DNA of 64,000 nt from NCBI RefSeq assembly GCF_018141445.1, contig NZ_CP058649.1, positions 1,817,001 to 1,881,000 on the forward strand, in the 5' to 3' direction. This DNA is from Vallitalea pronyensis (GTDB taxonomy: Bacteria; Bacillota; Clostridia; Lachnospirales; Vallitaleaceae). Position numbers and translations under genes: made by a program. The notes beneath the pieces are model-generated. The model was not told where the DNA came from. It ran no database searches and worked only from the letters and a program-made list of their open reading frames with translations. Below, piece by piece: positions 1-64,000 of the stretch. Position 1 is the first letter of the stretch, and each line of letters opens with the position of its first letter.

Positions 1-1
1 A

Positions 2-1804
2 TTGACACCGTTAACACGCAGTATCCGTATGAAATTTTTGATACTGACAACAATTCTTGCAATTGCTCCTCTTGTTATGGCTACGGTAAGGTTCAGCCAT
101 CATTCAAAAGATGTTATGGAAAAAGAGATTTTTCGGCAGAATGATATAAAATTGGAATGGGTAGACAAGGAGTTTTATGAAGATTCCAATCGTATTAAAG
201 AATCCATGACGGCCTTTTATTTTGATAGCAATATCAAATATTACATTTCTAAGCTAAAACTAAGTGAAAGCTGGCAGGCAAAAAGTAATGCTTTTTTTAT
301 GACCAAGCTTAATGCATTTTTATATGCGAATTATAGAGATTTCACAGAAGTGCAATTTTATACATTTGAGAGTCAGCTGGTTTTTATGGTATCTCATGAA
401 GAAAATTTCCTTGCTGAAGATATAAGCGATGACGAATTGTATCAAAATCCTTTTTTTAATCAACATGGTCAAATGTTCTATTTACAAGATGCTAAAGGAA
501 GGAACAGACTTGATGGACCATATGTCACCAAAATATATAAGCGTTTTGAAGACCAAAGTATCATCGGTGCATTGGTGGTCAAGTTAAATTGGAATCTGTT
601 TGAGAAAGCAGTGGAGCTCTTAGATGCGGATGAAGGAAATAAAATCTTTTTTTGTAATGGAGAAGGACAGGTTATTTTCCCATATGTAGAAAAACAATAT
701 GATGATTATCAAGTGAAAAGAATAATGCATCACGTAAAAGGATTAGATGAAGGCAGTCGATTCATATTGGATGATGATTATGTTTTTTTTCAAGAAGTAT
801 TAGATGACCTGTATGTCATTAAAACCATTCCTGTCCGTGTTGCTCATAATTTCTATCTCAAAACCTTTCAATCCCAATTGGATATTATTTTTATTACGGG
901 ATTTTTAATTATTCTGCTAACCTTATTCATCGGCGTGAAGTTGACCAAACCTGTACGTTCCCTAACACAGTCCATGCAAAATGTAGAGGTGATTCTAAAA
1001 GGAGATACCATACCCAAAAGTATTGTGAAGACCCATGATGAAATTAAAGTGCTGGAGCAAAGTTATCTGTTTATGATGCAAAAGATTAGGAATCTTATTG
1101 ATGAGGAATACAAACAGAGAATTGAAATGCAATCGGCACAGCTTATGGCATTACAAGCTCAAATCAATCCACATTTTATGTACAACACCCTTCAGATGAT
1201 TGGATCAATGGCAGTGGATAAAGGTGTATTGGAAATCTATGATGTGATTGGTGCTTTTAGCAAGATGCTTCGATATAATATGCAGCTGACAGAAGAAATG
1301 GTGACAATGGAACAAGAATTAGAAAATGTACGCCATTACCTTCAAATACAAGATAAACGTTTTGATAAAAAACTAACGGTTCATTATGATGTAGATCAAG
1401 CGCTTTATTCCTGTTTGATTCCCAAACTATCTATCCAGCCTATGGTAGAGAACTCCTTTAAGTATGGTTTTAAGAAGACAGAACAAGAATGGCAGATTGG
1501 TATCAAGGTATATCAAAGGGAAGAAAAACTAATGGTTGAAATAAGGGATAATGGACAAGGTATACAGCAAGATAGATTACTGCAAATAAGAGGAGACTTA
1601 AGAAGTGAAACAGGTACGATCTTTGGTCATTCAGAAAATCTAGGATTGAAAAATATTGAGGCTCGCATTAAACTCTATTTTGGAAAAGAATATGGGCTAT
1701 GCATTGAAAGTAACCAAGAATGGGGAACGTGTGTTACTATGTCAATGGGAATGCTATCAAAGGAAAGGGAGTTGCAGGATGTTAAAAGCGGTGATTATAG
1801 ATGA
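2..1804 (+). CDS. YesM-type sensor histidine kinase (5' end may be cut)
   Basis: Membrane sensor kinase that probably phosphorylates the response regulator encoded next. A short N-terminal tail leads into a membrane segment near residues 10-27. An extracellular sensor region follows, then a second membrane segment near 293-312, a HAMP linker, and a His_kinase/HATPase_c module of the LytS/YesM class. The phospho-accepting His is about residue 391 in the motif NPHFMYNTLQ, and the ATP-binding N and G boxes appear as ENSFKYGFKK and DNGQGI. The reading frame is open from the first bases with a TTG at 2. An ATG at 29 is an alternative start, and the true start could lie upstream of the window. It overlaps the regulator gene by 26 bases. 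Context suggests it senses the sugar imported by the adjacent transporter. Confidence 0.9.
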   Translation: MTPLTRSIRMKFLILTTILAIAPLVMATVRFSHHSKDVMEKEIFRQNDIKLEWVDKEFYEDSNRIKESMTAFYFDSNIKYYISKLKLSESWQAKSNAFFMTKLNAFLYANYRDFTEVQFYTFESQLVFMVSHEENFLAEDISDDELYQNPFFNQHGQMFYLQDAKGRNRLDGPYVTKIYKRFEDQSIIGALVVKLNWNLFEKAVELLDADEGNKIFFCNGEGQVIFPYVEKQYDDYQVKRIMHHVKGLDEGSRFILDDDYVFFQEVLDDLYVIKTIPVRVAHNFYLKTFQSQLDIIFITGFLIILLTLFIGVKLTKPVRSLTQSMQNVEVILKGDTIPKSIVKTHDEIKVLEQSYLFMMQKIRNLIDEEYKQRIEMQSAQLMALQAQINPHFMYNTLQMIGSMAVDKGVLEIYDVIGAFSKMLRYNMQLTEEMVTMEQELENVRHYLQIQDKRFDKKLTVHYDVDQALYSCLIPKLSIQPMVENSFKYGFKKTEQEWQIGIKVYQREEKLMVEIRDNGQGIQQDRLLQIRGDLRSETGTIFGHSENLGLKNIEARIKLYFGKEYGLCIESNQEWGTCVTMSMGMLSKERELQDVKSGDYR

Positions 1805-2849
1805 TGAAAAATGGGCACGAAAAATTATTCTCAATTTTGGGAAGTGGCAAGCTTACGGCATTGAAATTGTAGGGCATGCAGATGATGGATTACAAGGTCT
1901 TAAACTCATTGAAGAAAAAATGCCTGATATTGTCATCACAGATATGCAGATGCCCAATATGGATGGGGTGGCTTTGTTACAAACCCTTGAAGCGTCCGAT
2001 AAAGCTTTCAAAATTATTGTAATCAGTGGCTATGATGATTTTGACTATATGAAACAGGCCATACGCTCAAAAGTCTTTGAATATATATTAAAGCCAGTGG
2101 ACCCAGTTGAATTAAACAATGCATTAATACGTTGTGTTCAGGCGTTAAGTCATGAGCATGATACCCCTGTACGGGCTCTTTATGACCTTATTAGTCAGCA
2201 AAACTTAGAACAGATTATTGATCAAGTTAAGACATTAAGACCTCTATTAAGTGGAACGGATGATCAGTTAGTGACCTCATGGATCAAGAGACTTACCCAT
2301 GAATTATGTGCTATGGATGAAGAAGAATTATTTATTATACGACTGCTTCATGATTATTTACTATCTGCTATTCGAGAAGAAATGATGGATGTTTTACAAC
2401 ACCACAAACCAACAGAAGAGCTATTTGATAGCCTTAAACGTTATGTAGAAAAAGGTAGTGGTATTATGTCATACATGGGGGAGATTGAAACCTTAATAAA
2501 GCAAGGTATTGCCTACCGTAAACAGTTAATTATGAACAGTCAAAAACATGTTGTGGAATTGGTGAAAAACTATGTGGATGAAGCATATAGAGAAGATATA
2601 AGCCTCAGTGGTATTGCAGGGCGTTTCTTTGTCAGCAAAGAATATTTGAGCCATGCCTTTAAAAGCAAGTATGGGGTAACCTTAGGTAAATATATTCTGA
2701 AATTAAAAATGGAAGCAGCGGCCCAGTTATTGCATATAGACGTACCTCATAAAGAAATTGCAAAACAGCTGGGGTATAAAGAGGCTACCTATTTTTATAA
2801 AGTCTTTAAGAAATATTATGGCTGTACACCGGGTGAATATAAGTCATAG
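1779..2849 (+). CDS. YesN-type response regulator with AraC DNA-binding domain
   Basis: Cytoplasmic transcription factor, 356 residues, partner of the upstream kinase. The N-terminal receiver domain has the acidic pair D8/D9 and the phospho-acceptor D55 in VITDMQMP, with a conserved Lys in the KPVDP motif near residue 105. A variable linker follows, and the last 100 residues form an AraC double helix-turn-helix (LSGIAGRFFVSKEYLSHAFK). The frame stays open upstream, but the ATG at 1779 has a GGGAG ribosome site 8 bases ahead and starts exactly at the receiver domain. It overlaps the kinase gene, so the two are probably translationally coupled. It likely activates the transporter and GH30 genes just downstream. 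Confidence 0.92.
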   Translation: MLKAVIIDDEKWARKIILNFGKWQAYGIEIVGHADDGLQGLKLIEEKMPDIVITDMQMPNMDGVALLQTLEASDKAFKIIVISGYDDFDYMKQAIRSKVFEYILKPVDPVELNNALIRCVQALSHEHDTPVRALYDLISQQNLEQIIDQVKTLRPLLSGTDDQLVTSWIKRLTHELCAMDEEELFIIRLLHDYLLSAIREEMMDVLQHHKPTEELFDSLKRYVEKGSGIMSYMGEIETLIKQGIAYRKQLIMNSQKHVVELVKNYVDEAYREDISLSGIAGRFFVSKEYLSHAFKSKYGVTLGKYILKLKMEAAAQLLHIDVPHKEIAKQLGYKEATYFYKVFKKYYGCTPGEYKS

Positions 2850-2981
2850 ATGTGAAGATTAATATTTTACAGTCCCATACATTAATATGTTTGAATGATT
2901 ATCCCTTTCCAAGTCATTATAATGTAACCATAAGATACATTATCTTAAATACGACATTTAGGAATATAAGGAGGACAATCA

Positions 2982-4265
2982 ATGAAAAAACTGATAGTAG
3001 GTATCATGCTTGTTATATTGGTTGTAACAGGGTGTGCAGGAAAAACGTCTCAGGAAGATACCAATGGTGGTGGCAGTTCTAACGAGAGCAAGCCTGAAAA
3101 GGTAAAGTTAAACTTATTAATTGCTCAACCACGCTTTAGAGAGCAATATGAAACCTATTTAGATGCTTTTGTGGAAAAGTATGAAGCGGAGAAAGGCATA
3201 AAGGTTACGTATGAGTTAGAAATGCCAAGTGCAGATACAGCAGGTGAAATTTTGAAAACAAGACTATCAACCAGTGATGACCTAGATATATTTAATATTC
3301 ATGCCATTAATGATAAAGCACAATACGATAAAGCGGGTTATCTAGAAGATTTATCCGGTGAAGCATGGGTAGAAGGTTTATACGATAGTGCGCGAGAAGC
3401 AGTAATGGTCAATGATAAGGTAATAGCTCTTCCACTGGAAAGTTTATCATGGGGTATACTCTATAATAAAGATCTATTTGATGAGTTGGGACTTCAACCT
3501 GCTTTAACCATGACTGATATGAAAAGTAACATAGAGGCTATAAAAGCAGCAGGTAAAATGCCGTTTTTGGCCTCTTACAATGAAGCATGGATTCCACAAC
3601 TTTTCTTATCCTTAACAGTAGGTGCTTTCTCTAACACAAGCAACACGGATTTTGTAGAGCAAATGAACGCAGATCAGGCTTCTTTTTCTGATATTCAAGA
3701 CATGTTTCATATCATTGATTTGGTCCATGAAAATGCCAATACAGATGGACTGGAAATTGGTGGTACAGATGGTTGTGCGGAATTTGCATCGGGTGATTAT
3801 GGCATGTGGGTTCAAGGACCTTGGTTTTCATCCACCATTCTGGAATCCGATCCTGATTTTAATATAGGTGTAGCGCCCCTGCCTGTGAATGATAATGCCG
3901 ATGCGTCCATGATTAATGCATCTGTTTCCACATCACTTGCGGTGAATGCCTTGAGTAAAAACAAAGAAGTTGCAAAAGATTTAGTGGCTTATTTTCTTAA
4001 TCCTGACACATCCACGGATTTCTTTACAGCAACTCAGTTTAATCCCTTATCATCCATCCATGCCTTTGAGATCTATCCTTGGGTTAATGAGGCCATTGCC
4101 TATGTGGAACAAGGAAAATCTTATGTGGATGCAAGCATTCCTCCTGCCGTTAAGGATGAAGCAGGTAAAGTGTTGCAATCCTACTATGCAGGTATTGCTA
4201 CCCAAGAAGATGTCATCATGGCATTGGATGAAGCTTGGAAGATGTTTAATGAAATTAACCAATAA
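2982..4265 (+). CDS. Sugar ABC transporter substrate-binding lipoprotein
   Basis: Extracellular family-1 solute-binding protein of 427 residues for a CUT1-type sugar importer. It begins with a lipoprotein signal peptide ending in the lipobox VTGC, so it is predicted to be lipid-anchored at about Cys18. The body is a periplasmic-binding-protein fold (LYNKDLFDELGLQPALTMTD; GPWFSS near the middle) of normal length. AAGGAGG lies just ahead of the ATG. Two permease genes and a GH30 glycosidase follow in the same direction, so the ligand is probably an oligo-beta-glucoside. A TATAAT at 2918-2923 upstream has no good -35 at the right spacing, as expected for activator-dependent transcription. Confidence 0.92.
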   Translation: MKKLIVGIMLVILVVTGCAGKTSQEDTNGGGSSNESKPEKVKLNLLIAQPRFREQYETYLDAFVEKYEAEKGIKVTYELEMPSADTAGEILKTRLSTSDDLDIFNIHAINDKAQYDKAGYLEDLSGEAWVEGLYDSAREAVMVNDKVIALPLESLSWGILYNKDLFDELGLQPALTMTDMKSNIEAIKAAGKMPFLASYNEAWIPQLFLSLTVGAFSNTSNTDFVEQMNADQASFSDIQDMFHIIDLVHENANTDGLEIGGTDGCAEFASGDYGMWVQGPWFSSTILESDPDFNIGVAPLPVNDNADASMINASVSTSLAVNALSKNKEVAKDLVAYFLNPDTSTDFFTATQFNPLSSIHAFEIYPWVNEAIAYVEQGKSYVDASIPPAVKDEAGKVLQSYYAGIATQEDVIMALDEAWKMFNEINQ

Positions 4266-4318
4266 TGGAAAGCGGGGTAGATAACCATTACGTAAGATGT
4301 CCCTCAAGGAGAGTCGTT

Positions 4319-5206
4319 ATGATTAAGAAAAATAAGAGAAAAGAATGGAAGGTGTTGCTGCTCTTTCTGCTGCCTTCTCTGATATTTTATGCCCTTTTTA
4401 TGGTCGTTCCAGTAATCATGGGTATGTCCTATAGCTTTACAGATTGGAATGGTTTGAACCCTGACTATCAGTTTGTGGGGTTAAAGAATTTTGTTGATGC
4501 CTTAACAAGGGATAAATATTTTTTGGATTCCATGAAGTTTACCATAAAATATGTGGTTGTTATGGTCACGCTGACCAATGTCATCGGTCTTCTATTGGCA
4601 GTTTTCATTGATAAGCGCATCAAGACCAAGAACATGTTTCGTACCATATTTTTTCTGCCCAATATGATCAGTTTTATCATTGGAGCGTATATTTGGCAGT
4701 TTATATTCAGAAAAGTTTTAGGGGAGCTTGCCCGTCATAACCTACTGGGATTTTTGGATCAGCCTTGGCTTGGTAACCCTAATTTTTCTTTTTGGGCTAT
4801 TGTGATGATGTCCTTGTGGACCAGTGTAGGGTATGTGATGGTGATTTATATTGCAGCGCTTCAAGGTGTGCCAGCTGAATATAAAGAAGCGGCTAAAGTA
4901 GATGGTGCTAGTGGGTTACAGGTATTTTTTAAAGTAACGTTACCCATGATTATGCATGCTGTAAGTATCAATCTGTTCTTAATGCTCAATAATTCTTTTA
5001 AAGCCTTTGATCAGATTTACGGTTTAACTGGAGGAGGTCCTGGCAGGTCCACACAGGTCATGTCTCTTAATGTGTATGAAGAAGCATTTTCCAGTTATTA
5101 TCGTTATGGCTATGCCAATGCAAAAGCGATTATTCTGTTCCTTTTTGTCCTTGTCATAACCCTTATACAGCTGAAATTTACTAGGAGGAAGGAGATTAAG
5201 GTATGA
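4319..5206 (+). CDS. Sugar ABC transporter permease (MalF/UgpA type)
   Basis: Inner-membrane permease of 295 residues with six predicted membrane helices and the BPD_transp_1 EAA loop (EYKEAAKVDGASGLQVFFKV), which contacts the ATPase. The frame is open from 4265, but the ATG at 4319 has AAGGAGAG directly ahead and gives the usual MalF-like start (charged residues, then the first helix). It overlaps the next permease by four bases (ATGA), a sign of translational coupling. It pairs with the second permease to form the channel for the sugar bound by the upstream lipoprotein. No ATPase gene is in this operon. Confidence 0.92.
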   Translation: MIKKNKRKEWKVLLLFLLPSLIFYALFMVVPVIMGMSYSFTDWNGLNPDYQFVGLKNFVDALTRDKYFLDSMKFTIKYVVVMVTLTNVIGLLLAVFIDKRIKTKNMFRTIFFLPNMISFIIGAYIWQFIFRKVLGELARHNLLGFLDQPWLGNPNFSFWAIVMMSLWTSVGYVMVIYIAALQGVPAEYKEAAKVDGASGLQVFFKVTLPMIMHAVSINLFLMLNNSFKAFDQIYGLTGGGPGRSTQVMSLNVYEEAFSSYYRYGYANAKAIILFLFVLVITLIQLKFTRRKEIKV

Positions 5207-6030
5207 TGAAAAAAAATGTAGTCAACAGCGTGCAAGTGTTTATGCTTTTAATCATGTCCGTATTTTTCCTTTTTCCTATCTATATAGCTGTTATCAATGC
5301 TTTCAAAACAGATGGGGAAATGGCTAGGTCTATTTTGTCACTGCCCCAGGTACTGAGCTTTCATAATTTCATTACTGCTTTTAGAAAGCTTGACTTTTTG
5401 AGGACCACTTTTAATACGTTTATCATTGCTTCCTTATCGGTCATTGGGATTGTCATCACCAGCTCCATGGCAGCTTACAAAATAACCACAAGTAAATTGC
5501 CAGCGGCAAGGTTCTTTTACCTGCTGTTTGTAGCTTCCATGTTGATTCCATTCCATTCGATTATGATTTCACTAACACGTACAGCCATTAACCTAGGAGT
5601 AAAAGGCAGCCTATTAGGAACCGTTACCATTTATATTGGTTTAGGCGTAAACATGGCTATCTTTCTATACAGCGGTTTTGTGAAAACTATACCCATGGAA
5701 TTAGAAGAAGCAGCAGTTATCGATGGATGTGGCCCCTTTCGTGTCTACTGGCACATTATATTCCCATTGCTTAAGCCCATTACTGCAACCATTGCCATAC
5801 TAGATGTCTTATGGATATGGAATGATTTTTTACTGCCCCTTTTGATGATTACCAACTCGAAAAATTACACGCTCATTCTGTCCGCTAATAAATTTTTTGG
5901 TAAATATGAAGCCGATTGGACAAGTGTGCTTGCAGGCTTGCTCATGACATCGTTACCACTGGTTATCTTTTACTTGATTTTTCAAAAACATATTGTAAAA
6001 GGAATCACGGCAGGATCGGTTAAAGGATAG
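5203..6030 (+). CDS. Sugar ABC transporter permease (MalG/UgpE type)
   Basis: Second membrane subunit of the importer, 275 residues, six membrane helices. The EAA loop reads ELEEAAVIDGCGPFRVYWHI. The C-terminal ending KGITAGSVKG is typical of MalG-like CUT1 permeases. The start overlaps the stop of the previous permease and AGGAGGAAGGAG lies upstream; two adjacent ATG codons are both possible. It forms a heterodimer with the preceding permease. The ATPase must come from elsewhere in the genome, as is common for MsmX-type shared ATPases in Firmicutes. Confidence 0.92.
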   Translation: MMKKNVVNSVQVFMLLIMSVFFLFPIYIAVINAFKTDGEMARSILSLPQVLSFHNFITAFRKLDFLRTTFNTFIIASLSVIGIVITSSMAAYKITTSKLPAARFFYLLFVASMLIPFHSIMISLTRTAINLGVKGSLLGTVTIYIGLGVNMAIFLYSGFVKTIPMELEEAAVIDGCGPFRVYWHIIFPLLKPITATIAILDVLWIWNDFLLPLLMITNSKNYTLILSANKFFGKYEADWTSVLAGLLMTSLPLVIFYLIFQKHIVKGITAGSVKG

Positions 6031-6048
6031 AATAGAGGAGGTACCCCC

Positions 6049-7386
6049 ATGAAGAAATTATGGATAGAAACAACAGAACATAAACCATGGCAAGAAAAGC
6101 GATTAGAAGCCACACAATCAACAGATGAGAACATACAGACACTTAGGATTACAGATAACCAGGGTCAGACCATGGACGGCTTTGGTGGGTGTTTTAATGA
6201 ACTTGGATGGATAGCGCTTCAAAAGGTGGATGAAAAAGTACGTCAAACAGTTATTAAGGAACTTTTTGACCAAGATAGTGGCTGTCGATTTAACTTCTGC
6301 CGATTACCCATCGGTGCCAGTGACTATGCAGCTCAGTGGTACAGCCACAATGAGCATGATGACGACTTTGCCATGGAGCAGTTTTCTATTAGCAGGGATT
6401 ATGACTACTTAATTCCCTATATTCAGCAGGCAAAAAAGCATGTAGACCATTTGAAGCTGTTTGCTTCACCATGGAGTCCCCCTACTTGGATGAAGGAGCC
6501 CAAAGCCTATAACCATGGCCGTTTAATCATGGATGATAAAGTGTTAAAAGCTTATGCCCTTTACTTCCTAAAATTTGTCAAAGCTTATGCAGAGGAAGGT
6601 TTGACCATAGGGCAGATACATGTTCAAAATGAACCTTTTGCAGATCAGAAATTTCCATCTTGTTTATGGTCAGGGGAGCAGATGCGCAGGTTTATTGGTG
6701 AATACCTAGGACCCCTGTTTGCAAAAGAAGGTATGGACACTGAGATTTGGTTAGGCACCCTTAACGGTCCTGAGCAAATGTCATTTGGACCTGGACAAAT
6801 CATAATCAATTTATTTGACAACTATGTGGATCATGTGATGTTCGATGAAAAAGCTAAAAAATACATTAAAGGTATTGGGTATCAGTGGGCAGGACGTGAA
6901 GCCATTCAACGTACCCGTGACAGTTATCCAGATATTAAGCTCATGCAGACAGAAAATGAATGTGGTGATGGGCAAAACAGTTGGGTATATGCCCGTTACG
7001 TCTTTAACTTAATGCGCCATTACTTAAGGAATGGTGTCAACAGTTATACCTATTGGAACATGGTACTAGAACCCGGTGGCAGCAGTACTTGGGGATGGAA
7101 ACAGAACGCCTTAATTACAATTAATCCAGAGACAGCTCAAGTTATTTATAATCCTGAGTTTTATGTGATGAAACATTTTTCAAGATTTGTAGACAGAGGA
7201 GCTGTAAGGTTGGATGTAGAAGGACCCTGGTCAGGAGCAGCAGTAGCCTTCAAAAATCCAGATGGCAGTCATGTGGTCATTGTCGCCAATCATGTTCAGT
7301 ATTCAAGGAAACTAGCTATAAAACACAAAGAGGATGTATACACTGTCCTGTTGGCACCTCATTCATTTCATACATTCGTTATGTAA
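6049..7386 (+). CDS. Glycoside hydrolase family 30 enzyme
   Basis: Probably cytoplasmic retaining beta-glycosidase of 445 residues; there is no signal peptide. GH30 hallmarks are visible: GFGGCFNELG near the N-terminus, the acid/base Glu at about residue 195 in HVQNEP, the predicted nucleophile Glu at about 302 in MQTENECGDG, and a C-terminal beta-domain. Family members cleave glucosylceramide, beta-1,6-glucan, beta-glucosides or xylans. The specificity here is not readable. As last gene of the kinase/regulator/transporter operon (18 bases after the permease, GGAGG site) it most likely hydrolyses the imported oligosaccharide inside the cell. Confidence 0.9.
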   Translation: MKKLWIETTEHKPWQEKRLEATQSTDENIQTLRITDNQGQTMDGFGGCFNELGWIALQKVDEKVRQTVIKELFDQDSGCRFNFCRLPIGASDYAAQWYSHNEHDDDFAMEQFSISRDYDYLIPYIQQAKKHVDHLKLFASPWSPPTWMKEPKAYNHGRLIMDDKVLKAYALYFLKFVKAYAEEGLTIGQIHVQNEPFADQKFPSCLWSGEQMRRFIGEYLGPLFAKEGMDTEIWLGTLNGPEQMSFGPGQIIINLFDNYVDHVMFDEKAKKYIKGIGYQWAGREAIQRTRDSYPDIKLMQTENECGDGQNSWVYARYVFNLMRHYLRNGVNSYTYWNMVLEPGGSSTWGWKQNALITINPETAQVIYNPEFYVMKHFSRFVDRGAVRLDVEGPWSGAAVAFKNPDGSHVVIVANHVQYSRKLAIKHKEDVYTVLLAPHSFHTFVM

Positions 7387-7457
7387 TGCAATACCATTAA
7401 TCATAATAGAAGTCTCTGTTCATCACATCATATGCACTTGACGAGAACAAACAGTAA

Positions 7458-7563
7458 AACCATATAGCGTTATCCTATACACATGTTAAATTTGTTATGC
7501 TCTAATTTATTGAGAGTAGCAAGCAATAAGTGTTTTATGATAACGCTATATGGTTGTTTTTTA
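7458..7563 (+). terminator. Large inverted repeat after the GH30 gene
   Basis: A perfect 17-base inverted repeat pairs 7458-7474 (AACCATATAGCGTTATC) with 7539-7555, separated by 64 bases, and is followed by GTTTTTT. It can form a strong stem and probably ends transcription of the GH30 operon. The large loop is unusual for a simple intrinsic terminator. No protein-coding sign is seen in the loop. Confidence 0.6.
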
Positions 7564-7610
7564 TATATCCCTAGGAGTCTAATTTCATAGGGACCATCAC
7601 CAATCCATTA

Positions 7611-7639
7611 TTGACTTCCTAAGCGCTTCAGTTTAGAAT
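7611..7639 (+). promoter_or_regulatory. Promoter of the lacI-type gene
   Basis: TTGACT at 7611-7616 and TAGAAT at 7634-7639 are separated by exactly 17 bases, 37 bases ahead of the repressor's ATG. The spacer contains a LacI-type operator, so the gene is probably autoregulated. Confidence 0.7.
7619..7630. promoter_or_regulatory. LacI-family operator (autoregulatory)
   Basis: CTAAGCGCTTCA has the palindromic AAGCGCTT core typical of LacI/CcpA-family sites. It matches 9 of 12 positions of the two CGAAGCGTTTCG copies upstream of the transporter at 8905. It sits between the -35 and -10, where a bound repressor would block RNA polymerase. A general CcpA/cre role is the main alternative. Confidence 0.6.
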
Positions 7640-7676
7640 ACTATCATAAGCAGTAGTGTTAGAGAGGAGTATACAC

Positions 7677-8672
7677 ATGGTTGGTTTAAAAGATATTGCA
7701 AAAGCCTGCGGTATTTCCATGACCCAGGTTTCTAGAGCATTAAATGGTAAAGATGATGTGAGTGATAAAACAAAAAAGCTTGTATTAGAAACGGCTAAAC
7801 GCATGGGTTATGTGAAGAACATTGCCGCCCAAAGACTGGCAACACAACAATCAAATCAAATAGCATTATTCCATAAAGGCATCAATGATAATAATAAGTT
7901 TTCTGGTACCATGCTGGTCAATTTTCTAAAAGGTATGAATGAATGTCTCACCAATAGAGATTGGGAACCAGTCTTACATTTGGTGGATAACTTTGAAATT
8001 CCTTATGCAGATTACTGCAAGCAAAGGAATATTCCAGGTGTTATCGTCATGGGGATGGCATTTGATGATGAACGGTATCTGGAACTGATTAAGTCAGATT
8101 TTCCTGTGGTTGTGAACGATATTCCTATTGAGGGTGAGAATAAGGGTTGTGTGATTATCAACAATGCCTACTATGCGGCAAAAGCCGTTGAGTTATTGAT
8201 AACAAAGGGCTGTCAACATATTGGTATGCTCTGTGGTCATGATCATGCCAGCGTGACCATTGAACGAAAGGCAGGCTATCAGATGGCCATTGTCCAACAA
8301 GGCATAACGTATAATCCCGATTATGTGGTGAATGCCATGTTTAATTATCAAACAGCCTATGATAAAACCTTAGCATTAATAGCCAACCATTCTGAAATAG
8401 ATGGTATCTTCTGTCATAGTGACGCCATGGCAATAGCTTGCATGAAAGCCATACAGCATGCAGGAAAAAGCATTCCAGAAGATATTAAAGTTATTGGTTT
8501 TGATGATATTGTCATCAGTGAATTTGCGAATCCACCTCTTTCCACCGTAAAGCAGGATTACTATAAAAAGGGCTATGTAGCCGCTCAATTGATTTTGGAC
8601 ATCATACAACACAATGAGGTGCCATACACCCAGGTTGTACCATGTGAGATCATTGATCGAGAATCCACTTAA
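7677..8672 (+). CDS. LacI-family transcriptional regulator
   Basis: Cytoplasmic repressor of 331 residues. The N-terminal LacI helix-turn-helix is clear (LKDIAKACGISMTQVSRALN), followed by a hinge and a periplasmic-binding-protein-like effector domain, with GFDDIVISEFANPPLSTV near the C-terminus. A GTG at 7656 is in frame, but the ATG at 7677 has AGAGGAGT ahead and begins at the HTH, so it is preferred. It precedes the transporter and GH65 operon. Matching operators lie in its own promoter and in the transporter promoter, so it most likely represses both until an alpha-glucoside or its product binds. Confidence 0.93.
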   Translation: MVGLKDIAKACGISMTQVSRALNGKDDVSDKTKKLVLETAKRMGYVKNIAAQRLATQQSNQIALFHKGINDNNKFSGTMLVNFLKGMNECLTNRDWEPVLHLVDNFEIPYADYCKQRNIPGVIVMGMAFDDERYLELIKSDFPVVVNDIPIEGENKGCVIINNAYYAAKAVELLITKGCQHIGMLCGHDHASVTIERKAGYQMAIVQQGITYNPDYVVNAMFNYQTAYDKTLALIANHSEIDGIFCHSDAMAIACMKAIQHAGKSIPEDIKVIGFDDIVISEFANPPLSTVKQDYYKKGYVAAQLILDIIQHNEVPYTQVVPCEIIDREST

Positions 8673-8712
8673 AATGTTGAGGATGGCATAATGCATTTCC
8701 GTATCTATTTTC

Positions 8713-8724
8713 CGAAGCGTTTCG
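8713..8724. promoter_or_regulatory. Upstream LacI-family operator
   Basis: CGAAGCGTTTCG, a near-perfect palindrome, is identical to the operator inside the promoter 134 bases downstream. This arrangement suits cooperative binding or looping by a tetrameric LacI-type repressor. Confidence 0.6.
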
Positions 8725-8838
8725 AATTATATATGGCATATAAAGCCATTGTATTCTAAAATGTGACCATAAGTTTCCCTTTCTTATGCGTGAATATGCA
8801 CAACAAATTATAAAAATATACCATTTTTTAAAAACTAT

Positions 8839-8867
8839 TTGACAACCGAAGCGTTTCGGAATATAAT
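8839..8867 (+). promoter_or_regulatory. Consensus sigma-A promoter of the GH65/transporter operon
   Basis: TTGACA at 8839-8844 and TATAAT at 8862-8867 with a 17-base spacer: a full consensus match on both hexamers. The spacer is occupied by an operator, as expected for a strong promoter kept silent by a repressor. Confidence 0.85.
8847..8858. promoter_or_regulatory. LacI-family operator inside the promoter spacer
   Basis: CGAAGCGTTTCG lies within CCGAAGCGTTTCGG between the -35 and -10 boxes. The palindrome and the second identical copy at 8713-8724 point to the adjacent LacI protein as its binder. CcpA is a possible competitor. Confidence 0.7.
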
Positions 8868-8904
8868 GGGTTTATCAAAAAATATTAATTCTGTGGAGGT
8901 AGCT

Positions 8905-10245
8905 ATGAAACTTATAAATGGCGGCAAAAGGTTATTTTCATTATTGTTGGTGGTATTTTTACTAGCAGCATGCAGCAGTGAACCAAAGAAAGAAGATGGT
9001 TCAGCAGATACGAATCAAGAAGCAAATGATAACGGTACGACTAATGAAGTGGATAACGAAGATACAAACGAAGATACAAATGATGATCAACCAAGTGAAG
9101 CAATCAGTGGAAAAATTGTTTATAGTGCATGGGGAAATGCTGAAGAAAAGAAAATGGAAGAAGACATGATTGCAGCATTTAAAAAAGCTTACCCAGAAGT
9201 GGAAGTAGAATATATTCACGTGGATGGCAACTACGAACAAAAACTGCAAACCATGATTGCAGGTGGCACAACACCTGATGTCATGGCAATTGGGGGAGGT
9301 CATGTTGCAACATTCCAAGCGGCATTCCAACCCATTACAATGGATAATGTAGATACATCCAAGTATATTTCAGACACATTGGTCAAAGGTTTAAGTATAG
9401 ATGGTGTTCAATATGCGTTACCAAAACGTGTCAATACCAAAGTGATGGCTTATAATATGGACTTACTACAAGAAGCAGGTGTTGATATACCAGTAGGAGA
9501 TGTGTCATTAGATGAATTTGTAACGCTAGCAACAGATGTGTCCAAACTACCTGACCGTGACGGTCTTAAGATTTATGGTTCCGACCCCTTATGGGCAGGA
9601 CAAGTTATTTATCAACATGGTGGTCGACTTTTCACAGAAGATGGAAAAACGTCTTTAGCAAATTCAAAAGAAGTGATTGATGCGGTTCAGTATTGCATTG
9701 ATGCATATAAAGTACATGGTTTTGCACCATCACCTGCAGAGTCTAGTGGTGTGAATATGATGGATATGTTCTTAGGTGGATATGTAGGATTTAAAGGGGA
9801 TTTTGGTCCATATTTCTTACCTTTGTTAGAAGAAGTAACATCACTTAATTGGGATATTACATCACCAGCTGGTCAAGGTGGTGAAATGGAAATCGTTGGT
9901 ATTGCTCTTTCCGGTAAAACAAAAAACAAAGCAGCAGCAGAAGCCTTTGTGACATTTGTTTCCACCAGTGCAGAAGCACAGCGTGTTGTTGCCAATGGTG
10001 CTAACTTACCTGTTACCAACGATGCAAAAGAAGTCTTTGTCAATAGAATGCCCGATAAAAACTTAGAAGCATTTTTTGAAGCCATGACTTATGAAGTGCC
10101 ACAACCTATGATTACAGAACCAGAGGTATATGGGACATTCTATAAAGCGTTATTTGATCGAACAGAACTGGGTAACTCAGGAAAAGAGGATGTAGCGACT
10201 GTTTTGGAAGAAGTAAAAAAAGAAATGGATGCCATTCTAAATTAG
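8905..10245 (+). CDS. Sugar ABC transporter substrate-binding lipoprotein
   Basis: Family-1 solute-binding protein of 446 residues, exported and lipid-anchored (lipobox LAAC near residue 23). A very acidic, Asn/Asp/Glu-rich linker of about 45 residues precedes the binding fold (KIVYSAWGNAEEKKMEEDMI). The frame is open from 8839, but that stretch covers the promoter. The ATG at 8905 with GGAGGT ahead gives a normal signal peptide and is the start. The GH65 phosphorylase at the end of the operon suggests an alpha-linked glucose disaccharide as ligand. It is separated from its permeases by a hairpin at 10260-10291. Confidence 0.93.
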   Translation: MKLINGGKRLFSLLLVVFLLAACSSEPKKEDGSADTNQEANDNGTTNEVDNEDTNEDTNDDQPSEAISGKIVYSAWGNAEEKKMEEDMIAAFKKAYPEVEVEYIHVDGNYEQKLQTMIAGGTTPDVMAIGGGHVATFQAAFQPITMDNVDTSKYISDTLVKGLSIDGVQYALPKRVNTKVMAYNMDLLQEAGVDIPVGDVSLDEFVTLATDVSKLPDRDGLKIYGSDPLWAGQVIYQHGGRLFTEDGKTSLANSKEVIDAVQYCIDAYKVHGFAPSPAESSGVNMMDMFLGGYVGFKGDFGPYFLPLLEEVTSLNWDITSPAGQGGEMEIVGIALSGKTKNKAAAEAFVTFVSTSAEAQRVVANGANLPVTNDAKEVFVNRMPDKNLEAFFEAMTYEVPQPMITEPEVYGTFYKALFDRTELGNSGKEDVATVLEEVKKEMDAILN

Positions 10246-10259
10246 TTCATGACCTTAAT

Positions 10260-10291
10260 CAGACCCCTAAATAGTGTGTTTAGCGGGTCTG
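10260..10291 (+). other. Intercistronic hairpin between binding protein and permease genes
   Basis: CAGACCCCTAAA pairs with TTTAGCGGGTCTG around a 7-base loop, with one bulged base. No T-run follows, so it is more likely an mRNA stabiliser or processing site that raises binding-protein yield than a full terminator. Confidence 0.55.
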
Positions 10292-10386
10292 AGCTTAAGT
10301 GGAGGTATGTTTTTAAGAAGTAATGAAAAGAATAGGGTAATAGATTGCCTTGATCAATCTAAATGTCATAAGAAGGAGTAGCCACG

Positions 10387-11448
10387 ATGAATCCCATTAT
10401 TGAACAGATTTTCGATTTTTTAACGATGTATGTAGGTGAAGGTATAGCCAAATTTTTAGCACCTGTTTCGGTTTTTGCAGCAGCTGTCCTTTTGTACTTT
10501 ATGGTGCTTATGTTGTTGAGAAGGTTTGGTGTTATTGCAAAAGAAACAAAAGATTTTTATGCATTTATTGCACCTTGGCTATTTGGATTTATTATCTTTA
10601 CATTGGGAACCATGAGCTATTCCTTATATATATCTTTTTTTGAATGGGACCTCATTGGCGAAAAAGTGTTCATCGGCCTGGACAATTATCAACAAGCCTT
10701 TTTTAACGATAAAATATTCTATGGATCACTAGGTGTTACGTTCTATTATGCCATCATTAGTATTCCCTTACAGCTGGTATTAGGCTTTTTAGTGGCTATG
10801 CTCATGAATCAAAAAGTGAAAGGCATCGCTATATTTAGAACCATATACTATCTGCCAACCCTTGTTGCAGGGGTTGCTGTCAGCGTGTTATGGATGTGGA
10901 TTTTTAATGGTAATTTTGGTTTGATTAATCGCTTCCTATTGCTATTTGGTATTTCAGGACCTGATTGGCTGAATAATGAACAGACGGTCATGCCGGCATT
11001 AGTCATCATGAGCTTGTGGGGTATAGGTGGCAGTATGATTATCTACCTTGCAGGACTGCAGGACATACCACGATCACTCTATGAAGCAGCAGAGATTGAT
11101 GGTGCTACCACTTTTCATAAGTTTAAAAATATTACGATTCCTATGATGACACCTATTTTGTTCTTTAATTTAATCATGGGTATTATTGGTTCACTTCAAA
11201 CATTTACACAAGCCTATGTGATGACAGAAGGTGGACCTAATGGAGCTTCTATGTTCTTTGTGCTCCATATTTATAAGAATGCTTTTGAGTATTTTAATAT
11301 GGGTTATGCGGCAGCCTTATCATGGATATTGTTTTTCATTATTCTAGCCATTACCTTACTGGTATTAAAATCTTCATCCTTATGGGTATTCTATGAGTCA
11401 GAGTTAATGAAGGATAAGAAGAGAAAGAAGGTGAAAAAGGATGCGTAG
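10387..11448 (+). CDS. Sugar ABC transporter permease (MalF type, extended N-terminus)
   Basis: Membrane permease of 353 residues. About 60 extra residues at the N-terminus contain one additional membrane helix (residues about 25-45) before the usual six-helix BPD_transp_1 core, giving seven helices. The EAA loop reads SLYEAAEIDGATTFHKFKNI. GAAGGAG precedes the ATG. It overlaps the next permease by eight bases. Together they form the channel for the binding protein at 8905. No ATPase gene is present in the operon. Confidence 0.92.
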   Translation: MNPIIEQIFDFLTMYVGEGIAKFLAPVSVFAAAVLLYFMVLMLLRRFGVIAKETKDFYAFIAPWLFGFIIFTLGTMSYSLYISFFEWDLIGEKVFIGLDNYQQAFFNDKIFYGSLGVTFYYAIISIPLQLVLGFLVAMLMNQKVKGIAIFRTIYYLPTLVAGVAVSVLWMWIFNGNFGLINRFLLLFGISGPDWLNNEQTVMPALVIMSLWGIGGSMIIYLAGLQDIPRSLYEAAEIDGATTFHKFKNITIPMMTPILFFNLIMGIIGSLQTFTQAYVMTEGGPNGASMFFVLHIYKNAFEYFNMGYAAALSWILFFIILAITLLVLKSSSLWVFYESELMKDKKRKKVKKDA

Positions 11449-12283
11449 TATGTCAAAAAAGAAGGCTGATAAAAGAAGACGAATCATGGCTTATGTGTTA
11501 CTTAGCTTAGGGGCAATGTTGTTCCTCTTTCCATTTATTTGGATGGTGTCAACGTCTTTGAAAAGTATGAATGATATCTATCGACCCGGCATTAATATTT
11601 TCTTTAAAGACCCTCAATGGTCCAATTATGTTGAAGCAATCAACACGTTTCCTTTTTTAACTTATTTAAAAAATACCGTCTTGGTAACCGTACTAAGTAT
11701 TATAGGAGCCATTATATCCTGCTCGTTGGTAGCCTATGGCTTTGCTAAAATAAAAGCACCAGGTTCCAGTATACTCTTTGTGATAATGCTGGCGACCATG
11801 ATGCTTCCTGGGCAGGTTAGGATTGTACCATTGTTTATATTTTTTAGGAATATTGGGTGGATTGATACACTGTATCCCCTCTTTATCCAATCTTTTTTTG
11901 CCAATGCTTTTTTTGTCTTTTTATTAAGGCAGTTTTACATGCGATTACCTAATAACTTAAGTGAAGCGGCTCGAATGGATGGCTGTAATGCCTTTCAGAT
12001 ATGGTATAAAATCTACATGCCACTGTCCAAGCCTGCACTTATATCCGTTGCAATATTTGAATTCATGGGTAAATGGAATGACTTCTTTGATCCGCTCATT
12101 TACATTAACAGTGATAAGTATAAAACCTTGGCTTTGGGCTTAATGTCCTTTCAGAACCAGTATGCCACAAAACTGAATCTGTTAATGGCTGCGGATATCG
12201 TGATTATTATACCTTGTATCATTCTATTCTTTATTGCACAACGCTACTTTATTGAAGGTGTAACATTTACAGGTGGAAAATAA
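11441..12283 (+). CDS. Sugar ABC transporter permease (MalG type)
   Basis: Second channel subunit, 280 residues, six membrane helices. The EAA loop reads NLSEAARMDGCNAFQIWYKI, and the C-terminus FIEGVTFTGGK is typical of the CUT1 MalG group. The first ATG (11441) overlaps the previous gene; an ATG at 11450 is an alternative start. It works with the permease at 10387 and the lipoprotein at 8905. Confidence 0.92.
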   Translation: MRSMSKKKADKRRRIMAYVLLSLGAMLFLFPFIWMVSTSLKSMNDIYRPGINIFFKDPQWSNYVEAINTFPFLTYLKNTVLVTVLSIIGAIISCSLVAYGFAKIKAPGSSILFVIMLATMMLPGQVRIVPLFIFFRNIGWIDTLYPLFIQSFFANAFFVFLLRQFYMRLPNNLSEAARMDGCNAFQIWYKIYMPLSKPALISVAIFEFMGKWNDFFDPLIYINSDKYKTLALGLMSFQNQYATKLNLLMAADIVIIIPCIILFFIAQRYFIEGVTFTGGK

Positions 12284-12326
12284 TATATGAAACAATTGAA
12301 TTTAATCGATGAGTGAGGTAGAGAAC

Positions 12327-14678
12327 ATGATCAATTACAACTATGGAACAGGAGAATGGAAAAACTGGATTCTTGAAGAAACTGCATTTAATAAAAATAC
12401 CTTAGGTAAATGCGAGTCCATTATGTGTCTTGCTAATGGCTATATGGGTGTGCGCTCCGCAACAGAAGAATCCTATATAAAAGAAACCAGAAATTGTTTT
12501 GTGGCAGGAACGTTTAATAAGGCTTCTAAATATGAAGTAACGGAGTTGCCTAATGTAGCGGATGTGCTTAATATGGCCATAACCATTAATGGGGAAGATT
12601 TTACTTTAACAGAAGGGGAAATACGGCACTATTCTAGGCGAATGAATCTAAAGCAGGGCGAGTTGTCCAGAGATATCATATGGGTGTCACCAAAAGGTGA
12701 CGAAGTTGCTTTTAAGTTTAGACGGGTTGTTTCCATGAAGCAATTACATACCATTGCCCAATCTGTATCCATGAAAGCACTGAATAAGGATTTACAGATT
12801 AGCTTATACTCCAGTATTGATGGCAAGGTAACCAACGAAGGCGCACAACACTACACCATTGAGTCCGTACGCTTTTATGAACACAAGTTACTTCAGCTGG
12901 TTGAAACAACAACCCAATCAGGTATTGATTTTGTGGTGAATACGACCCATACTTTTTACAAAGACCATGCCCCCTTTATGCCAGGTCAGGTCATGGCATC
13001 TGGCGTTCGAAGCATTGGATGCCATTATACCTTAACCTTAGAAAAAGGCCAAGACTTAACCTTAGAAAAAGTATCGTCTATTCATACGTCAAGAGATCAA
13101 GAATGGGATAAGCCTGATTATCAATTGGATGACCTTAAGAAAGCATCCATGACATACTTAAAGGAAGAAGCAGCCAAGGGATATAGAGGCATACTGAATG
13201 AAAGTGCCCACTATTGGGAGAAGCATATCTGGGATCGCTATAGCATTGATATTCAAGGGAATGCGGATTATGATTCACTGGCGGTTCGTTTTGCTATCTA
13301 CCATATTAACAGCATGACGCCCAGGCATGATAATCGGATGAACATTGCAGCAAAAGGCTTATCTGGACCAGGTTATAAAGGGCATTACTTTTGGGACACA
13401 GAAATATTTGTCCTGCCATTTTTTACCTTCTCCAATCAAGATGTGGCAAGGTCGCTATTAGAATATCGCTATCTGTCCCTTAAAGGAGCCCATGACAAAG
13501 CTAAGGCCAATGGTTATGAAGGTGCTCAATTTCCATGGGAGTCCGCGTGGTTAGATGACGGTGAAGTAACCCCAGAGTGGGGAGGACAAGACCCTATCAG
13601 TGGTGAAATGGTCAAAATATGGTCGGGCTTTATTGAACAGCACATTACAGCGGATATTGCATACGCTACTTGGCAGTATTACCAAGTCACACAAGACCAA
13701 GATTTTATGGATAGGTATGGTTATGAACTGATTTTTGACACAGCTAAGTTTTGGGCTTCTAGGCTGGAATGGAACAATGACGCTCAGGTGTATCATATCA
13801 ACGATGTGGTTGGTCCTGATGAATACAAAGAACACATTGATAATAATGCGTTCACCAATTATCTGGCTCACTGGAATATGGAGCTGGCTATTGAATACTA
13901 TGACACTGTAAAAGCCAATAACATGGATTTATTTAAGAAATTAAATAAAAAACTTGATTTAGAAGCTACCTATCAACGTTGGAAGGATCGATTGGACAAG
14001 GTATATCTTCCTCAACCAAACGAGGATAACATTATACCACAGAATGACACCTATCTTGGCTTAAAGGAAATTGATTTAACCAAATACAAAGCGCAGGATA
14101 ACGTTGGTTCGTTGTTTAAGGATTACACACTCAAGCAGGTAAATCAAATGAAAGTCTCCAAACAAGCGGATGTCATGATGCTTTTCTATTTATTAGAAGA
14201 TCGTTTTGACCAAGCTTTAAAGCAGATTAATTTTGATTATTATGAGCCTTTAACACTTCATGATTCATCCCTTAGCTTAGCCATTCATGCCATTTTAGCT
14301 AATGATTTGAATCATCCAGAGATGGCTTATACGTTGTTTAGGAAAGCCACTGAAATTGACATGGGAACCAACATGCAAACCAGCGACCATGGTATTCATA
14401 TGGCTGCCCAAGGAGGACTTTGGCAATCCATGATCAGTGGATTTGGCGGTATGCGCATGCTCGGTGGACGTCTATTGATTCATCCAAGACTGCCTAAGCA
14501 TTGGGATCGATTGGTTTATCCTATATACTGGAAAGGTAACCGCCTTGACATAACGGTTACCCATCAGGAAGTGAAAGTGGTGAATGTGACCATGAAGGAC
14601 CCAGAGATAGCTATAACCATCTGTGGTAAGGACTATGTATTAAAAGAAGAACTGACTGTTCAGATAGATGCTGAATAA
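12327..14678 (+). CDS. Glycoside hydrolase family 65 disaccharide phosphorylase
   Basis: Cytoplasmic inverting phosphorylase of 783 residues, the normal GH65 length. Members split maltose, trehalose, kojibiose or nigerose with phosphate to give beta-glucose-1-phosphate and glucose. The catalytic general acid is Glu499 in GPDEYKEHIDNN. Other family marks are KGLSGPGYKGHYFWDTE and the late phosphate-site region GGLWQSMISGFGGMRMLGG. An ATG at 12309 is in frame, but the GAGG site fits the ATG at 12327. As last gene of the LacI-controlled operon it probably phosphorolyses the imported disaccharide. No beta-phosphoglucomutase gene is next to it. The exact disaccharide cannot be read from sequence alone. 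Confidence 0.92.
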   Translation: MINYNYGTGEWKNWILEETAFNKNTLGKCESIMCLANGYMGVRSATEESYIKETRNCFVAGTFNKASKYEVTELPNVADVLNMAITINGEDFTLTEGEIRHYSRRMNLKQGELSRDIIWVSPKGDEVAFKFRRVVSMKQLHTIAQSVSMKALNKDLQISLYSSIDGKVTNEGAQHYTIESVRFYEHKLLQLVETTTQSGIDFVVNTTHTFYKDHAPFMPGQVMASGVRSIGCHYTLTLEKGQDLTLEKVSSIHTSRDQEWDKPDYQLDDLKKASMTYLKEEAAKGYRGILNESAHYWEKHIWDRYSIDIQGNADYDSLAVRFAIYHINSMTPRHDNRMNIAAKGLSGPGYKGHYFWDTEIFVLPFFTFSNQDVARSLLEYRYLSLKGAHDKAKANGYEGAQFPWESAWLDDGEVTPEWGGQDPISGEMVKIWSGFIEQHITADIAYATWQYYQVTQDQDFMDRYGYELIFDTAKFWASRLEWNNDAQVYHINDVVGPDEYKEHIDNNAFTNYLAHWNMELAIEYYDTVKANNMDLFKKLNKKLDLEATYQRWKDRLDKVYLPQPNEDNIIPQNDTYLGLKEIDLTKYKAQDNVGSLFKDYTLKQVNQMKVSKQADVMMLFYLLEDRFDQALKQINFDYYEPLTLHDSSLSLAIHAILANDLNHPEMAYTLFRKATEIDMGTNMQTSDHGIHMAAQGGLWQSMISGFGGMRMLGGRLLIHPRLPKHWDRLVYPIYWKGNRLDITVTHQEVKVVNVTMKDPEIAITICGKDYVLKEELTVQIDAE

Positions 14679-14696
14679 CTCATAACAAACTCACTA

Positions 14697-14747
14697 AGGG
14701 GCTATACATAAAAGCTTAACTTATGCTTTTATGTATAGCTCCTTTTA
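14697..14747 (+). terminator. Intrinsic terminator after the GH65 gene
   Basis: A long stem pairs GGGGCTATACATAAAAGC-type bases (about 14697-14715) with 14725-14742 around a short loop, followed by TTTTAT. It is a strong rho-independent terminator closing the phosphorylase operon. Confidence 0.85.
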
Positions 14748-14778
14748 TAATAGAATCAGCCATGCAAGAGAGCTTTTT

Positions 14779-14807
14779 TTGATTATTCTAACATAATATT
14801 GTAAAAT
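14779..14807 (+). promoter_or_regulatory. Promoter candidate for the nitroreductase gene
   Basis: TTGATT (14779-14784) and TAAAAT (14802-14807) are 17 bases apart in an A/T-rich stretch, 85 bases ahead of the start codon and just after the terminator. Confidence 0.5.
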
Positions 14808-14891
14808 AATCTTAAGAGAATAGATGGTATGTGACCAGTAATTGGAAAAGAGCTATGACGTTATCATCATGCCATGATAGGAGGCGTTAGT

Positions 14892-15452
14892 ATGGAATAT
14901 CAGGAGCTAATTTTAAAAAGACGGTCCGTAAGAAAGTATAAGGACAAAGAGGTACCAAAGGAACTGATCATAAAACTCATCAAAGAGAGTACATATGCAC
15001 CAAGCTCAGGCAATGAACAGCCTTGGCGATTTATTGTTGTAAGAGATCAGGCATTCATGAAAGCCATGTCTGACGAAGCAAAAAACACCATACTGAATCG
15101 GATAGCATTAAACCCCAATGATTATGCTAAGAAATATGAAAAAATGCTGTTGAATGAGCAGTATCATATTTTTTATCATGCACCTGCTGTTGTTTTTATT
15201 GTAGGGGATAAAAAGTTAAAAAATACAAAGGTAAACTGTGCCCTTGCTGCCAGCTATTTTATGCTGTCAGCCACTTCTTTAGGTTTAGGTACCTGCTGGA
15301 TTAATTTTGCAACAGCCATTGAATCACCAGAAATGTTACAAACATTAGGTATTGGCCATGAGGATGATATCGTAGCACCAATCATTGTAGGCTATCCTGA
15401 GAATGTAACCCAAACAATGAATCGACATGAGCCTGACATGACATTTATTTAA
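14892..15452 (+). CDS. Nitroreductase-family FMN oxidoreductase
   Basis: Cytoplasmic flavoprotein of 186 residues. The N-terminal RRSVRKYKDKEVPKE and the following APSSGNEQPWRF are the FMN-binding signature of the nitroreductase fold. The late SATSLGLGTCWI segment is also characteristic. An in-frame ATG at 14874 exists, but ATAGGAGGC precedes the ATG at 14892, giving the usual N-terminus. It is a single gene between terminators with no link to its neighbours visible. The substrate (nitro compound, quinone or similar) cannot be assigned. Confidence 0.9.
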   Translation: MEYQELILKRRSVRKYKDKEVPKELIIKLIKESTYAPSSGNEQPWRFIVVRDQAFMKAMSDEAKNTILNRIALNPNDYAKKYEKMLLNEQYHIFYHAPAVVFIVGDKKLKNTKVNCALAASYFMLSATSLGLGTCWINFATAIESPEMLQTLGIGHEDDIVAPIIVGYPENVTQTMNRHEPDMTFI

Positions 15453-15500
15453 ACAATTAATAGGAATGACATACTTAATTCTTATAAGGAACAAAGAAAA

Positions 15501-15541
15501 TATAAGATAAGGGTAATCGTGATTATACCCTATCCTATATC
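15501..15541. terminator. Possible bidirectional hairpin between convergent genes
   Basis: An imperfect inverted repeat (ATAAGGGTAAT against ATTATACCCTATCC) lies between the convergent nitroreductase and AraC genes. It has no clear T-run, so a terminator role is tentative. Confidence 0.3.
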
Positions 15542-15562
15542 AAGACCATATAACGAAGAAAA

Positions 15563-16423
15563 TCACTTCGTGTACTCAGATGGTGTCTTCGTGGTATATT
15601 TTTTAAAAACAGAGGAAAAGTAACTGCTGGTGTTAAAGCCTAGTAACATAGCCGTTTCTGTTTTGGATTTTCCCTCTTTTAAGAGCTTTTTGGCAAGTTC
15701 TATTTTTTGTATATTGATGTAGTTCCTTGGGGAAACCCCAATCTGCTTCTTAAATTTTTGCTTAAAATGAGAGAGGGATAGATTGCTTAAATGAGCCAAA
15801 TCATAAAGGGATATGTCATGGGTTACATGATCATGTATATAGTTAATTACTTGTTGAATATCTTCAGTGCGTACTGAGGATATTTTTTTTGATGCCTCTA
15901 AGATAGCATAGATTAAATATACGAAGTGACTGGCCGCCGCATAAGCTTCATTTTCCAAAGCCAGTTTAAATGTTTTTTTACATAGGCTAACTAATGCTGA
16001 ATTTTCTGCTTTAATCACATGAGCTGTCATACTGCTTAATGCCTCTATTAAATGCCCCCTTGCTTCTTCAGACAAAAATAGAAAGTTGTCCATGACAGAT
16101 ATATCCAACTGTATCCAAAAAAATCCCCCAAGGGATAATGGCGATTGGGCAGTACTATGGAGTTCATTTGGAAAGGACAGAAACACATCACCACCAGATA
16201 CGTCATATGTTTCGTCCCCTACTGTGAAGGTAAAAGAGCCTTCAGATACCAGGACAAATTCATAGGCGTTTTCATGATAATGGGTAGATAAAGGGGATAC
16301 AGCACTGGTCATATGTTGCTTCCCAAATACACGCACACCTGGAATTTTAAGTTGTTCACCAGTCAATATGGTAATGTGTTTTGATGCAACATAACTGTCT
16401 TGCCATTTCACAGGATGATCCAT
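15563..16423 (-). CDS. AraC-family regulator with cupin sensor domain
   Basis: Cytoplasmic regulator of 286 residues. The N-terminal half is a cupin-like sugar-binding domain (STHYHENAYEFVLVSEGSFTF region). The C-terminal 100 residues are the AraC double HTH (ISLYDLAHLSNLSLSHFKQK and a second helix pair ending KYTTKTPSEYTK). AAAAGGAGG lies ahead of the start. It is transcribed away from the sugar-acid cluster starting at 16591, and the shared 167-base gap is the probable control region. It most likely activates that cluster in response to a sugar acid. Confidence 0.9.
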   Translation of the reverse strand: MDHPVKWQDSYVASKHITILTGEQLKIPGVRVFGKQHMTSAVSPLSTHYHENAYEFVLVSEGSFTFTVGDETYDVSGGDVFLSFPNELHSTAQSPLSLGGFFWIQLDISVMDNFLFLSEEARGHLIEALSSMTAHVIKAENSALVSLCKKTFKLALENEAYAAASHFVYLIYAILEASKKISSVRTEDIQQVINYIHDHVTHDISLYDLAHLSNLSLSHFKQKFKKQIGVSPRNYINIQKIELAKKLLKEGKSKTETAMLLGFNTSSYFSSVFKKYTTKTPSEYTK

Positions 16424-16529
16424 GGTTTAGCCTCCTTTTAAGCAGCTTACAATAGGTGTCACTAGCTTATTAATAAGGATAGAATTTATAATTTTGTACG
16501 ACATATAAAAGTAATTGCAGTATTTTTTT

Positions 16530-16535
16530 TATAAT
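16530..16535 (+). promoter_or_regulatory. -10 element of the sugar-acid cluster
   Basis: TATAAT lies 55 bases ahead of the first gene, with no acceptable -35 at 16-18 bases upstream. That pattern fits an activator-dependent promoter driven by the divergent AraC protein. Confidence 0.4.
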
Positions 16536-16590
16536 GATACCATGAAACCATAAGAAAGACAATGAATAAACCATGTAAAGGAGATATTCT

Positions 16591-16995
16591 ATGGCATTAC
16601 AAGCATTGTATCATGATGGAGAAGGTTATAAGCCTCTTGTTCTCACCAAAGAATGGCAATTAGCACAACTCAACACATGTGAATCCCAATACCCTGAGAA
16701 CATTAAGATGCTTGATCAACATGACTTTACAGATGAAACATTTACATTAGTTAAAGGAAGAGCAGTGTTGCTAACCTATGATGAAAAAACGAAAAAAGGG
16801 TATTTGACAGTGATGCAACAAGGCATAACCTATAACGTACCCCAAATGGTTTGGCATAATATTGCCATGGATCAGGATACCACCGTTATGATTACGGAAG
16901 GAAGAGATGCACACCTAAAAGGTTTTGCTCAGATACCGATACCTAATGAATTTTATCATAGCCTGCAAAAAAAAATAGAGACCCTTTGGCGATGA
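16591..16995 (+). CDS. Small cupin-like protein heading the sugar-acid operon
   Basis: I do not recognise a named family. The protein has 134 residues, no signal peptide or membrane helix, and a mostly beta pattern reminiscent of a single-domain cupin (FTLVKGRAVLLTYDE ... GITYNVPQMVWHNIAMDQDT). The classic HxH metal motif is absent; one His lies in VWHNI. AAAGGAGAT precedes the ATG. It is the first gene after the AraC regulator and lies 16 bases ahead of the mannonate dehydratase gene, so a helper role in sugar or sugar-acid conversion (for example anomer or tautomer conversion) is plausible but unproven. Confidence 0.75.
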   Translation: MALQALYHDGEGYKPLVLTKEWQLAQLNTCESQYPENIKMLDQHDFTDETFTLVKGRAVLLTYDEKTKKGYLTVMQQGITYNVPQMVWHNIAMDQDTTVMITEGRDAHLKGFAQIPIPNEFYHSLQKKIETLWR

Positions 16996-17011
16996 CACAG
17001 GAGGCATGAAC

Positions 17012-18106
17012 ATGATGAAACTTGGACTTGGGCTATACCGTCACATGCTCAATAAAGATTACTATCAATTTGCAAGACAATGTGGCTGTACCCATCTTAT
17101 CATTCATTTAGCGGATTATTATAAAAATCAGATTGTTACGGCAACAGATGATCAGACCAATTACGGCGTATCGAAGACAAAAGACCCCATATGGTCATTG
17201 GATAGTATGTTACGTATAAAAGAAGAAGCAGAAAACTATGGTTTAACCGTATACGGTATTGAGAACTTTGCCCCAGCGGATTGGTATGATGTTTTATTAG
17301 ATGGTCCCAAAAGGGATGAACAAATGGCATACTTAAAAGAGATTATTCGAAACACAGGGAAAGCAGGCTTTAAAGCCTTTGGTTATAATTTTAGCTTAGC
17401 TGGTGTATGGGGGCATATGAAAGCAGCTGCTGCAAGAGGTGGAGCCATGAGTAATTGCTTTTGTGCAGACCAGCTGAACCTTGATGCACCTATTCCAAAT
17501 GGACAGGTATGGAACATGACCTATGATGCAGATGCTGAAAAAGGTTTTATGGAAGACATCAGTTATGATGGGATTTGGGACCGACTAAAACGCTTTTTAG
17601 ATGAGATGCTGCCTGTAGCAGAAGAAGCAGGTGTTGAACTGGCACTCCACCCGGATGACCCACCCATGCCAATGCTTAGAAAAACACCAAGATTAGTGTA
17701 TCAACAAGAGCTGTATGATAAGTTAATGGATATAAATAGGAGCCCAGCTAACACCATTGAATTTTGCATGGGAAGCATTCAGGAAATGCAAGGCTCCAAT
17801 ATTTATGAAGCTATTGAACAATACGCATCACAAGGTCGCATCAGCTATGTGCATTTTAGAAATGTCAAAGGAAAAGTCCCTGATTATCGAGAAGTATTCG
17901 TTGATGAAGGGGATATTGATATGTTAAAAGCGCTGAAAATCTTTCATCAATACGATTTTGACGGTGTATTCATTCCAGACCATACACCTGAAATACATTG
18001 TGACGCACCGTGGCATGCAGGCATGGCATTTGCATTAGGCTATATGCGTGCAGCCATGCATAGTATTCAAGGTAATCCGTTAAAGGAAGGTGATAAGGAT
18101 GCATAA
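17012..18106 (+). CDS. uxuA: D-mannonate dehydratase
   Basis: Cytoplasmic TIM-barrel enzyme of 364 residues that dehydrates D-mannonate to 2-keto-3-deoxygluconate in glucuronate breakdown. Family motifs are visible: HPDDPP (about 213-218), FCMGS with the metal-ligand Cys near 252, YVHFRNVKG (near 280), EVFVDEGDIDM and the late PDHTPEI. They match the UxuA metal site of His, Cys, His and Asp. ATG codons occur at 17006, 17012 and 17015; AGGAGG at 16999-17004 best fits 17012. It is slightly shorter than the E. coli enzyme, as usual for Firmicutes. It overlaps the M24 gene by eight bases. The presence of a dehydrogenase and an aldolase-like gene downstream supports a uronate route. Confidence 0.92.
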   Translation: MMKLGLGLYRHMLNKDYYQFARQCGCTHLIIHLADYYKNQIVTATDDQTNYGVSKTKDPIWSLDSMLRIKEEAENYGLTVYGIENFAPADWYDVLLDGPKRDEQMAYLKEIIRNTGKAGFKAFGYNFSLAGVWGHMKAAAARGGAMSNCFCADQLNLDAPIPNGQVWNMTYDADAEKGFMEDISYDGIWDRLKRFLDEMLPVAEEAGVELALHPDDPPMPMLRKTPRLVYQQELYDKLMDINRSPANTIEFCMGSIQEMQGSNIYEAIEQYASQGRISYVHFRNVKGKVPDYREVFVDEGDIDMLKALKIFHQYDFDGVFIPDHTPEIHCDAPWHAGMAFALGYMRAAMHSIQGNPLKEGDKDA

Positions 18107-19292
18107 AGAACGGGTGAAAATCATCCATGATTATTTAGAAGAACACAATTTATCTGCTTTGGTCCTCTATCGGCCAGAAGCACTGGTTATGTCAATGGGG
18201 TATCACCCTCATATGGGTTTAGGTATGGCTGTTTTCTATAGGAATCATGGACCGATTCTCTATGTATCCGAATATGAGCCTCTGGATCGTATTCTGGATG
18301 AACAACCGGACATTAAAAAGATAAACTTCCAGATGGGTACAGATGCCATGGGTGCTTTCATGAATACCATAAAAGCTGATTTTAATCAATATGGTAATCA
18401 TACTTTGCCTGTTGGACTGGTTAAAGATGCATCACAAGTTTCTATAACAGGTACTGTAGCAGAAGGTTTACCGTTTACTAATGAGTGGTTAGAGGGATTA
18501 GAATCCCTATCAAAAGCAGGTTATGTAGATATATCCCATAGCATCCAGCAGATATTTGCCTATAAAACCAAAAGGGACATTGAACACATTAAAAAAGTTT
18601 TTGAGGTTACCCAAAAAGGTATAGATGCTTTTTATGGTCAGTTGAAGGCAGGTCAAACAGAGATTTCTATAAAAGCCTGTATTGAATATGCCATTACCCT
18701 AGAAGGTAACCGTGACGATGTGTTTATGGCTTCTGGGTTTGCACAAGTTCAAGCAGGACAGCATACAACCATGTCAGGCCGTTATAACATGGCTACTGGC
18801 AATGTCTTACAAGAGGGTGATTTTGTCTTGCTGGAACTCGCTGTATGTGTCAATGGGTATTGGTGCGATATCACACGAACAGGTTATGTTGGAACCCCAA
18901 CCCAGCAAGCAGAGGCTATGTACCAGATCATAAAAAAAGCCCAAATGCAAGCCATTGCTAAGCTAAGAGCAGGTGTTGCTTGTTCAGAGATTTATGATGA
19001 AGCAATGAATGTGATCAAAGAAGCGGGTTATGAAGCCAATTTTACCCATGCTTTAGGTCATGGTGTGGGTTTTCGTTATCATGATTATACACCTGTTATT
19101 GGACCTGATAATCATCAGGTGCTAAAAGAAGGTATGGTTATCACCATTGAACCGGGTATCTATGGTGACGCCATTGGCGGTGGCATACGTATAGAAGATA
19201 ATGTTGTCATCTTAAAAGATGGCTGTAACATCCTTTCAGGTCCACTTAGAAGTGGGTTAAAGGGTTTAGATGAGGAGGCTGTCCATGAATAA
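18099..19292 (+). CDS. M24-family peptidase-like protein (prolidase/creatinase fold)
   Basis: Cytoplasmic pita-bread-fold protein of 397 residues with an N-terminal creatinase-type domain (about 1-150) and an M24 catalytic domain. Metal-ligand positions seen are the Asp in GYWCDITRTG, the His in ALGHGVGF, the Glu in ITIEPGIYG and the Glu in GIRIEDNVV. The first ligand, normally Asp in a VDxG motif, is Glu here (VLLELAV). A GTG at 18090 is in frame, but GAAGGTG/AAGG favours the ATG at 18099. The gene overlaps uxuA by eight bases and the SDR gene by eight, so it belongs to the operon. Its job among sugar-acid genes is unclear. Cleavage of an amide-linked amino acid or amidine is one idea. Confidence 0.88.
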   Translation: MHKERVKIIHDYLEEHNLSALVLYRPEALVMSMGYHPHMGLGMAVFYRNHGPILYVSEYEPLDRILDEQPDIKKINFQMGTDAMGAFMNTIKADFNQYGNHTLPVGLVKDASQVSITGTVAEGLPFTNEWLEGLESLSKAGYVDISHSIQQIFAYKTKRDIEHIKKVFEVTQKGIDAFYGQLKAGQTEISIKACIEYAITLEGNRDDVFMASGFAQVQAGQHTTMSGRYNMATGNVLQEGDFVLLELAVCVNGYWCDITRTGYVGTPTQQAEAMYQIIKKAQMQAIAKLRAGVACSEIYDEAMNVIKEAGYEANFTHALGHGVGFRYHDYTPVIGPDNHQVLKEGMVITIEPGIYGDAIGGGIRIEDNVVILKDGCNILSGPLRSGLKGLDEEAVHE

Positions 19293-20031
19293 CTTGTTTG
19301 ATCTCACAGGAAAAGTGGCTGTTGTAACCGGTGGTACAAAAGGAATCGGTGCTGCCATAGCGAAAGGCTTAAAAGATGCAGGGGCCAAGGTATGGATACA
19401 TGGGTCTCAGGAAGCCTTCACACGACAAGAGGCTGAACAGCATGGTTATGCCTATAGTTATGGTGACTTATCCACGAAAGAAGGCTATCAAAAGCTAGTC
19501 GATGATGTGAAAGCCATTGAAACGAAAGTGGATATTTTGATTAATAATGCTGGAATGGAGTATTATAAGAGTATTGAAGAAGGGGATCATGACTATCTGG
19601 ACAGCATTTATCAAGTCAACTGCAAATCCCCCTATTTTTTAGTACAAGCCCTGTTACCCTTACTAAGAAAATCATCCAGTGGGTCCATTATTAATGTGAC
19701 GTCTATCCATGATGTGGTACCTGTGAGAAGCAATTCATCTTACTGCATGTCCAAAGCTTCATTGGCCATGTATACAAAGGTAGCCGCCCTTGAACTTGCA
19801 AAAGAAGGTATAAGGGTGAACAATCTAGCACCTGGTGCTATAGCCACCAGTATGAATGAAGATTTAATAGAACAGATGGATTTTGATCGGTGGATACCTT
19901 TGCAGCGCCCAGGAACATGCGACGAAATGATAGGACCTTCTATTTTTCTAGCTTCAGAAGCATCTTCTTATATGACAGGTGCCACCCTGTATGTGGATGG
20001 AGGCTATAAAGAAAATTTGTTAAGGTATTAA
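19285..20031 (+). CDS. SDR-family oxidoreductase, probably sugar-acid dehydrogenase
   Basis: Cytoplasmic NAD(P)-dependent short-chain dehydrogenase of 248 residues. The cofactor loop TGGTKGIG (15-22), NNAG (87-90), and the catalytic Ser140, Tyr153 and Lys157 (SYCMSKAS) are intact. GAGGAGG ahead of the ATG at 19285 defines the start; an ATG at 19270 lies upstream in frame. It overlaps the M24 gene by eight bases. With UxuA in the same operon it may act as the fructuronate/mannonate oxidoreductase, for which SDR-type enzymes are known in Bacillus, or as a KduD/gluconate-dehydrogenase-like enzyme. The substrate is inferred from context only. Confidence 0.88.
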   Translation: MNNLFDLTGKVAVVTGGTKGIGAAIAKGLKDAGAKVWIHGSQEAFTRQEAEQHGYAYSYGDLSTKEGYQKLVDDVKAIETKVDILINNAGMEYYKSIEEGDHDYLDSIYQVNCKSPYFLVQALLPLLRKSSSGSIINVTSIHDVVPVRSNSSYCMSKASLAMYTKVAALELAKEGIRVNNLAPGAIATSMNEDLIEQMDFDRWIPLQRPGTCDEMIGPSIFLASEASSYMTGATLYVDGGYKENLLRY

Positions 20032-20090
20032 GAGTATATAAAGTACCATAAAAAGTACCTAAAAATGATTGTGATAAAAGGAGAGCATAT

Positions 20091-20759
20091 ATGACACAAT
20101 TATGGAATTCAGACCAAGAGATGTTTGAACTGATTAAACAAGAGCTGTATACACCTGTTGTTGGGGATATTTTAGATAGCAAAGGGTTGTATCATCAATT
20201 TTTACCTCAGGAAGTGCAGCCAATGAAAAAGGATATGCAAGTGGTTGGCTATGCCATGCCGGTTCTCATGATTGATGTATACGGTGAGCAAGGCAAACCT
20301 TTTGGCTATTTAACAGAAGCCTTGGACCAACTGAAAGAAAACGAAATTTATATCGCTTCAGGGGGACATATGCGTTGTGCATACTGGGGTGAAATATTAA
20401 CAGCTACTGCCAAAACACGAAAAGCAGCAGGTGCAGTCATCAATGGTTTTCATCGGGATACACCACAAGTTTTGGAGCAAAATTGGCCTGTTTTTTCCCG
20501 TGGCGGTTATGCACAAGATTCTTCCGTAAGGACCAAGGTGGTTGATTTTCGCTGCCCTATTGAAGTGGGACAGGTTTGGGTTGAGCCAGGTGATCTCATT
20601 TTTGGTGACATAGACGGTGTCTTGGTCATACCCAAAGACTTGATTGAAGAGACCATTACAAAAGCATTGGAAAAAGCAAGAGGCGAAAAAGTGGTCAGAC
20701 AAGCCATTGAAAATGGCATGACAGCAACAGATGCCTTTGCCACATATGGCATTTTATAG
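20091..20759 (+). CDS. RraA-family aldolase-like protein
   Basis: Cytoplasmic protein of 222 residues of the RraA/HMG-aldolase family, whose enzymatic members are metal-dependent pyruvate aldolases or oxaloacetate decarboxylases. The core motif has Glu101, then 20 residues, then Arg122-Asp123 ([10 protein letters not shown] ... GFHRD), the expected catalytic spacing. [10 protein letters not shown] near the C-terminus is also conserved. GGAGAG precedes the ATG. It lies 59 bases after the SDR gene. In this operon it may cleave 2-keto-3-deoxygluconate or a related keto acid, since no KdgK/KdgA gene is present. A regulatory RraA role is unlikely given the setting. Confidence 0.85.
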
Positions 20760-20795
20760 ACGTTAATTATTGAAGATATAAGGAGGTTACACATC

Positions 20796-23195
20796 ATGAA
20801 ACACACCATTAAGACCATGTACGTTGTCCATCATAGTCACACAGACATTGGCTACACGGATTTGCAAGAGCGTATTATTGATGTGCAAGCAAATTACTTG
20901 AACACGGTTTTGGAGATGATGAAACAACGTGAAAACGAAGGCTTTCGTTGGAATTGTGAAACCTATTTTTGTGTAGAAGTCTTTTTAAAGAGAGCCACAG
21001 AAGAGCAAAAGAAGGCCTTTTTCCAATGGGTGAAAGAAGATAAAATTGGTTTATCTGCTACCTATTTGAATTTCAATGATTTAGTGGATACCCAAGTGAT
21101 TAATGAACGTTTAGATGAGATGGTTGCCATGTTTAAACAAGAAGGTACAACGCCTAGAACGGCTATGATTGCAGATGTGAACGGTATTTCCATGGGTCAT
21201 AGGGATGCGCTGATTAACCACGGTATTGAATTTTTCTATACCAATACCCATTGTCATCACGGCATGTACCCACTCTATCAAAATCAAATCCCATTTCGTT
21301 GGGAAAATGAAGAAGGCAAAAGTCTGTTGGTTTGGAGTGGGGAACATTATAATTTAGGTAATGTTTTAGGTATAAAACCTAATCAAATGAACACCTATAT
21401 GGCTAACCTCTATCAAGGAGAAAAAACAGATTTCTCAAAACCTGTGGATATGGTCTATACAAATCTTGAGAAGTATGTAACAGAATGTGAGGATAATGGC
21501 TACGATTATGACTTCATTGTTGCCTCTGTTTCAGGAGCATTCACGGATAATGCCCCTCCAGACCTTGAAATCATACACATCATTGATCAATACAACCAAC
21601 AGTATCCGGATGGCGTTCGTTTACAAATGGTCAGTTTACAAGAATTATATGCTTTAATTAAAGATAAAATTGCAGATGCTCCTGTTTATCGTGGTGATTT
21701 AACCGATTGGTGGGCAAATGGTGCTAATGCGGCCCCGTATCTTGTAAAGCACTATAAAGATGCCGTTAGAAATTACCATCTATGCAAGCGTCTAGACAAA
21801 AAAATATGCCAAAAATACCCTGTGGAAGCGCGAAAAGCACAAGACAATATACTCTTATATGCAGAACATACCTGTGGTCATTCAGCCACCGTATCCAACC
21901 CATACGAAACCATGATATCCAATTTGGAGATTCGCAAAAACAGCTATGGGTCAAAAGCCCATGAGTATGCATCCTTCTTACTCAATCGTGTGGCGGAAGA
22001 CATGGGCGATATCATGCGTTATTATCATGTTGAGGGTAAAATTAAAGTGGTTAATCCAACAAACCTGTCCGGTAAAATGCCTGTTGAATTTTATATTGAA
22101 ACAGGGCTGATGAAGGATGTAAAAGTTACCAATGCAGACACAGGACAAGAGGTAATCTCACAATTATCAACCCATCCAAGAGGTGTACTGATTACGTTTA
22201 TGGATACATTCACGGCTCATGAAACAAAAGAATACGGTTATACCTATAAGCCTGAGCCTTCAGAAACCATCAACACAAGGAGAGCTTATATTGGGTCAGA
22301 ACGGGTTAGAGATATTGTGAATGACTACGATTCTATCAGCTATACATTACCTTATGGGTTCGAAAACCAGTGGTTTAAGTTGACCTATGATCATGAAAAA
22401 GGTATTACTGGTTTTATCAATAAGCAGACAGGAAAAGATATGCTTGTGGAGAATACCATACCCTTTTTCACCCCTATTTATGAATGCACCCCTGCCAGAG
22501 TATCTGACGATAACCCCACAGGCAGTCCTTTTATGGAAAGGCAGATACTAGGGCGGAATATTCGTGGTAAACATGCCCAGTGTCATGCCGGTGTGATGCA
22601 AGAAATTAGTGTTGTAGAAAGAGGAGATGTGTTTACAACAATTAAATTTGTATATGATCTGCCAGGGACAATCCATTGCTGTGTGTTTGTGAAGTTTTTT
22701 AATGACATACCTAAGATTGACTTTAAACTTCAATTAGGGAAGACCATCTCCACGGACATTGAAAGTGTCTATATGCCATTATCTTTAGAACTGGATGATA
22801 AGCAGGTTTATATTAAAAAAGGAACAGAAGCTTTTAGACCTGGTGTTGACCAGATACCTGGAACATGTATGGAATATTATGGTACAGATACAGGCTTGGT
22901 CTACACATCCAAGGCAGGCAGTGTACTGATTTCAACACCTGATACCTTGATGATTTATATGGGTGACATGAAGCATCATGCCATCCAATTATGTGATAAT
23001 CAAGAGGCAAATAATCAGCGTCCCGTTTATTCTTGGATCATGAACAATACTTGGGAAACGAATTTTAATCTCAATCTGGCAGGGTTTAATGAGTTTAGAT
23101 ATTCATTAACCTTAGCGGATACCATCAACATTAACGAAGCTTATAACACGTTAGATGAGTTACAGTTTAAACCTTACACATTCATTGTGGAGTAA
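20796..23195 (+). CDS. GH38-like alpha-mannosidase-type glycosidase
   Basis: Large cytoplasmic protein of 799 residues without signal peptide. The N-terminus carries HHSHTDIGYTDLQERI, matching the HxHxD zinc motif of the GH38 N-terminal barrel (His13, His15, Asp17). The candidate nucleophile is Asp127 in ADVNGISMG. A later AEHTCGHS segment could supply another zinc ligand. The rest is a beta-rich C-terminal region of about 400 residues. Divergence from classical GH38 is large and it may belong to a related subfamily of uncertain specificity. It closes the AraC-controlled cluster and presumably removes a sugar from an imported glycoconjugate. Confidence 0.78.
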   Translation: MKHTIKTMYVVHHSHTDIGYTDLQERIIDVQANYLNTVLEMMKQRENEGFRWNCETYFCVEVFLKRATEEQKKAFFQWVKEDKIGLSATYLNFNDLVDTQVINERLDEMVAMFKQEGTTPRTAMIADVNGISMGHRDALINHGIEFFYTNTHCHHGMYPLYQNQIPFRWENEEGKSLLVWSGEHYNLGNVLGIKPNQMNTYMANLYQGEKTDFSKPVDMVYTNLEKYVTECEDNGYDYDFIVASVSGAFTDNAPPDLEIIHIIDQYNQQYPDGVRLQMVSLQELYALIKDKIADAPVYRGDLTDWWANGANAAPYLVKHYKDAVRNYHLCKRLDKKICQKYPVEARKAQDNILLYAEHTCGHSATVSNPYETMISNLEIRKNSYGSKAHEYASFLLNRVAEDMGDIMRYYHVEGKIKVVNPTNLSGKMPVEFYIETGLMKDVKVTNADTGQEVISQLSTHPRGVLITFMDTFTAHETKEYGYTYKPEPSETINTRRAYIGSERVRDIVNDYDSISYTLPYGFENQWFKLTYDHEKGITGFINKQTGKDMLVENTIPFFTPIYECTPARVSDDNPTGSPFMERQILGRNIRGKHAQCHAGVMQEISVVERGDVFTTIKFVYDLPGTIHCCVFVKFFNDIPKIDFKLQLGKTISTDIESVYMPLSLELDDKQVYIKKGTEAFRPGVDQIPGTCMEYYGTDTGLVYTSKAGSVLISTPDTLMIYMGDMKHHAIQLCDNQEANNQRPVYSWIMNNTWETNFNLNLAGFNEFRYSLTLADTININEAYNTLDELQFKPYTFIVE

Positions 23196-23264
23196 TCTAA
23201 TGGACATCCTACTATTAGACAGTATCATACAACCATAGCAGCATAGCCTATGGTATGATAGAGC

Positions 23265-23313
23265 AAAAGGCAGTCTTACCCAAAGAAGAATCTAGGGTGA
23301 GATGCCTTTTTTT
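23265..23313 (+). terminator. Intrinsic terminator after the sugar-acid cluster
   Basis: AAAAGGCAGTCTTACCC pairs with GGGTGAGATGCCTTTTTTT around a loop of about 13 bases, followed by a T-run. It separates the GH38-like gene from the next regulator. Confidence 0.85.
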
Positions 23314-23393
23314 CTTATGAAGAAAGTTTTCATAATTTAGCCATATAACATAGTAGCATTTTCATAAGTGCAAGGGTCATACTATTTTCCTTA

Positions 23394-23402
23394 TGGTATA
23401 AT
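23394..23402 (+). promoter_or_regulatory. Extended -10 promoter for the AraC/GyrI-like gene
   Basis: TGGTATAAT is an extended -10 element (TGnTATAAT) 56 bases before the ATG. The -35 region is poor, which is acceptable for this promoter type. Confidence 0.5.
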
Positions 23403-23457
23403 GAATGCAATAGCACATAAACGGAATAGAAAGTATAATTGTTAAGGAGTAGATAGG

Positions 23458-24378
23458 ATGCGTTATGTACTGAATACATCGAGACAGGTTTACATGAATA
23501 AGATTAATCTGGCACAAGACTATATTGAAAAGCATTTGGCAGAAGCATTAACTGTTGAACAACTTGCAGCAATAGCTTCCTTTTCGCCCTTTCACTTTCA
23601 ACGGATTTATCGTCAGATAACGGGAGAGAGTCTCTATGCCTATATTAAAAGACTACGTCTTGAAAAAGCTGTATTTCTTCTATTAGGTAATAAGGAAAGG
23701 TCTATTCAAGATATTGCCTTATCCCTTGGTTTTGCTAATCAAGCATCTTTTGCTAAAGCCTTCAAAGGAAAGTTTGGAAAGAGTGCATCAGAATTCAGAC
23801 GCCTTGATGACGGTCAAAATGGTAATAAGATACAAGAAGCAGATGTTAGCAAGAATGGAAAAGTATATGATGAAAAAATTAAGTATACTATACCTATAGA
23901 ATTATCTGTCCAAACCATGGCATCTACCCATGTGGTTTATGTTCGGCACACAGGTCCTTATAAGGGAGACAGCGCTCTTTTTAAAAGTTTGTTTACCAAG
24001 TTATATACCTATGCCCAATTAAAGGATTATGTAAAAAGTGATTCAAAATGGTATGCGGTTTATCACGATTTTGGTGATCTGACCATGGAAGAACAGCTGA
24101 GAGTCAGTGCTTGCATGTCTACCCATGAAGGGGTTGAAACAGAAGGTGAATATGGCAGTATGATTCTAGAAGGTGGGAAATATGCCGTTGGAAGATTTTT
24201 ATTAAAAGATGATGCGTATCAACTGGCATGGAATTATATGCTATCAAAATGGCTTCCAGAAAGTGGCTGTGTACCAGATGATCGTATGTTTTTTGAGTAT
24301 TTTCCACCTCAGGATTATGGTGAAGGCAAAGAGGAGAGAATGGTTGATATCTTCATTCCAATAACTCCTCTTTCATAA
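23458..24378 (+). CDS. AraC-family regulator with GyrI-like effector domain
   Basis: Cytoplasmic regulator of 306 residues. The N-terminal 110 residues are the AraC double HTH (LTVEQLAAIASFSPFHFQRI, DIALSLGFANQASFAKAFKG). The remainder is a GyrI-like/SOUL-type ligand-binding domain (VQTMASTHVVYVRHTGPY). This is the layout of Rob/BltR-like multidrug and stress regulators. AAGGAG lies 7 bases before the ATG. Its stop codon overlaps the ribosome site of the TrmO-UvrA fusion gene, so the two form one operon and the regulator may control that ABC protein in response to a small toxic compound. Confidence 0.88.
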   Translation: MRYVLNTSRQVYMNKINLAQDYIEKHLAEALTVEQLAAIASFSPFHFQRIYRQITGESLYAYIKRLRLEKAVFLLLGNKERSIQDIALSLGFANQASFAKAFKGKFGKSASEFRRLDDGQNGNKIQEADVSKNGKVYDEKIKYTIPIELSVQTMASTHVVYVRHTGPYKGDSALFKSLFTKLYTYAQLKDYVKSDSKWYAVYHDFGDLTMEEQLRVSACMSTHEGVETEGEYGSMILEGGKYAVGRFLLKDDAYQLAWNYMLSKWLPESGCVPDDRMFFEYFPPQDYGEGKEERMVDIFIPITPLS

Positions 24379-24392
24379 GGAGGAATCATGAA

Positions 24393-27300
24393 GTGAAGAA
24401 AATAACATGTCAACCCATTGGTGATTATCACAGGATACACCCAGAAGATGGAGAAGAAAAAGGTACGATAATTCGTTTACAAGAGGGTTTTGAAAAAGCC
24501 TTGATTAATTTAGATCATTTTAGTCATTGCCTTATTTTTACCCAAACGAAGGATAAGCTTTTTTGTTATGGCACAAAAATAAGAGAGGTTGACGAAAAAA
24601 AAGGTCAAATGGTCATTGATGAAGGTCTAGAAGGTGAAATAATGGATATAAAACCTTATTTTCCCTGTGAAGAACGTTTGGAAAAGCCAGTTAAACAGCT
24701 CAAAGATCCAGCCCTTTTGTTTCACGGCAATCCCATTGGTGAGTATCTCTATGTTAACAACAAAGGAATCATCCAGTTTTCTGAATCAGAATCCCTGACA
24801 AGCCTTGAAATAGAATCTACATTAGAAAAGGTACAAGAAGGCGATTATCTAAGATTAATTTGGTGGTTTGATCGATTTGATAAGGCAGAATACCGTAAAA
24901 ATCGTATGTGTAAACCGCCTTATGAACATGCTCCAAGGTGCGGTATTTTTGCTACACGTTCTCCAGTAAGACCCAATCCTCTTGCGTCAACAGTGGTAAA
25001 GGTTGAAGCTGTGGATAAGCACAATCATTTTCTGAGAGTCAGTGGATTTGATGGATTTGAACATACGATGATTTTACAAATGATGCCTTATGATGAAGTT
25101 CCCATTTTTGATGACACCCGTGTACCCAAGTGGGTAGAACACTGGACGGATTATAAAGTGTTTGAAGAAGCAAAGGGCCAGATTGACATCATGCCTATTG
25201 AGGCAGACATGGGCAAAGATGAAGAAACAGTCTTCATGGAAGAGCTTGAGGGTGAAAGCAGTACGGAAGACCTTAAGCTCAATGCTCACGAAATTGTCAT
25301 TGAGCATGCATCCATTCACAATCTAAAGGATATTTCAGTCAGCATTCCCAAAGAGAAGATTACAGTCATCACTGGTGTTAGCGGTAGTGGTAAATCCAGT
25401 TTAGCTTTTGATACCATTTATCATGAGAGCCAAAAGCAATTCATTGATTTGGTTTCAGGTGGTTCACCTATAGGGGATGACCTGAATGATTCTAAGGTAG
25501 AAAAAATAACAGGATTACAGCCATCTATTGCTATTGAGCAAAGAAATCTAGGGATGAATCCAAGATCAACTGTTGGAACGGTGTCTCGAACGGCTGACTA
25601 TCTAAAATTATTATTTGCAACCATTGGTGAAAGATTATGTCCTCATTGTCATGTTCCTGTATCCGATCATTCTGTTTGCAGTCAATGTGGTACCATCTTT
25701 TTTTCATTGACACCAGCGCTGTTCAGCTATAACCACCCAGATTATATGTGTCCCGTCTGCAAGGGGCTAGGAGAAGAATTGCAAGTGGATATTAATCTTA
25801 TTATCAGTCACCCAGAAAAATCCATTTTAGATGGGGCTTCTATCTATTGGGGAAATCTAAGAAAGCACAGAGAAAAGCCCAATGCAAATTGGATGAAAGG
25901 TGAAGCACTTGCTCTAGCTGATGACATGAAAGAAGATTTGGAAGTGCCTTTTAAGGAGCTTTCGGATAGCTTTAAAGAACAACTGCTTTATGGCACACAT
26001 GGTAGAGAAGTGAGCCTAAATTTCAAAAATTCCAATGGCAGAAAAGGTACCATTACAAGACCCGTTGAGGGTGTGGTGAATACCATATACCGTCTACTGA
26101 AGGATAACAAATCAGAAAAGTCCATAGCCCATCTTGAACGTTTCATTGTAAAAAAGAAATGCAGTCGTTGCCATGGAGAGCGACTAAAAGAAGAAGGGCG
26201 TCTGGTCAAAATAAATAGGACAAGGTATCCAGAAGCAGCATCAATGTCCATTACACATCTAAGGGCATGGTGTCATAGGACATACAATGCTTTGAATCCA
26301 GAAGATAGAGATAAATCAAAAGCTATTTTTATGAAGATTTTAAGTCGACTTAAGAAAATCGATCAAGTGGGACTGGGTTATTTAAGCTTGAATCGAAGTG
26401 TGCCATCCCTTTCAGGTGGAGAAGCTCAACGGTTAAAGATTGCGACACAGTTTGGCTCAGGGCTAACAAACATTCTCTACATTATGGATGAACCCTCTAA
26501 AGGCCTTCACCCGAAAGATTATGGTTTTCTCATAGAAACCATAAAAGACTTAAAAAAGATGCACAATACCGTTATCATGGTGGAACATAAAAAGGCTTTT
26601 ATCAACATGGCAGATTATATGGTGGAAATAGGTCCAAGAGCAGGAAAATATGGAGGGGCATTAATACGAGCGGAGGAAGTAAGCCAGCATCAACGGAAGT
26701 TAAGTAATCAAGACATAAAAATAGATACACATAAACAGCATGAAGAAGATTATAAACACGTCTATGGGTTTTCATTAAAAGGTGATAGCATTCACATGGA
26801 TAAAGCACTCACATTACAAGGTGCATCAACCCATAATCTAAAAAATATAGATGTGAAGGTGCCTCTATCAAAACTTATCTGTGTCATGGGTGTTAGTGGG
26901 TCCGGTAAAAGTAGTTTGGTATCTAAAACGTTCTATCCAGCCATTTGCAAGGCACTTGGTAAGAGAACGGATACCATGGGGCATTATAAAGCAATCATGG
27001 GGACGGAGCATATTCAAGAGATTTACCATGTGACGCAAAAAGCAATCGGTAAAACACCAAGATCCAATCCTGGAACCTATACAGGTGTTTTTGATTTGAT
27101 AAGAGAATTCTACGCAACATTACATCAAGCAAAAAAGATGAAATTAACAAAGGAACATTTTAGCTTCAATAGTAAGAAGGGGCAGTGCCCTGAATGTAAA
27201 GGGGCTGGACAAATAGCCGTTCCCATGCATTTTATGCCAGATATCTATATCCCATGTGGAGCATGTAACGGTAGGCGATATCAAAAGAAAGTTCTTGAAG

Positions 27301-27746
27301 TGGCTTATAAAGAACATCATATTGCCGATGTATTGGACCTTGAAATTGGTGAGGTAAAAGCGCTATTCAAAGATGAAGAGAAGATTTTTGCCATACTTGA
27401 TATGTTGGATAAAGTAGGGTTATCCTATATTAAACTGGGCCAGAGCGCAACAACCCTTTCAGGAGGAGAGGCACAACGTATTAAACTTGCCAAAGAGTTG
27501 TGTCTAGGTAAAACAAAGGGTGTTCTCTATATTCTTGATGAGCCTACAACCGGCCTTCACGATGAAGATGTAAAAAAAGTCATCTATATCCTAAAAGAAC
27601 TAACCAATAATGGCGCTACTGTCATGGTCATTGAGCACCATCCTCTACTGATTCAACAAGCAGATTGGGTGATTGAGATGGGACCAGAAGGTGGTGACTT
27701 AGGGGGTTATATTGTGAAAGAAGGTTGGCTTAAAAAAGAAAGTTAG
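24393..27746 (+). CDS. TrmO-like domains fused to UvrA2-type ABC ATPase
   Basis: Cytoplasmic protein of 1117 residues. Residues about 1-95 resemble a partial TrmO/TsaA barrel (LDHFSHCLIF, MDIKPYFPCEE). Residues about 105-275 carry a fuller TrmO domain with the signature GIFATRSPVRPNP at 184-196. From about 298 on it is a UvrA protein: Walker A at 328 and 833 (GVSGSGKSS), signatures LSGGEAQR at 673 and 1022, Walker B ILDEPTTGLH, and zinc-finger cysteines from 416. The UvrB-binding insertion that normally follows the first CxxC is missing, as in UvrA2/drug-resistance homologues. The start is GTG at 24393 with AAGGAGG 9 bases ahead. Nucleotide-excision repair is therefore unlikely; tolerance to DNA- or RNA-targeting compounds is an inference. 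Confidence 0.85.
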   Translation: MKKITCQPIGDYHRIHPEDGEEKGTIIRLQEGFEKALINLDHFSHCLIFTQTKDKLFCYGTKIREVDEKKGQMVIDEGLEGEIMDIKPYFPCEERLEKPVKQLKDPALLFHGNPIGEYLYVNNKGIIQFSESESLTSLEIESTLEKVQEGDYLRLIWWFDRFDKAEYRKNRMCKPPYEHAPRCGIFATRSPVRPNPLASTVVKVEAVDKHNHFLRVSGFDGFEHTMILQMMPYDEVPIFDDTRVPKWVEHWTDYKVFEEAKGQIDIMPIEADMGKDEETVFMEELEGESSTEDLKLNAHEIVIEHASIHNLKDISVSIPKEKITVITGVSGSGKSSLAFDTIYHESQKQFIDLVSGGSPIGDDLNDSKVEKITGLQPSIAIEQRNLGMNPRSTVGTVSRTADYLKLLFATIGERLCPHCHVPVSDHSVCSQCGTIFFSLTPALFSYNHPDYMCPVCKGLGEELQVDINLIISHPEKSILDGASIYWGNLRKHREKPNANWMKGEALALADDMKEDLEVPFKELSDSFKEQLLYGTHGREVSLNFKNSNGRKGTITRPVEGVVNTIYRLLKDNKSEKSIAHLERFIVKKKCSRCHGERLKEEGRLVKINRTRYPEAASMSITHLRAWCHRTYNALNPEDRDKSKAIFMKILSRLKKIDQVGLGYLSLNRSVPSLSGGEAQRLKIATQFGSGLTNILYIMDEPSKGLHPKDYGFLIETIKDLKKMHNTVIMVEHKKAFINMADYMVEIGPRAGKYGGALIRAEEVSQHQRKLSNQDIKIDTHKQHEEDYKHVYGFSLKGDSIHMDKALTLQGASTHNLKNIDVKVPLSKLICVMGVSGSGKSSLVSKTFYPAICKALGKRTDTMGHYKAIMGTEHIQEIYHVTQKAIGKTPRSNPGTYTGVFDLIREFYATLHQAKKMKLTKEHFSFNSKKGQCPECKGAGQIAVPMHFMPDIYIPCGACNGRRYQKKVLEVAYKEHHIADVLDLEIGEVKALFKDEEKIFAILDMLDKVGLSYIKLGQSATTLSGGEAQRIKLAKELCLGKTKGVLYILDEPTTGLHDEDVKKVIYILKELTNNGATVMVIEHHPLLIQQADWVIEMGPEGGDLGGYIVKEGWLKKES

Positions 27747-27969
27747 GTTTTAAGTTTTACAATAATTATTGTATATGGTCTGGAATGGCTATGTTTTTAG
27801 GGCATCTAAGATTCGCATAGCTATAAAAATAATGTCTATGGTTGGATAGGCTAGCATGTGTTATCATTATGATCAACTGTTAATGGGTTATGTAAGGATA
27901 AGGTACATTTTATGACAAGCATCCTTATGGATACCATATGATTCAATACATTGAAAGGATAAGGATTAG

Positions 27970-29736
27970 ATGAAGTCATTCCATGATATTGTAGATACAA
28001 AGATATTGCCACATGTGAAAGAATTATGCAGGAGAATCTATTGGGAAGGTGATACCATGACACTTGATGGTATCACCTGTTTCCCAGAAGGTCAGGATTT
28101 TCTTCATGGCACGGTTATAAGTGGATTCGTTCAGGTTATGGAATCTTTGCCAAAGAATACCCAAGAATATAAAGAATGGTTAGCGATGACCCAGACAATG
28201 ATTCAAAAGAATTCAGGAAAGTTCATGAACACCTTTGGCATATTGGAATTTCTGTTAAGTATATATGAACTAAAATCAATGGGTGTTTATCAGCAGATTG
28301 TGGATGAAGATTTGGAAGTGGTGTTGAAGAAGAATCTTCATTGGAACGTATTTATTGATGAAAAAACCATGAGGTTCAAACGACCTAGGGCAAATAACTA
28401 TTATGGTGTTGCCTATCGCATAGCGTTACTAAGAGAGTTTTTTGAATGGGATACCCAAAAAACCAGTAGTGTGTTACTGGATCGGTTATTTGAGCATGTA
28501 CATACTGGACCGGACGGCTCTATCTTTATGGATGAAAGTGACGATGAAGGGCGATATGATAAGTATTCATTTACCATAGCCAGTGAGTTGTGTGAACTCC
28601 ATGGATTGACAAGAAGCCCCTTACCAGACAAATTGAAACAGATGTTAAAGCAATCCATGGCAACACATATGCTATTGGCTGGTAATCAAGGGGTAGGTTT
28701 TACCTATGGAAGAAGTGTAGGGGCAAATGCAACAGGAGCCATTCTAGAGATTATGCCCCTTGCCATGCAGTACGGTTTACATGATGATTTGGCATTTCTA
28801 CATGGAATCATCATGGAAGCAGGCAAGCGCATGTCAGAATTCTGGTTCAATCCCAAGAGAGGTATGTTCAATCTATGGGATGATGGCAGACGCACAGACG
28901 GTTATAGGGGCAAGCATAGAATACTTGAAGTGAACTTAGATATGTCCTTGAAAATGATTAGAGCAAATAAATGCCTGAAGGCATTGGGATGGCATAAAGT
29001 AAAGCCTTGTGAGGAGCATGTCTACCAAAAAAAATGTGCAGCCTTACCTCCATATCATATGATTCCATTTCAACAAAATGAATATGACCGATGCCTTTTT
29101 ATTAAACGCATGGTTGGTAGAGTAGTGATGTTACCTGTTATCAATGGCAGCAGAAACTGGTATGATCATGTGGCTTATTTACCGATTCCATCAAGTATTG
29201 ACTTGATGATGGGACCAGCCAATGCCCGTGGTATGTATATGGTACCTATGATACAGATGGCAGATGGTAAGCGTATAGCTCCCATCGTATACAGCAAACA
29301 TGTGGAAGTTAAAGAAACAAGTTGTGGCGTTGTACTCACTTATATGCAAGATGAATTATGTGTGATAGATGGTCACGTTCCCACCAAACACCTTGGGATT
29401 CAAGATACGATTACATATACCTTTACAAACAATTATATTGAAAGAATTGACCAGTTGCATGTTGACAACCCTCATCGATATGTATCCATCCATATAGAGC
29501 TGGGTGTTTTTGATAAGTGTCAATTGACCGATTCCCACATGGTGAATGATGTTGTTGTGTTTGAAGATGGCAACTTATCCAATATCACATTTGAAGGTAT
29601 AGCCGTTACAGCTGTTGAAGATGTTGCGGATGACGATGATTATCACACACCCTGTAAACCCCTTCAAACACGTATTATCTGTCATAAAAAATTGGATGAC
29701 AAAAGTATCCGTATTCTCACACGTATTAACTTTTGA
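27970..29736 (+). CDS. Unrecognised toroid-like enzyme family, copy 1
   Basis: Cytoplasmic protein of 588 residues, no signal peptide. I cannot assign a named family. It is a clear paralogue of the protein at 60729: both share NYYGVAYxIA, EGRYDxYS, YGRSxG, RxTDGYRxKxRIL and YLPIP blocks in the same order. A helical N-terminal part of about 380 residues followed by a beta-rich 200-residue part resembles (alpha/alpha)-toroid plus beta-sandwich polysaccharide lyases or heparinase/DUF2264-like proteins. Conserved Tyr, Arg and Asn residues would suit a lyase or hydrolase. It stands alone between gaps of over 200 bases, 9 bases after an AAAGGATAAGG stretch that serves as ribosome site. Confidence 0.7.
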   Translation: MKSFHDIVDTKILPHVKELCRRIYWEGDTMTLDGITCFPEGQDFLHGTVISGFVQVMESLPKNTQEYKEWLAMTQTMIQKNSGKFMNTFGILEFLLSIYELKSMGVYQQIVDEDLEVVLKKNLHWNVFIDEKTMRFKRPRANNYYGVAYRIALLREFFEWDTQKTSSVLLDRLFEHVHTGPDGSIFMDESDDEGRYDKYSFTIASELCELHGLTRSPLPDKLKQMLKQSMATHMLLAGNQGVGFTYGRSVGANATGAILEIMPLAMQYGLHDDLAFLHGIIMEAGKRMSEFWFNPKRGMFNLWDDGRRTDGYRGKHRILEVNLDMSLKMIRANKCLKALGWHKVKPCEEHVYQKKCAALPPYHMIPFQQNEYDRCLFIKRMVGRVVMLPVINGSRNWYDHVAYLPIPSSIDLMMGPANARGMYMVPMIQMADGKRIAPIVYSKHVEVKETSCGVVLTYMQDELCVIDGHVPTKHLGIQDTITYTFTNNYIERIDQLHVDNPHRYVSIHIELGVFDKCQLTDSHMVNDVVVFEDGNLSNITFEGIAVTAVEDVADDDDYHTPCKPLQTRIICHKKLDDKSIRILTRINF

Positions 29737-29774
29737 AGTGATGCCTATTACTTGAATATTATATAAGCCTTCTA

Positions 29775-29803
29775 TTGATTTTATTGAACGATTATGGTAT
29801 AAT
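29775..29803 (+). promoter_or_regulatory. Promoter of the membrane protein/TetR operon
   Basis: TTGATT (29775-29780), a 17-base spacer and TATAAT (29798-29803), with TGG before the -10 giving an extended element. A palindrome brackets the -10, so it is probably repressed by the TetR protein encoded in the operon. Confidence 0.6.
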
Positions 29804-29827
29804 TTTATTATAATCGTTCACTTTTTT
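29785..29827. terminator. Inverted repeat with T-run: terminator or TetR operator
   Basis: TGAACGATTAT (29785-29795) pairs perfectly with ATAATCGTTCA (29810-29820), followed by CTTTTTT. As RNA it can terminate the gene ending at 29736. As DNA its arms flank the -10 of the promoter at 29775-29803, so a TetR operator is equally possible. Confidence 0.55.
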
Positions 29828-29960
29828 ATGTTGTAGAAAGACCATGATTTAGCATATGAAATAGAAGGCTTTTCATATGTTGAAGAATACTTTTTTAACG
29901 AAACAACTTGCTTCCCAAGATGGGGTGTAGTCGCTTTGTTCGCATGACAAAGGAGGTTTT

Positions 29961-30371
29961 ATGATGGAACATTCAATGAGCAAAACATATCGTATCGCCA
30001 AGATTGTGTCTGTTTATTTACTGATTACAGGTCTTGGTTTTCTCGTATCAGGTGCTTATTACACAAAAATGATTTCTCACACAGGTACAGACCCGGTTTT
30101 AATTAATCTATCCGGTATGACACACTTCTTTATTGGTATGACAATTCTTGTGAATCACTTTCAATGGAAAAAGCCCCTTCAAATAGCGGTGACGTTATTA
30201 GGATTGATGTATACCCTAAAAGGTGTGGTACTTATAGTCGTACCAGAACTTGGACTACAGGCAAATAATAATCCAGCTCAAGTTCCTGCATTTATGTCCA
30301 TCATTTGGATAATTGTAGGACTGGCTATCGGTTATTTTGCCTTCTTTGGAAAACGATATGAAAAGAACTAA
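29961..30371 (+). CDS. Small four-helix membrane protein
   Basis: I do not recognise this family. The protein has 136 residues and four predicted membrane helices (about 14-33, 48-64, 74-95, 110-130), with a Lys-rich end (FGKRYEKN). AAAGGAGG lies just before two consecutive ATG codons. It overlaps the TetR gene by 14 bases, so regulator and membrane protein are expressed together. The likely role is a small stress- or envelope-related membrane protein controlled by that repressor. No catalytic motif is visible. Confidence 0.75.
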   Translation: MMEHSMSKTYRIAKIVSVYLLITGLGFLVSGAYYTKMISHTGTDPVLINLSGMTHFFIGMTILVNHFQWKKPLQIAVTLLGLMYTLKGVVLIVVPELGLQANNNPAQVPAFMSIIWIIVGLAIGYFAFFGKRYEKN

Positions 30372-30957
30372 AAAAGACGATGTGGTGCTGTGTGCCACGA
30401 ACCTGTTTATCGAATACGGTATTAAAAAAGTAACGGTTGAAGAAATATGCAAAGAGTCAGGTGTGAGTAAAGGCACCTATTATAAATATTTTTCGAATAA
30501 AATTGAACTCGTCCTTCATATTGTTAAAGGTATCTTTGAAGAGAGTTCTAAGGATTTCGTTAAGCTTATCCAAGACGGCGTTTCTTTTGAGGCACTACTA
30601 AAGCATATTACTGTTGTAAAAATGCAATTTATGGAAAAATATGGAAACCGATTTTTAAAAGATTTATATGAAGGGACCATACCCGAGCTTAATGACATGA
30701 TTATCAAGATGCAAAAAGAATCTAGGGAACAGGCATTGACCATGTATAACAATGCCATCACACAAGGAGATATTGATGAAGAAGTAACCTTTGAATTCTT
30801 TATGTACCTTCTGGGTAGTGTGCAAGAGATGTACTTAGATCAAAGAGTTATTGAAATCTATCCAGATCCTATGAAAAGGATGAATATAGTATTTAACAAT
30901 TTCTTTTACGGGATACTCAAAAGCAACCATCCTACAAAAGTATCAACTGACATGTAA
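30358..30957 (+). CDS. TetR-family transcriptional regulator
   Basis: Cytoplasmic repressor of 199 residues. The N-terminal TetR helix-turn-helix is typical (VEEICKESGVSKGTYYKYFSN), followed by an all-helical ligand and dimerisation domain. The frame is open from 30337, but the ATG at 30358 begins at the normal TetR N-terminus. It overlaps the stop of the preceding membrane-protein gene. Its own ribosome site is weak, suggesting coupling to upstream translation. The palindrome at 29785-29820 is a candidate operator. Confidence 0.9.
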   Translation: MKRTKKDDVVLCATNLFIEYGIKKVTVEEICKESGVSKGTYYKYFSNKIELVLHIVKGIFEESSKDFVKLIQDGVSFEALLKHITVVKMQFMEKYGNRFLKDLYEGTIPELNDMIIKMQKESREQALTMYNNAITQGDIDEEVTFEFFMYLLGSVQEMYLDQRVIEIYPDPMKRMNIVFNNFFYGILKSNHPTKVSTDM

Positions 30958-30996
30958 ACCTTATTAGTGGCGTATGCATGTGAAAGGAATAGTGAT

Positions 30997-31695
30997 ATGA
31001 TAGCACCCAAACGGTATAAATTAATCGCTTGTGAAATATTATCCAGAGAAATCTATCATTGTGCAGCCCAATGCAAGCATATTGTCGATATTACTTTTTT
31101 ATCAAAGGGACTCCATGATATCGGTTCAGATAATATGTCAAACAGATTGCAAAATGCACTGAATGAGGTAGATGTAGACAAATACGACGCAATCTTATTG
31201 GGATATGGACTATGCAATAATGGCATTATTGGTTTAAAGGCTTCTCTACCCATGGTAGTTCCAAGAGCTCATGATTGCATTACCTTGTTAATGGGTTCTA
31301 AGGAGAGGTATAAAGCCTATCATGCCCAACATGCTAGTGCTTACTATAAATCCACAGGATGGATAGAAAGAGATACAAACCCAAATGATACAGATCAAAG
31401 TGTCACAGGTCAACTTGGCATTAATAAAACCTATTTAGAATATGTAGAACAATACGGTGAGGACAATGCAAAATTTCTTATGGATACAATGGGCAACTGG
31501 CTTAAGAACTATAGTCAATACACGTACATTGATACAAACATAGGGGATTTCAAACACTACAAAGAACAAGTGAAACAAGAAGCAGATGAAAAACATTGGC
31601 AATATGATGAAGTCAGTGGAAGTACGATTTTGCTCATGAAGTTGTTAAACGGGGAATGGGATGACAATGAATTTCTTGTGGTTCCCCCTTGGTAA
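30997..31695 (+). CDS. DUF1638 family protein
   Basis: Protein of 232 residues, cytoplasmic, matching the DUF1638 pattern: ACEILSREI at the start, ILLGYGLCNNGIIGL near residue 70, then PRAHDCITLLMGSKERY. Cys and His residues are suggestive of a metal or cofactor site. The family is often found beside corrinoid-dependent methyltransferase genes, but its role is not established to my knowledge. A GTG at 30967 is in frame; GAAAGGA fits the ATG at 30997. It follows the TetR gene by 39 bases. A strong terminator separates it from the UroD-like gene downstream. Confidence 0.82.
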   Translation: MIAPKRYKLIACEILSREIYHCAAQCKHIVDITFLSKGLHDIGSDNMSNRLQNALNEVDVDKYDAILLGYGLCNNGIIGLKASLPMVVPRAHDCITLLMGSKERYKAYHAQHASAYYKSTGWIERDTNPNDTDQSVTGQLGINKTYLEYVEQYGEDNAKFLMDTMGNWLKNYSQYTYIDTNIGDFKHYKEQVKQEADEKHWQYDEVSGSTILLMKLLNGEWDDNEFLVVPPW

Positions 31696-31728
31696 GACCA
31701 TCACACAAACCTATAATGATGCCATTAT

Positions 31729-31749
31729 ACAAACCGTTTAGCGGTTTGT
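31729..31749. repeat. Short perfect palindromic hairpin
   Basis: ACAAACCG, five bases, then CGGTTTGT. It has no T-run and could be a minor hairpin in the 3' untranslated region of the DUF1638 gene. Confidence 0.35.
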
Positions 31750-31780
31750 GCCATCCATAACAGGTGTCCAATCAATAGAA

Positions 31781-31850
31781 AAAGGCTGTCTCATAAAAGT
31801 AGCAGGATAGAGGTTTCTTTATTTGGCTTTTATGAGACAGCTTTTTTTTT
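31781..31850 (+). terminator. Strong intrinsic terminator after DUF1638
   Basis: GCTGTCTCATAAAAG (31785-31799) pairs perfectly with CTTTTATGAGACAGC (31827-31841), followed by nine Ts. It cleanly ends the TetR/DUF1638 transcript. Confidence 0.9.
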
Positions 31851-31992
31851 GTACATATTTGTGATTTTTAGCAGAATATTATACATTTTAATCATCTAAT
31901 TACAAATACAGTCAAGTCATCATCTTATATAATAGGATTATCATGAAGGAATAACAAGGCTGCATAAAAGAAACCGATAGGGGGGATAGTCT

Positions 31993-33339
31993 GTGAATGT
32001 TAAATCCAATGAAGAACCTGCAACCATGCAAACGGCAGCAGGATTTCCACTTATAGAAGACATCCACACACATTTTAAGTTCACACCAGAAGAAATAGCT
32101 ATTTTAAGGAAATTGGCTAAAGAAGTGGCTGAGATAGCTTCTAGTGATATCAATAAGCAAAAGATAATGAAGTGGCAGGCCCTTAACAATCTTATAAGTC
32201 AAGAACCTGTTGTGTTTGCTGATCCAGAAAATGGCTGGAATGAAATTATTCATGCTTCTGAATTAAGATGTGTGGACCAACTTGCAAGGGTATGGGAAAT
32301 GTTTTTACGTAAGCAGATCTATTGGGCAAAAGAAATAAAAGATGATAAAGTTGTGGAGCATTATTTTGACGTACCTTATTGCTATACGGATACAGGATGG
32401 GGCTTACCGTTAAAAAAAGAAGGTGGAAAAGACGGTGGTGCTTACCATGTGATTCCTCCAGTCAAAGATTATGAAAGGGATTTTGAGCAATTAGAGTTTC
32501 CAGAAATCGTGGTGGATTATGAGACCTCAGACGTCATGTATCGTCTGGCAGAAGACGTATTTGGTGGTATTCTAGAAGTGAGAAGGAAAACCATCTGGTG
32601 GTGGACGTTGGGTATGACATGGGATTTCATTAATCTGAGAGGGTTAGACCAATTCATGATGGATTTGATACTCTATCCTGAATGGGTACATAAGATGATG
32701 GATTTCCTCACAGAAGGTTACTTAAAACGCTTAGATTTTTTAGAAGAACACAACTTGTTGCATACAAATACGGAAGGCACCTATGTGGGTTCAGGAGGGT
32801 TTGGCTTTACCAGTCAATTACCTAAGCAAGGGGATATTATTGGAAAAGTACGTACCCAGGATATGTGGGGCTTTTGTGAGAGTCAAGAAACAGTGGGCGT
32901 TAGCCCAGAGATGTTTAATACCTTTATACTACCCTATCAAAAAAAGATTCTAAGTCGATTTGGATTAAATTGTTACGGGTGCTGTGAACCCATTCATGTC
33001 AGATGGGATTATGTGAAGACCATTCCAAGATTACGCCGTGTCTCCGCATCCCCTTGGGCAGATAAAGCCATCATGGCAAAAGAACTGGGTAGAGATTATA
33101 TTATATCCGCTAAACCCTCACCCACACCTCTTTCCAGGCCTGTTCTCAATGAAGCGGTAGTACGAGAAGAGTTAAGAAAAATCATAGAAGATACGAAAGG
33201 CTGTGTGGTTGAATTGATCATGAAAGACAACCATACCTTAGGTAACAATAAGAGAAACATCACACGATGGGTTGAGATTGTGAGAGAAGAGATTGCCAGG
33301 GTATACGACAGTCATCCAACGAAAGAGGCATGCCTATGA
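31993..33339 (+). CDS. Uroporphyrinogen-decarboxylase-family methyltransferase-like protein
   Basis: Cytoplasmic protein of 448 residues of the UroD/MtaA superfamily, a TIM barrel whose non-haem members transfer methyl groups between corrinoid proteins and coenzymes. Visible landmarks are TWDFINLRGLDQFMMDLI, the cysteine-bearing NCYGCCEPIHVRWD near residue 330 (candidate zinc site) and SASPWADKAIMAKELG. The start is GTG at 31993 behind GGGGGAT. Its stop overlaps the start of the sugar-ABC ATPase by four bases, so it is tied to the RbsACB importer. No corrinoid-binding protein is encoded in the window. A role in demethylating or otherwise processing the imported compound is an inference. Confidence 0.82.
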   Translation: MNVKSNEEPATMQTAAGFPLIEDIHTHFKFTPEEIAILRKLAKEVAEIASSDINKQKIMKWQALNNLISQEPVVFADPENGWNEIIHASELRCVDQLARVWEMFLRKQIYWAKEIKDDKVVEHYFDVPYCYTDTGWGLPLKKEGGKDGGAYHVIPPVKDYERDFEQLEFPEIVVDYETSDVMYRLAEDVFGGILEVRRKTIWWWTLGMTWDFINLRGLDQFMMDLILYPEWVHKMMDFLTEGYLKRLDFLEEHNLLHTNTEGTYVGSGGFGFTSQLPKQGDIIGKVRTQDMWGFCESQETVGVSPEMFNTFILPYQKKILSRFGLNCYGCCEPIHVRWDYVKTIPRLRRVSASPWADKAIMAKELGRDYIISAKPSPTPLSRPVLNEAVVREELRKIIEDTKGCVVELIMKDNHTLGNNKRNITRWVEIVREEIARVYDSHPTKEACL

Positions 33340-34832
33340 GGGATACCATATTAGAAATGAAGCAGATTACAAAACGTTTTCCAGGTGTTCTTGCTCTTGA
33401 TCAGGTTTCATTTGATTTAATACCCGGTGAGGTGCATGTGTTAATGGGTGAAAATGGCGCAGGCAAATCCACCTTAATGAAAATATTAGCAGGCATCTTC
33501 CAGCAAGACCATGGTGAAGTGATTTATAATGGTGAAGTTATATCTCTTGACTCGCCCAAAACAGCCCTTGATATGGGTATCTCCATGATTCATCAAGAGC
33601 TTAATACCATTCTTGATATGACCGTGGCAGAAAATATCTCCCTTGGAAAAGAACCGGGTAGCATGGGATTTGTGAACCGTAAAGTGATGAATGAAACAGC
33701 CAGCAGTTTATTAAAATCCATTGATGTAGAGATTGACCCCAACACCAAAATGCGGGATCTATCCATTGCACAAATGCAAATGATCGAGATAGCAAAGGCC
33801 ATTTCTTACCGTTCAAACATTATTATCATGGATGAGCCGACTTCCGCCATATCGGAACGAGAAGTGGAGAATCTCTTTCACATTATTCAACGTCTAAAAA
33901 AGCAACAGGTTGCCATCATTTATATTTCTCATAAAATGAAGGAAATCTATCAGATAGCAGACCGTATCACCATCTTTCGAGACGGTCAATATATTGCTAC
34001 AAAGATAGCAGAAGATTTACCAAAAGAAGAACTTATTGCATTGATGGTTGGAAGGAAGCTTGACCAGATGTTTCCAGAAAAAGATAACCAAGTGGGTGAG
34101 ACCATCCTAGAGGTGAAGAACTTGTCCTTGGATGGTGTGTTTGAAGACGTTAATTTCCAATTAAAAAAAGGAGAAATATTAGGGTTCGCAGGTCTTATGG
34201 GCGCAGGAAGAAGTGAAGTTGTTGAAACCATTTTTGGCATACATCAGGCAACTGGAGGGGTTCTAGAAATGGCAGGCAATCGGCTTCAATTCAGGTCACC
34301 TTCAGAAGCCATTAAGCATGGTTTTGCCATGGTCACAGAGGATAGAAAAAAAACAGGTTTAAATCTAAAAACGTCCATTATGAAAGACATGACCATCACA
34401 AGTCTCGATCAATTATGTCAACTTAGGTGTTTCTTAGATCATGCAAAGGAAGCAAAATATGCAGACCAGCAGATTAACAGCCTGAATATTAAAACCCCTT
34501 CAAGGCATCAAAAAGTATCCCATTTATCAGGAGGTAACCAACAAAAAGTCATTGTTGGCAGGTGGCTGATGACAGAACCGGATATCCTCATCATGGATGA
34601 GCCAACAAGGGGCATTGATGTGGGTGCAAAATATGAGATATATGCCATTATACTGGAACTTGCTAAGCGAGGAAAAAGCATTATCGTGGTTTCTTCAGAA
34701 TTACCCGAGATTATTGGGTTATGTGACCGAGTGGTAATCATGCATGAAGGTAAAGTGACAGGAATCCTAGAGCGAGAAGCTTTTTCACAAGAAAGAATTA
34801 TGGCATACGCAACAAATCATCAACAAAGTTAA
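33336..34832 (+). CDS. Ribose/sugar ABC transporter ATPase (RbsA type)
   Basis: Cytoplasmic double ATPase of 498 residues, the usual length for CUT2 transporters. The first domain has Walker A GENGAGKSTL near residue 40 and Walker B IIIMDEPTSAI. Its signature is divergent (DLSIAQMQMIEIAKAI), as is normal in this family. The second has GLMGAGRSEVVE as degenerate Walker A, LSGGNQQKVIVGRWL and ILIMDEPTRGIDVGAK. ATG codons occur at 33330 and 33336; AAGAGG fits 33336, which overlaps the UroD stop (ATGA). It powers the permease and binding protein that follow. Confidence 0.94.
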   Translation: MRDTILEMKQITKRFPGVLALDQVSFDLIPGEVHVLMGENGAGKSTLMKILAGIFQQDHGEVIYNGEVISLDSPKTALDMGISMIHQELNTILDMTVAENISLGKEPGSMGFVNRKVMNETASSLLKSIDVEIDPNTKMRDLSIAQMQMIEIAKAISYRSNIIIMDEPTSAISEREVENLFHIIQRLKKQQVAIIYISHKMKEIYQIADRITIFRDGQYIATKIAEDLPKEELIALMVGRKLDQMFPEKDNQVGETILEVKNLSLDGVFEDVNFQLKKGEILGFAGLMGAGRSEVVETIFGIHQATGGVLEMAGNRLQFRSPSEAIKHGFAMVTEDRKKTGLNLKTSIMKDMTITSLDQLCQLRCFLDHAKEAKYADQQINSLNIKTPSRHQKVSHLSGGNQQKVIVGRWLMTEPDILIMDEPTRGIDVGAKYEIYAIILELAKRGKSIIVVSSELPEIIGLCDRVVIMHEGKVTGILEREAFSQERIMAYATNHQQS

Positions 34833-34852
34833 TCATATAGGAGGCACTTTTT

Positions 34853-35836
34853 ATGGAAGGTATCAAAGGTGAAACAATGCCTAAAAAAAAGCAATGTTTA
34901 ACGCTGAAGAAGTGTTTATCAACATTCGGAATTTATATTGCTTTTTTACTGATTTTTATCGTATTGATTTTTTCAAATCCCGTTTTTTTATCCGTAACCA
35001 ATCTCATCAACATTCTTAAGCAGGCGTCCATTACGTCAGTTATTGCAATAGGTACCACCTTCATCTTGATTTCTGGTGGGCTGGATTTATCTTCTGGATC
35101 CGTAGCAGCATTAGCAGGTGTCAGTTCCGCCATGTTTGGGCTGCCAGGAGAATATCCCTTTATTATTGCATTGTTCATTGCACTTTCTGTTGGTGCATTG
35201 TGTGGTTTATTAAATGGTATCGTTATAGCAAAAGGTCATGTATCACCCTTTATAGCAACCTTAGGGATGATGACAATTGCCAGAGGTATGGCGCTCATTG
35301 TCACCAAAGCCAGACCTGTTTTTGGGTTATCACAAGAATATATACGTCTTGGAAGTGGTAAATTATATGGTATACCCAATCTTATTCTTGTGATGTTGAT
35401 TGTCTTAGTCATAGCCTATATGCTGTTAAATAAGTCAAAATTAGGCAGACATATCTATGCAGTAGGTGGGAATGAAGATTCAGCCTATGTATCAGGTATC
35501 CATGTTGTGAAAATTAAGCTCATTGTCTATGTCATTGGTGGTACCCTATCAGGATTTGCAGGCTTATTACTAGCTGGAAGAATTCAATCCGGTACACCCG
35601 TTATGGGTCAGGGACTTGAACTGGACGCCATAGCTGCAGCAGTTATTGGGGGTGTAAGCAGTACCGGAGGCATAGGTAAAGTATACGGTGCCGTCATGGG
35701 TGCTCTGATGCTTGCAATGGTTAGCAATGGACTTGATTTACTCAATATATCACCCTATGTCCAGCAGGTTATAAAAGGATTGATTATTGTTTTTGCTGTT
35801 TTCTTTGATGTGAATACAAAAAAAGTTAAAGCATAA
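34853..35836 (+). CDS. Ribose/sugar ABC transporter permease (RbsC type)
   Basis: Membrane permease of 327 residues with 8-10 predicted helices of the BPD_transp_2 (CUT2) family. Typical segments are ISGGLDLSSGSVAALAGVSS near the N-terminus and AIAAAVIGGVSSTGGIGKVY near the C-terminus. AGGAGG lies 8 bases before the ATG. It is placed between the RbsA-type ATPase and the binding protein in the normal order, and probably works as a homodimer with them. Confidence 0.94.
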   Translation: MEGIKGETMPKKKQCLTLKKCLSTFGIYIAFLLIFIVLIFSNPVFLSVTNLINILKQASITSVIAIGTTFILISGGLDLSSGSVAALAGVSSAMFGLPGEYPFIIALFIALSVGALCGLLNGIVIAKGHVSPFIATLGMMTIARGMALIVTKARPVFGLSQEYIRLGSGKLYGIPNLILVMLIVLVIAYMLLNKSKLGRHIYAVGGNEDSAYVSGIHVVKIKLIVYVIGGTLSGFAGLLLAGRIQSGTPVMGQGLELDAIAAAVIGGVSSTGGIGKVYGAVMGALMLAMVSNGLDLLNISPYVQQVIKGLIIVFAVFFDVNTKKVKA

Positions 35837-35887
35837 CGTCTGGGTTTTTCTTAAGGCTAAGACGATTAAAAAATAGGAGGAAGGTAA

Positions 35888-36874
35888 ATGAAAAAAGTAT
35901 TAGCATGGTTAGTAATGATGGTTCTTGTTTTAAATGTTTTTGTGGGATGTAGTCAAGGTGAAAAAAAGGAAGGAAATGAAAAAGAAACAGCAAAGCAAAC
36001 AGAAGAACCAAGTGGAGGAAAAACAGCAAAGGATATTACCATAGGTTATAGTTTTCAAGGTTTATCCGATGAATACATTGTCTTCTTAAAAGAAGCCGTG
36101 GATGCGAAAGCAAAAGAATTAGGTGTTAATATTCTCATTGCAGATGGTCAGATGAGTGCAGAGAAGCAGATCAGTCAAGTTGAAAACTTTATTGCTCAGA
36201 AAGTAGATGCCATTGTGCTTAATCCTATTTCCATGGATGGTTGTGCGCCAGCTGTAGCAGCAGCTTCAGAAGCTGGTATACCCATTATTACCCTTATCTC
36301 CATTGTCTCCAATCAAGACCTGGCTACCAGTTATGTGGGTTCCAATTCCATTGAATCAGGTGAAATTGAAATGCAGCTTGCAGCAGATGGCTTAGGAGGT
36401 AAAGGGAACATTGTGGTCATGTTTGGGCAAATGGGACATGATGCTCAGATTGGACGGTATGAAGGTTTAAACAATGTGCTAAAGAATTATCCAGACATTA
36501 AAATTGTAGCAGAACAAACAGGTAATTGGTCAAGAGAAGAAGGTATGACCATCATGGAAAACTGGTTGTCATCTGGAAAAGAGATTGACGCGGTAGTGGC
36601 ACAAAATGATGCCATGGCACTTGGCGCTTTAATGGCAATAGAAGCAAAAGGTCTACTTGGTGAGATTCAAGTATATGGTATTGATGCTATACCAGAAGCC
36701 CTTAATGCTCTTGAAGAAGATAAGATGAATGGAACTGTTTTTCAAGATGCCAAAGGACAAGGAGCCAAATCTGTGGAAGTAGCTCTCAGTGTAGCCATGG
36801 GAGAAACAGTGGATAAGAATGTATATATTCCTTACTTACCCGTACTAAAAAAAGACGTACCCAATTACAAGTAA
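35888..36874 (+). CDS. Sugar-binding lipoprotein (RbsB type)
   Basis: Exported binding protein of 328 residues with lipobox VFVGC (Cys about 21), a Lys/Glu-rich linker and a Peripla_BP_4 fold (ITIGYSFQGLSDEYIVFLKE; QKVDAIVLNPIS; AVVAQNDAMALGALMAIEAK). AGGAGG precedes the ATG. It completes the UroD-RbsACB operon. The ligand is not readable. The family covers ribose, galactose, inositol, autoinducer-2 and similar molecules. Confidence 0.93.
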   Translation: MKKVLAWLVMMVLVLNVFVGCSQGEKKEGNEKETAKQTEEPSGGKTAKDITIGYSFQGLSDEYIVFLKEAVDAKAKELGVNILIADGQMSAEKQISQVENFIAQKVDAIVLNPISMDGCAPAVAAASEAGIPIITLISIVSNQDLATSYVGSNSIESGEIEMQLAADGLGGKGNIVVMFGQMGHDAQIGRYEGLNNVLKNYPDIKIVAEQTGNWSREEGMTIMENWLSSGKEIDAVVAQNDAMALGALMAIEAKGLLGEIQVYGIDAIPEALNALEEDKMNGTVFQDAKGQGAKSVEVALSVAMGETVDKNVYIPYLPVLKKDVPNYK

Positions 36875-36918
36875 GAGATGGGTATTGTTTAAAAGGAATA
36901 AGATAAATCATGCAGGTT

Positions 36919-36954
36919 CATATAAGGGGGATGTTCTATTTAGCCCCTTATATG
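36919..36954 (+). other. Hairpin after the RbsB-type gene
   Basis: CATATAAGGGG (36919-36929) pairs with CCCCTTATATG (36944-36954) around a 14-base loop. No T-run follows, so it is more likely a 3' stabiliser than a terminator. A T-tailed hairpin occurs 86 bases further on. Confidence 0.55.
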
Positions 36955-37039
36955 TTACATGCTTTCATGACCAATAGCATAATATGAAAGCATTTCCCTT
37001 CACATATGAAGCAATTCATGGTATAAAGGAACTAAGTAC

Positions 37040-37060
37040 GAGCAGACGATGCTCTTTTTT
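37040..37060 (+). terminator. Short T-tailed hairpin before the sensor kinase
   Basis: GAGCA-GACGA-TGCTC followed by TTTTTT. The stem is only five pairs, so termination may be partial, letting some transcription run into the kinase gene. Confidence 0.5.
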
Positions 37061-37117
37061 GGCTTATAGAAAGGTTCTGTTAAGTTGAAAATAATGACAA
37101 GGTGATGGTGAGGCCGT

Positions 37118-38791
37118 ATGGCAAAGCATAAGATTCGTAATCAACTCCTGATGACTTTAATTTTTTTAACGCTTATACCAGTCATGATTATAAGCATCTA
37201 TATTATTAATGTTTACTCCGATAGTATCATTGAAGTGGAAGAACAATCTTTAGCAAGAAGTCAAGCTCAGATTCAAGATAATATGGCTGCTTCCATAAAA
37301 AAAGGTATGTATATGATTGGGTTTTTACGTAAAGATAAGCAAATACATGATTTTCTACATGGTGATGTTCTGGAAGAAGCTAACATGCCATTATTATTAA
37401 ATGGTTATCGTCATCAAGTGGATTATGTTTTATCCATCAACCTATGGCAAGGTAACGTTATATATGGTTCCAGCGATGATAGCAGTTACTTGGATCATGC
37501 ATTTCTATCGTCACCCATCTATCAGGAAGTACTTCGCAACAATGGTCTTACAATGCTTTCAAATTATATGCCTGGTCACAGTCCAATTATATCCGATAAA
37601 TCGGAATTTATTGATACGATACACTTCATGAGTCGTGTCCATGTTGGTGAGGAAGAATCAGGGATCATTGATGTCATGATGAGTTCCATCCTTTTTGAAG
37701 AAGCTGTTCGGAATGTGGATTTGGGTGGAGGTGGTTATTTCTATGTCATGAATGAACAGCATCAAGTTGTCTACACACCTGTTGCAAGCAATGCCTTAAG
37801 TAAGGTTAATCAGACAGGCTATTTAACCAATAGTACGCCTATTAAAGGAACAAGCTGGACCCTCCATGTGGTAAAACCTATTAATCAAGTGTTATCAAAA
37901 ATCAACCTTCTACGCAACAACCTCATCAAACTATTCCTTGTGACCATCATTGTTCTGGTAGCTATTATAGCCATCTTCTCCAATTTGATTGTTCGACCAA
38001 TTAAGACCTTACAAAAGTTAATGAAAAAGGTGGAAAATGGTAATCTAGATGTACAATATGAAGAGACTGTTAATAACGAAGTACATGAACTTGGTACGGG
38101 ATTTAATAAAATGATTCGTGAAATCAAGAAATTAATCAGCCAAGTGAAAAAAGAGCAACAAGCTAAAAAAATTGCTGAAATAGGTATGTTACAATCCAAT
38201 ATTAAACCACATTTTCTCTATAACACCTTGGAAACCATTCGGTGGATGACAAAAAAATATGAAGCAGATGATATTGCAGAAACAGTCAATGCTTTAGCCA
38301 CATTCTTTCGGGTAGGGCTATCCAAAGGTAAAGAAATGATTCCATTAGAAGATGAATTAACCCATGTGGCTTCTTACCTTAAAATACAAAAAATACGGTA
38401 CAAAGATATATTGGATTATCAAATAAGGGTGGACGATTCATTAAAAAGCTATAAAGTACTAAAGCTTATTTTACAGCCTTTTGTGGAGAACGCCTTGTAT
38501 CACGGCATCAAAGAATCAGGAGAGAAAGGTACGATTGTTATAAGTGGGTATCTGGAAGGGGAATACCTCTATTTAACCATAGAAGATGATGGACAAGGTA
38601 TGAAGGAGGAACGTTTAGCCAAGGTTGTGAAAGATTTTTCTCACTATACGGACAAAACGTATGTTGGTTATGGCATGAAGAATGTGCATCAAAGAATACA
38701 ACTGGTGCATGGTGTGGATTATGGTGTACAGATTAAGAGTGAATGGGGTCGTGGAACAAAAGTAACCGTCCGCGTTCCAAAAAGTTACTAA
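37118..38791 (+). CDS. YesM-type sensor histidine kinase
   Basis: Membrane kinase of 557 residues. A first membrane helix (about 10-30), an extracellular Cache-like sensor, a second helix (about 268-292), a HAMP linker, and a LytS-type kinase module follow in order. The phospho-accepting His365 lies in IKPHFLYNTLETIRWM. The ATP-binding sites are VENALYHGIK, DDGQGM and GYGMKNVHQRI. GGTGAGG precedes the ATG. It is followed 12 bases later by its response regulator. Its position after the RbsACB operon suggests it senses that sugar. Confidence 0.92.
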   Translation: MAKHKIRNQLLMTLIFLTLIPVMIISIYIINVYSDSIIEVEEQSLARSQAQIQDNMAASIKKGMYMIGFLRKDKQIHDFLHGDVLEEANMPLLLNGYRHQVDYVLSINLWQGNVIYGSSDDSSYLDHAFLSSPIYQEVLRNNGLTMLSNYMPGHSPIISDKSEFIDTIHFMSRVHVGEEESGIIDVMMSSILFEEAVRNVDLGGGGYFYVMNEQHQVVYTPVASNALSKVNQTGYLTNSTPIKGTSWTLHVVKPINQVLSKINLLRNNLIKLFLVTIIVLVAIIAIFSNLIVRPIKTLQKLMKKVENGNLDVQYEETVNNEVHELGTGFNKMIREIKKLISQVKKEQQAKKIAEIGMLQSNIKPHFLYNTLETIRWMTKKYEADDIAETVNALATFFRVGLSKGKEMIPLEDELTHVASYLKIQKIRYKDILDYQIRVDDSLKSYKVLKLILQPFVENALYHGIKESGEKGTIVISGYLEGEYLYLTIEDDGQGMKEERLAKVVKDFSHYTDKTYVGYGMKNVHQRIQLVHGVDYGVQIKSEWGRGTKVTVRVPKSY

Positions 38792-38803
38792 GGGAGGTGC
38801 CCC

Positions 38804-40006
38804 ATGATAAAAATTGCTATTGCAGATGATGAGCAGATGATGCGAGAAGGCATAAGAGAGGCATTTGATTGGGAAAAACATGGTCTAGAATGTGTAGGAA
38901 CCTGTAAGAATGGTCAAGAAGCATACACGTTAGCGTTACATCAAGAAATAGACATCTTTTTGCTTGATATTTGTATGCCAAAAATAAGTGGACTTGAACT
39001 GATTAAGAAGTTAAACAGCATCAACAAAGATATGCTGTATATTATTATATCAGGCTATAGTGAATTTGAATATGCACATCAAGCCATTCAATTAGGTGTC
39101 TATGATTACGTGGTGAAGCCCATTGATGAGACCAAGCTGTTATCCATTATTCTCGGTGCAAAAGAGCGATTACTATCGGGTCAAAAAGAAAAAGAAAGAA
39201 TTAACTTCCTGAACATGCAAATGCAGAATCATCTGTCTGAACTACAGCATAAATTTGTCCATAAATTAGTGACAAGAGGTTTTGACCATACAGATACTAT
39301 ACGTAGTGAATGCCGCCAAGTAGAGCTTGACTTTGGAGAAAATCCAGGCTTGTTACTCATTAAGCATGTTAAGCATCTCTCACCTGCTATGAAATGGTCT
39401 GAGCAATTATTGTACTTTGCATATAAGAATCTCATAACGGAATTACTTGAAAATCTTGGTCCAATAACCATTGTCTCAAAAGACTTTGAGGATCAATTGT
39501 TTGTTTTAACGGCCATCGAGGACCAACATGTTTGGCAAGATATCGACCTATCCATTGAAGAAGCAGTCTTTAAATATTTGGGGCAAAAAGTACGTGTCGT
39601 TAAACACCTGGTGAAAACCGACTTATCCAATTGTTATGAGCTATACAAGAAGCTTGACACAAAAGTAAATGCAGACTTATCTGAGAATATACGCTATGTT
39701 ATACATCGACTTGAAAGTGATTATGCCAATAATACCATGGACTTGAATCAAATAGCTGATGAATTGGCCGTATCACCTAGCCATTTAAGCCGGTTAATCA
39801 AAAAAGAACTGGGAATTAGTTTTAAGGAATACCTGATCCAATTGCGGATGGAGAGGGCTATAGCATTGATTAAGGAAAGTGACATGCGGATTAATGAGAT
39901 CGCTGAACGTGTAGGGTATACCAATCAACATTATTTTGCACATGCCTTTAAGAAAGCAACAGGTTATTCTCCCAGTGTCTATAGACAGCATCATGAGGCA
40001 ACATAA
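38804..40006 (+). CDS. YesN-type response regulator with AraC domain
   Basis: Regulator of 400 residues: an N-terminal receiver with acidic residues D8/D9, phospho-acceptor D55 in LLDICMPK and KPIDETK; a middle linker of about 170 residues; and a C-terminal AraC double HTH (LNQIADELAVSPSHLSRLIK, INEIAERVGYTNQHYFAHAF). GGGAGG precedes the ATG. It is the partner of the kinase at 37118 and probably controls the UroD-RbsACB operon upstream. Confidence 0.92.
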   Translation: MIKIAIADDEQMMREGIREAFDWEKHGLECVGTCKNGQEAYTLALHQEIDIFLLDICMPKISGLELIKKLNSINKDMLYIIISGYSEFEYAHQAIQLGVYDYVVKPIDETKLLSIILGAKERLLSGQKEKERINFLNMQMQNHLSELQHKFVHKLVTRGFDHTDTIRSECRQVELDFGENPGLLLIKHVKHLSPAMKWSEQLLYFAYKNLITELLENLGPITIVSKDFEDQLFVLTAIEDQHVWQDIDLSIEEAVFKYLGQKVRVVKHLVKTDLSNCYELYKKLDTKVNADLSENIRYVIHRLESDYANNTMDLNQIADELAVSPSHLSRLIKKELGISFKEYLIQLRMERAIALIKESDMRINEIAERVGYTNQHYFAHAFKKATGYSPSVYRQHHEAT

Positions 40007-40060
40007 AAGAGAAGAAGGATTATATAAAGAAAACCAGATAAAGCAGTTGTTGAATAGCAA

Positions 40061-40089
40061 GGATATTGCAGAGGCAGTATCCTTTTTTT
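40061..40089 (+). terminator. Intrinsic terminator after the response regulator
   Basis: GGATATTGC pairs with GCAGTATCC (one T-G wobble) around AGAG, followed by TTTTTTT. It ends the two-component transcript. Confidence 0.8.
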
Positions 40090-40168
40090 GCTGTTATCAA
40101 TCAATAATCATGCATAGCTGGATTTAGGAAAAGAGTAGCTTTATGTTTTACAAGATTTATATATGATT

Positions 40169-40197
40169 TTTACATCCTAATTAACTAAAGTTAACAT
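40169..40197 (+). promoter_or_regulatory. Promoter candidate with palindrome before the HAD/RpiR operon
   Basis: TTTACA (40169-40174), a 17-base spacer and TAACAT (40192-40197). The palindrome TTAACTAAAGTTAA (40181-40194) overlaps the -10 and is a candidate operator for the RpiR regulator encoded in the operon. Confidence 0.4.
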
Positions 40198-40277
40198 AAC
40201 TGTACTAGAATGGTTGTGAAGGATAAACTACAAAAAAACAAAAATATAGTTTGGCATCTATAGGAAGGGAAAATAGC

Positions 40278-40958
40278 ATGAAATTTGTATGGTTTGATTT
40301 AGGATATACCCTGATATATTTAGAACGAGAAGAACCCTATAAGCGATTATTGAATCGCCTCGGTATACATAAGAACAAAAATGAAATTGAACAAGCCTTT
40401 CATCTGACAGACAAGTATTTTATGAGAGAAAAGTTAGGTTTTTTCAATGGAAGTGCTCATGGGTACATGGATGAATACTTATTGAAGTTGAATCACTTTT
40501 TAGATACACAACAACCCATCAGTTATAAAGATATGGTACACGTTTATCAAGAAGAAAAAGTAGCGCCTGTTTGGCAGCGATACGATTTTACATTGGATGT
40601 ATTGAACACGCTAAAAGATCATCACATCGGTATAGGCCTTTTATCCAATTGGGATACATCAGCTAGGCGTATTCTAGAAGAATTGAAGCTGCTAGAGCTT
40701 TTTGATGAGGTGATTATATCCAGCGAGGTCAATATAACCAAGCCAAACAAAGAGATTTTTGCTATGGCCCTTGAGAAGACAGGGCTTCATCAATCAGAAT
40801 GTATCTATGTAGGGGACAATTATTATGATGACATCGTAGGCTGCCAGCGAGTAGGGATAGAAGGAAAATTAATTAATCGATTTGGACGTACAGGTATTGA
40901 AGAGTTAAGCTGTGAAGCTTACGCCAACATTGGTGAGGTGGTGAAAGCATACCTATGA
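40278..40958 (+). CDS. HAD-superfamily hydrolase with altered motif I
   Basis: Cytoplasmic HAD protein of 226 residues (subfamily IA). Motif I reads WFDLGYTL: the nucleophile Asp7 is present, but the usual second Asp, the general acid of phosphatases, is Gly9. Motif II is LLSNWDTS, motif III the Lys in ITKPNKEIF, motif IV YVGDNYYDDIVG. An upstream in-frame ATG at 40251 lacks a ribosome site; GGAAGGGA fits the ATG at 40278. It overlaps the RpiR gene by four bases. The Gly substitution could mean altered chemistry or slow phosphatase activity. Confidence 0.88.
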   Translation: MKFVWFDLGYTLIYLEREEPYKRLLNRLGIHKNKNEIEQAFHLTDKYFMREKLGFFNGSAHGYMDEYLLKLNHFLDTQQPISYKDMVHVYQEEKVAPVWQRYDFTLDVLNTLKDHHIGIGLLSNWDTSARRILEELKLLELFDEVIISSEVNITKPNKEIFAMALEKTGLHQSECIYVGDNYYDDIVGCQRVGIEGKLINRFGRTGIEELSCEAYANIGEVVKAYL

Positions 40959-41797
40959 TTATGGATAAAATTACGGAAAATTTTGCTTCATTAAGCCCGG
41001 CACAAAAAAAGGTGGCTCATTTTATTGAATATCATATTAACGACGTTGCCTTTTTGTCTGCAAAAGAGATTGCTTCAAGATGTGGTTCCAGTGAACCCAC
41101 CTTACATCGCTTATCTAAAAGTTTAGGCTATGATAAATATGTGTCTATGTGTAAAGATATGCGGGACTATGTCTATGAAAAAAGAATCATTAATCGTTTC
41201 AATCAATTTGTGGAGCATAAGGAAGAAGAGCCTTCTTGGTACGAAAAGCATTTTATGAAAGAAATAAACAGTATACATGAGACCATGGCACTTAACAAAG
41301 AAGAGCAATTCGTAAGTGCTACAACCATGATTCTATCTGCAAAAAGAATTTACTTAGCTGGCTGGCGAGCAGGTCTTACCATTACAAGTCCATTTACATA
41401 TATTTTAAATTATTTATTGGGTAATGCAACCTTAATTCCTCAAGGGGAGTTAGCAGAATATGGTGCTTACATGACAGAGAAAGACATTTTAATATGCCTG
41501 GGATTTCCAAGATATTGTAAGAACTCTATACGTATCTGTGAAATAGCTAAGCAAAAAAATGTGAAGATCATTAGTATGACGGATTCTGAATTATCACCTT
41601 TTTATGAATTAGCCGATGAGGCATTCCTTGCCATAAGTCGATCCGATGGGTTTCTGGATTCTTATGTGGCACCATTAGCCATCATGAATTTATTAATTAA
41701 ACAAATCGCCTACCAATCAACAGACGATATCAAAGACAATATGAATGGCATTGAAGCTATTTTTGAACTATTTGATCTTAAATTTAATTGGAAATAG
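40955..41797 (+). CDS. RpiR/MurR-family regulator with SIS domain
   Basis: Regulator of 280 residues. The N-terminal HTH_6 domain is typical (LSPAQKKVAHFIEYHINDVA, LSAKEIASRCGSSEPTLHRL). The C-terminal half is a SIS domain (AKRIYLAGWRAGLTITSPF) that in relatives binds phosphosugars. Its start overlaps the HAD stop (ATGA). It probably senses a phosphorylated sugar or ester and controls the operon running through the Dpp transporter. Confidence 0.9.
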   Translation: MIMDKITENFASLSPAQKKVAHFIEYHINDVAFLSAKEIASRCGSSEPTLHRLSKSLGYDKYVSMCKDMRDYVYEKRIINRFNQFVEHKEEEPSWYEKHFMKEINSIHETMALNKEEQFVSATTMILSAKRIYLAGWRAGLTITSPFTYILNYLLGNATLIPQGELAEYGAYMTEKDILICLGFPRYCKNSIRICEIAKQKNVKIISMTDSELSPFYELADEAFLAISRSDGFLDSYVAPLAIMNLLIKQIAYQSTDDIKDNMNGIEAIFELFDLKFNWK

Positions 41798-41807
41798 AGG
41801 TGGAACC

Positions 41808-42554
41808 ATGACGTTTACAGTAATTGGTAGCAGAAGTGCCTACCCTCTAGCTGGAGAAGCAACTTCCTGTTATCTCATTCAAGAAGAAGGTGTGAATATC
41901 GTTGTTGATTTAGGAGCAGGAAGCCTATCTAAGCTGCAAGAGTATATTGATATAGAGGAGCTGGATGCATTAATTATCACCCATTATCATCCCGATCATT
42001 TTTCGGATGTTTATTGCTTGCAACATGCTGTGCTGATAAAAAGCCAACTTGGTATCATGGATAAGAAACTCACCATCTATGGACCTGATGACCCTATTTA
42101 TTATCCTCAATTAACCTATAAGGATTATATACAGAGTAAAAAGCTTGACGGGAGTTCCATCATTCACATCAAAGACATCACCATTGCATTTATGGAAACA
42201 CAACATAGTATCTATGGCCTTGCAGTAAAGCTTATTAAAGGTAAGGAAACAATTGTGTATACATCGGATTCCGAAGTGACACAAAGCCTAATTGACTTTA
42301 GCCATGGATGTGATCTCTTAGTTTGTGAATGCAGTTTATACAAGCCAAAGAAGGGTATCACAGGTCATATGGCTATTGTAGATGTAAAAAAATTAATCCT
42401 TGAATCTAACCCTAAGCGTGTATTAATCACCCACCTGCCCCCTTATGGGGATAATCAAGACATATTAGATGGTATGCTTGACTTAGGTCATCCAGCCATT
42501 GATTTAGCTCATCCAGATGTGGTGGTATCCACTCAAATGGTCATGCGTCGATAA
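41808..42554 (+). CDS. Metallo-beta-lactamase-fold hydrolase
   Basis: Cytoplasmic protein of 248 residues. The zinc motif THYHPDHFSD (HxHxDH, near residues 61-69) and the later GHMA and THLPPYGDN histidines are intact. The overall pattern is that of RNase Z/YhfI-like or cyclic-nucleotide phosphodiesterase-type members. The frame is open from 41745, but GAGGTGG precedes the ATG at 41808 and the protein starts directly at the fold (MTFTVIGSRSAYP). It lies 10 bases after the RpiR gene. It probably hydrolyses an ester or phosphodiester taken in by the transporter that follows. Confidence 0.86.
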   Translation: MTFTVIGSRSAYPLAGEATSCYLIQEEGVNIVVDLGAGSLSKLQEYIDIEELDALIITHYHPDHFSDVYCLQHAVLIKSQLGIMDKKLTIYGPDDPIYYPQLTYKDYIQSKKLDGSSIIHIKDITIAFMETQHSIYGLAVKLIKGKETIVYTSDSEVTQSLIDFSHGCDLLVCECSLYKPKKGITGHMAIVDVKKLILESNPKRVLITHLPPYGDNQDILDGMLDLGHPAIDLAHPDVVVSTQMVMRR

Positions 42555-42625
42555 TGAGAATTATTGACTTTATATAGATTAAGAACCTAATAACCTAACA
42601 TTATAACAGAAAAGTGGAGGACATT

Positions 42626-44224
42626 ATGAAAAATAAAATCATGATTATTATATTAACATGTGTTATGGCGATTGCATTCACAGGCTGCGGTTCAAACAAG
42701 GCTGTTGATGATGACACATCAACAGTCAATCAAGGGGAAGACAATCAAACAGAACAAGAGCAAACAGATCAAGGTCAGAAAGATGATGAAAAAGAACCAG
42801 AGGAAGTTGTGGTTCAAGATGATATTGTTGTAGCGGTACCTCAAGACCCTGATTACTTAGACCCACATTTGGCAGCGGCTTCTGGAACTTATGAAATGAT
42901 GTTTAATGTGTTTGAAGGCTTATTAAAACCAGACCATACAGGCAAATTATTACCTGCTGTTGCAGGGGACTATACCATTTCTGAAGATGGTTTAAAGTAC
43001 ACGTTTGTATTAAGAGATGGCATTACATTCCATAATGGTGACTTGGTAACCATTGAAGATGTTGAATACTCCTATAAAAGAATAAAAGGTGATATAAGAG
43101 ACGATATCGTATCCACAGCCTTTGAAAATGTTGACATGGCAGTTATAGATGATAAGACCATTGAATTTACCTTAACGGAGCCCAATTCAGGTTTTATTGT
43201 TAATCTAACCAAAGCGGTTATTCCAGCAGGACTTGACGAAGAACAACACAATAAACAACCCATTGGTACAGGTCCTTATGCATTTACCGAGTATGTACCA
43301 TCACAAAAGGTAGCCCTTAAAAGATTTGATGGTTACTGGGGTAAACCTGTAGCGATTAAAGATGTTGAATTTAGAATATTTGCAGATAACAACACAGCAT
43401 TGATGAGTTTACTTGCTGGAGAAGTAGATATGTATCCTAGAGTAGGTACAGAAAATATCGATATGCTAACGGATGAATTTTATTACATTGAAGGTATGCA
43501 GAATATGGTGCAGCTCATGTCCTTTAACAATGCTGTTAAACCATTAGATAACGTTAAAGTGAGACAAGCCATTAATTATGCAGTGGACGTGGACATGATC
43601 ATTGATGGTGTTTCAGATGGTAAAGGTACAAAATTAGGCTCTAACATGTCACCAGCTATGGCCTTTTATCATGAAACAGGTCTAGAAGATAAATACAATG
43701 TGGACATTGAAAAAGCGAAGCAATTGTTAAAAGAAGCAGGTTATGACAATGGCTTTGAGACAAGTATAACGGTACCATCCAATTATGAATTCCATGTAAA
43801 AACAGCAGAAGTGATAGCAGAACAATTAAAAGCTGTAGGTATTCAAGCAAGTATCAAGTCTGTTGAGTGGAGTGTTTGGCTTGAAGATGTATACAAAGGT
43901 CGCGATTATGAGATGACCATTATTGGCTTAACGGGTAAACTTGACCCCCATAACATTCTTGTCCGTTATGAATCGGAGTATGGTCGAAATTACATGAACT
44001 ATTCCAATGAAGCTTATGATAAGTTGATTGCAGATGCCATTAAAGAAACAAGTGAAGAAAAACGAGCTGCATTATATAAGCAAGCGCAAGTCATACTAGC
44101 AGATGAAGTACCTGCTGTGTATATCATGGACCCCAATTTCATCGTAGCATTAAAAAGTAACTTAAAAGGGTATGCATTATATCCCCTATATGTGCAAGAT
44201 TTATCTTCTATGTACTTTGAGTAA
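42626..44224 (+). CDS. Oligopeptide/dipeptide-type ABC substrate-binding lipoprotein
   Basis: Family-5 solute-binding protein (DppA/OppA type) of 532 residues, exported with lipobox AFTGC and a Glu/Gln/Asp-rich linker of about 45 residues. Family landmarks are VVAVPQDPDYLDPHLAAAS, YTFVLRDGITFHNGD and VRQAINYAVD. GTGGAGG precedes the ATG at 42626; a GTG at 42614 is only part of that site. The hairpin at 44238-44261 separates it from the permease genes. The ligand may be a peptide, but family members also bind sugars and other solutes. Confidence 0.92.
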   Translation: MKNKIMIIILTCVMAIAFTGCGSNKAVDDDTSTVNQGEDNQTEQEQTDQGQKDDEKEPEEVVVQDDIVVAVPQDPDYLDPHLAAASGTYEMMFNVFEGLLKPDHTGKLLPAVAGDYTISEDGLKYTFVLRDGITFHNGDLVTIEDVEYSYKRIKGDIRDDIVSTAFENVDMAVIDDKTIEFTLTEPNSGFIVNLTKAVIPAGLDEEQHNKQPIGTGPYAFTEYVPSQKVALKRFDGYWGKPVAIKDVEFRIFADNNTALMSLLAGEVDMYPRVGTENIDMLTDEFYYIEGMQNMVQLMSFNNAVKPLDNVKVRQAINYAVDVDMIIDGVSDGKGTKLGSNMSPAMAFYHETGLEDKYNVDIEKAKQLLKEAGYDNGFETSITVPSNYEFHVKTAEVIAEQLKAVGIQASIKSVEWSVWLEDVYKGRDYEMTIIGLTGKLDPHNILVRYESEYGRNYMNYSNEAYDKLIADAIKETSEEKRAALYKQAQVILADEVPAVYIMDPNFIVALKSNLKGYALYPLYVQDLSSMYFE

Positions 44225-44237
44225 ACTAATAGATGAT

Positions 44238-44263
44238 GGGGCTGTTTCATAAAACAGCCCCTT
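44238..44263 (+). other. Intercistronic hairpin between DppA- and DppB-type genes
   Basis: GGGGCTGTTT-CATA-AAACAGCCCC, a perfect ten-pair stem, followed only by TTG. It probably acts as a leaky terminator or mRNA stabiliser, giving more binding protein than permease. Confidence 0.65.
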
Positions 44264-44286
44264 GTGAAAAGATAGGATGATATAGT

Positions 44287-45228
44287 ATGGGATATACCCT
44301 TAGAAAAATAGGATCGGTTCTGGTCACACTGTTGATTGTGTCCATCATTACATTTGGTATTTTTGAAATTATTCCTGGTGATCCAGTCACTGCCAAACTT
44401 GGCATAGAAGCGGATGAAAAGCAGGTTGAAGTATTGATTAAAGAATTAGGCCTTAACCAACCCGCACATATACGGTACAAAAATTGGATACTTTCTGCCA
44501 TAAATGGTGATTTAGGAGAATCCATAAGATTTGACGAACCGGTTGCAGCATTGATTAATGAAAGAATGAAAGTAACGGCCATTTTAGCCATGCTGGCGTT
44601 ACTGATTACGATAATTATCAGCATTCCTTTAAGTATTTTTGTAGCAAAGTATAACAACAAAATAATTGGTGTGATCACATCCATGATCACACAATTAGGC
44701 ATGGCCCTTCCTTCTTTTTGGCTGGGTATCATGATTACCTTTCTTTTTGGGCTTACGTTGAAGCTGTTTATACCAGGTAAATACATAAGTATCGGTGATA
44801 ACTTTGTAGAAGGTATAACGTATATGGTCTTTCCTGCAATCGCTATAGCCATACCTAAAATCGCTACGATTATCAGGTATTTAAGAAATGCCATTGTTGA
44901 GCAGATGAGTGCTGACTATGTGAGAACAGCATATGGGAAAGGCTTACAAAAAAATAGGGTCATCTATTATCACGTATTGCGGAATGCATTAATACCCGTC
45001 ATAACAGTTATGGGTATGATCATTGCCGATGTACTTGGAGGCAGTTTAATCATTGAGCAGGTTTTTACCATACCTGGTATTGGGCGATTGCTCATCATGG
45101 CCATTTCGAATAGAGATTACCCTTTAATTCAAGGCATGGTACTCTACATTGCCACAATCGTTATCCTGGTCAATTTTATGATTGATATGATTTACCATTT
45201 GATTGACCCAAGAATTAAAATGACTTAA
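44287..45228 (+). CDS. dppB: Dipeptide-type ABC permease (DppB)
   Basis: Membrane subunit of 313 residues with six predicted helices. Typical features are GDPVTAKLG after the first helix and the EAA loop region DYVRTAYGKGLQKNRVIYYH. The C-terminal half has GGSLIIEQVFTIPGIGRLL, near-diagnostic of DppB/OppB. A GATAGGATGA stretch precedes the ATG. Pairs with DppC in the Dpp importer. Confidence 0.93.
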   Translation: MGYTLRKIGSVLVTLLIVSIITFGIFEIIPGDPVTAKLGIEADEKQVEVLIKELGLNQPAHIRYKNWILSAINGDLGESIRFDEPVAALINERMKVTAILAMLALLITIIISIPLSIFVAKYNNKIIGVITSMITQLGMALPSFWLGIMITFLFGLTLKLFIPGKYISIGDNFVEGITYMVFPAIAIAIPKIATIIRYLRNAIVEQMSADYVRTAYGKGLQKNRVIYYHVLRNALIPVITVMGMIIADVLGGSLIIEQVFTIPGIGRLLIMAISNRDYPLIQGMVLYIATIVILVNFMIDMIYHLIDPRIKMT

Positions 45229-45259
45229 TCGATTTAATCACATAGGAAGGTGTTAATAA

Positions 45260-46072
45260 GTGAACACAAAAAAGAAGTCAATGAATTTTTATATAGGCTT
45301 AGTGATTGTAAGCTTATTATTAGGTCTCATGCTGCTTAGTTTTTTTTATACACCCTATAGTGTAACCGAAATGAAGCTATCGGATAAGCTCATGTCACCA
45401 AATATAGCCCATCTACTAGGAACAGATCACTTTGGCCGAGATATTTTTAGTCGTATTATGAAAGGCTCTCAGACAGCTTTTTATGTGGGGCTTATCTCCA
45501 TTACGATTGGATGCGTTGTTGGTGTCATCATCGGTAGTGTTGCAGGTTATTTTGGCGGTATGATTGATGAGATTCTTATGCGCATTATGGATGCACTGAT
45601 GTCTTTTCCAGGCATTTTATTTGCATTACTTTTTGTAGCTGTTTTAGGTGTTGGTATTGTGAATACCATGATTGCGCTGGGTATTTTAGCTATTCCCAGT
45701 TTTGCCAGAATAGCAATAAGCGGTTTTTTACAAGCAAAGCATTTAACCTATGTGGATATGGCAAGAACCATAGGGGTGTCACACTTTCGAATCATGTTTG
45801 TGCACATTCTTCCTAATATTATTTCGCCTTTAATCGTTGCTGCATCCATTGGATTTGCATCTGCCATTCTTGCAGAAGCAGGGCTGTCTTACTTAGGCTT
45901 AGGGGTACAGCCTCCCAATCCAAGTTGGGGAAGAATGCTAAGTGAATCACAGACTTATATCTTAAAAGCCCCTTATTATGCGTTAGCACCTGGGTTAATG
46001 ATAACCTTGTCAGTCCTAGGGTTCAATTTATTAGGTGATGGTATACGTGATCTTAGAGATCCTAGAAAGTAG
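45260..46072 (+). CDS. dppC: Dipeptide-type ABC permease (DppC)
   Basis: Membrane subunit of 270 residues with six helices. Landmarks are HLLGTDHFGRDIFSRI near residue 50, the EAA region YVDMARTIGVSHFRIMFVHI and AEAGLSYLGLGVQPPNPSWG. The start is GTG at 45260 with GGAAGGTG ahead. It is about 30 residues shorter than E. coli DppC at the N-terminus. Partner of the DppB subunit. Confidence 0.93.
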   Translation: MNTKKKSMNFYIGLVIVSLLLGLMLLSFFYTPYSVTEMKLSDKLMSPNIAHLLGTDHFGRDIFSRIMKGSQTAFYVGLISITIGCVVGVIIGSVAGYFGGMIDEILMRIMDALMSFPGILFALLFVAVLGVGIVNTMIALGILAIPSFARIAISGFLQAKHLTYVDMARTIGVSHFRIMFVHILPNIISPLIVAASIGFASAILAEAGLSYLGLGVQPPNPSWGRMLSESQTYILKAPYYALAPGLMITLSVLGFNLLGDGIRDLRDPRK

Positions 46073-46080
46073 GTTGACAG

Positions 46081-47061
46081 TTGAAGAAAATATTAGAAGT
46101 AAAAGATTTAAAAATTGAATTCAAAACAAAAAAAGGTATTCTTGAAGCAGTTTCTAATGTGTCTTATACGTTACATGAAAATGAAGTACTAGGGATTGTA
46201 GGCGAATCAGGATGTGGTAAAAGTATTTCAGCCATGTCCCTTATGGGTTTATTGCCCCCTTCAGCTATTGTGAGTGCCAGTGACATGACCTTTGAAGGTC
46301 AGGATCTGAGAAAACTAAGCAATAACCAGTTGTCTAAGATTAGAGGCAAAGATATTTCCATCATTTTTCAAGAGCCTATGACATCGTTAAATCCTCTGAT
46401 GAAGGTAGGACCGCAAATTGTGGAGATGCTTGTTCTTCATGAGGGCTTATCCAAAAATGAAGCTAAAACGAAAGCCCTTGATATGATGGAAAAAGTAGGA
46501 CTGCAACATGTGGAATCCTTGTTCAATGCCTATACCCATGCATTGTCAGGAGGTATGATACAAAGAGTGATGATTGCTATGGCTATGATATGTAACCCTA
46601 GTATTTTAATTGCTGATGAACCCACAACAGCCTTGGACGTAACCATTCAAGCACAAATACTAGCTCTCATGAAAACATTAAATAAATCCAGACGTACAGC
46701 CATTATCTTTATTTCCCATGACTTAGGTGTCATTAAAGAAGTATGTGACCAAGTACTTGTGATATACTTAGGCTATGTTGTTGAAAAAGGCCATGTGGAT
46801 CAATTATTAAAAACCCCATCCCATCCTTATACCATAGGACTATTACAATCCATACCTAATCCTAAGAAAAGACAAGAAAGGTTATATGCTATAGAAGGTA
46901 AAGTGCCTAATATTCATGAAAGACCAAAGGGGTGTCCCTTTTCCACCAGGTGCTATAAAGCCACTGAAAAATGTCAAGAGGCATTACCTGATTTTATCGA
47001 AGTAGCCGACGGCCATTTTGTTAGATGTTTTTATCCTGAATGTGAGATAGAGAAAGGCTAA
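46081..47061 (+). CDS. dppD: Dipeptide-type ABC ATPase (DppD)
   Basis: Cytoplasmic ATPase of 326 residues. Walker A is GESGCGKSIS, the signature LSGGMIQRVMIAMAM, and Walker B ILIADEPTTALD. The C-terminal oligo_HPY extension contains a cysteine-rich segment (CPFSTRCYKATEKCQ). The start is TTG at 46081, 8 bases after the DppC stop, with a weak AGG ribosome site. The stop codon overlaps the next ATPase gene's first ATG by one base. Confidence 0.93.
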   Translation: MKKILEVKDLKIEFKTKKGILEAVSNVSYTLHENEVLGIVGESGCGKSISAMSLMGLLPPSAIVSASDMTFEGQDLRKLSNNQLSKIRGKDISIIFQEPMTSLNPLMKVGPQIVEMLVLHEGLSKNEAKTKALDMMEKVGLQHVESLFNAYTHALSGGMIQRVMIAMAMICNPSILIADEPTTALDVTIQAQILALMKTLNKSRRTAIIFISHDLGVIKEVCDQVLVIYLGYVVEKGHVDQLLKTPSHPYTIGLLQSIPNPKKRQERLYAIEGKVPNIHERPKGCPFSTRCYKATEKCQEALPDFIEVADGHFVRCFYPECEIEKG

Positions 47062-48038
47062 TGATGATGAAGAAAGAAAAAATACTGGAAGTTAAGAACC
47101 TAAAAAAATATTATACGTTACCTAAAACCAAGCTCTTTCAACAGCCTAAAACCATAAAAGCAGTCAATGACATTTCTTTTGACATCTATGCAGGTGAAAC
47201 CTTTGGACTCGTTGGAGAATCGGGTTGTGGCAAATCCACAACGGCTAAGCTTATTGCTAATCTTGTTCACAAAACAGAAGGTGATCTCTTATTTGATGGT
47301 ATCCCTGTGGATATAAAAGACAAGCAAAAAAGGAATGCTGTGACAAAAAACATTCAAATGATCTTTCAAGACCCTTTTGGGGTTATGAACCCTAGAAAGA
47401 CAATTGGTTGGTTTCTAGAAGAACCTTTGAAGATTCACCAGTCCTTATCACGAAAAGAAAGAAGAATGCGGGTAAATCATATGTTAGAAGAAGCTGGGTT
47501 TGATGACACCTATTACAAAAGGTATCCCCATGAATTATCTGGGGGGCAGAGACAGCGTATGAGTATTCTTTGTTCACTCATGTTAAATCCGAAGTTCATT
47601 ATTGCAGATGAACCTGTTTCAGCTCTAGATGTTTCCGTTCAATCCTCCATTCTTAATCTTATGAAGGACTTGCAAGTGCAATATGGCTTAACCTATTTAT
47701 TTATCTCTCACGACTTAAATGTGGTAGAATATATGAGTGACCGTATTGGGGTGATGTATTTAGGAAAAATTGTTGAACTGGCTCATGTGGAGGATATCTA
47801 TGACAATCCATTGCATCCCTACACCAAATCTTTAATGGCTGCTATTCCTTCCATACATGATAGGGGCAATCCAGACAAAGCTGTTATAGCCGGTGAGATT
47901 AATAGGCATCAAAAAATAGGCACAGGATGTCCTTTTTATAATCGATGTCCAGAAGCTTTAGGAAAATGTAAAGACATAGAACCCATAGCAAGACAACTGA
48001 ATCAAAACCACCATGTATGCTGTCATTTATATGATTAG
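47061..48038 (+). CDS. dppF: Dipeptide-type ABC ATPase (DppF)
   Basis: Second ATPase of the importer, 325 residues. Walker A is GESGCGKSTT, the signature LSGGQRQRMSILCSL, and Walker B FIIADEPVSALD. The C-terminal Cys-rich tail is CPFYNRCPEALGKCKD. Three ATG codons are consecutive at 47061, 47064 and 47067; the GAAAGG site best fits the second or third. It forms the ATPase dimer with DppD. Confidence 0.93.
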   Translation: MMMKKEKILEVKNLKKYYTLPKTKLFQQPKTIKAVNDISFDIYAGETFGLVGESGCGKSTTAKLIANLVHKTEGDLLFDGIPVDIKDKQKRNAVTKNIQMIFQDPFGVMNPRKTIGWFLEEPLKIHQSLSRKERRMRVNHMLEEAGFDDTYYKRYPHELSGGQRQRMSILCSLMLNPKFIIADEPVSALDVSVQSSILNLMKDLQVQYGLTYLFISHDLNVVEYMSDRIGVMYLGKIVELAHVEDIYDNPLHPYTKSLMAAIPSIHDRGNPDKAVIAGEINRHQKIGTGCPFYNRCPEALGKCKDIEPIARQLNQNHHVCCHLYD

Positions 48039-48050
48039 CAGAAAGGATGA

Positions 48051-48869
48051 ATGAAGATGAAGATAGGCGTTATATCCGATATTCATGTGGATATCAATTA
48101 CAAAGAAAACGATACAATAGAAGATGCCCTGATAAAAGTGATACAGGATATGTCCATTGATGTGATGATCATTGCAGGTGATATTTCCAATGACTACACC
48201 AAGAGTATCCAGGTCATTGACTATATTGAAAGCAAAACAGGGTGTAAATGCCTTTTTGTACCAGGTAATCACGACCTATGGAATATCCATCATGAAGAGA
48301 TAGCCCATACAGATGACATATATAATACGTTTCAAGCCCATGACAGTTGTCTATGCGGAAAACCTTATCCATTAAATGAAGACTATGTTGTTATTGGTGA
48401 TATTGGTTGGTATGATTACAGTTTTGGTAGCGATAATTATGACCATACCGTATACGAAGTAGGTTATCATCAAGAACGACAATGGCAAGATAAGAATTAT
48501 ATTCATTGGCACATGTCCGATCAGGAAAAAACCTTGGAGCTCTACGACAAATTAGCCAAGCAAATAGCCCAACATCAAGATAAAAACATCATATTTGTGA
48601 CCCATATGGTGACGGATTCAAATTTTACAGTGCCCCTTCCAAACGACACATGGGAATATTTTAATGCGTATTTGGGCAGTGAGCAATATGGTCACTTGTT
48701 TAAAGAAAATGTCAAACACATTATTATGGGGCATGTCCATTATCGTTTTGGTTTATTAAAACATAATCAAGAATACAGTTGCAGATGCTTAAACTATCGC
48801 ACACAATGGGAGAATGAGCATGAAACATTAAAGAATATACAAGACACCATGAAAATCATTACGATCTAA
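48051..48869 (+). CDS. Calcineurin-type metallophosphoesterase
   Basis: Cytoplasmic protein of 272 residues with the five metallophosphoesterase blocks: ISDIHVD, GDISND, PGNHDLW, THMV and GHVHYRFG. The two-metal active site appears complete. GAAAGGATG precedes the ATG. It lies 12 bases after dppF, so it ends the HAD-RpiR-MBL-Dpp operon. It probably cleaves a phosphomono- or diester derived from the imported compound; the substrate is unknown. Confidence 0.88.
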   Translation: MKMKIGVISDIHVDINYKENDTIEDALIKVIQDMSIDVMIIAGDISNDYTKSIQVIDYIESKTGCKCLFVPGNHDLWNIHHEEIAHTDDIYNTFQAHDSCLCGKPYPLNEDYVVIGDIGWYDYSFGSDNYDHTVYEVGYHQERQWQDKNYIHWHMSDQEKTLELYDKLAKQIAQHQDKNIIFVTHMVTDSNFTVPLPNDTWEYFNAYLGSEQYGHLFKENVKHIIMGHVHYRFGLLKHNQEYSCRCLNYRTQWENEHETLKNIQDTMKIITI

Positions 48870-48881
48870 ATGGTAACAATT

Positions 48882-48924
48882 AAAAGACCTCCTTTGGTTA
48901 TATGATGACCAAAAGAAGTCTTTT
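48882..48924. terminator. Bidirectional terminator between convergent genes
   Basis: AAAAGAC...TTTGGT pairs with ACCAAA...GTCTTTT around TATATGATG, with internal mismatches. It ends with T-runs on both strands and separates the phosphoesterase gene (+) from the carbamoyltransferase gene (-). Confidence 0.65.
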
Positions 48925-49004
48925 CATGATGACTATCCATAAGCTTTATATCTTTTATCCCATCTAAATCCATTCAAGAATGCAACCCATAAGAGACCTC
49001 CTGG

Positions 49005-49997
49005 TTAACTTAATGTGGCATAGATAACAGCTTTAATGGTATGCATCCTGTTTTCAGCTTCATCAAACACAACAGATTGCTTGGATTGGAAGACCTCATT
49101 GGTGACTTCCATTTCCGTGATACCAAATTTCTTGGCCATTGCATGGCCGATGGTTGTGTTCGTATCATGAAAAGCAGGTAGACAATGCATAAAAATGGCT
49201 TGCTCATTCGCATACTTCATCACATCAGCATTGACTTGATAATCTTTCAGTAATTTAATCCTCGTTTCCCATACATCATCAGGTTCACCCATGGACACCC
49301 AGATATCGGTATAGATAATATCTGCTCCCGTTGAACCTTCTTGAATATTGTCAGTTAAGTGAACGGTACAATTATTTTCTGCTGCATATGCTTTTGCTTT
49401 AGCAACCAATGCCTCATCTGGGAAGAGTGCCTTAGGCGAGCAAGCGGTGAAATGGATACCCATCTTTGCACATGCAATCATTAAAGAGTTACCCATGTTA
49501 TTTCTTGCGTCACCCATATAGGTGAAATGAAGCCCTTGCAGTGTACCAAATTTTTCTTCAATGGTTAACAAGTCTGCTAACATTTGTGTGGGATGAAAAT
49601 CATCCGTTAAGCCATTCCATACAGGAACGCCTGCGTTATTTGCAAGTGTTGTCACAATGTCTTGGCTAAATCCTCGATACTCAATACCATCGTATAAGCG
49701 TCCTAATACTTTTGCTGTATCGGCGATACTTTCTTTTTTACCCATTTGAGAACTGTTGGGATCAAGATATGTCACCCCCATGCCAAGATCCATACCAGCC
49801 ACTTCAAAGGAGCAGCGTGTTCTGGTGGACGTTTTTTCAAAAAGTAAAACCATGTTTTTTCCTTGTAGGTAACAGTGAGGTGTACCGCTTCGCTTTAAGT
49901 CTTTAAAGTTTTTAGATAAATCTAAGAGATAGCGAATCTCTTCTTGGGAATAATCAAGCAGTGTTAAAAAATGTTTACCTTTAATTGAAATAGCCAT
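49005..49997 (-). CDS. argF: Ornithine carbamoyltransferase
   Basis: Cytoplasmic enzyme of 330 residues joining ornithine and carbamoyl phosphate to citrulline, or the reverse in catabolism. The carbamoyl-phosphate motif STRTR is at 57-61, HPTQ at 135-138, the ornithine-loop SMG at 235-237 and HCLP at 271-274, all intact. An upstream in-frame Met exists, but AAGGAG is placed for the start at 49997. Sequence motifs do not separate anabolic ArgF from catabolic ArcB. A carbamate kinase gene nearby, with a regulator between them, favours the catabolic direction (ArcB). No arginine deiminase gene is present. Confidence 0.93.
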   Translation of the reverse strand: MAISIKGKHFLTLLDYSQEEIRYLLDLSKNFKDLKRSGTPHCYLQGKNMVLLFEKTSTRTRCSFEVAGMDLGMGVTYLDPNSSQMGKKESIADTAKVLGRLYDGIEYRGFSQDIVTTLANNAGVPVWNGLTDDFHPTQMLADLLTIEEKFGTLQGLHFTYMGDARNNMGNSLMIACAKMGIHFTACSPKALFPDEALVAKAKAYAAENNCTVHLTDNIQEGSTGADIIYTDIWVSMGEPDDVWETRIKLLKDYQVNADVMKYANEQAIFMHCLPAFHDTNTTIGHAMAKKFGITEMEVTNEVFQSKQSVVFDEAENRMHTIKAVIYATLS

Positions 49998-50015
49998 GTT
50001 TAATCTCCTTATCAT

Positions 50016-50376
50016 CTATTGATTTCATATCTTCAAGCCAGCCTTTCTGGTGGTTGATATGACTTGCACTTAGTATATAAAAAAAATGGACCCTATGTTA
50101 GACATTAGAAAATAGAATTCATGTATTTTCATGTTGACATAAAAGGTATAAGGTGATTGTCTATGGTATTTTTTGGTACCGTTTTTGAGTAATTTACCGC
50201 ATAAAATAAATGGGTAATAAGTGATATTAGGCCATCTAGCTAAATAGATGAATAGTAAGTGGATAACAGGTTGCTATGGAAATACAAGAAACAAACATCC
50301 AAATGTCCCATAGAAAATTGACAAGAAATCATCCTTCCTATATAGTGAAATTAAACAGTCGATCGAGGTGTTTGTT
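50016..50376. promoter_or_regulatory. Divergent control region between argF and the double-AraC gene
   Basis: About 360 bases with no gene. It holds the consensus promoter of the downstream regulator at 50318-50346 and a stretch at 50115-50133 that on the minus strand reads CATGAAAATACATGAATTC. The latter resembles an ArgR box (13 of 18 positions by eye). No hairpin or riboswitch is evident. Confidence 0.4.
50318..50346 (+). promoter_or_regulatory. Promoter of the double-AraC regulator gene
   Basis: TTGACA (50318-50323), a 17-base spacer and TATAGT (50341-50346), 31 bases before the start codon at 50377. Confidence 0.75.
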
Positions 50377-51630
50377 ATGAAAAATATCATTAATATACAA
50401 AGTCAATATCGCTCAGAATATGACCATCGTTCCATATGCAGTTTTGATGTGGAAGTCATTGAAGAGCCAACAAAACCATTAATACACCAAATGTCTAGAT
50501 TTTTGTTAATTAATGAAGGACATGGGCATTTAAGGTTACAGGGAAAAGAATATGTATTAGAGCCAGGAACCGTGGTTTCCATACTTCCATGGCAAACCTC
50601 TGACATTTTTGAAGTGACCGAACCATTACAGTTTTTTCTGTTAAAATATTATTTTGATGGTGTCAATAACATCATGAAATCCTTTTACAACAACAGCAAT
50701 GATCCTATTCATATCACCAATGACTTAACCAATATGCCGGTTATCCATTGTGATAAGGAACAAGGGGGCATCATGCATCAGCTTTTCAAACAGATTCATA
50801 GTGAAATTGGTATGGAATCCACCATTGATACGAAACAGGGAAAAGATTTAAGCAATATCTATTTAACTAATAAAATTGTGGAGATCATGATTCAGTTCTA
50901 TCGTTTTGGTAAAGATAATATGGAAGAGAACCATGAGACATCCCATACCATTGATAATGCTGAAATCATACAGTATATTTATAATCATCTTAGTGATAAA
51001 CTGACCCTGAAGAAATTATCCCGTATTTTCTATCTAAGTGAGTCGTCCATCAGTCATTATATTAATAAAACCACTGGACTGTCTTTTTTTGATTTGCTTA
51101 ACGAAATGCGTATAGGTAAAACCATTAATTTCCTTTTGTACACGGATTTTACCATGGAAGAACTTGCAGAAATACTGGGTTTTGTGGATGGAGCACATAT
51201 TAGTAAAGTATTTATGGCCAGAATTGGCATGAAAGCCAATGAGTATCGAAAAACCTATCAAAAGGTAAATGATATTTGTAAGATAAAGGAGACAAAGGCT
51301 TCTTTTGAGATTGTTGACTATATTTATCGTTATTATATGGAAGAGCTGACACCCAAACTTGTTGCGGATCACTTTAATATATCCGTTAAAAACCTGAATA
51401 AAATTCTGCTCTATCAAGTGGAGAAAAACTATGAAGATTTTTTGAATGCTGTTCGTATTAATCGGGCAAGTGAATTATTACTATCCACAGATATGCGCAT
51501 TACGGATATAGCCATTGAGGTGGGTTATAATACATCAAAAACCTTTACACGCAATTTCTTAAAACTGCGATTAATGACCCCAGGGGTATTTAGACAAACC
51601 GTTGAGTTACAAGAAGCAGATATTGACTAG
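50377..51630 (+). CDS. Regulator with two AraC DNA-binding domains
   Basis: Cytoplasmic regulator of 417 residues. The N-terminal 150 residues are a cupin-like sensor (GHGHLRLQGKEYVLEPGTV). Two complete AraC-type double-HTH domains follow: residues about 193-290 (LTLKKLSRIFYLSESSISHY ... NEYRKTY) and about 309-408 (LTPKLVADHFNISVKNLNKI ... MTPGVFRQTV). AraC proteins normally have one. A GTG at 50368 is in frame, but GAGGTG fits the ATG at 50377. It lies between argF (divergent) and carbamate kinase (31 bases downstream), so it probably controls this amino-acid or carbamoyl-compound pathway. Confidence 0.9.
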   Translation: MKNIINIQSQYRSEYDHRSICSFDVEVIEEPTKPLIHQMSRFLLINEGHGHLRLQGKEYVLEPGTVVSILPWQTSDIFEVTEPLQFFLLKYYFDGVNNIMKSFYNNSNDPIHITNDLTNMPVIHCDKEQGGIMHQLFKQIHSEIGMESTIDTKQGKDLSNIYLTNKIVEIMIQFYRFGKDNMEENHETSHTIDNAEIIQYIYNHLSDKLTLKKLSRIFYLSESSISHYINKTTGLSFFDLLNEMRIGKTINFLLYTDFTMEELAEILGFVDGAHISKVFMARIGMKANEYRKTYQKVNDICKIKETKASFEIVDYIYRYYMEELTPKLVADHFNISVKNLNKILLYQVEKNYEDFLNAVRINRASELLLSTDMRITDIAIEVGYNTSKTFTRNFLKLRLMTPGVFRQTVELQEADID

Positions 51631-51660
51631 CGTCGAATACATGTTATGGGAGGAATTGTT

Positions 51661-52620
51661 ATGAAACACAAAAACGCAATACCAAGAGTTGTCATTGCAT
51701 TAGGCGGCAATGCATTAGGTAAAACACCTGAGGAGCAAAAGATAAAAGTCAGAAATGCAGCAAAATCTCTAATTGAGTTGATTAAACAAGGGAATGAGAT
51801 CATCATCAGCCATGGAAATGGTCCCCAAGTTGGTATGATTAATATAGCTTTTGAAGAGGCTTCAAAGCATAATGACAAAATTGCTTCCTTTGATTTACCA
51901 GAATGTACAGCAATGAGCCAAGGTTACATTGGGTTTCATTTGCAAAATGCGTTGCAAGCGGAGATTTATGCTCAAAAAAAACCATGGTATGTAGCAACAG
52001 TCGTCACACAGATTGAAGTGGATAAGGAAGATAAAGCTTTTAAAAACCCAACCAAGCCTATTGGCAGTTTCTATACAGAAGAAGAAGCAAAAACCATGAT
52101 GGCATCGGACCCATCCTTGGTGATGAAGAAAGATGCAAACCGAGGTTACCGCAGAATGGTACCCTCCCCAAAACCTGTGCGTATTCTAGAAAAAGAGTCA
52201 GTTGTCAGCATGTTAGACCATGAATTTATTGTGGTGACCTGCGGCGGTGGCGGTGTCCCCGTTGTAAGAGAAGAGGACGGCAGTTACCATGGTGTGTCCG
52301 CAGTCATTGACAAAGATTTTGCATCGGGTATATTAGCAGAATCTGTTCATGCCGACTACTTGTTTATCCTTACAGCAGTTGATCGGGTGGCTATTCATTT
52401 TGGAACACCTGAACAACAAGACCTGCCCAAAATGTCTGTAGAAGAAGCAGAAAGATATTGTGAAGAAGGTCATTTTGCATCAGGCAGCATGCTTCCAAAA
52501 GTTCAAGCTGCCATCTCATTCGTAAAAGCTGGAGAGGGCCGAAAAGCCGTCATTGCTTCCCTTGAAAAAGCACCGTTAGCTATTAAAGGTGAAAGTGGTA
52601 CGATTATTTATAAGGATTGA
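51661..52620 (+). CDS. arcC: Carbamate kinase
   Basis: Cytoplasmic enzyme of 319 residues of the amino-acid-kinase family. It makes ATP from carbamoyl phosphate. Signatures are VIALGGNALG at the start, SHGNGPQVGM near residue 50, VTCGGGGVPV, and ASGSMLPKVQAAISFV near the C-terminus. GGGAGG precedes the ATG at 51661. With ornithine carbamoyltransferase it forms the energy-yielding half of the arginine deiminase or a citrulline/carbamoyl pathway. Confidence 0.95.
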   Translation: MKHKNAIPRVVIALGGNALGKTPEEQKIKVRNAAKSLIELIKQGNEIIISHGNGPQVGMINIAFEEASKHNDKIASFDLPECTAMSQGYIGFHLQNALQAEIYAQKKPWYVATVVTQIEVDKEDKAFKNPTKPIGSFYTEEEAKTMMASDPSLVMKKDANRGYRRMVPSPKPVRILEKESVVSMLDHEFIVVTCGGGGVPVVREEDGSYHGVSAVIDKDFASGILAESVHADYLFILTAVDRVAIHFGTPEQQDLPKMSVEEAERYCEEGHFASGSMLPKVQAAISFVKAGEGRKAVIASLEKAPLAIKGESGTIIYKD

Positions 52621-52741
52621 TTAAGGAGATTGTGATCGTTACAAAGTTGAACTTGTTAAGGTGTTAGCTAGTTTATTTAAGTATCTATTTACCTTGAAGG
52701 AATTAGAGTAATGTAGTATCTACTTATATTAATAGACATGT

Positions 52742-52786
52742 AAAAACCATCCACTGAAATGATTTTTGATCAGTGGATGGTTTTTA
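52742..52786. terminator. Bidirectional terminator between arcC and the next gene
   Basis: AAAACCATCCACTGA pairs perfectly with TCAGTGGATGGTTTT around a 12-base loop, with T-runs on both strands. It serves arcC and the convergent gene at 52849. Confidence 0.88.
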
Positions 52787-52848
52787 TATTATTTGTATTG
52801 TTTTAATTCACATGGTAATAAACATCTAATGATAGATAGATTGTTACT

Positions 52849-53277
52849 TTAGTATGGCTCCATTGAAAAATCATTATCTTCCAGTATTTCATGTAATATT
52901 TTAGCTACCCTTGGATTAATCGTATAATACTGGGGGGATAAGGCAATAACGGTTCTTTCCTGATTAGCCATATCAGCCGAATAAAAACCCATAGAATATT
53001 TTATCTTATTATCCTTATAAAAATCTACACGTAGATTACGTAAAGCTTTTTCAATAGACATAGTAAAACCTATTACATTATAATGACCTAAAACCGTCTT
53101 CAATTTCGTTAGATCATCATCATTAAGCGTTAGGGGTGATTGTCCCCATGCTGCTTCGTTGGTAATGACAACCTTATCAATGTTGGAATAGTTCATCAAT
53201 CTAATCGGTTTGAAGATAAAACCTATTAGAATAATAATAAATATTACTATGAGCAAAGATTTCTTTTTTTTAATCAT
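52849..53277 (-). CDS. Small membrane-anchored protein of unknown function
   Basis: I do not recognise this family. It has 142 residues with a single N-terminal membrane helix (about 7-24, SLLIVIFIIILIGFIFKP) after a Lys-rich start. The rest, about 115 residues, is predicted outside the cell with a mixed pattern and no clear motif. GAAAGGACC lies ahead of the start. It is an isolated gene convergent with arcC. It might be a small membrane stress or lipoprotein-like factor; no function can be given. Confidence 0.7.
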   Translation of the reverse strand: MIKKKKSLLIVIFIIILIGFIFKPIRLMNYSNIDKVVITNEAAWGQSPLTLNDDDLTKLKTVLGHYNVIGFTMSIEKALRNLRVDFYKDNKIKYSMGFYSADMANQERTVIALSPQYYTINPRVAKILHEILEDNDFSMEPY

Positions 53278-53460
53278 TTTATGGTCCTTTCATGTATCAA
53301 ACGTTGTAGACAATTAAATAGGATATTTAGTGCTTTATATATTATAAGTGTATATGTTGTAATAATGCAATGGGAAGATAAGGTACCATGTGCGAAGTGT
53401 ATGGACATTAACCAACAGATAGAGTATCTCATGAAAGAAACCAACAATACCCATTCATGG

Positions 53461-53489
53461 TTGACATAAGCACAATTAATCCCTATTAT
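53461..53489 (+). promoter_or_regulatory. Promoter of the AraC gene at 53557
   Basis: TTGACA (53461-53466), a 17-base spacer and TATTAT (53484-53489), with about 68 bases to the start codon. Confidence 0.72.
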
Positions 53490-53556
53490 TTAGTTATAAC
53501 CGTCTAAGCATGGGTGATCCATAAGATTACATGCATAGAAAATGGGGGATGGTAAC

Positions 53557-54432
53557 ATGAATAAGAAGCAAAAAAAATATAGGTTAGATGCTAATATTAA
53601 TCTACCTCTTGTCCGATCCTTTGGCTATAATCATTTTGAAGAAGGTAATTATCTGGGATGGCATGACCATGAAGGGTATGAGTTAACCTTTGTGACAAAA
53701 GGCAGTGTTATTTGGGAGTTGGAAGATGGCAGCACCCATCATGTTTTGAGTAATCAAGTGTCACTGATGGCGCCCCATGTATCCCATAGAGGTTTAGAAA
53801 ATGTCACATTGCCTTGCGATATGTTTTGGATGGTGTTTCAACCTTTGGCTGAGAAGAGCCATGTGAACACACCTTTTTCCCAAGCCAGTCTTGCTGCGAT
53901 GAATCAGATATTTTCTGAGAGAGGTAACGGCGTATCAGATATTACACCCTATATGTCAGCCACGTTACATGCATTACATGATGAATGTGCATTATACCAT
54001 GCCAGTCAGGATAAAACACTCATTCTGCCATCCTTACATAGCATGATTTGTCAAATTATTTTACAATCGGCTAGATGCTTTAGTACCGTTAAATCAAGGG
54101 ATCTATCCGATGATTATATGAAATCCCATGACTATATTAAACAACATTACATGGAGGATATTCGGGTTGAAGACATAGCTAATATACTTGGGAAAAAACA
54201 GACATATGTGTATCATTTGTTTAAAATAAATACAGGGCAGACACCCAGTGAATATATTCAGAGGTATCGTATTAAACAAGCCATTAAACATTTAAAAGAA
54301 ACCAAGGCATCCATGACTTACATCGCATTTGAGGTTGGATTTTCCAGTAGTCAATATTTTACAAAAGTATTTAAACGTTATATGGGTGTTTCACCCAGTG
54401 TGTTTAGAAAACAAGTACAAGAAAAACATTAG
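53557..54432 (+). CDS. AraC-family regulator with cupin sensor
   Basis: Cytoplasmic regulator of 291 residues: an N-terminal cupin-like sugar-binding domain (GWHDHEGYELTFVTKGSVIW) and a C-terminal AraC double HTH (IRVEDIANILGKKQTYVYHL, MTYIAFEVGFSSSQYFTKVF, ending GVSPSVFRK). An ATG at 53542 is in frame, but GGGGGATGG fits 53557. It precedes the LipO/LplB/LplC transporter and probably activates it when uronate oligomers are present. Confidence 0.9.
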   Translation: MNKKQKKYRLDANINLPLVRSFGYNHFEEGNYLGWHDHEGYELTFVTKGSVIWELEDGSTHHVLSNQVSLMAPHVSHRGLENVTLPCDMFWMVFQPLAEKSHVNTPFSQASLAAMNQIFSERGNGVSDITPYMSATLHALHDECALYHASQDKTLILPSLHSMICQIILQSARCFSTVKSRDLSDDYMKSHDYIKQHYMEDIRVEDIANILGKKQTYVYHLFKINTGQTPSEYIQRYRIKQAIKHLKETKASMTYIAFEVGFSSSQYFTKVFKRYMGVSPSVFRKQVQEKH

Positions 54433-54526
54433 ATAAGGGTAGCTATAGGTTATCAGGCAGATGCATAACAATCCATAACATCCATGAACAATGGTGTATA
54501 GTCTACGATTTTGTTCATCAAAGCAG

Positions 54527-54553
54527 AGAACTGTTCATATACAGTTCTTTTTT
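54527..54553 (+). terminator. Terminator after the AraC gene, next to the transporter promoter
   Basis: AGAACTGT-TCATAT-ACAGTTCT followed by a T-run. A TATACT at 54561-54566, with a weak TATACA -35 at 54538-54543 inside the stem, could be the promoter of the transporter genes. Confidence 0.7.
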
Positions 54554-54619
54554 AATTTAGTATACTGACTAAGTAGTCCGGAACTGCAAAAACATTGATA
54601 GATGATGGAGGCAATCACA

Positions 54620-56263
54620 TTGAAAAAGATAGTCCTATTAATATTGGTTTTCTCATTAATGACGCATATATTGACAGCATGTGGTAATCAAGGTCAATCA
54701 GGTGAAGGAAGTGGTAAACAAACTGTTTCACAAGATGCAGACCACATGAAAAAGGATAAGTCTACAGACGATAAAGCTTTTTCTTATCCCATGAAAGATG
54801 TTGATTTAACTTGGTGGTTAGAATTAACGCCATCTGTTGCACAGAATTTTTCTAACTTAGGGGATACAGCTTTTGCGAAGAATCTACAACAACTTACAGG
54901 GGCAGACATTGAATTTATTCACCCAACCATAGGCCAAACCAAAGAGCAGTTTAATCTATTGGTTGTTTCAGGGAATTATCCAGATATTATGGAATACAAC
55001 ATTGTTAAAAATTATATTGGAGGTCCTGCAAAAGCCCTTGAAGACGGGGTGATCATGGATATTACAGACTACATTCCTAAATACGCACCTCATCTTTACA
55101 AATTTTATCAAGAGAATCCTGAATATGATAAGTTATCCAAAACAGATGATGGTCGCTATTATTCTTTTCCTTTTGTGCGTACCGATGACTATTTGAAAGT
55201 CTATTTTGGACCTGTGGTGAACCATGTATGGCTAGAAAAATTGGGCTTAGACTACCCAGAAACAATGGATGATTGGTATCACATGTTAACACTTTTTAAG
55301 GAAAAAATGGGCGCAACGGCACCCCTTACATTTGAGCCTGCCTTATTAAACACGTCTACGGGTAGTCCATTTATCGGCGCATTTGGTATTGCAGAAGATT
55401 TTTATATGGATGAAAACGGTGACATACAATACGGTTCCATTCAACCAGGCTATAAAAAATTCTTAGCAACTTTTGCAAAATGGTATGAAGAAGGCTTACT
55501 GGATTCGGATTTTGCCAGTGTGGATCGAAATCAAGTAGCAGCCAAGTTAACCACTGGGGAGTCAGGTGCTTCTATGGGCTATACTGGAAGCCGCCTAGGG
55601 GTATGGCTTAAATCAACAGAAGATAACCCGGATATTGATTTCATTGGTGTTAAATACCCCGTCGAACATAGAGGGGACATACCAAAATTCACTCAGCGAT
55701 CATTCCCGTTAACGGGTCAAGGGGCTTATATTTCCACCACTTGTACAGATGTGGAAGCAGCTATGCGTGTCCTTGATTATGCCTATAGTGAAGAGGGAAA
55801 AATGTTTCATAATTTTGGTATAGAAGGCGAGTCCTATGATATGATTGATGGTTACCCAACTTACAAAGAATTCATTATGAAAAATACGGAAAAGCCTGTA
55901 GCGGAAGTATTGGGTCAGTATGTGAGAGCCACCTATAGTGGTCCTTTTCCTCAAATGCGAGAGTATAACGAGCAATATGGTAACAGTTACGAACAGCAGG
56001 TCATCAGTAAAGAGAACTGGACAATTTCCGAAACGGAAAAGTATACGTTACCGAATATAACGCCAACCCCAGAAGAAAGTGCAGAGATTGCATCCATTCT
56101 CAGTGAAGTGAATACCTATAGAGATGAAATGCAGACACTGTATATTCTTGGTCTGGAAGAGTTATCCACTTATGATACCTATGTGCAGAATATTAGAGAT
56201 ATGGGCATTGATAGAGTGATTGAATTATATACCAAGGCATTAGAACGTTTTAATAACAGATAA
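54620..56263 (+). CDS. LipO-type sugar-binding lipoprotein
   Basis: Extracellular solute-binding protein of 547 residues, the long family-1 type found with LplB/LplC-type permeases. The lipobox is LTAC (Cys about 21), followed by a Gln/Ser/Lys-rich linker. Core landmarks include LTWWLELTPSVAQNFSNLGD and YPDIMEYNIVKNYIGGP. ATG codons at 54602 and 54605 are part of the GATGGAGG ribosome site; TTG at 54620 gives a normal signal peptide. It binds the oligosaccharide taken in by the following permeases. Confidence 0.9.
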   Translation: MKKIVLLILVFSLMTHILTACGNQGQSGEGSGKQTVSQDADHMKKDKSTDDKAFSYPMKDVDLTWWLELTPSVAQNFSNLGDTAFAKNLQQLTGADIEFIHPTIGQTKEQFNLLVVSGNYPDIMEYNIVKNYIGGPAKALEDGVIMDITDYIPKYAPHLYKFYQENPEYDKLSKTDDGRYYSFPFVRTDDYLKVYFGPVVNHVWLEKLGLDYPETMDDWYHMLTLFKEKMGATAPLTFEPALLNTSTGSPFIGAFGIAEDFYMDENGDIQYGSIQPGYKKFLATFAKWYEEGLLDSDFASVDRNQVAAKLTTGESGASMGYTGSRLGVWLKSTEDNPDIDFIGVKYPVEHRGDIPKFTQRSFPLTGQGAYISTTCTDVEAAMRVLDYAYSEEGKMFHNFGIEGESYDMIDGYPTYKEFIMKNTEKPVAEVLGQYVRATYSGPFPQMREYNEQYGNSYEQQVISKENWTISETEKYTLPNITPTPEESAEIASILSEVNTYRDEMQTLYILGLEELSTYDTYVQNIRDMGIDRVIELYTKALERFNNR

Positions 56264-56347
56264 GTCGATAGATCGTTAGCTATGTAGGGGTCAAGTGACG
56301 ATGAGGTATCCTTGACGTCTACATAGGTTTTGAAAGGGTGTAATAAT

Positions 56348-57298
56348 GTGCGATCAGTAAAGAGGTCAATAACTGGGAAAGGAATCGTATTGTTTCTACA
56401 AGGCGTTAGAAAAGATTTTAAAATGAACCGTACTTTATATTTGATGATTCTACCCGTTATACTATATTTTATTCTATTCAAGTATATGCCTATGTATGGG
56501 GCTTCCATTGCATTTAAAAATTATGTGCCTGTTAAAGGCATATCCGGTAGTGCATGGACAGGTTTTACACATTTTACAAGATTCTTTAACAGTGTTTATT
56601 TTATCAGGCTCTTTAAGAATACGTTAATCATTAGTCTTCAAACCATACTATGGGGATTTCCTGCCCCTATTATTTTTGCTCTACTTCTCAATGAAATTAG
56701 AACCAAGTGGTTTAAAAGCAGCATTCAATTAATGACCTATCTTCCTCATTTTTTATCCATGGTGGTGATTGTCGGTATGATTAAGGAGTTTACATCAACC
56801 AACGGCTTAATTAACGATATCATTGTTTTTTTTGGGGGAGAAGCTAATGCTCTTTTACAAAAACCAGATGTATTCAGAACCATCTATGTATCGTCGGAGG
56901 TATGGCAGACCATTGGCTGGAATTCCATTATCTATTTAGCAGCCTTATCTGGAATAGATGAACAGTTATATGAAGCCGCCCGTATTGATGGTGCCAATCG
57001 ATGGAAGCAAACAATACATATTACTTTACCGAGTATTCGTTCAACCATCATTATCTTACTCATTCTAAGAATGGGTAGAATACTGACCATTGGTTTTGAA
57101 AAAATCATTTTAATGTATAACCCAGCAACCTATCGTGTTGCAGATGTTATATCAACGTATGTTTACAGAACAGGTTTATTAGAAATGAATTTTAGTTACA
57201 GCACAGCTATTGGGCTATTTAATGCAGTCATTAATTTTAGCTTTATACTTGTTGCAAACCGTCTAAGCAGGCGTTATAGTGAAACAAGTTTGTGGTAG
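56348..57298 (+). CDS. Sugar ABC permease (LplB type)
   Basis: Membrane permease of 316 residues, six helices. It carries KYMPMYGASIAFKNYVPVKG, typical of LplB-like proteins, and an EAA loop at QLYEAARIDGANRWKQTIHI. A TTG at 56330 is in frame, but AAAGGGTG favours the GTG at 56348. It pairs with the LplC-type permease. No ATPase gene is present. Confidence 0.88.
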   Translation: MRSVKRSITGKGIVLFLQGVRKDFKMNRTLYLMILPVILYFILFKYMPMYGASIAFKNYVPVKGISGSAWTGFTHFTRFFNSVYFIRLFKNTLIISLQTILWGFPAPIIFALLLNEIRTKWFKSSIQLMTYLPHFLSMVVIVGMIKEFTSTNGLINDIIVFFGGEANALLQKPDVFRTIYVSSEVWQTIGWNSIIYLAALSGIDEQLYEAARIDGANRWKQTIHITLPSIRSTIIILLILRMGRILTIGFEKIILMYNPATYRVADVISTYVYRTGLLEMNFSYSTAIGLFNAVINFSFILVANRLSRRYSETSLW

Positions 57299-57313
57299 GA
57301 GGTTAAAGCATAT

Positions 57314-58204
57314 ATGGAAAATAATATGAAGATATCAAAAAGCTATCGTCTATTTCAAGTGTTTAATGGGATGATCCTTATGGCTTTATGCTTCGTCACA
57401 ATATACCCCATTATCTATGTGATTGCAGCTTCTTTTAGTGATGGTGCAGCATTGGTCTCCCATACAGGCTTTCTATTTAAACCCGTTGGAAAAGCAAATG
57501 TGGATGCTTTTAAGGCAGTCCTTAACAATCCCAATATATTTATTGGTTACAGGAATACCCTGATGGTACTGACTCTGGGTACAACGTTTATGGTCATGAT
57601 GACGTCGTTGGGAGCATATGTGTTATCCAGAAGAAACGTCAAGTGGAAGAATATCATCATGATGTTGATTGTGTTCACCATGTTTTTTGAAGGAGGATTG
57701 GTACCGTTTTTCCTACAAGTACAGGCCCTTCATCTGACAGATACATTGTTTTCACTGGTTTTACCCTTTTCAGTCAATGCATATAATCTCATTATTATGC
57801 GAACGTCTTTTGCAGCTATACCCTATTCGTTAGAGGAATCGGCAAAAGTTGATGGTGCAAGGCATTGGACAATCTTGTTTAAGATTATTTTACCACTAAG
57901 TAAACCCGTCATAGCTGTTATGGTACTCTATTATGGTGTTGCCATCTGGAATGGTTGGTTTTGGGCATCTGTTTTCTTAACCGATAGAAACCTGTATCCT
58001 TTACAATTGGTTCTAAGAGAGATATTAATTGCCAATGATACGTCGTCCATGACCGCTAATCAAGATGTTATCGACACGGTGAACATTGCAGAAACCATTA
58101 AATACGCAACCATTGTTGTTTCCACAGTACCCATACTCCTTGTATACCCTTTCTTACAGCGCTATTTTGTTAAAGGCGTTATGATTGGTGCTGTAAAAGG
58201 CTAA
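57314..58204 (+). CDS. Sugar ABC permease (LplC/YtcP type)
   Basis: Second membrane subunit, 296 residues, six helices. The EAA loop reads SLEESAKVDGARHWTILFKI, and the C-terminus FVKGVMIGAVKG is typical of this group. AGGAGG precedes the ATG by 10 bases. It completes the importer with the LipO and LplB genes. It converges with the sensor-regulator gene at 58255. Confidence 0.9.
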   Translation: MENNMKISKSYRLFQVFNGMILMALCFVTIYPIIYVIAASFSDGAALVSHTGFLFKPVGKANVDAFKAVLNNPNIFIGYRNTLMVLTLGTTFMVMMTSLGAYVLSRRNVKWKNIIMMLIVFTMFFEGGLVPFFLQVQALHLTDTLFSLVLPFSVNAYNLIIMRTSFAAIPYSLEESAKVDGARHWTILFKIILPLSKPVIAVMVLYYGVAIWNGWFWASVFLTDRNLYPLQLVLREILIANDTSSMTANQDVIDTVNIAETIKYATIVVSTVPILLVYPFLQRYFVKGVMIGAVKG

Positions 58205-58254
58205 GACCATGATGAGAAGAGGGTTACTTTTAGTGATTCAGTATGGGCATATCA

Positions 58255-60537
58255 TCACTTCTTAGCATATAAAGAGCGGTATTGACCAGGTGTAATATTC
58301 GTTTTTTTCTTGAAAAACCGAATGAAGGCATTGGGATAGGTATAGCCAACGGATGCTGCAACATCATTAATGGTCATGTGGGTGGTGGACAGTTTTTCCT
58401 TAGCTCGATCAAGCCGAATGTTACTGATAGCATCATTTAAATTAGTCCCCACATCTTTCTTGTATATTCTGGATAGATGGGCAGTGGATAGATGAAAAAC
58501 ATCACTCAAATGGGCAACGTTTAAGTCGGGATTCATATAGTGACGAAGTATGTAAGCGGTAATCTCGTGAGATAGCTTGTTGTCATCTTTCTGCTTAAGT
58601 TTTTCTGCATGATGATGGCAAGCATTCATGATGCTTGTCTCAAGTATACCTTGCATCTCATCTAAGGTATTAGCGTGCATCATCTTGGTGATAGGGGGCA
58701 TGGTTGTTTCTGTACTAGTAGAAGACTTCATGATGATACTAAAGAGATCAAACATCATACATTGCAGGGTATCGTATTGTAATTGTTTCCTAGAATTAAT
58801 CCCAATGATCTTCTTCACAAGCCGTGTAGCATCCATGGTATGACCCAGCCGTATGGTATTTAGGAGACGGGTTTCCATGTCAAAATCAAGGTCATATCTT
58901 GATGTAAAGGATTGCATCTCATCGTATCGCATGGCTTGGTGTAAGCTAATCATACGGCTGTAGTTAACGGCTTCAACACCTTCCTTGTAGATAGTGGGAA
59001 GCCCATTAAGATGGTGGTATTCATTGCTGATACCGATATTTAATCCAATATGCAACTGGGTTTTTATTAAGTCAATACCTGTGTACAATTCATGCTCAAT
59101 CAGGTCAAGACACGAACCCTGTGTGGTGTAATTGAGGAGACAGACGATATGTTTTGTGAGCTCTAACATATAACAGGTGTACTTGGGTTTTAAGATTTCA
59201 CTAAATACATTCATAATGATAAATGCATTCAATTGCTGATCCGTTACAGGTAGCTTGTCATCATGGAAATCAAAAACAATACAGCAAAACACGTTACCTG
59301 TAAAAGATACGTCATATTCTTTTAGTTTGTCATGAATGGTCATGGTATCAAAGTAGTGCCCTCTAAGGAGCTTGATTAAAAAGTTATTGAGCAAGGTATT
59401 GGATTGTGAGGCGATGATGGTTTCCATTTTTTTGGTTCTATTCTTGGCAAAGTCAAAAACAGAGGCAATGTATTCAAATTCATTTCTTGTATGCGTAATG
59501 GAGGGGTTTTCAATGGTACGCATTAATTGTTTAACAGGTTTATAAGAATTATGGGAAAAATAATAAGCCAGTAAAGTCATAAATAATGCTAAAAAAAGGA
59601 TGGTAAGCAAAGTGATGGCTTTCAGAGAGTTAATGTTTTCTTGATGTACAGCCAGTGGAATCACCCAGTAATAATGCCAGTGGTCTTCTGTGGAATCATC
59701 CAAATAGACAGCATAATCCTGAAGGTGATGGGTTTGAATGGTATAAGCCCCATGATCATTGATGTTTTCTGTGAGTATAGTAGGGTTAACAGCTTCGTTA
59801 GAAGAAAAGACCAATTGGTTATTTTCATCGGTGATAATAAGGGCACCCTGAGAAGTAAATGGTTTCGCATGCTCTAGAATCTCATAAATCATGAATTCAT
59901 TAAAGATGACAAGTAAGGTTGCTCGAGCAGTTAGAGATGATTTGGGAAATGTTTGTATGTAAAAAAGGACATCCGTGGTTGGATATTTCTTATCGTGGAT
60001 AATATCTGGATGCAGATGGCTCAGTCGCATGATCTTTCCATCATCATAATCTTGGGTCATCAATCTTTTAAATTGAACGCTGTTCATTTGGTATTTTTCT
60101 TGTGTAAAGATGTCCAAGTACTTATCCCGATAATAACTATCCCCAAAAATCAACAGTTGGGGTTTATGGGCATAGATAAGAATGGATTCAATAAGATTAT
60201 TGGATAGATTATGCATTTTAAGGTTCTCTTGTATTTGCAATAACGTATATTGGTCCTCAGGGCTGGCTATATCTGACATTTTTAAAAGCGAAAATGTTTT
60301 TGGATGCAGGTAGAGTGTTTTGGTAGCATGTTTAATAGCTGATGTTTGGCTATCCATCATTTTAATGACTTGGTGCAAATAATTTTTATTGAAGTAGTCG
60401 GTATTTTTTTTGATGGATGACATGTAAACATTGTAGATAATAAATATAAAAGTAAGTGATATGGTAATAAGAACAAGGTATGTAATAAACCATTTTTTAA
60501 GTAAATGATGATTGTTCAAAAAAAACAGCTCCTTCAT
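58255..60537 (-). CDS. Membrane-bound AraC-type sensor regulator
   Basis: Single-chain transmembrane regulator of 760 residues. It has a first membrane helix (about 15-38), an extracellular sensor of about 260 residues and a second helix (about 305-330). A large cytoplasmic linker follows, and the AraC double HTH occupies the last 100 residues (LNVAHLSDVFHLSTAHLSRI, INDVAASVGYTYPNAFIRFF). Such one-piece regulators usually sit next to LplB/LplC-type transporters in Paenibacillus and Clostridia. GAAGGAG precedes its start. It is divergent from the unknown-family gene at 60729 and convergent with the permease gene, so it may control both. Confidence 0.9.
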   Translation of the reverse strand: MKELFFLNNHHLLKKWFITYLVLITISLTFIFIIYNVYMSSIKKNTDYFNKNYLHQVIKMMDSQTSAIKHATKTLYLHPKTFSLLKMSDIASPEDQYTLLQIQENLKMHNLSNNLIESILIYAHKPQLLIFGDSYYRDKYLDIFTQEKYQMNSVQFKRLMTQDYDDGKIMRLSHLHPDIIHDKKYPTTDVLFYIQTFPKSSLTARATLLVIFNEFMIYEILEHAKPFTSQGALIITDENNQLVFSSNEAVNPTILTENINDHGAYTIQTHHLQDYAVYLDDSTEDHWHYYWVIPLAVHQENINSLKAITLLTILFLALFMTLLAYYFSHNSYKPVKQLMRTIENPSITHTRNEFEYIASVFDFAKNRTKKMETIIASQSNTLLNNFLIKLLRGHYFDTMTIHDKLKEYDVSFTGNVFCCIVFDFHDDKLPVTDQQLNAFIIMNVFSEILKPKYTCYMLELTKHIVCLLNYTTQGSCLDLIEHELYTGIDLIKTQLHIGLNIGISNEYHHLNGLPTIYKEGVEAVNYSRMISLHQAMRYDEMQSFTSRYDLDFDMETRLLNTIRLGHTMDATRLVKKIIGINSRKQLQYDTLQCMMFDLFSIIMKSSTSTETTMPPITKMMHANTLDEMQGILETSIMNACHHHAEKLKQKDDNKLSHEITAYILRHYMNPDLNVAHLSDVFHLSTAHLSRIYKKDVGTNLNDAISNIRLDRAKEKLSTTHMTINDVAASVGYTYPNAFIRFFKKKTNITPGQYRSLYAKK

Positions 60538-60692
60538 GAGAGAACAAGGTAATCTTTATTTATAAGCTATATTAGCATACATGTTGTTAAGCTGTCTATT
60601 AACATAATCCGATATGCATTCACCGTAAATGATATCCATGAGATGGTGTATACCTATTTAAATGGTGTATGTCCACATGGATACTTAGCGTG

Positions 60693-60698
60693 TATAAT
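60693..60698 (+). promoter_or_regulatory. -10 element of the unknown-family/KdgF operon
   Basis: TATAAT 31 bases before the start codon, with only a weak TGTCCA at the -35 position, suggesting activation by one of the AraC regulators. Confidence 0.4.
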
Positions 60699-60728
60699 AA
60701 GAATAACCATAGGAGAAAGGAATGGGCC

Positions 60729-62528
60729 ATGAATTTAGAAATGAAAGCAATGATTGACAGTAAAATCATACCTCATATAGAGAGGCTGATGACAGACATT
60801 CTTCAACATAAAGATGACTTAACAATGGCTGGTATAAAAGTCTTTAAAAGTGGTGACGTATTTGTACCTGGTAAGATTATCAATGGTGCATCGTTTGTCT
60901 TGGTTATGATGGATGAAGGTGAAAAAAAAGAAGCATACTTGCATGCCGTACGAAAACTGATCCATTTCACGGCACATAAAGACATGAAAACTTGGGGTCA
61001 CTTCAATTATCTAAAAGGGTTGTATCGGCTGAAGGAACATGACTTACTTCATCAGGTGTTAGAGGCTGATGCGCTTGATCCATTAAAGGAAAAACTGGAC
61101 TGGAGAGAATTTGTAAAGCAATCAGATTATAGCCTGGTTAATTATCCTACCAACTATTATGGTGTAGCTTACGGCATTGCAAAGTATCGGGAGTTGCTGG
61201 GATGGGATTTTACAAATCATAGTGACATACTGTTGGATAAGTTCATTCATCATGTAACAACCTATTCAGGAGAACACTTATATATGGATGAAACACCTGG
61301 AGAAGGGCGCTATGATAGATACTCCATCCTTATTCCTGGCGAAATATGTGGGTTGTTGTATGCTACGGGGGTAAAGATACCAGAAGTACTATTGAACATG
61401 TTACGCCAGTCCCTTAACATTTGCTTAAGTCTGGTCCATGAAAAAGGACATGGCATTGGGTATGGGCGAAGCATAGGTCCTTATGGGGATACAGCAATTT
61501 TAGAAGTATTATCCATTGGGGCAGTACTCGGTCTCTTGAATGAAACAGAAAAAGAGATTGCTTACGGTTATCATGTGAGGATTATCCATAAATTCGTTGA
61601 CTTTTGGATGGATGATGCCATGCAATCCATTAATATGTGGGAAAAAGGACGTGGGACAGATGGTTATCGCCATAAAGGAAGAATACTAGGAGAAAACATG
61701 AGTCTATGCTGTCAAGTACTGCATACCTATCATGACTGGGTATCTATTGGCTATGGTAACAGAACAGTCTCAAAGAACTGGAAAAAAATGATTGATGGTT
61801 TAACACCTTATAACTATTATGCATTTACTGAAGATCAGTTTGATAGGGGACTGCTGGTTGTTCGAGATAAGTCTCATGTTTTTCAGTTACCCCTTATTAA
61901 TGGTGGAGGAGGAACTGCTGGTGATGTACGAGGCAACAGTTATTATTACGCAACCCCTTATTTACCCATACCCAACGAGGCGTTAGTCCTTGAGTCACCT
62001 GCTGATACATTTTATGCTCAGTTAATGCCAAGATACACCTTTGAAGATGGCAGCGAGCTCATGTCGCTGGCTTATATGAAAGACATAACAACTTATCAAG
62101 CTGATGATTATTTTGAGTTGACTTACATATTAGAGAATCTATGCCAAGTGGGTGATAGATACCCTATCATGGATCAGCGAGGTGCTTGTAGGATAAAATA
62201 TGTGTTCAAGTCAGGGTATATTAAAAGAGAAGAATGGGTGACATGGCAAGAAAGTTCATGGATAGAAATCGTCATGGAATTTTTATGTTTTTCAAACAAC
62301 CCTACATTAGATGAGCATGGTTTTATCCTGTTTGAGGATGGCCCTATTCAGAAGTTTAAAGTGAGCGGTTTGGATTATACAGGCTCAGAGGTTTTAGGCC
62401 TTGAAGAAGTCTATCATACCTCCCATAAAGCCCTAGAAACGAAGCTTCAGTTTAGAAAGCAAGTTAAAAATTTTGACAGACCAATGAAAATTCAGTGGGA
62501 AATGTTTTATGATAATAGGAGGTCATAG
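60729..62528 (+). CDS. Unrecognised toroid-like enzyme family, copy 2
   Basis: Cytoplasmic protein of 599 residues without signal peptide, paralogue of the protein at 27970. Conserved blocks: NYYGVAYGIAKYREL, MDETPGEGRYDRYS, GYGRSIGPYGDTAILEV, GRGTDGYRHKGRILGEN, QLPLINGG and ATPYLPIPNE. A helical N-terminal region of about 380 residues and a beta-rich C-terminal region suggest an (alpha/alpha)-toroid plus beta-sandwich, as in several polysaccharide lyases. An in-frame ATG at 60669 lies upstream; GGAGAAAGGA fits the ATG at 60729. One base separates its stop from the KdgF-like gene, suggesting it releases an unsaturated uronate from oligosaccharides. That is an inference, not a family assignment. 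Confidence 0.72.
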   Translation: MNLEMKAMIDSKIIPHIERLMTDILQHKDDLTMAGIKVFKSGDVFVPGKIINGASFVLVMMDEGEKKEAYLHAVRKLIHFTAHKDMKTWGHFNYLKGLYRLKEHDLLHQVLEADALDPLKEKLDWREFVKQSDYSLVNYPTNYYGVAYGIAKYRELLGWDFTNHSDILLDKFIHHVTTYSGEHLYMDETPGEGRYDRYSILIPGEICGLLYATGVKIPEVLLNMLRQSLNICLSLVHEKGHGIGYGRSIGPYGDTAILEVLSIGAVLGLLNETEKEIAYGYHVRIIHKFVDFWMDDAMQSINMWEKGRGTDGYRHKGRILGENMSLCCQVLHTYHDWVSIGYGNRTVSKNWKKMIDGLTPYNYYAFTEDQFDRGLLVVRDKSHVFQLPLINGGGGTAGDVRGNSYYYATPYLPIPNEALVLESPADTFYAQLMPRYTFEDGSELMSLAYMKDITTYQADDYFELTYILENLCQVGDRYPIMDQRGACRIKYVFKSGYIKREEWVTWQESSWIEIVMEFLCFSNNPTLDEHGFILFEDGPIQKFKVSGLDYTGSEVLGLEEVYHTSHKALETKLQFRKQVKNFDRPMKIQWEMFYDNRRS

Positions 62529-62529
62529 A

Positions 62530-62871
62530 ATGGATAGCATTAAGCATTATTTTATGAAAGAGGACAGTTCTATGGAAGATTTAGGGAGTGGTATAAGTCG
62601 TAACATTCTTTCTTATTCCGATAACCTGATGCTTGTTGAAGTGTATTTTGAAAAGGGTGCAGTAGGTTCCCTTCATAGCCATCCCCATGAACAATGTACC
62701 TATATTTTAGAGGGTGTATTCGAATTCAATATAGGAGGAAAGAAGCAAATACTTAAGGTTGGGGATAGCACTTATAAGCAACCCAATGTTGAACATGGTG
62801 CCGTTTGCCTTGAGACAGGGAGACTGCTGGATGTTTTTACACCAGCTAGACAGACGTTTTTAGAAACATAG
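62530..62871 (+). CDS. kdgF: KdgF-like cupin, unsaturated-uronate-processing protein
   Basis: Single-domain cupin of 113 residues resembling KdgF, which converts 4,5-unsaturated monouronates from pectin or alginate into open keto forms. Metal ligands HSHPHEQ (His49, His51, Gln55) and His89 are present. The C-terminal DVFTPAR places Asp101, Phe103 and Arg107, a pattern recalled from KdgF active sites. AGGAGG lies inside the preceding gene and the start is one base after its stop, so expression is coupled. The pairing supports a lyase role for the upstream gene. Confidence 0.82.
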   Translation: MDSIKHYFMKEDSSMEDLGSGISRNILSYSDNLMLVEVYFEKGAVGSLHSHPHEQCTYILEGVFEFNIGGKKQILKVGDSTYKQPNVEHGAVCLETGRLLDVFTPARQTFLET

Positions 62872-62886
62872 TACGCCATATTTTAT

Positions 62887-62919
62887 GGGATTTGATGCAT
62901 ACATCAAATCCTATTTTTT
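62887..62919 (+). terminator. Intrinsic terminator after the KdgF-like gene
   Basis: GGATTTGATG-CATA-CATCAAATCC, a perfect ten-pair stem, followed by TATTTTTTATT. Confidence 0.85.
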
Positions 62920-63225
62920 ATTGTAAAAACATAAAAAAAGGCGATTTCTTTATGCCTATCAGATGAATTTAAAAATTGAAAGTACGTTTTAAAAAATGTT
63001 CATTTACTTTCCCGAGTACAAGCATTACCATTGGAGTATAAAACATATGAATTTTCGGTCTATTTTAAGGCCCTTTAGAATAGAGAGACAATCTGAATAG
63101 ATTGGATGTGTAATCCATGTATAGCTCAATATGAATGATAAATTGTCATTCATGGGATGTCTATGAATGTCAATAGTCATCTGTATATATTTGTGTTGAG
63201 AAAATACCAACAAAGGAGGAAGCGT

Positions 63226-63252
63226 ATGATTAAACCAATGATGAAAAATTGA
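63226..63252 (+). other. Possible 8-codon leader peptide
   Basis: AAAGGAGGA at 63212-63220 sits 5 bases before an ATG. The reading frame is MIKPMMKN and stops at 63252, 55 bases ahead of the beta-helix gene. The ribosome site is as strong as those of real genes here. It could be a leader peptide, or a chance or degenerate start. Confidence 0.35.
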
Positions 63253-63307
63253 GTTTAAGACATGAGGTATTCTTGAAGAATCAATTAAAAAACGAGGAGA
63301 TGGAAAA

Positions 63308-64000
63308 ATGAAAAAAAGGTTATCATTTTTAAGCTTTAGTTTAGTCGTTTTGATGTTATGTACCATTTGTAAAACGCCGGTAATGGCTGCTAATCCTGCA
63401 ACATATGACGGTATTGGTAACGTCTCATATGGTGGTAAAAGATATTTCACAAATAGGATTAACACCAGTAATAAAAAAATTGTAACGCCAAGTGATAGTA
63501 TAAGTTCCATTCAACAGAAGCTGAATACAGGGGGAATTATTCAATTTTCTAGTGGAACTTATCATTTAGGTACGTTAAAGATTAATAAATCCAATACAAG
63601 GATTGAGGTCCATGAAGATGCTGTATTTAACATGAATAGCAATATCTTGTTTGATATACGTCCTAAGACCGTGGATGATCCAAGGATACAGAACATAGAG
63701 ATTTCTTCCATTGGCCCTGGCCGTTTTACCATCAAGACCAACGGCAATAAAGGTGGGGATAAACGTCCCATTCGTTTGACCAATGTTAAGAATTTTGCCA
63801 TTGCTAAAATTAATATCCAAGGGAACTATGAAGGTCAGCCATTTGTGGTGTTAGTGCCTTATCAAGATGGTAGTCCTGGCACAATTTTGGTCAATAATGT
63901 GAAGACCTATAACCCAATTTTTGGGAAAGTACCTACTTATGGTGTGGTACAAGATGTGGCAGCTACAGGTATTCATGGTGGCTATGCTACTGTTCAATTG
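63308..64000 (+). CDS. Secreted right-handed beta-helix polysaccharidase-like protein (3' end cut)
   Basis: The first 231 codons of a gene running past the window. An N-terminal signal peptide ends near PVMAAN. The mature part reads as a parallel beta-helix (GGIIQFSSGTYHLGTLKI, RIEVHEDAVFNM, PIRLTNVKNFAIAKINIQG). By eye, the order of segments resembles GH82 iota-carrageenases and other beta-helix polysaccharidases, but the catalytic part lies at or beyond the window end. GAGGAG lies 8 bases before the ATG. Its place after the KdgF-like gene suggests an extracellular enzyme feeding the uronate or algal-glycan module. Confidence 0.72.
   Translation, partial: MKKRLSFLSFSLVVLMLCTICKTPVMAANPATYDGIGNVSYGGKRYFTNRINTSNKKIVTPSDSISSIQQKLNTGGIIQFSSGTYHLGTLKINKSNTRIEVHEDAVFNMNSNILFDIRPKTVDDPRIQNIEISSIGPGRFTIKTNGNKGGDKRPIRLTNVKNFAIAKINIQGNYEGQPFVVLVPYQDGSPGTILVNNVKTYNPIFGKVPTYGVVQDVAATGIHGGYATVQL

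Follow-up and report, generated by a model that had tools for sequence, protein, structure and literature searches.

Regulators of the AraC type abound in bacteria and act mostly as activators; the way in which their two chains divide two half-sites on DNA is a textbook question. The Escherichia coli protein occupies I1/I2 and loops to O2 in the descriptions given by PMC4486848 and PMC8151288. Within the window, the whole stretch of 64,000 nucleotides of Vallitalea pronyensis DNA analyzed here, one gene encodes an AraC-type protein with two complete DNA-binding domains, which raises the question of whether a single chain reads a two-part site that ordinarily takes two chains. If nature has produced such a protein with a definite operator, stoichiometry, spacing, and looping become open to direct tests, and the arginine fermentation of Lachnospiraceae and Oscillospiraceae gains a candidate regulator together with its target sites.

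AraC-type regulators are a known kind of protein; a single-chain tandem variant equipped with a candidate operator of its own looks new against the open literature. Searches of that literature for tandem or double AraC domains and for AraC-type control of the arginine deiminase (ADI) pathway turned up no title or abstract describing a protein of this sort, which is weak evidence given that subscription journals mostly lie outside it. The phrase “two AraC-type DNA-binding domains” in PMC10710014 is the COG2169 name of an Ada fragment and was rejected as a precedent.

Domain architecture of the regulator

The open reading frame, its coordinates and strand, and its neighbors are as the initial annotation gave them (Table 1). 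The ATG at 50377 is preceded by a ribosome-binding-like GAGGTG at 50365-50370, with which an alternative in-frame GTG at 50368 overlaps. Pfam HTH_18, the model used to judge AraC/XylS membership, matches 2 stretches of the whole protein (E 3.8e-31), and each domain taken alone exceeds the curated cutoff of 33.6 bits: domain 1 with 52.9 bits over about residues 214-292 and domain 2 with 61.7 bits over residues 330-407. An AlphaFold2 model (mean pLDDT 79.7, pTM 0.47) agrees with this reading of 2 complete DNA-binding domains in one chain, showing one beta-rich N-terminal domain followed by 2 stretches of seven helices each (about 195-301 and 307-408); at a pTM of 0.47, the domains are fairly sure and their mutual arrangement is not.

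The N-terminal part had been described as a single cupin domain. That it is one beta-rich domain of AraC/BgaR-like fold was borne out, with matches to the regulatory domains of BgaR, RhaR, and AraC in a fold search (target TM about 0.62-0.74), whereas the cupin label finds only weak sequence matches, below Pfam cutoffs; the ligand-binding and dimerization domain expected of the AraC/XylS family is thus recognized by fold. The regulator departs from the usual, if not strictly defining, family norm of one DNA-binding domain per chain. A profile of 5 relatives matched 20 PDB sequences at E ≤ 0.001, each over one stretch, so that none of those 20 shows 2 AraC domains.

Table 1. Features of the regulator gene, its neighbors, and candidate control sites in the window.
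Feature	Position	Strand	Basis
argF/arcB, ornithine carbamoyltransferase	49005..50015	-	TIGR00658, 419.5 bits (cutoff 280.85); divergent from regulator
argF -10 hexamer, TATACT	50072..50077	-	Conserved offset, site positions 56-61
Composite operator candidate for argF, ATGAAAATAC-N18-TGTCTAAC	50097..50132	-	Score 14/18 against family consensus
Composite operator candidate, regulator/arcC promoter, ATGGAAATAC-N18-TGTCCCAT	50276..50311	+	Score 13/18
Regulator promoter, TTGACA (50318-50323), 17-bp spacer, TATAGT (50341-50346)	50318..50346	+	Alignment
AraC-type regulator gene, 417 aa	50377..51630	+	Open reading frame, translation, HTH_18 twice, model and fold search
N-terminal AraC/BgaR-like regulatory domain	residues about 1-182		Fold search on predicted model
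DNA-binding domain 1	residues about 194-301; coding stretch 50956..51258 (residues 194-294)	+	
DNA-binding domain 2	residues about 307-408; coding stretch 51301..51600 (residues 309-408)	+	
arcC, carbamate kinase	51646..52620	+	TIGR00746, 362.5 bits (cutoff 358.25)

Distribution of relatives and linkage to arginine deiminase genes

A single pattern-based scan covering contigs from 84,980 genomes yielded 40 loci, 39 of which encode near-full-length relatives, one of them (L069) split by a frame change; a 53-residue match in Flavobacteriales (L075) was dropped. The 41 full-length proteins that we aligned comprise the scan relatives, the window protein, the G011 protein (L034), and a second copy in L053; L069, lying in 2 frames, was excluded from protein alignments and retained in locus counts, and L031 and L036 are the same locus, counted as L031 for sites and as L036 for linkage. 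All 41 carry 2 domains according to a model built from these domains, and the survey for homologues that the initial annotation had suggested thus returns 40 other full-length proteins with the same layout. Identity to the window protein runs from 79% to 37% across 39 of the 41.

The distribution of the family is patchy. Within the family to which the window belongs, 4 of 22 genomes carry the regulator, the source genome counted among them, and it was seen in none of the 5 other genomes of the genus; it was found in at least 7 of 391 genomes of a class sample (at most 4 candidates per genome scored), in 10 of 392 of an order sample, and in 10 of 397 of a sample of one other family. Among the matches listed for the class sample, the weakest of the 7 relatives has E 7.6e-62 and the best other protein, a single-domain one, E 8.2e-27. 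No relative was confirmed in the viral contigs searched, and none was found in 30 genomes of the order of G136, a set that includes no known carrier to serve as a positive. The G000 genome is very rich in AraC-type domains, with 191 candidates; all 150 that were scored lie above the HTH_18 cutoff, and by eye, none of these 150, a list that does not include the window protein, has a same-strand neighbor near enough for a tandem.

The location between argF and arcC holds by model matches to both neighbors (Table 1). The longest arcC open reading frame begins 15 bp past the regulator stop, or 30 bp past it if the ATG at 51661, preceded by GGGAGG, is the start, and the 2 genes are likely on the same transcript. 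Linkage to the pathway recurs among the relatives: arcA (TIGR01078), otc, or arcC lies near the regulator in 25 of 40 loci (L034, L036-L074), a count that leaves out the carbamoyltransferases 53% identical to argF in L064 and L065, and linkage rises to 28 of 40 when a nickel-pincer-dependent ornithine cyclodeaminase-like gene (NF052526) is included. Among 9 further loci used as a hold-out (4 new and 5 distant, none of them close; L101-L105, L168-L171), where the regulator is 30-47% identical to that of the window, all 9 carry arcA, otc, or arcC, and on this genetic linkage the protein would count as a candidate regulator of the pathway. The locus DNA examined contained no arcA, otc, or arcC in 15 of the 40 loci and none of these or the cyclodeaminase-like gene in 12, some contigs being short, so that not every copy of the regulator need serve the arginine pathway. 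Two adjacent ornithine-cyclodeaminase-like genes lie near the regulator in both G119 (L105 8951-11169) and G011 (L034 14409-16777).

A candidate two-box operator

Alignment of the DNA upstream of arcA in 18 loci revealed TGTATTTTAAC, then its reverse complement downstream, with a GGAC/GTCC box outside each. Read from the center outward, each arm has the form GTTAAAATAC-N18-TGTCCGAC, a 36-bp candidate operator. With the gap of 18, there are 35 sites scoring at least 15/18 in the 481,388 bases of 41 loci, against 0-3 such sites (14 in all) for each of 22 other gaps from 8 to 30, a comparison that is not fully independent because the consensus was drawn from some of the scored loci. At a score of at least 14, there are 46 sites, compared with 13 in five rounds of first-order Markov resampling. 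Of these 46, 27 lie within 400 bp upstream of arcA (7,230 bases; expected 0.039), covering 15 of 19 loci, and 12 within 400 bp upstream of the regulator (15,760 bases; expected 0.085), 9 of the 12 in loci outside the alignment that gave the consensus; for L057, the start of arcA was placed manually at 10800, the likely ATG by sequence being within a few bases. The other 7 sites lie elsewhere (expected 2.5), 3 of them preceding an otc or cyclodeaminase gene. Altogether, 28 of the 41 loci have a site scoring at least 14, and the remaining 13 have none in the locus DNA examined, partly because contigs end.

The two boxes, GTTAAAATAC and TGTCCGAC, differ from each other, and their centers are about 27 bp apart. 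This is beyond the reach of one AraC domain on DNA and hence too far for the 2 HTH motifs of a single domain.

In the window, each of the 2 divergent promoters has one candidate site, both with weak scores, and L031, L037, and L056 have sites at places matching these two. The regulator promoter is kept in 3 aligned relatives (L036, L037, L056). In G008 (L031 952-6085), argF is separated from the regulator by 4 genes that we read as an ABC transporter and a two-component system, with one site remaining on either side of the block, a layout that suggests a separate target gene for each site. The block looks as if inserted into the shared argF/regulator promoter region.

Three other loci have sites in settings of note. 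L072, in whose locus DNA no arc genes were seen, has 2 strong composite sites (5832 and 8313) upstream of what we read as amidohydrolase-like and 3-hydroxyisobutyrate-dehydrogenase-like genes; the same operator may thus serve another pathway there. In G211 (L136 1501-1536), a 16/18 site precedes an alanine-racemase-like gene by about 54 bp, with no -10 hexamer at the usual offset. In L069 (5929-7582), where the regulator lies in 2 reading frames, a 16/18 site remains upstream of arcA.

Promoter geometry and inverted pairs

We sorted the sites, with the 13-point site of the window added, into promoter-side and outer ones from gene positions. A TATAAT-like hexamer (at least 5/6) begins at site position 56 in 22 of the 34 promoter-side sites and at position 55 in 4 more; none of the 13 outer sites has one at that offset. 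This places GTTAAAATAC around -67 to -58 and the TGTCC box around -39 to -32. The TGTCC box thereby overlaps the usual place of the -35 hexamer, where the consensus is CCGACA and no good -35 is found. The -10 hexamer of the regulator's own promoter is displaced outward by one helical turn, to 66-67, in 4 loci (the window, L031, L037, and L068) and not in the fifth, L062.

The arms of each pair face outward, and 12 of 19 arcA loci have both arms scoring at least 14, 78-101 bp apart. In 8 lineages, one per group and of our choosing, the distances are 69, 79, 79, 79, 89, 90, 92, and 101 bp, giving R 0.88 at a period of 10.5 bp (simulated p 0.0004 against a uniform spread over 60-110). The value is R 0.84 (p 0.0075) for the 6 lineages left when the divergent-gene pairs L062 and L068 are removed, R 0.76 (p 0.0015) when the window (144) and L037 (51) are added to the 8, and R 0.66 (p 0.0006) for all 16 pairs, near-copies included; the 4 divergent-gene pairs alone carry no signal (R 0.69, p 0.15). 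The period is loosely fixed (R 0.84-0.89 across 10.25-11), and equal distances in relatives may be inherited rather than independent. Judged from these spacings, the pairs look helically phased.

Proposed mechanism

We consider it probable, at roughly 60%, that the protein is a local regulator of the ADI pathway, probably an activator, of which one chain occupies each two-box operator and two chains bridge paired operators. In the window, it would control argF/arcB in one direction and, in the other, its own gene together with arcC. A pathway metabolite, for which arginine, citrulline, and ornithine are guesses, would probably be sensed by the N-terminal domain, which, on the strength of its fold, may dimerize as in AraC. 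We infer that the 2 DNA-binding domains of one chain read one rigid 36-bp GTTAAAATAC-N18-TGTCCGAC site, one domain per box, so that one chain would fill the stretch that two AraC chains fill at araI1-I2. With the TGTCC box over the -35 place, the C-terminal domain would adjoin RNA polymerase. Two chains joined through their N-terminal domains could hold two operators at once, and the inverted pairs seen upstream of arcA, with their apparent phasing, would follow from this; a rigid gap within the site combined with variable, apparently phased distances between sites fits one chain per site with bridging by a dimer. The suggestion that the protein might bind a paired site as a monomer or bridge two operators therefore fares well in part: the gap-18 two-box sites and the inverted, seemingly phased pairs point to both, and the site is unrecognizable in distant relatives.

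A wider formulation, which we hold only tentatively and at somewhat less than even confidence, is that a widespread clostridial lineage made the two-chain operator reading of AraC into a single-chain one, with 2 diverged domains on a rigid, asymmetric 36-bp operator and dimers (8 HTH motifs) bridging 2 such operators on one helix face, and that this arrangement would control arginine fermentation.

Against 12 of 110 positions in the N-terminal domain, 32 of 101 in domain 1 and 19 of 100 in domain 2 are conserved in at least 95% of the 41 proteins; by this measure, both DNA-binding domains are strongly constrained. Two chains might nevertheless read the two boxes, each mainly by one domain, while the other domain dimerizes or contacts RNA polymerase, a reading that we regard as unlikely. 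Of the four recognition helices, the first one in domain 2 shows the weakest conservation and lacks any invariant residue (mean entropies 1.12 and 0.86 in domain 1, 1.32 and 0.91 in domain 2), and AraC itself places two chains on adjacent I1 and I2 in the accounts of PMC4486848 and PMC8151288. However, the second recognition helix of each domain contains residues that never vary among the 41 proteins (D271, H274, K277, and F279 in the second HTH of domain 1; K388, T389, R392, and F394 in that of domain 2). The initial annotation had allowed that one domain might have lost its DNA contacts; judged by conservation only, neither has. The domain 2 helix SKTFTRNF also aligns with the similar QQTFTRVF of RamA. 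Furthermore, an ordinary homodimer reads one motif twice, whereas the boxes here, GTTAAAATAC and TGTCCGAC, are unlike and about 27 bp apart, a layout more readily matched by two differing domains than by one domain present twice.

A second alternative, compatible with single-chain reading, concerns the sign of control: the protein may be a repressor that, from its site over the -35 region, keeps RNA polymerase out until an amino acid effector lifts the block. A TGTCC box at this position can block as well as activate, and inverted pairs would suit a repression loop such as the one that AraC forms without arabinose as described in PMC8151288. Activation is the better match to the promoter side, where the TATAAT-like hexamer stands at a fixed offset and is accompanied by CCGACA instead of a good -35 hexamer. 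A -10 hexamer lacking a good -35 is usual for activator-dependent promoters, and repression of the pathway promoters seems to us improbable. By contrast, the regulator's own promoter, with its full TTGACA, could be repressed.

Control loci and the identity of the binding protein

It is also conceivable that the composite site belongs to another arginine regulator, for example one of ArgR/AhrC type, and that the tandem AraC protein acts elsewhere. ADI genes are indeed targets of ArgR/AhrC, CcpA, and ArcR according to PMC4813224. The distribution of the sites makes this quite doubtful. Sites lie beside the regulator even at loci in which clustering detected no arcA, otc, or arcC (L062, L065, L072), with the caveat that L065 does have the carbamoyltransferase related to argF. 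For controls, we took the best 30 of the loci from 71 arcA genomes of the class sample, 26 of them from genomes in which the regulator was not found, and in all 26 of these arcA upstream regions (500 bases) the site is absent, the best score being 12; most of these loci share 50-60% identity in arcA with the query (two share 74-75%), so that the controls differ from the regulator loci in lineage too. To our knowledge, the boxes resemble neither the ARG box nor cre.

The remaining comparisons delimit where the site can be recognized. No full site occurs at the 4 arcA loci from genomes with a distant or unlinked regulator; in one of these genomes, G437, TGTCCTAC is retained together with a perfect TATAAT at the expected offset. 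The composite site scoring at least 14 is absent from all 9 more distant loci, while the TGTCC box and the -10 hexamer at the same offset persist in some distant loci (L103, L074). The window genome's own arcA, 2.4 Mb away, has no site (maximum score 11). Across 12 genomes, near matches with at most 3 mismatches number 1-4 per genome with or without the regulator, and they are no commoner than matches to the reversed pattern, which gave the larger total; the site is therefore informative only at the regulator and arcA loci examined, and a genome-wide regulon drawn from the site pattern was rejected.

Relationship to known regulators

It is highly improbable that the protein is an ordinary AraC-type regulator whose second domain copy is a neutral duplication relic: tandem duplications are common in general, and a pTM of 0.47 gives no fixed arrangement, but both copies are strongly constrained and persist in 40 other full-length proteins, the most divergent of them 37-38% identical, and a domain tree (84 rows; 98 columns, few enough to be only indicative) puts domain 1 and domain 2 on separate branches, as befits an old pair. 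A recent internal duplication was rejected on the same tree, which does not group domain 1 with domain 2.

Among characterized systems, E. coli AraC (araI1-I2, araO2) is alike in its N-terminal and DNA-binding folds, and differs in having one DNA-binding domain per chain and like half-sites, whereas the window regulator has 2 domains and unlike boxes. The AraC spacing is 21 bp, against about 27 bp between box centers here. A further likeness is the operator beside the RNA polymerase site and the paired, possibly looped sites, as described for AraC in PMC8151288.

The ArgR/AhrC and ArcR families are unrelated to the AraC-type regulator, and Pseudomonas aeruginosa ArgR has one DNA-binding domain. 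ArgR/AhrC and ArcR (Crp/Fnr) share its target, the ADI operon, in the account of PMC4813224, which also presents P. aeruginosa ArgR as an AraC/XylS-type protein tied to arc genes; the latter comes from a different host group. Lactobacillus reuteri PocR is likewise AraC-type and a reported regulator of arginine catabolism genes among others, but has 364 aa and is encoded in the pdu-cbi-hem-cob cluster according to PMC4122935, and the window protein falls outside the PocR model (NF047788; 81.1 bits, cutoff 500). The best NCBIfam match, to AryK (NF047455), is also far below its cutoff (116 bits against 850), as is that to Rsp (NF033869; 62 bits against 400); these staphylococcal proteins share the AraC domain with the window protein, and their models are longer (759 and 701 positions, respectively).

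A second lineage of tandem AraC-domain proteins was seen in G022 (L008 1438-2658; 406 aa) and G039 (L005; open frame of 317 aa). No arc genes were recognized by eye in 16 kb beside L008. These proteins resemble the window regulator in carrying 2 AraC domains in tandem per chain, and differ from it in sequence, the L008 protein being 19% identical, and in their domains, which lie on separate branches; the G022 protein has an N-terminal domain, and the G039 protein is shorter.
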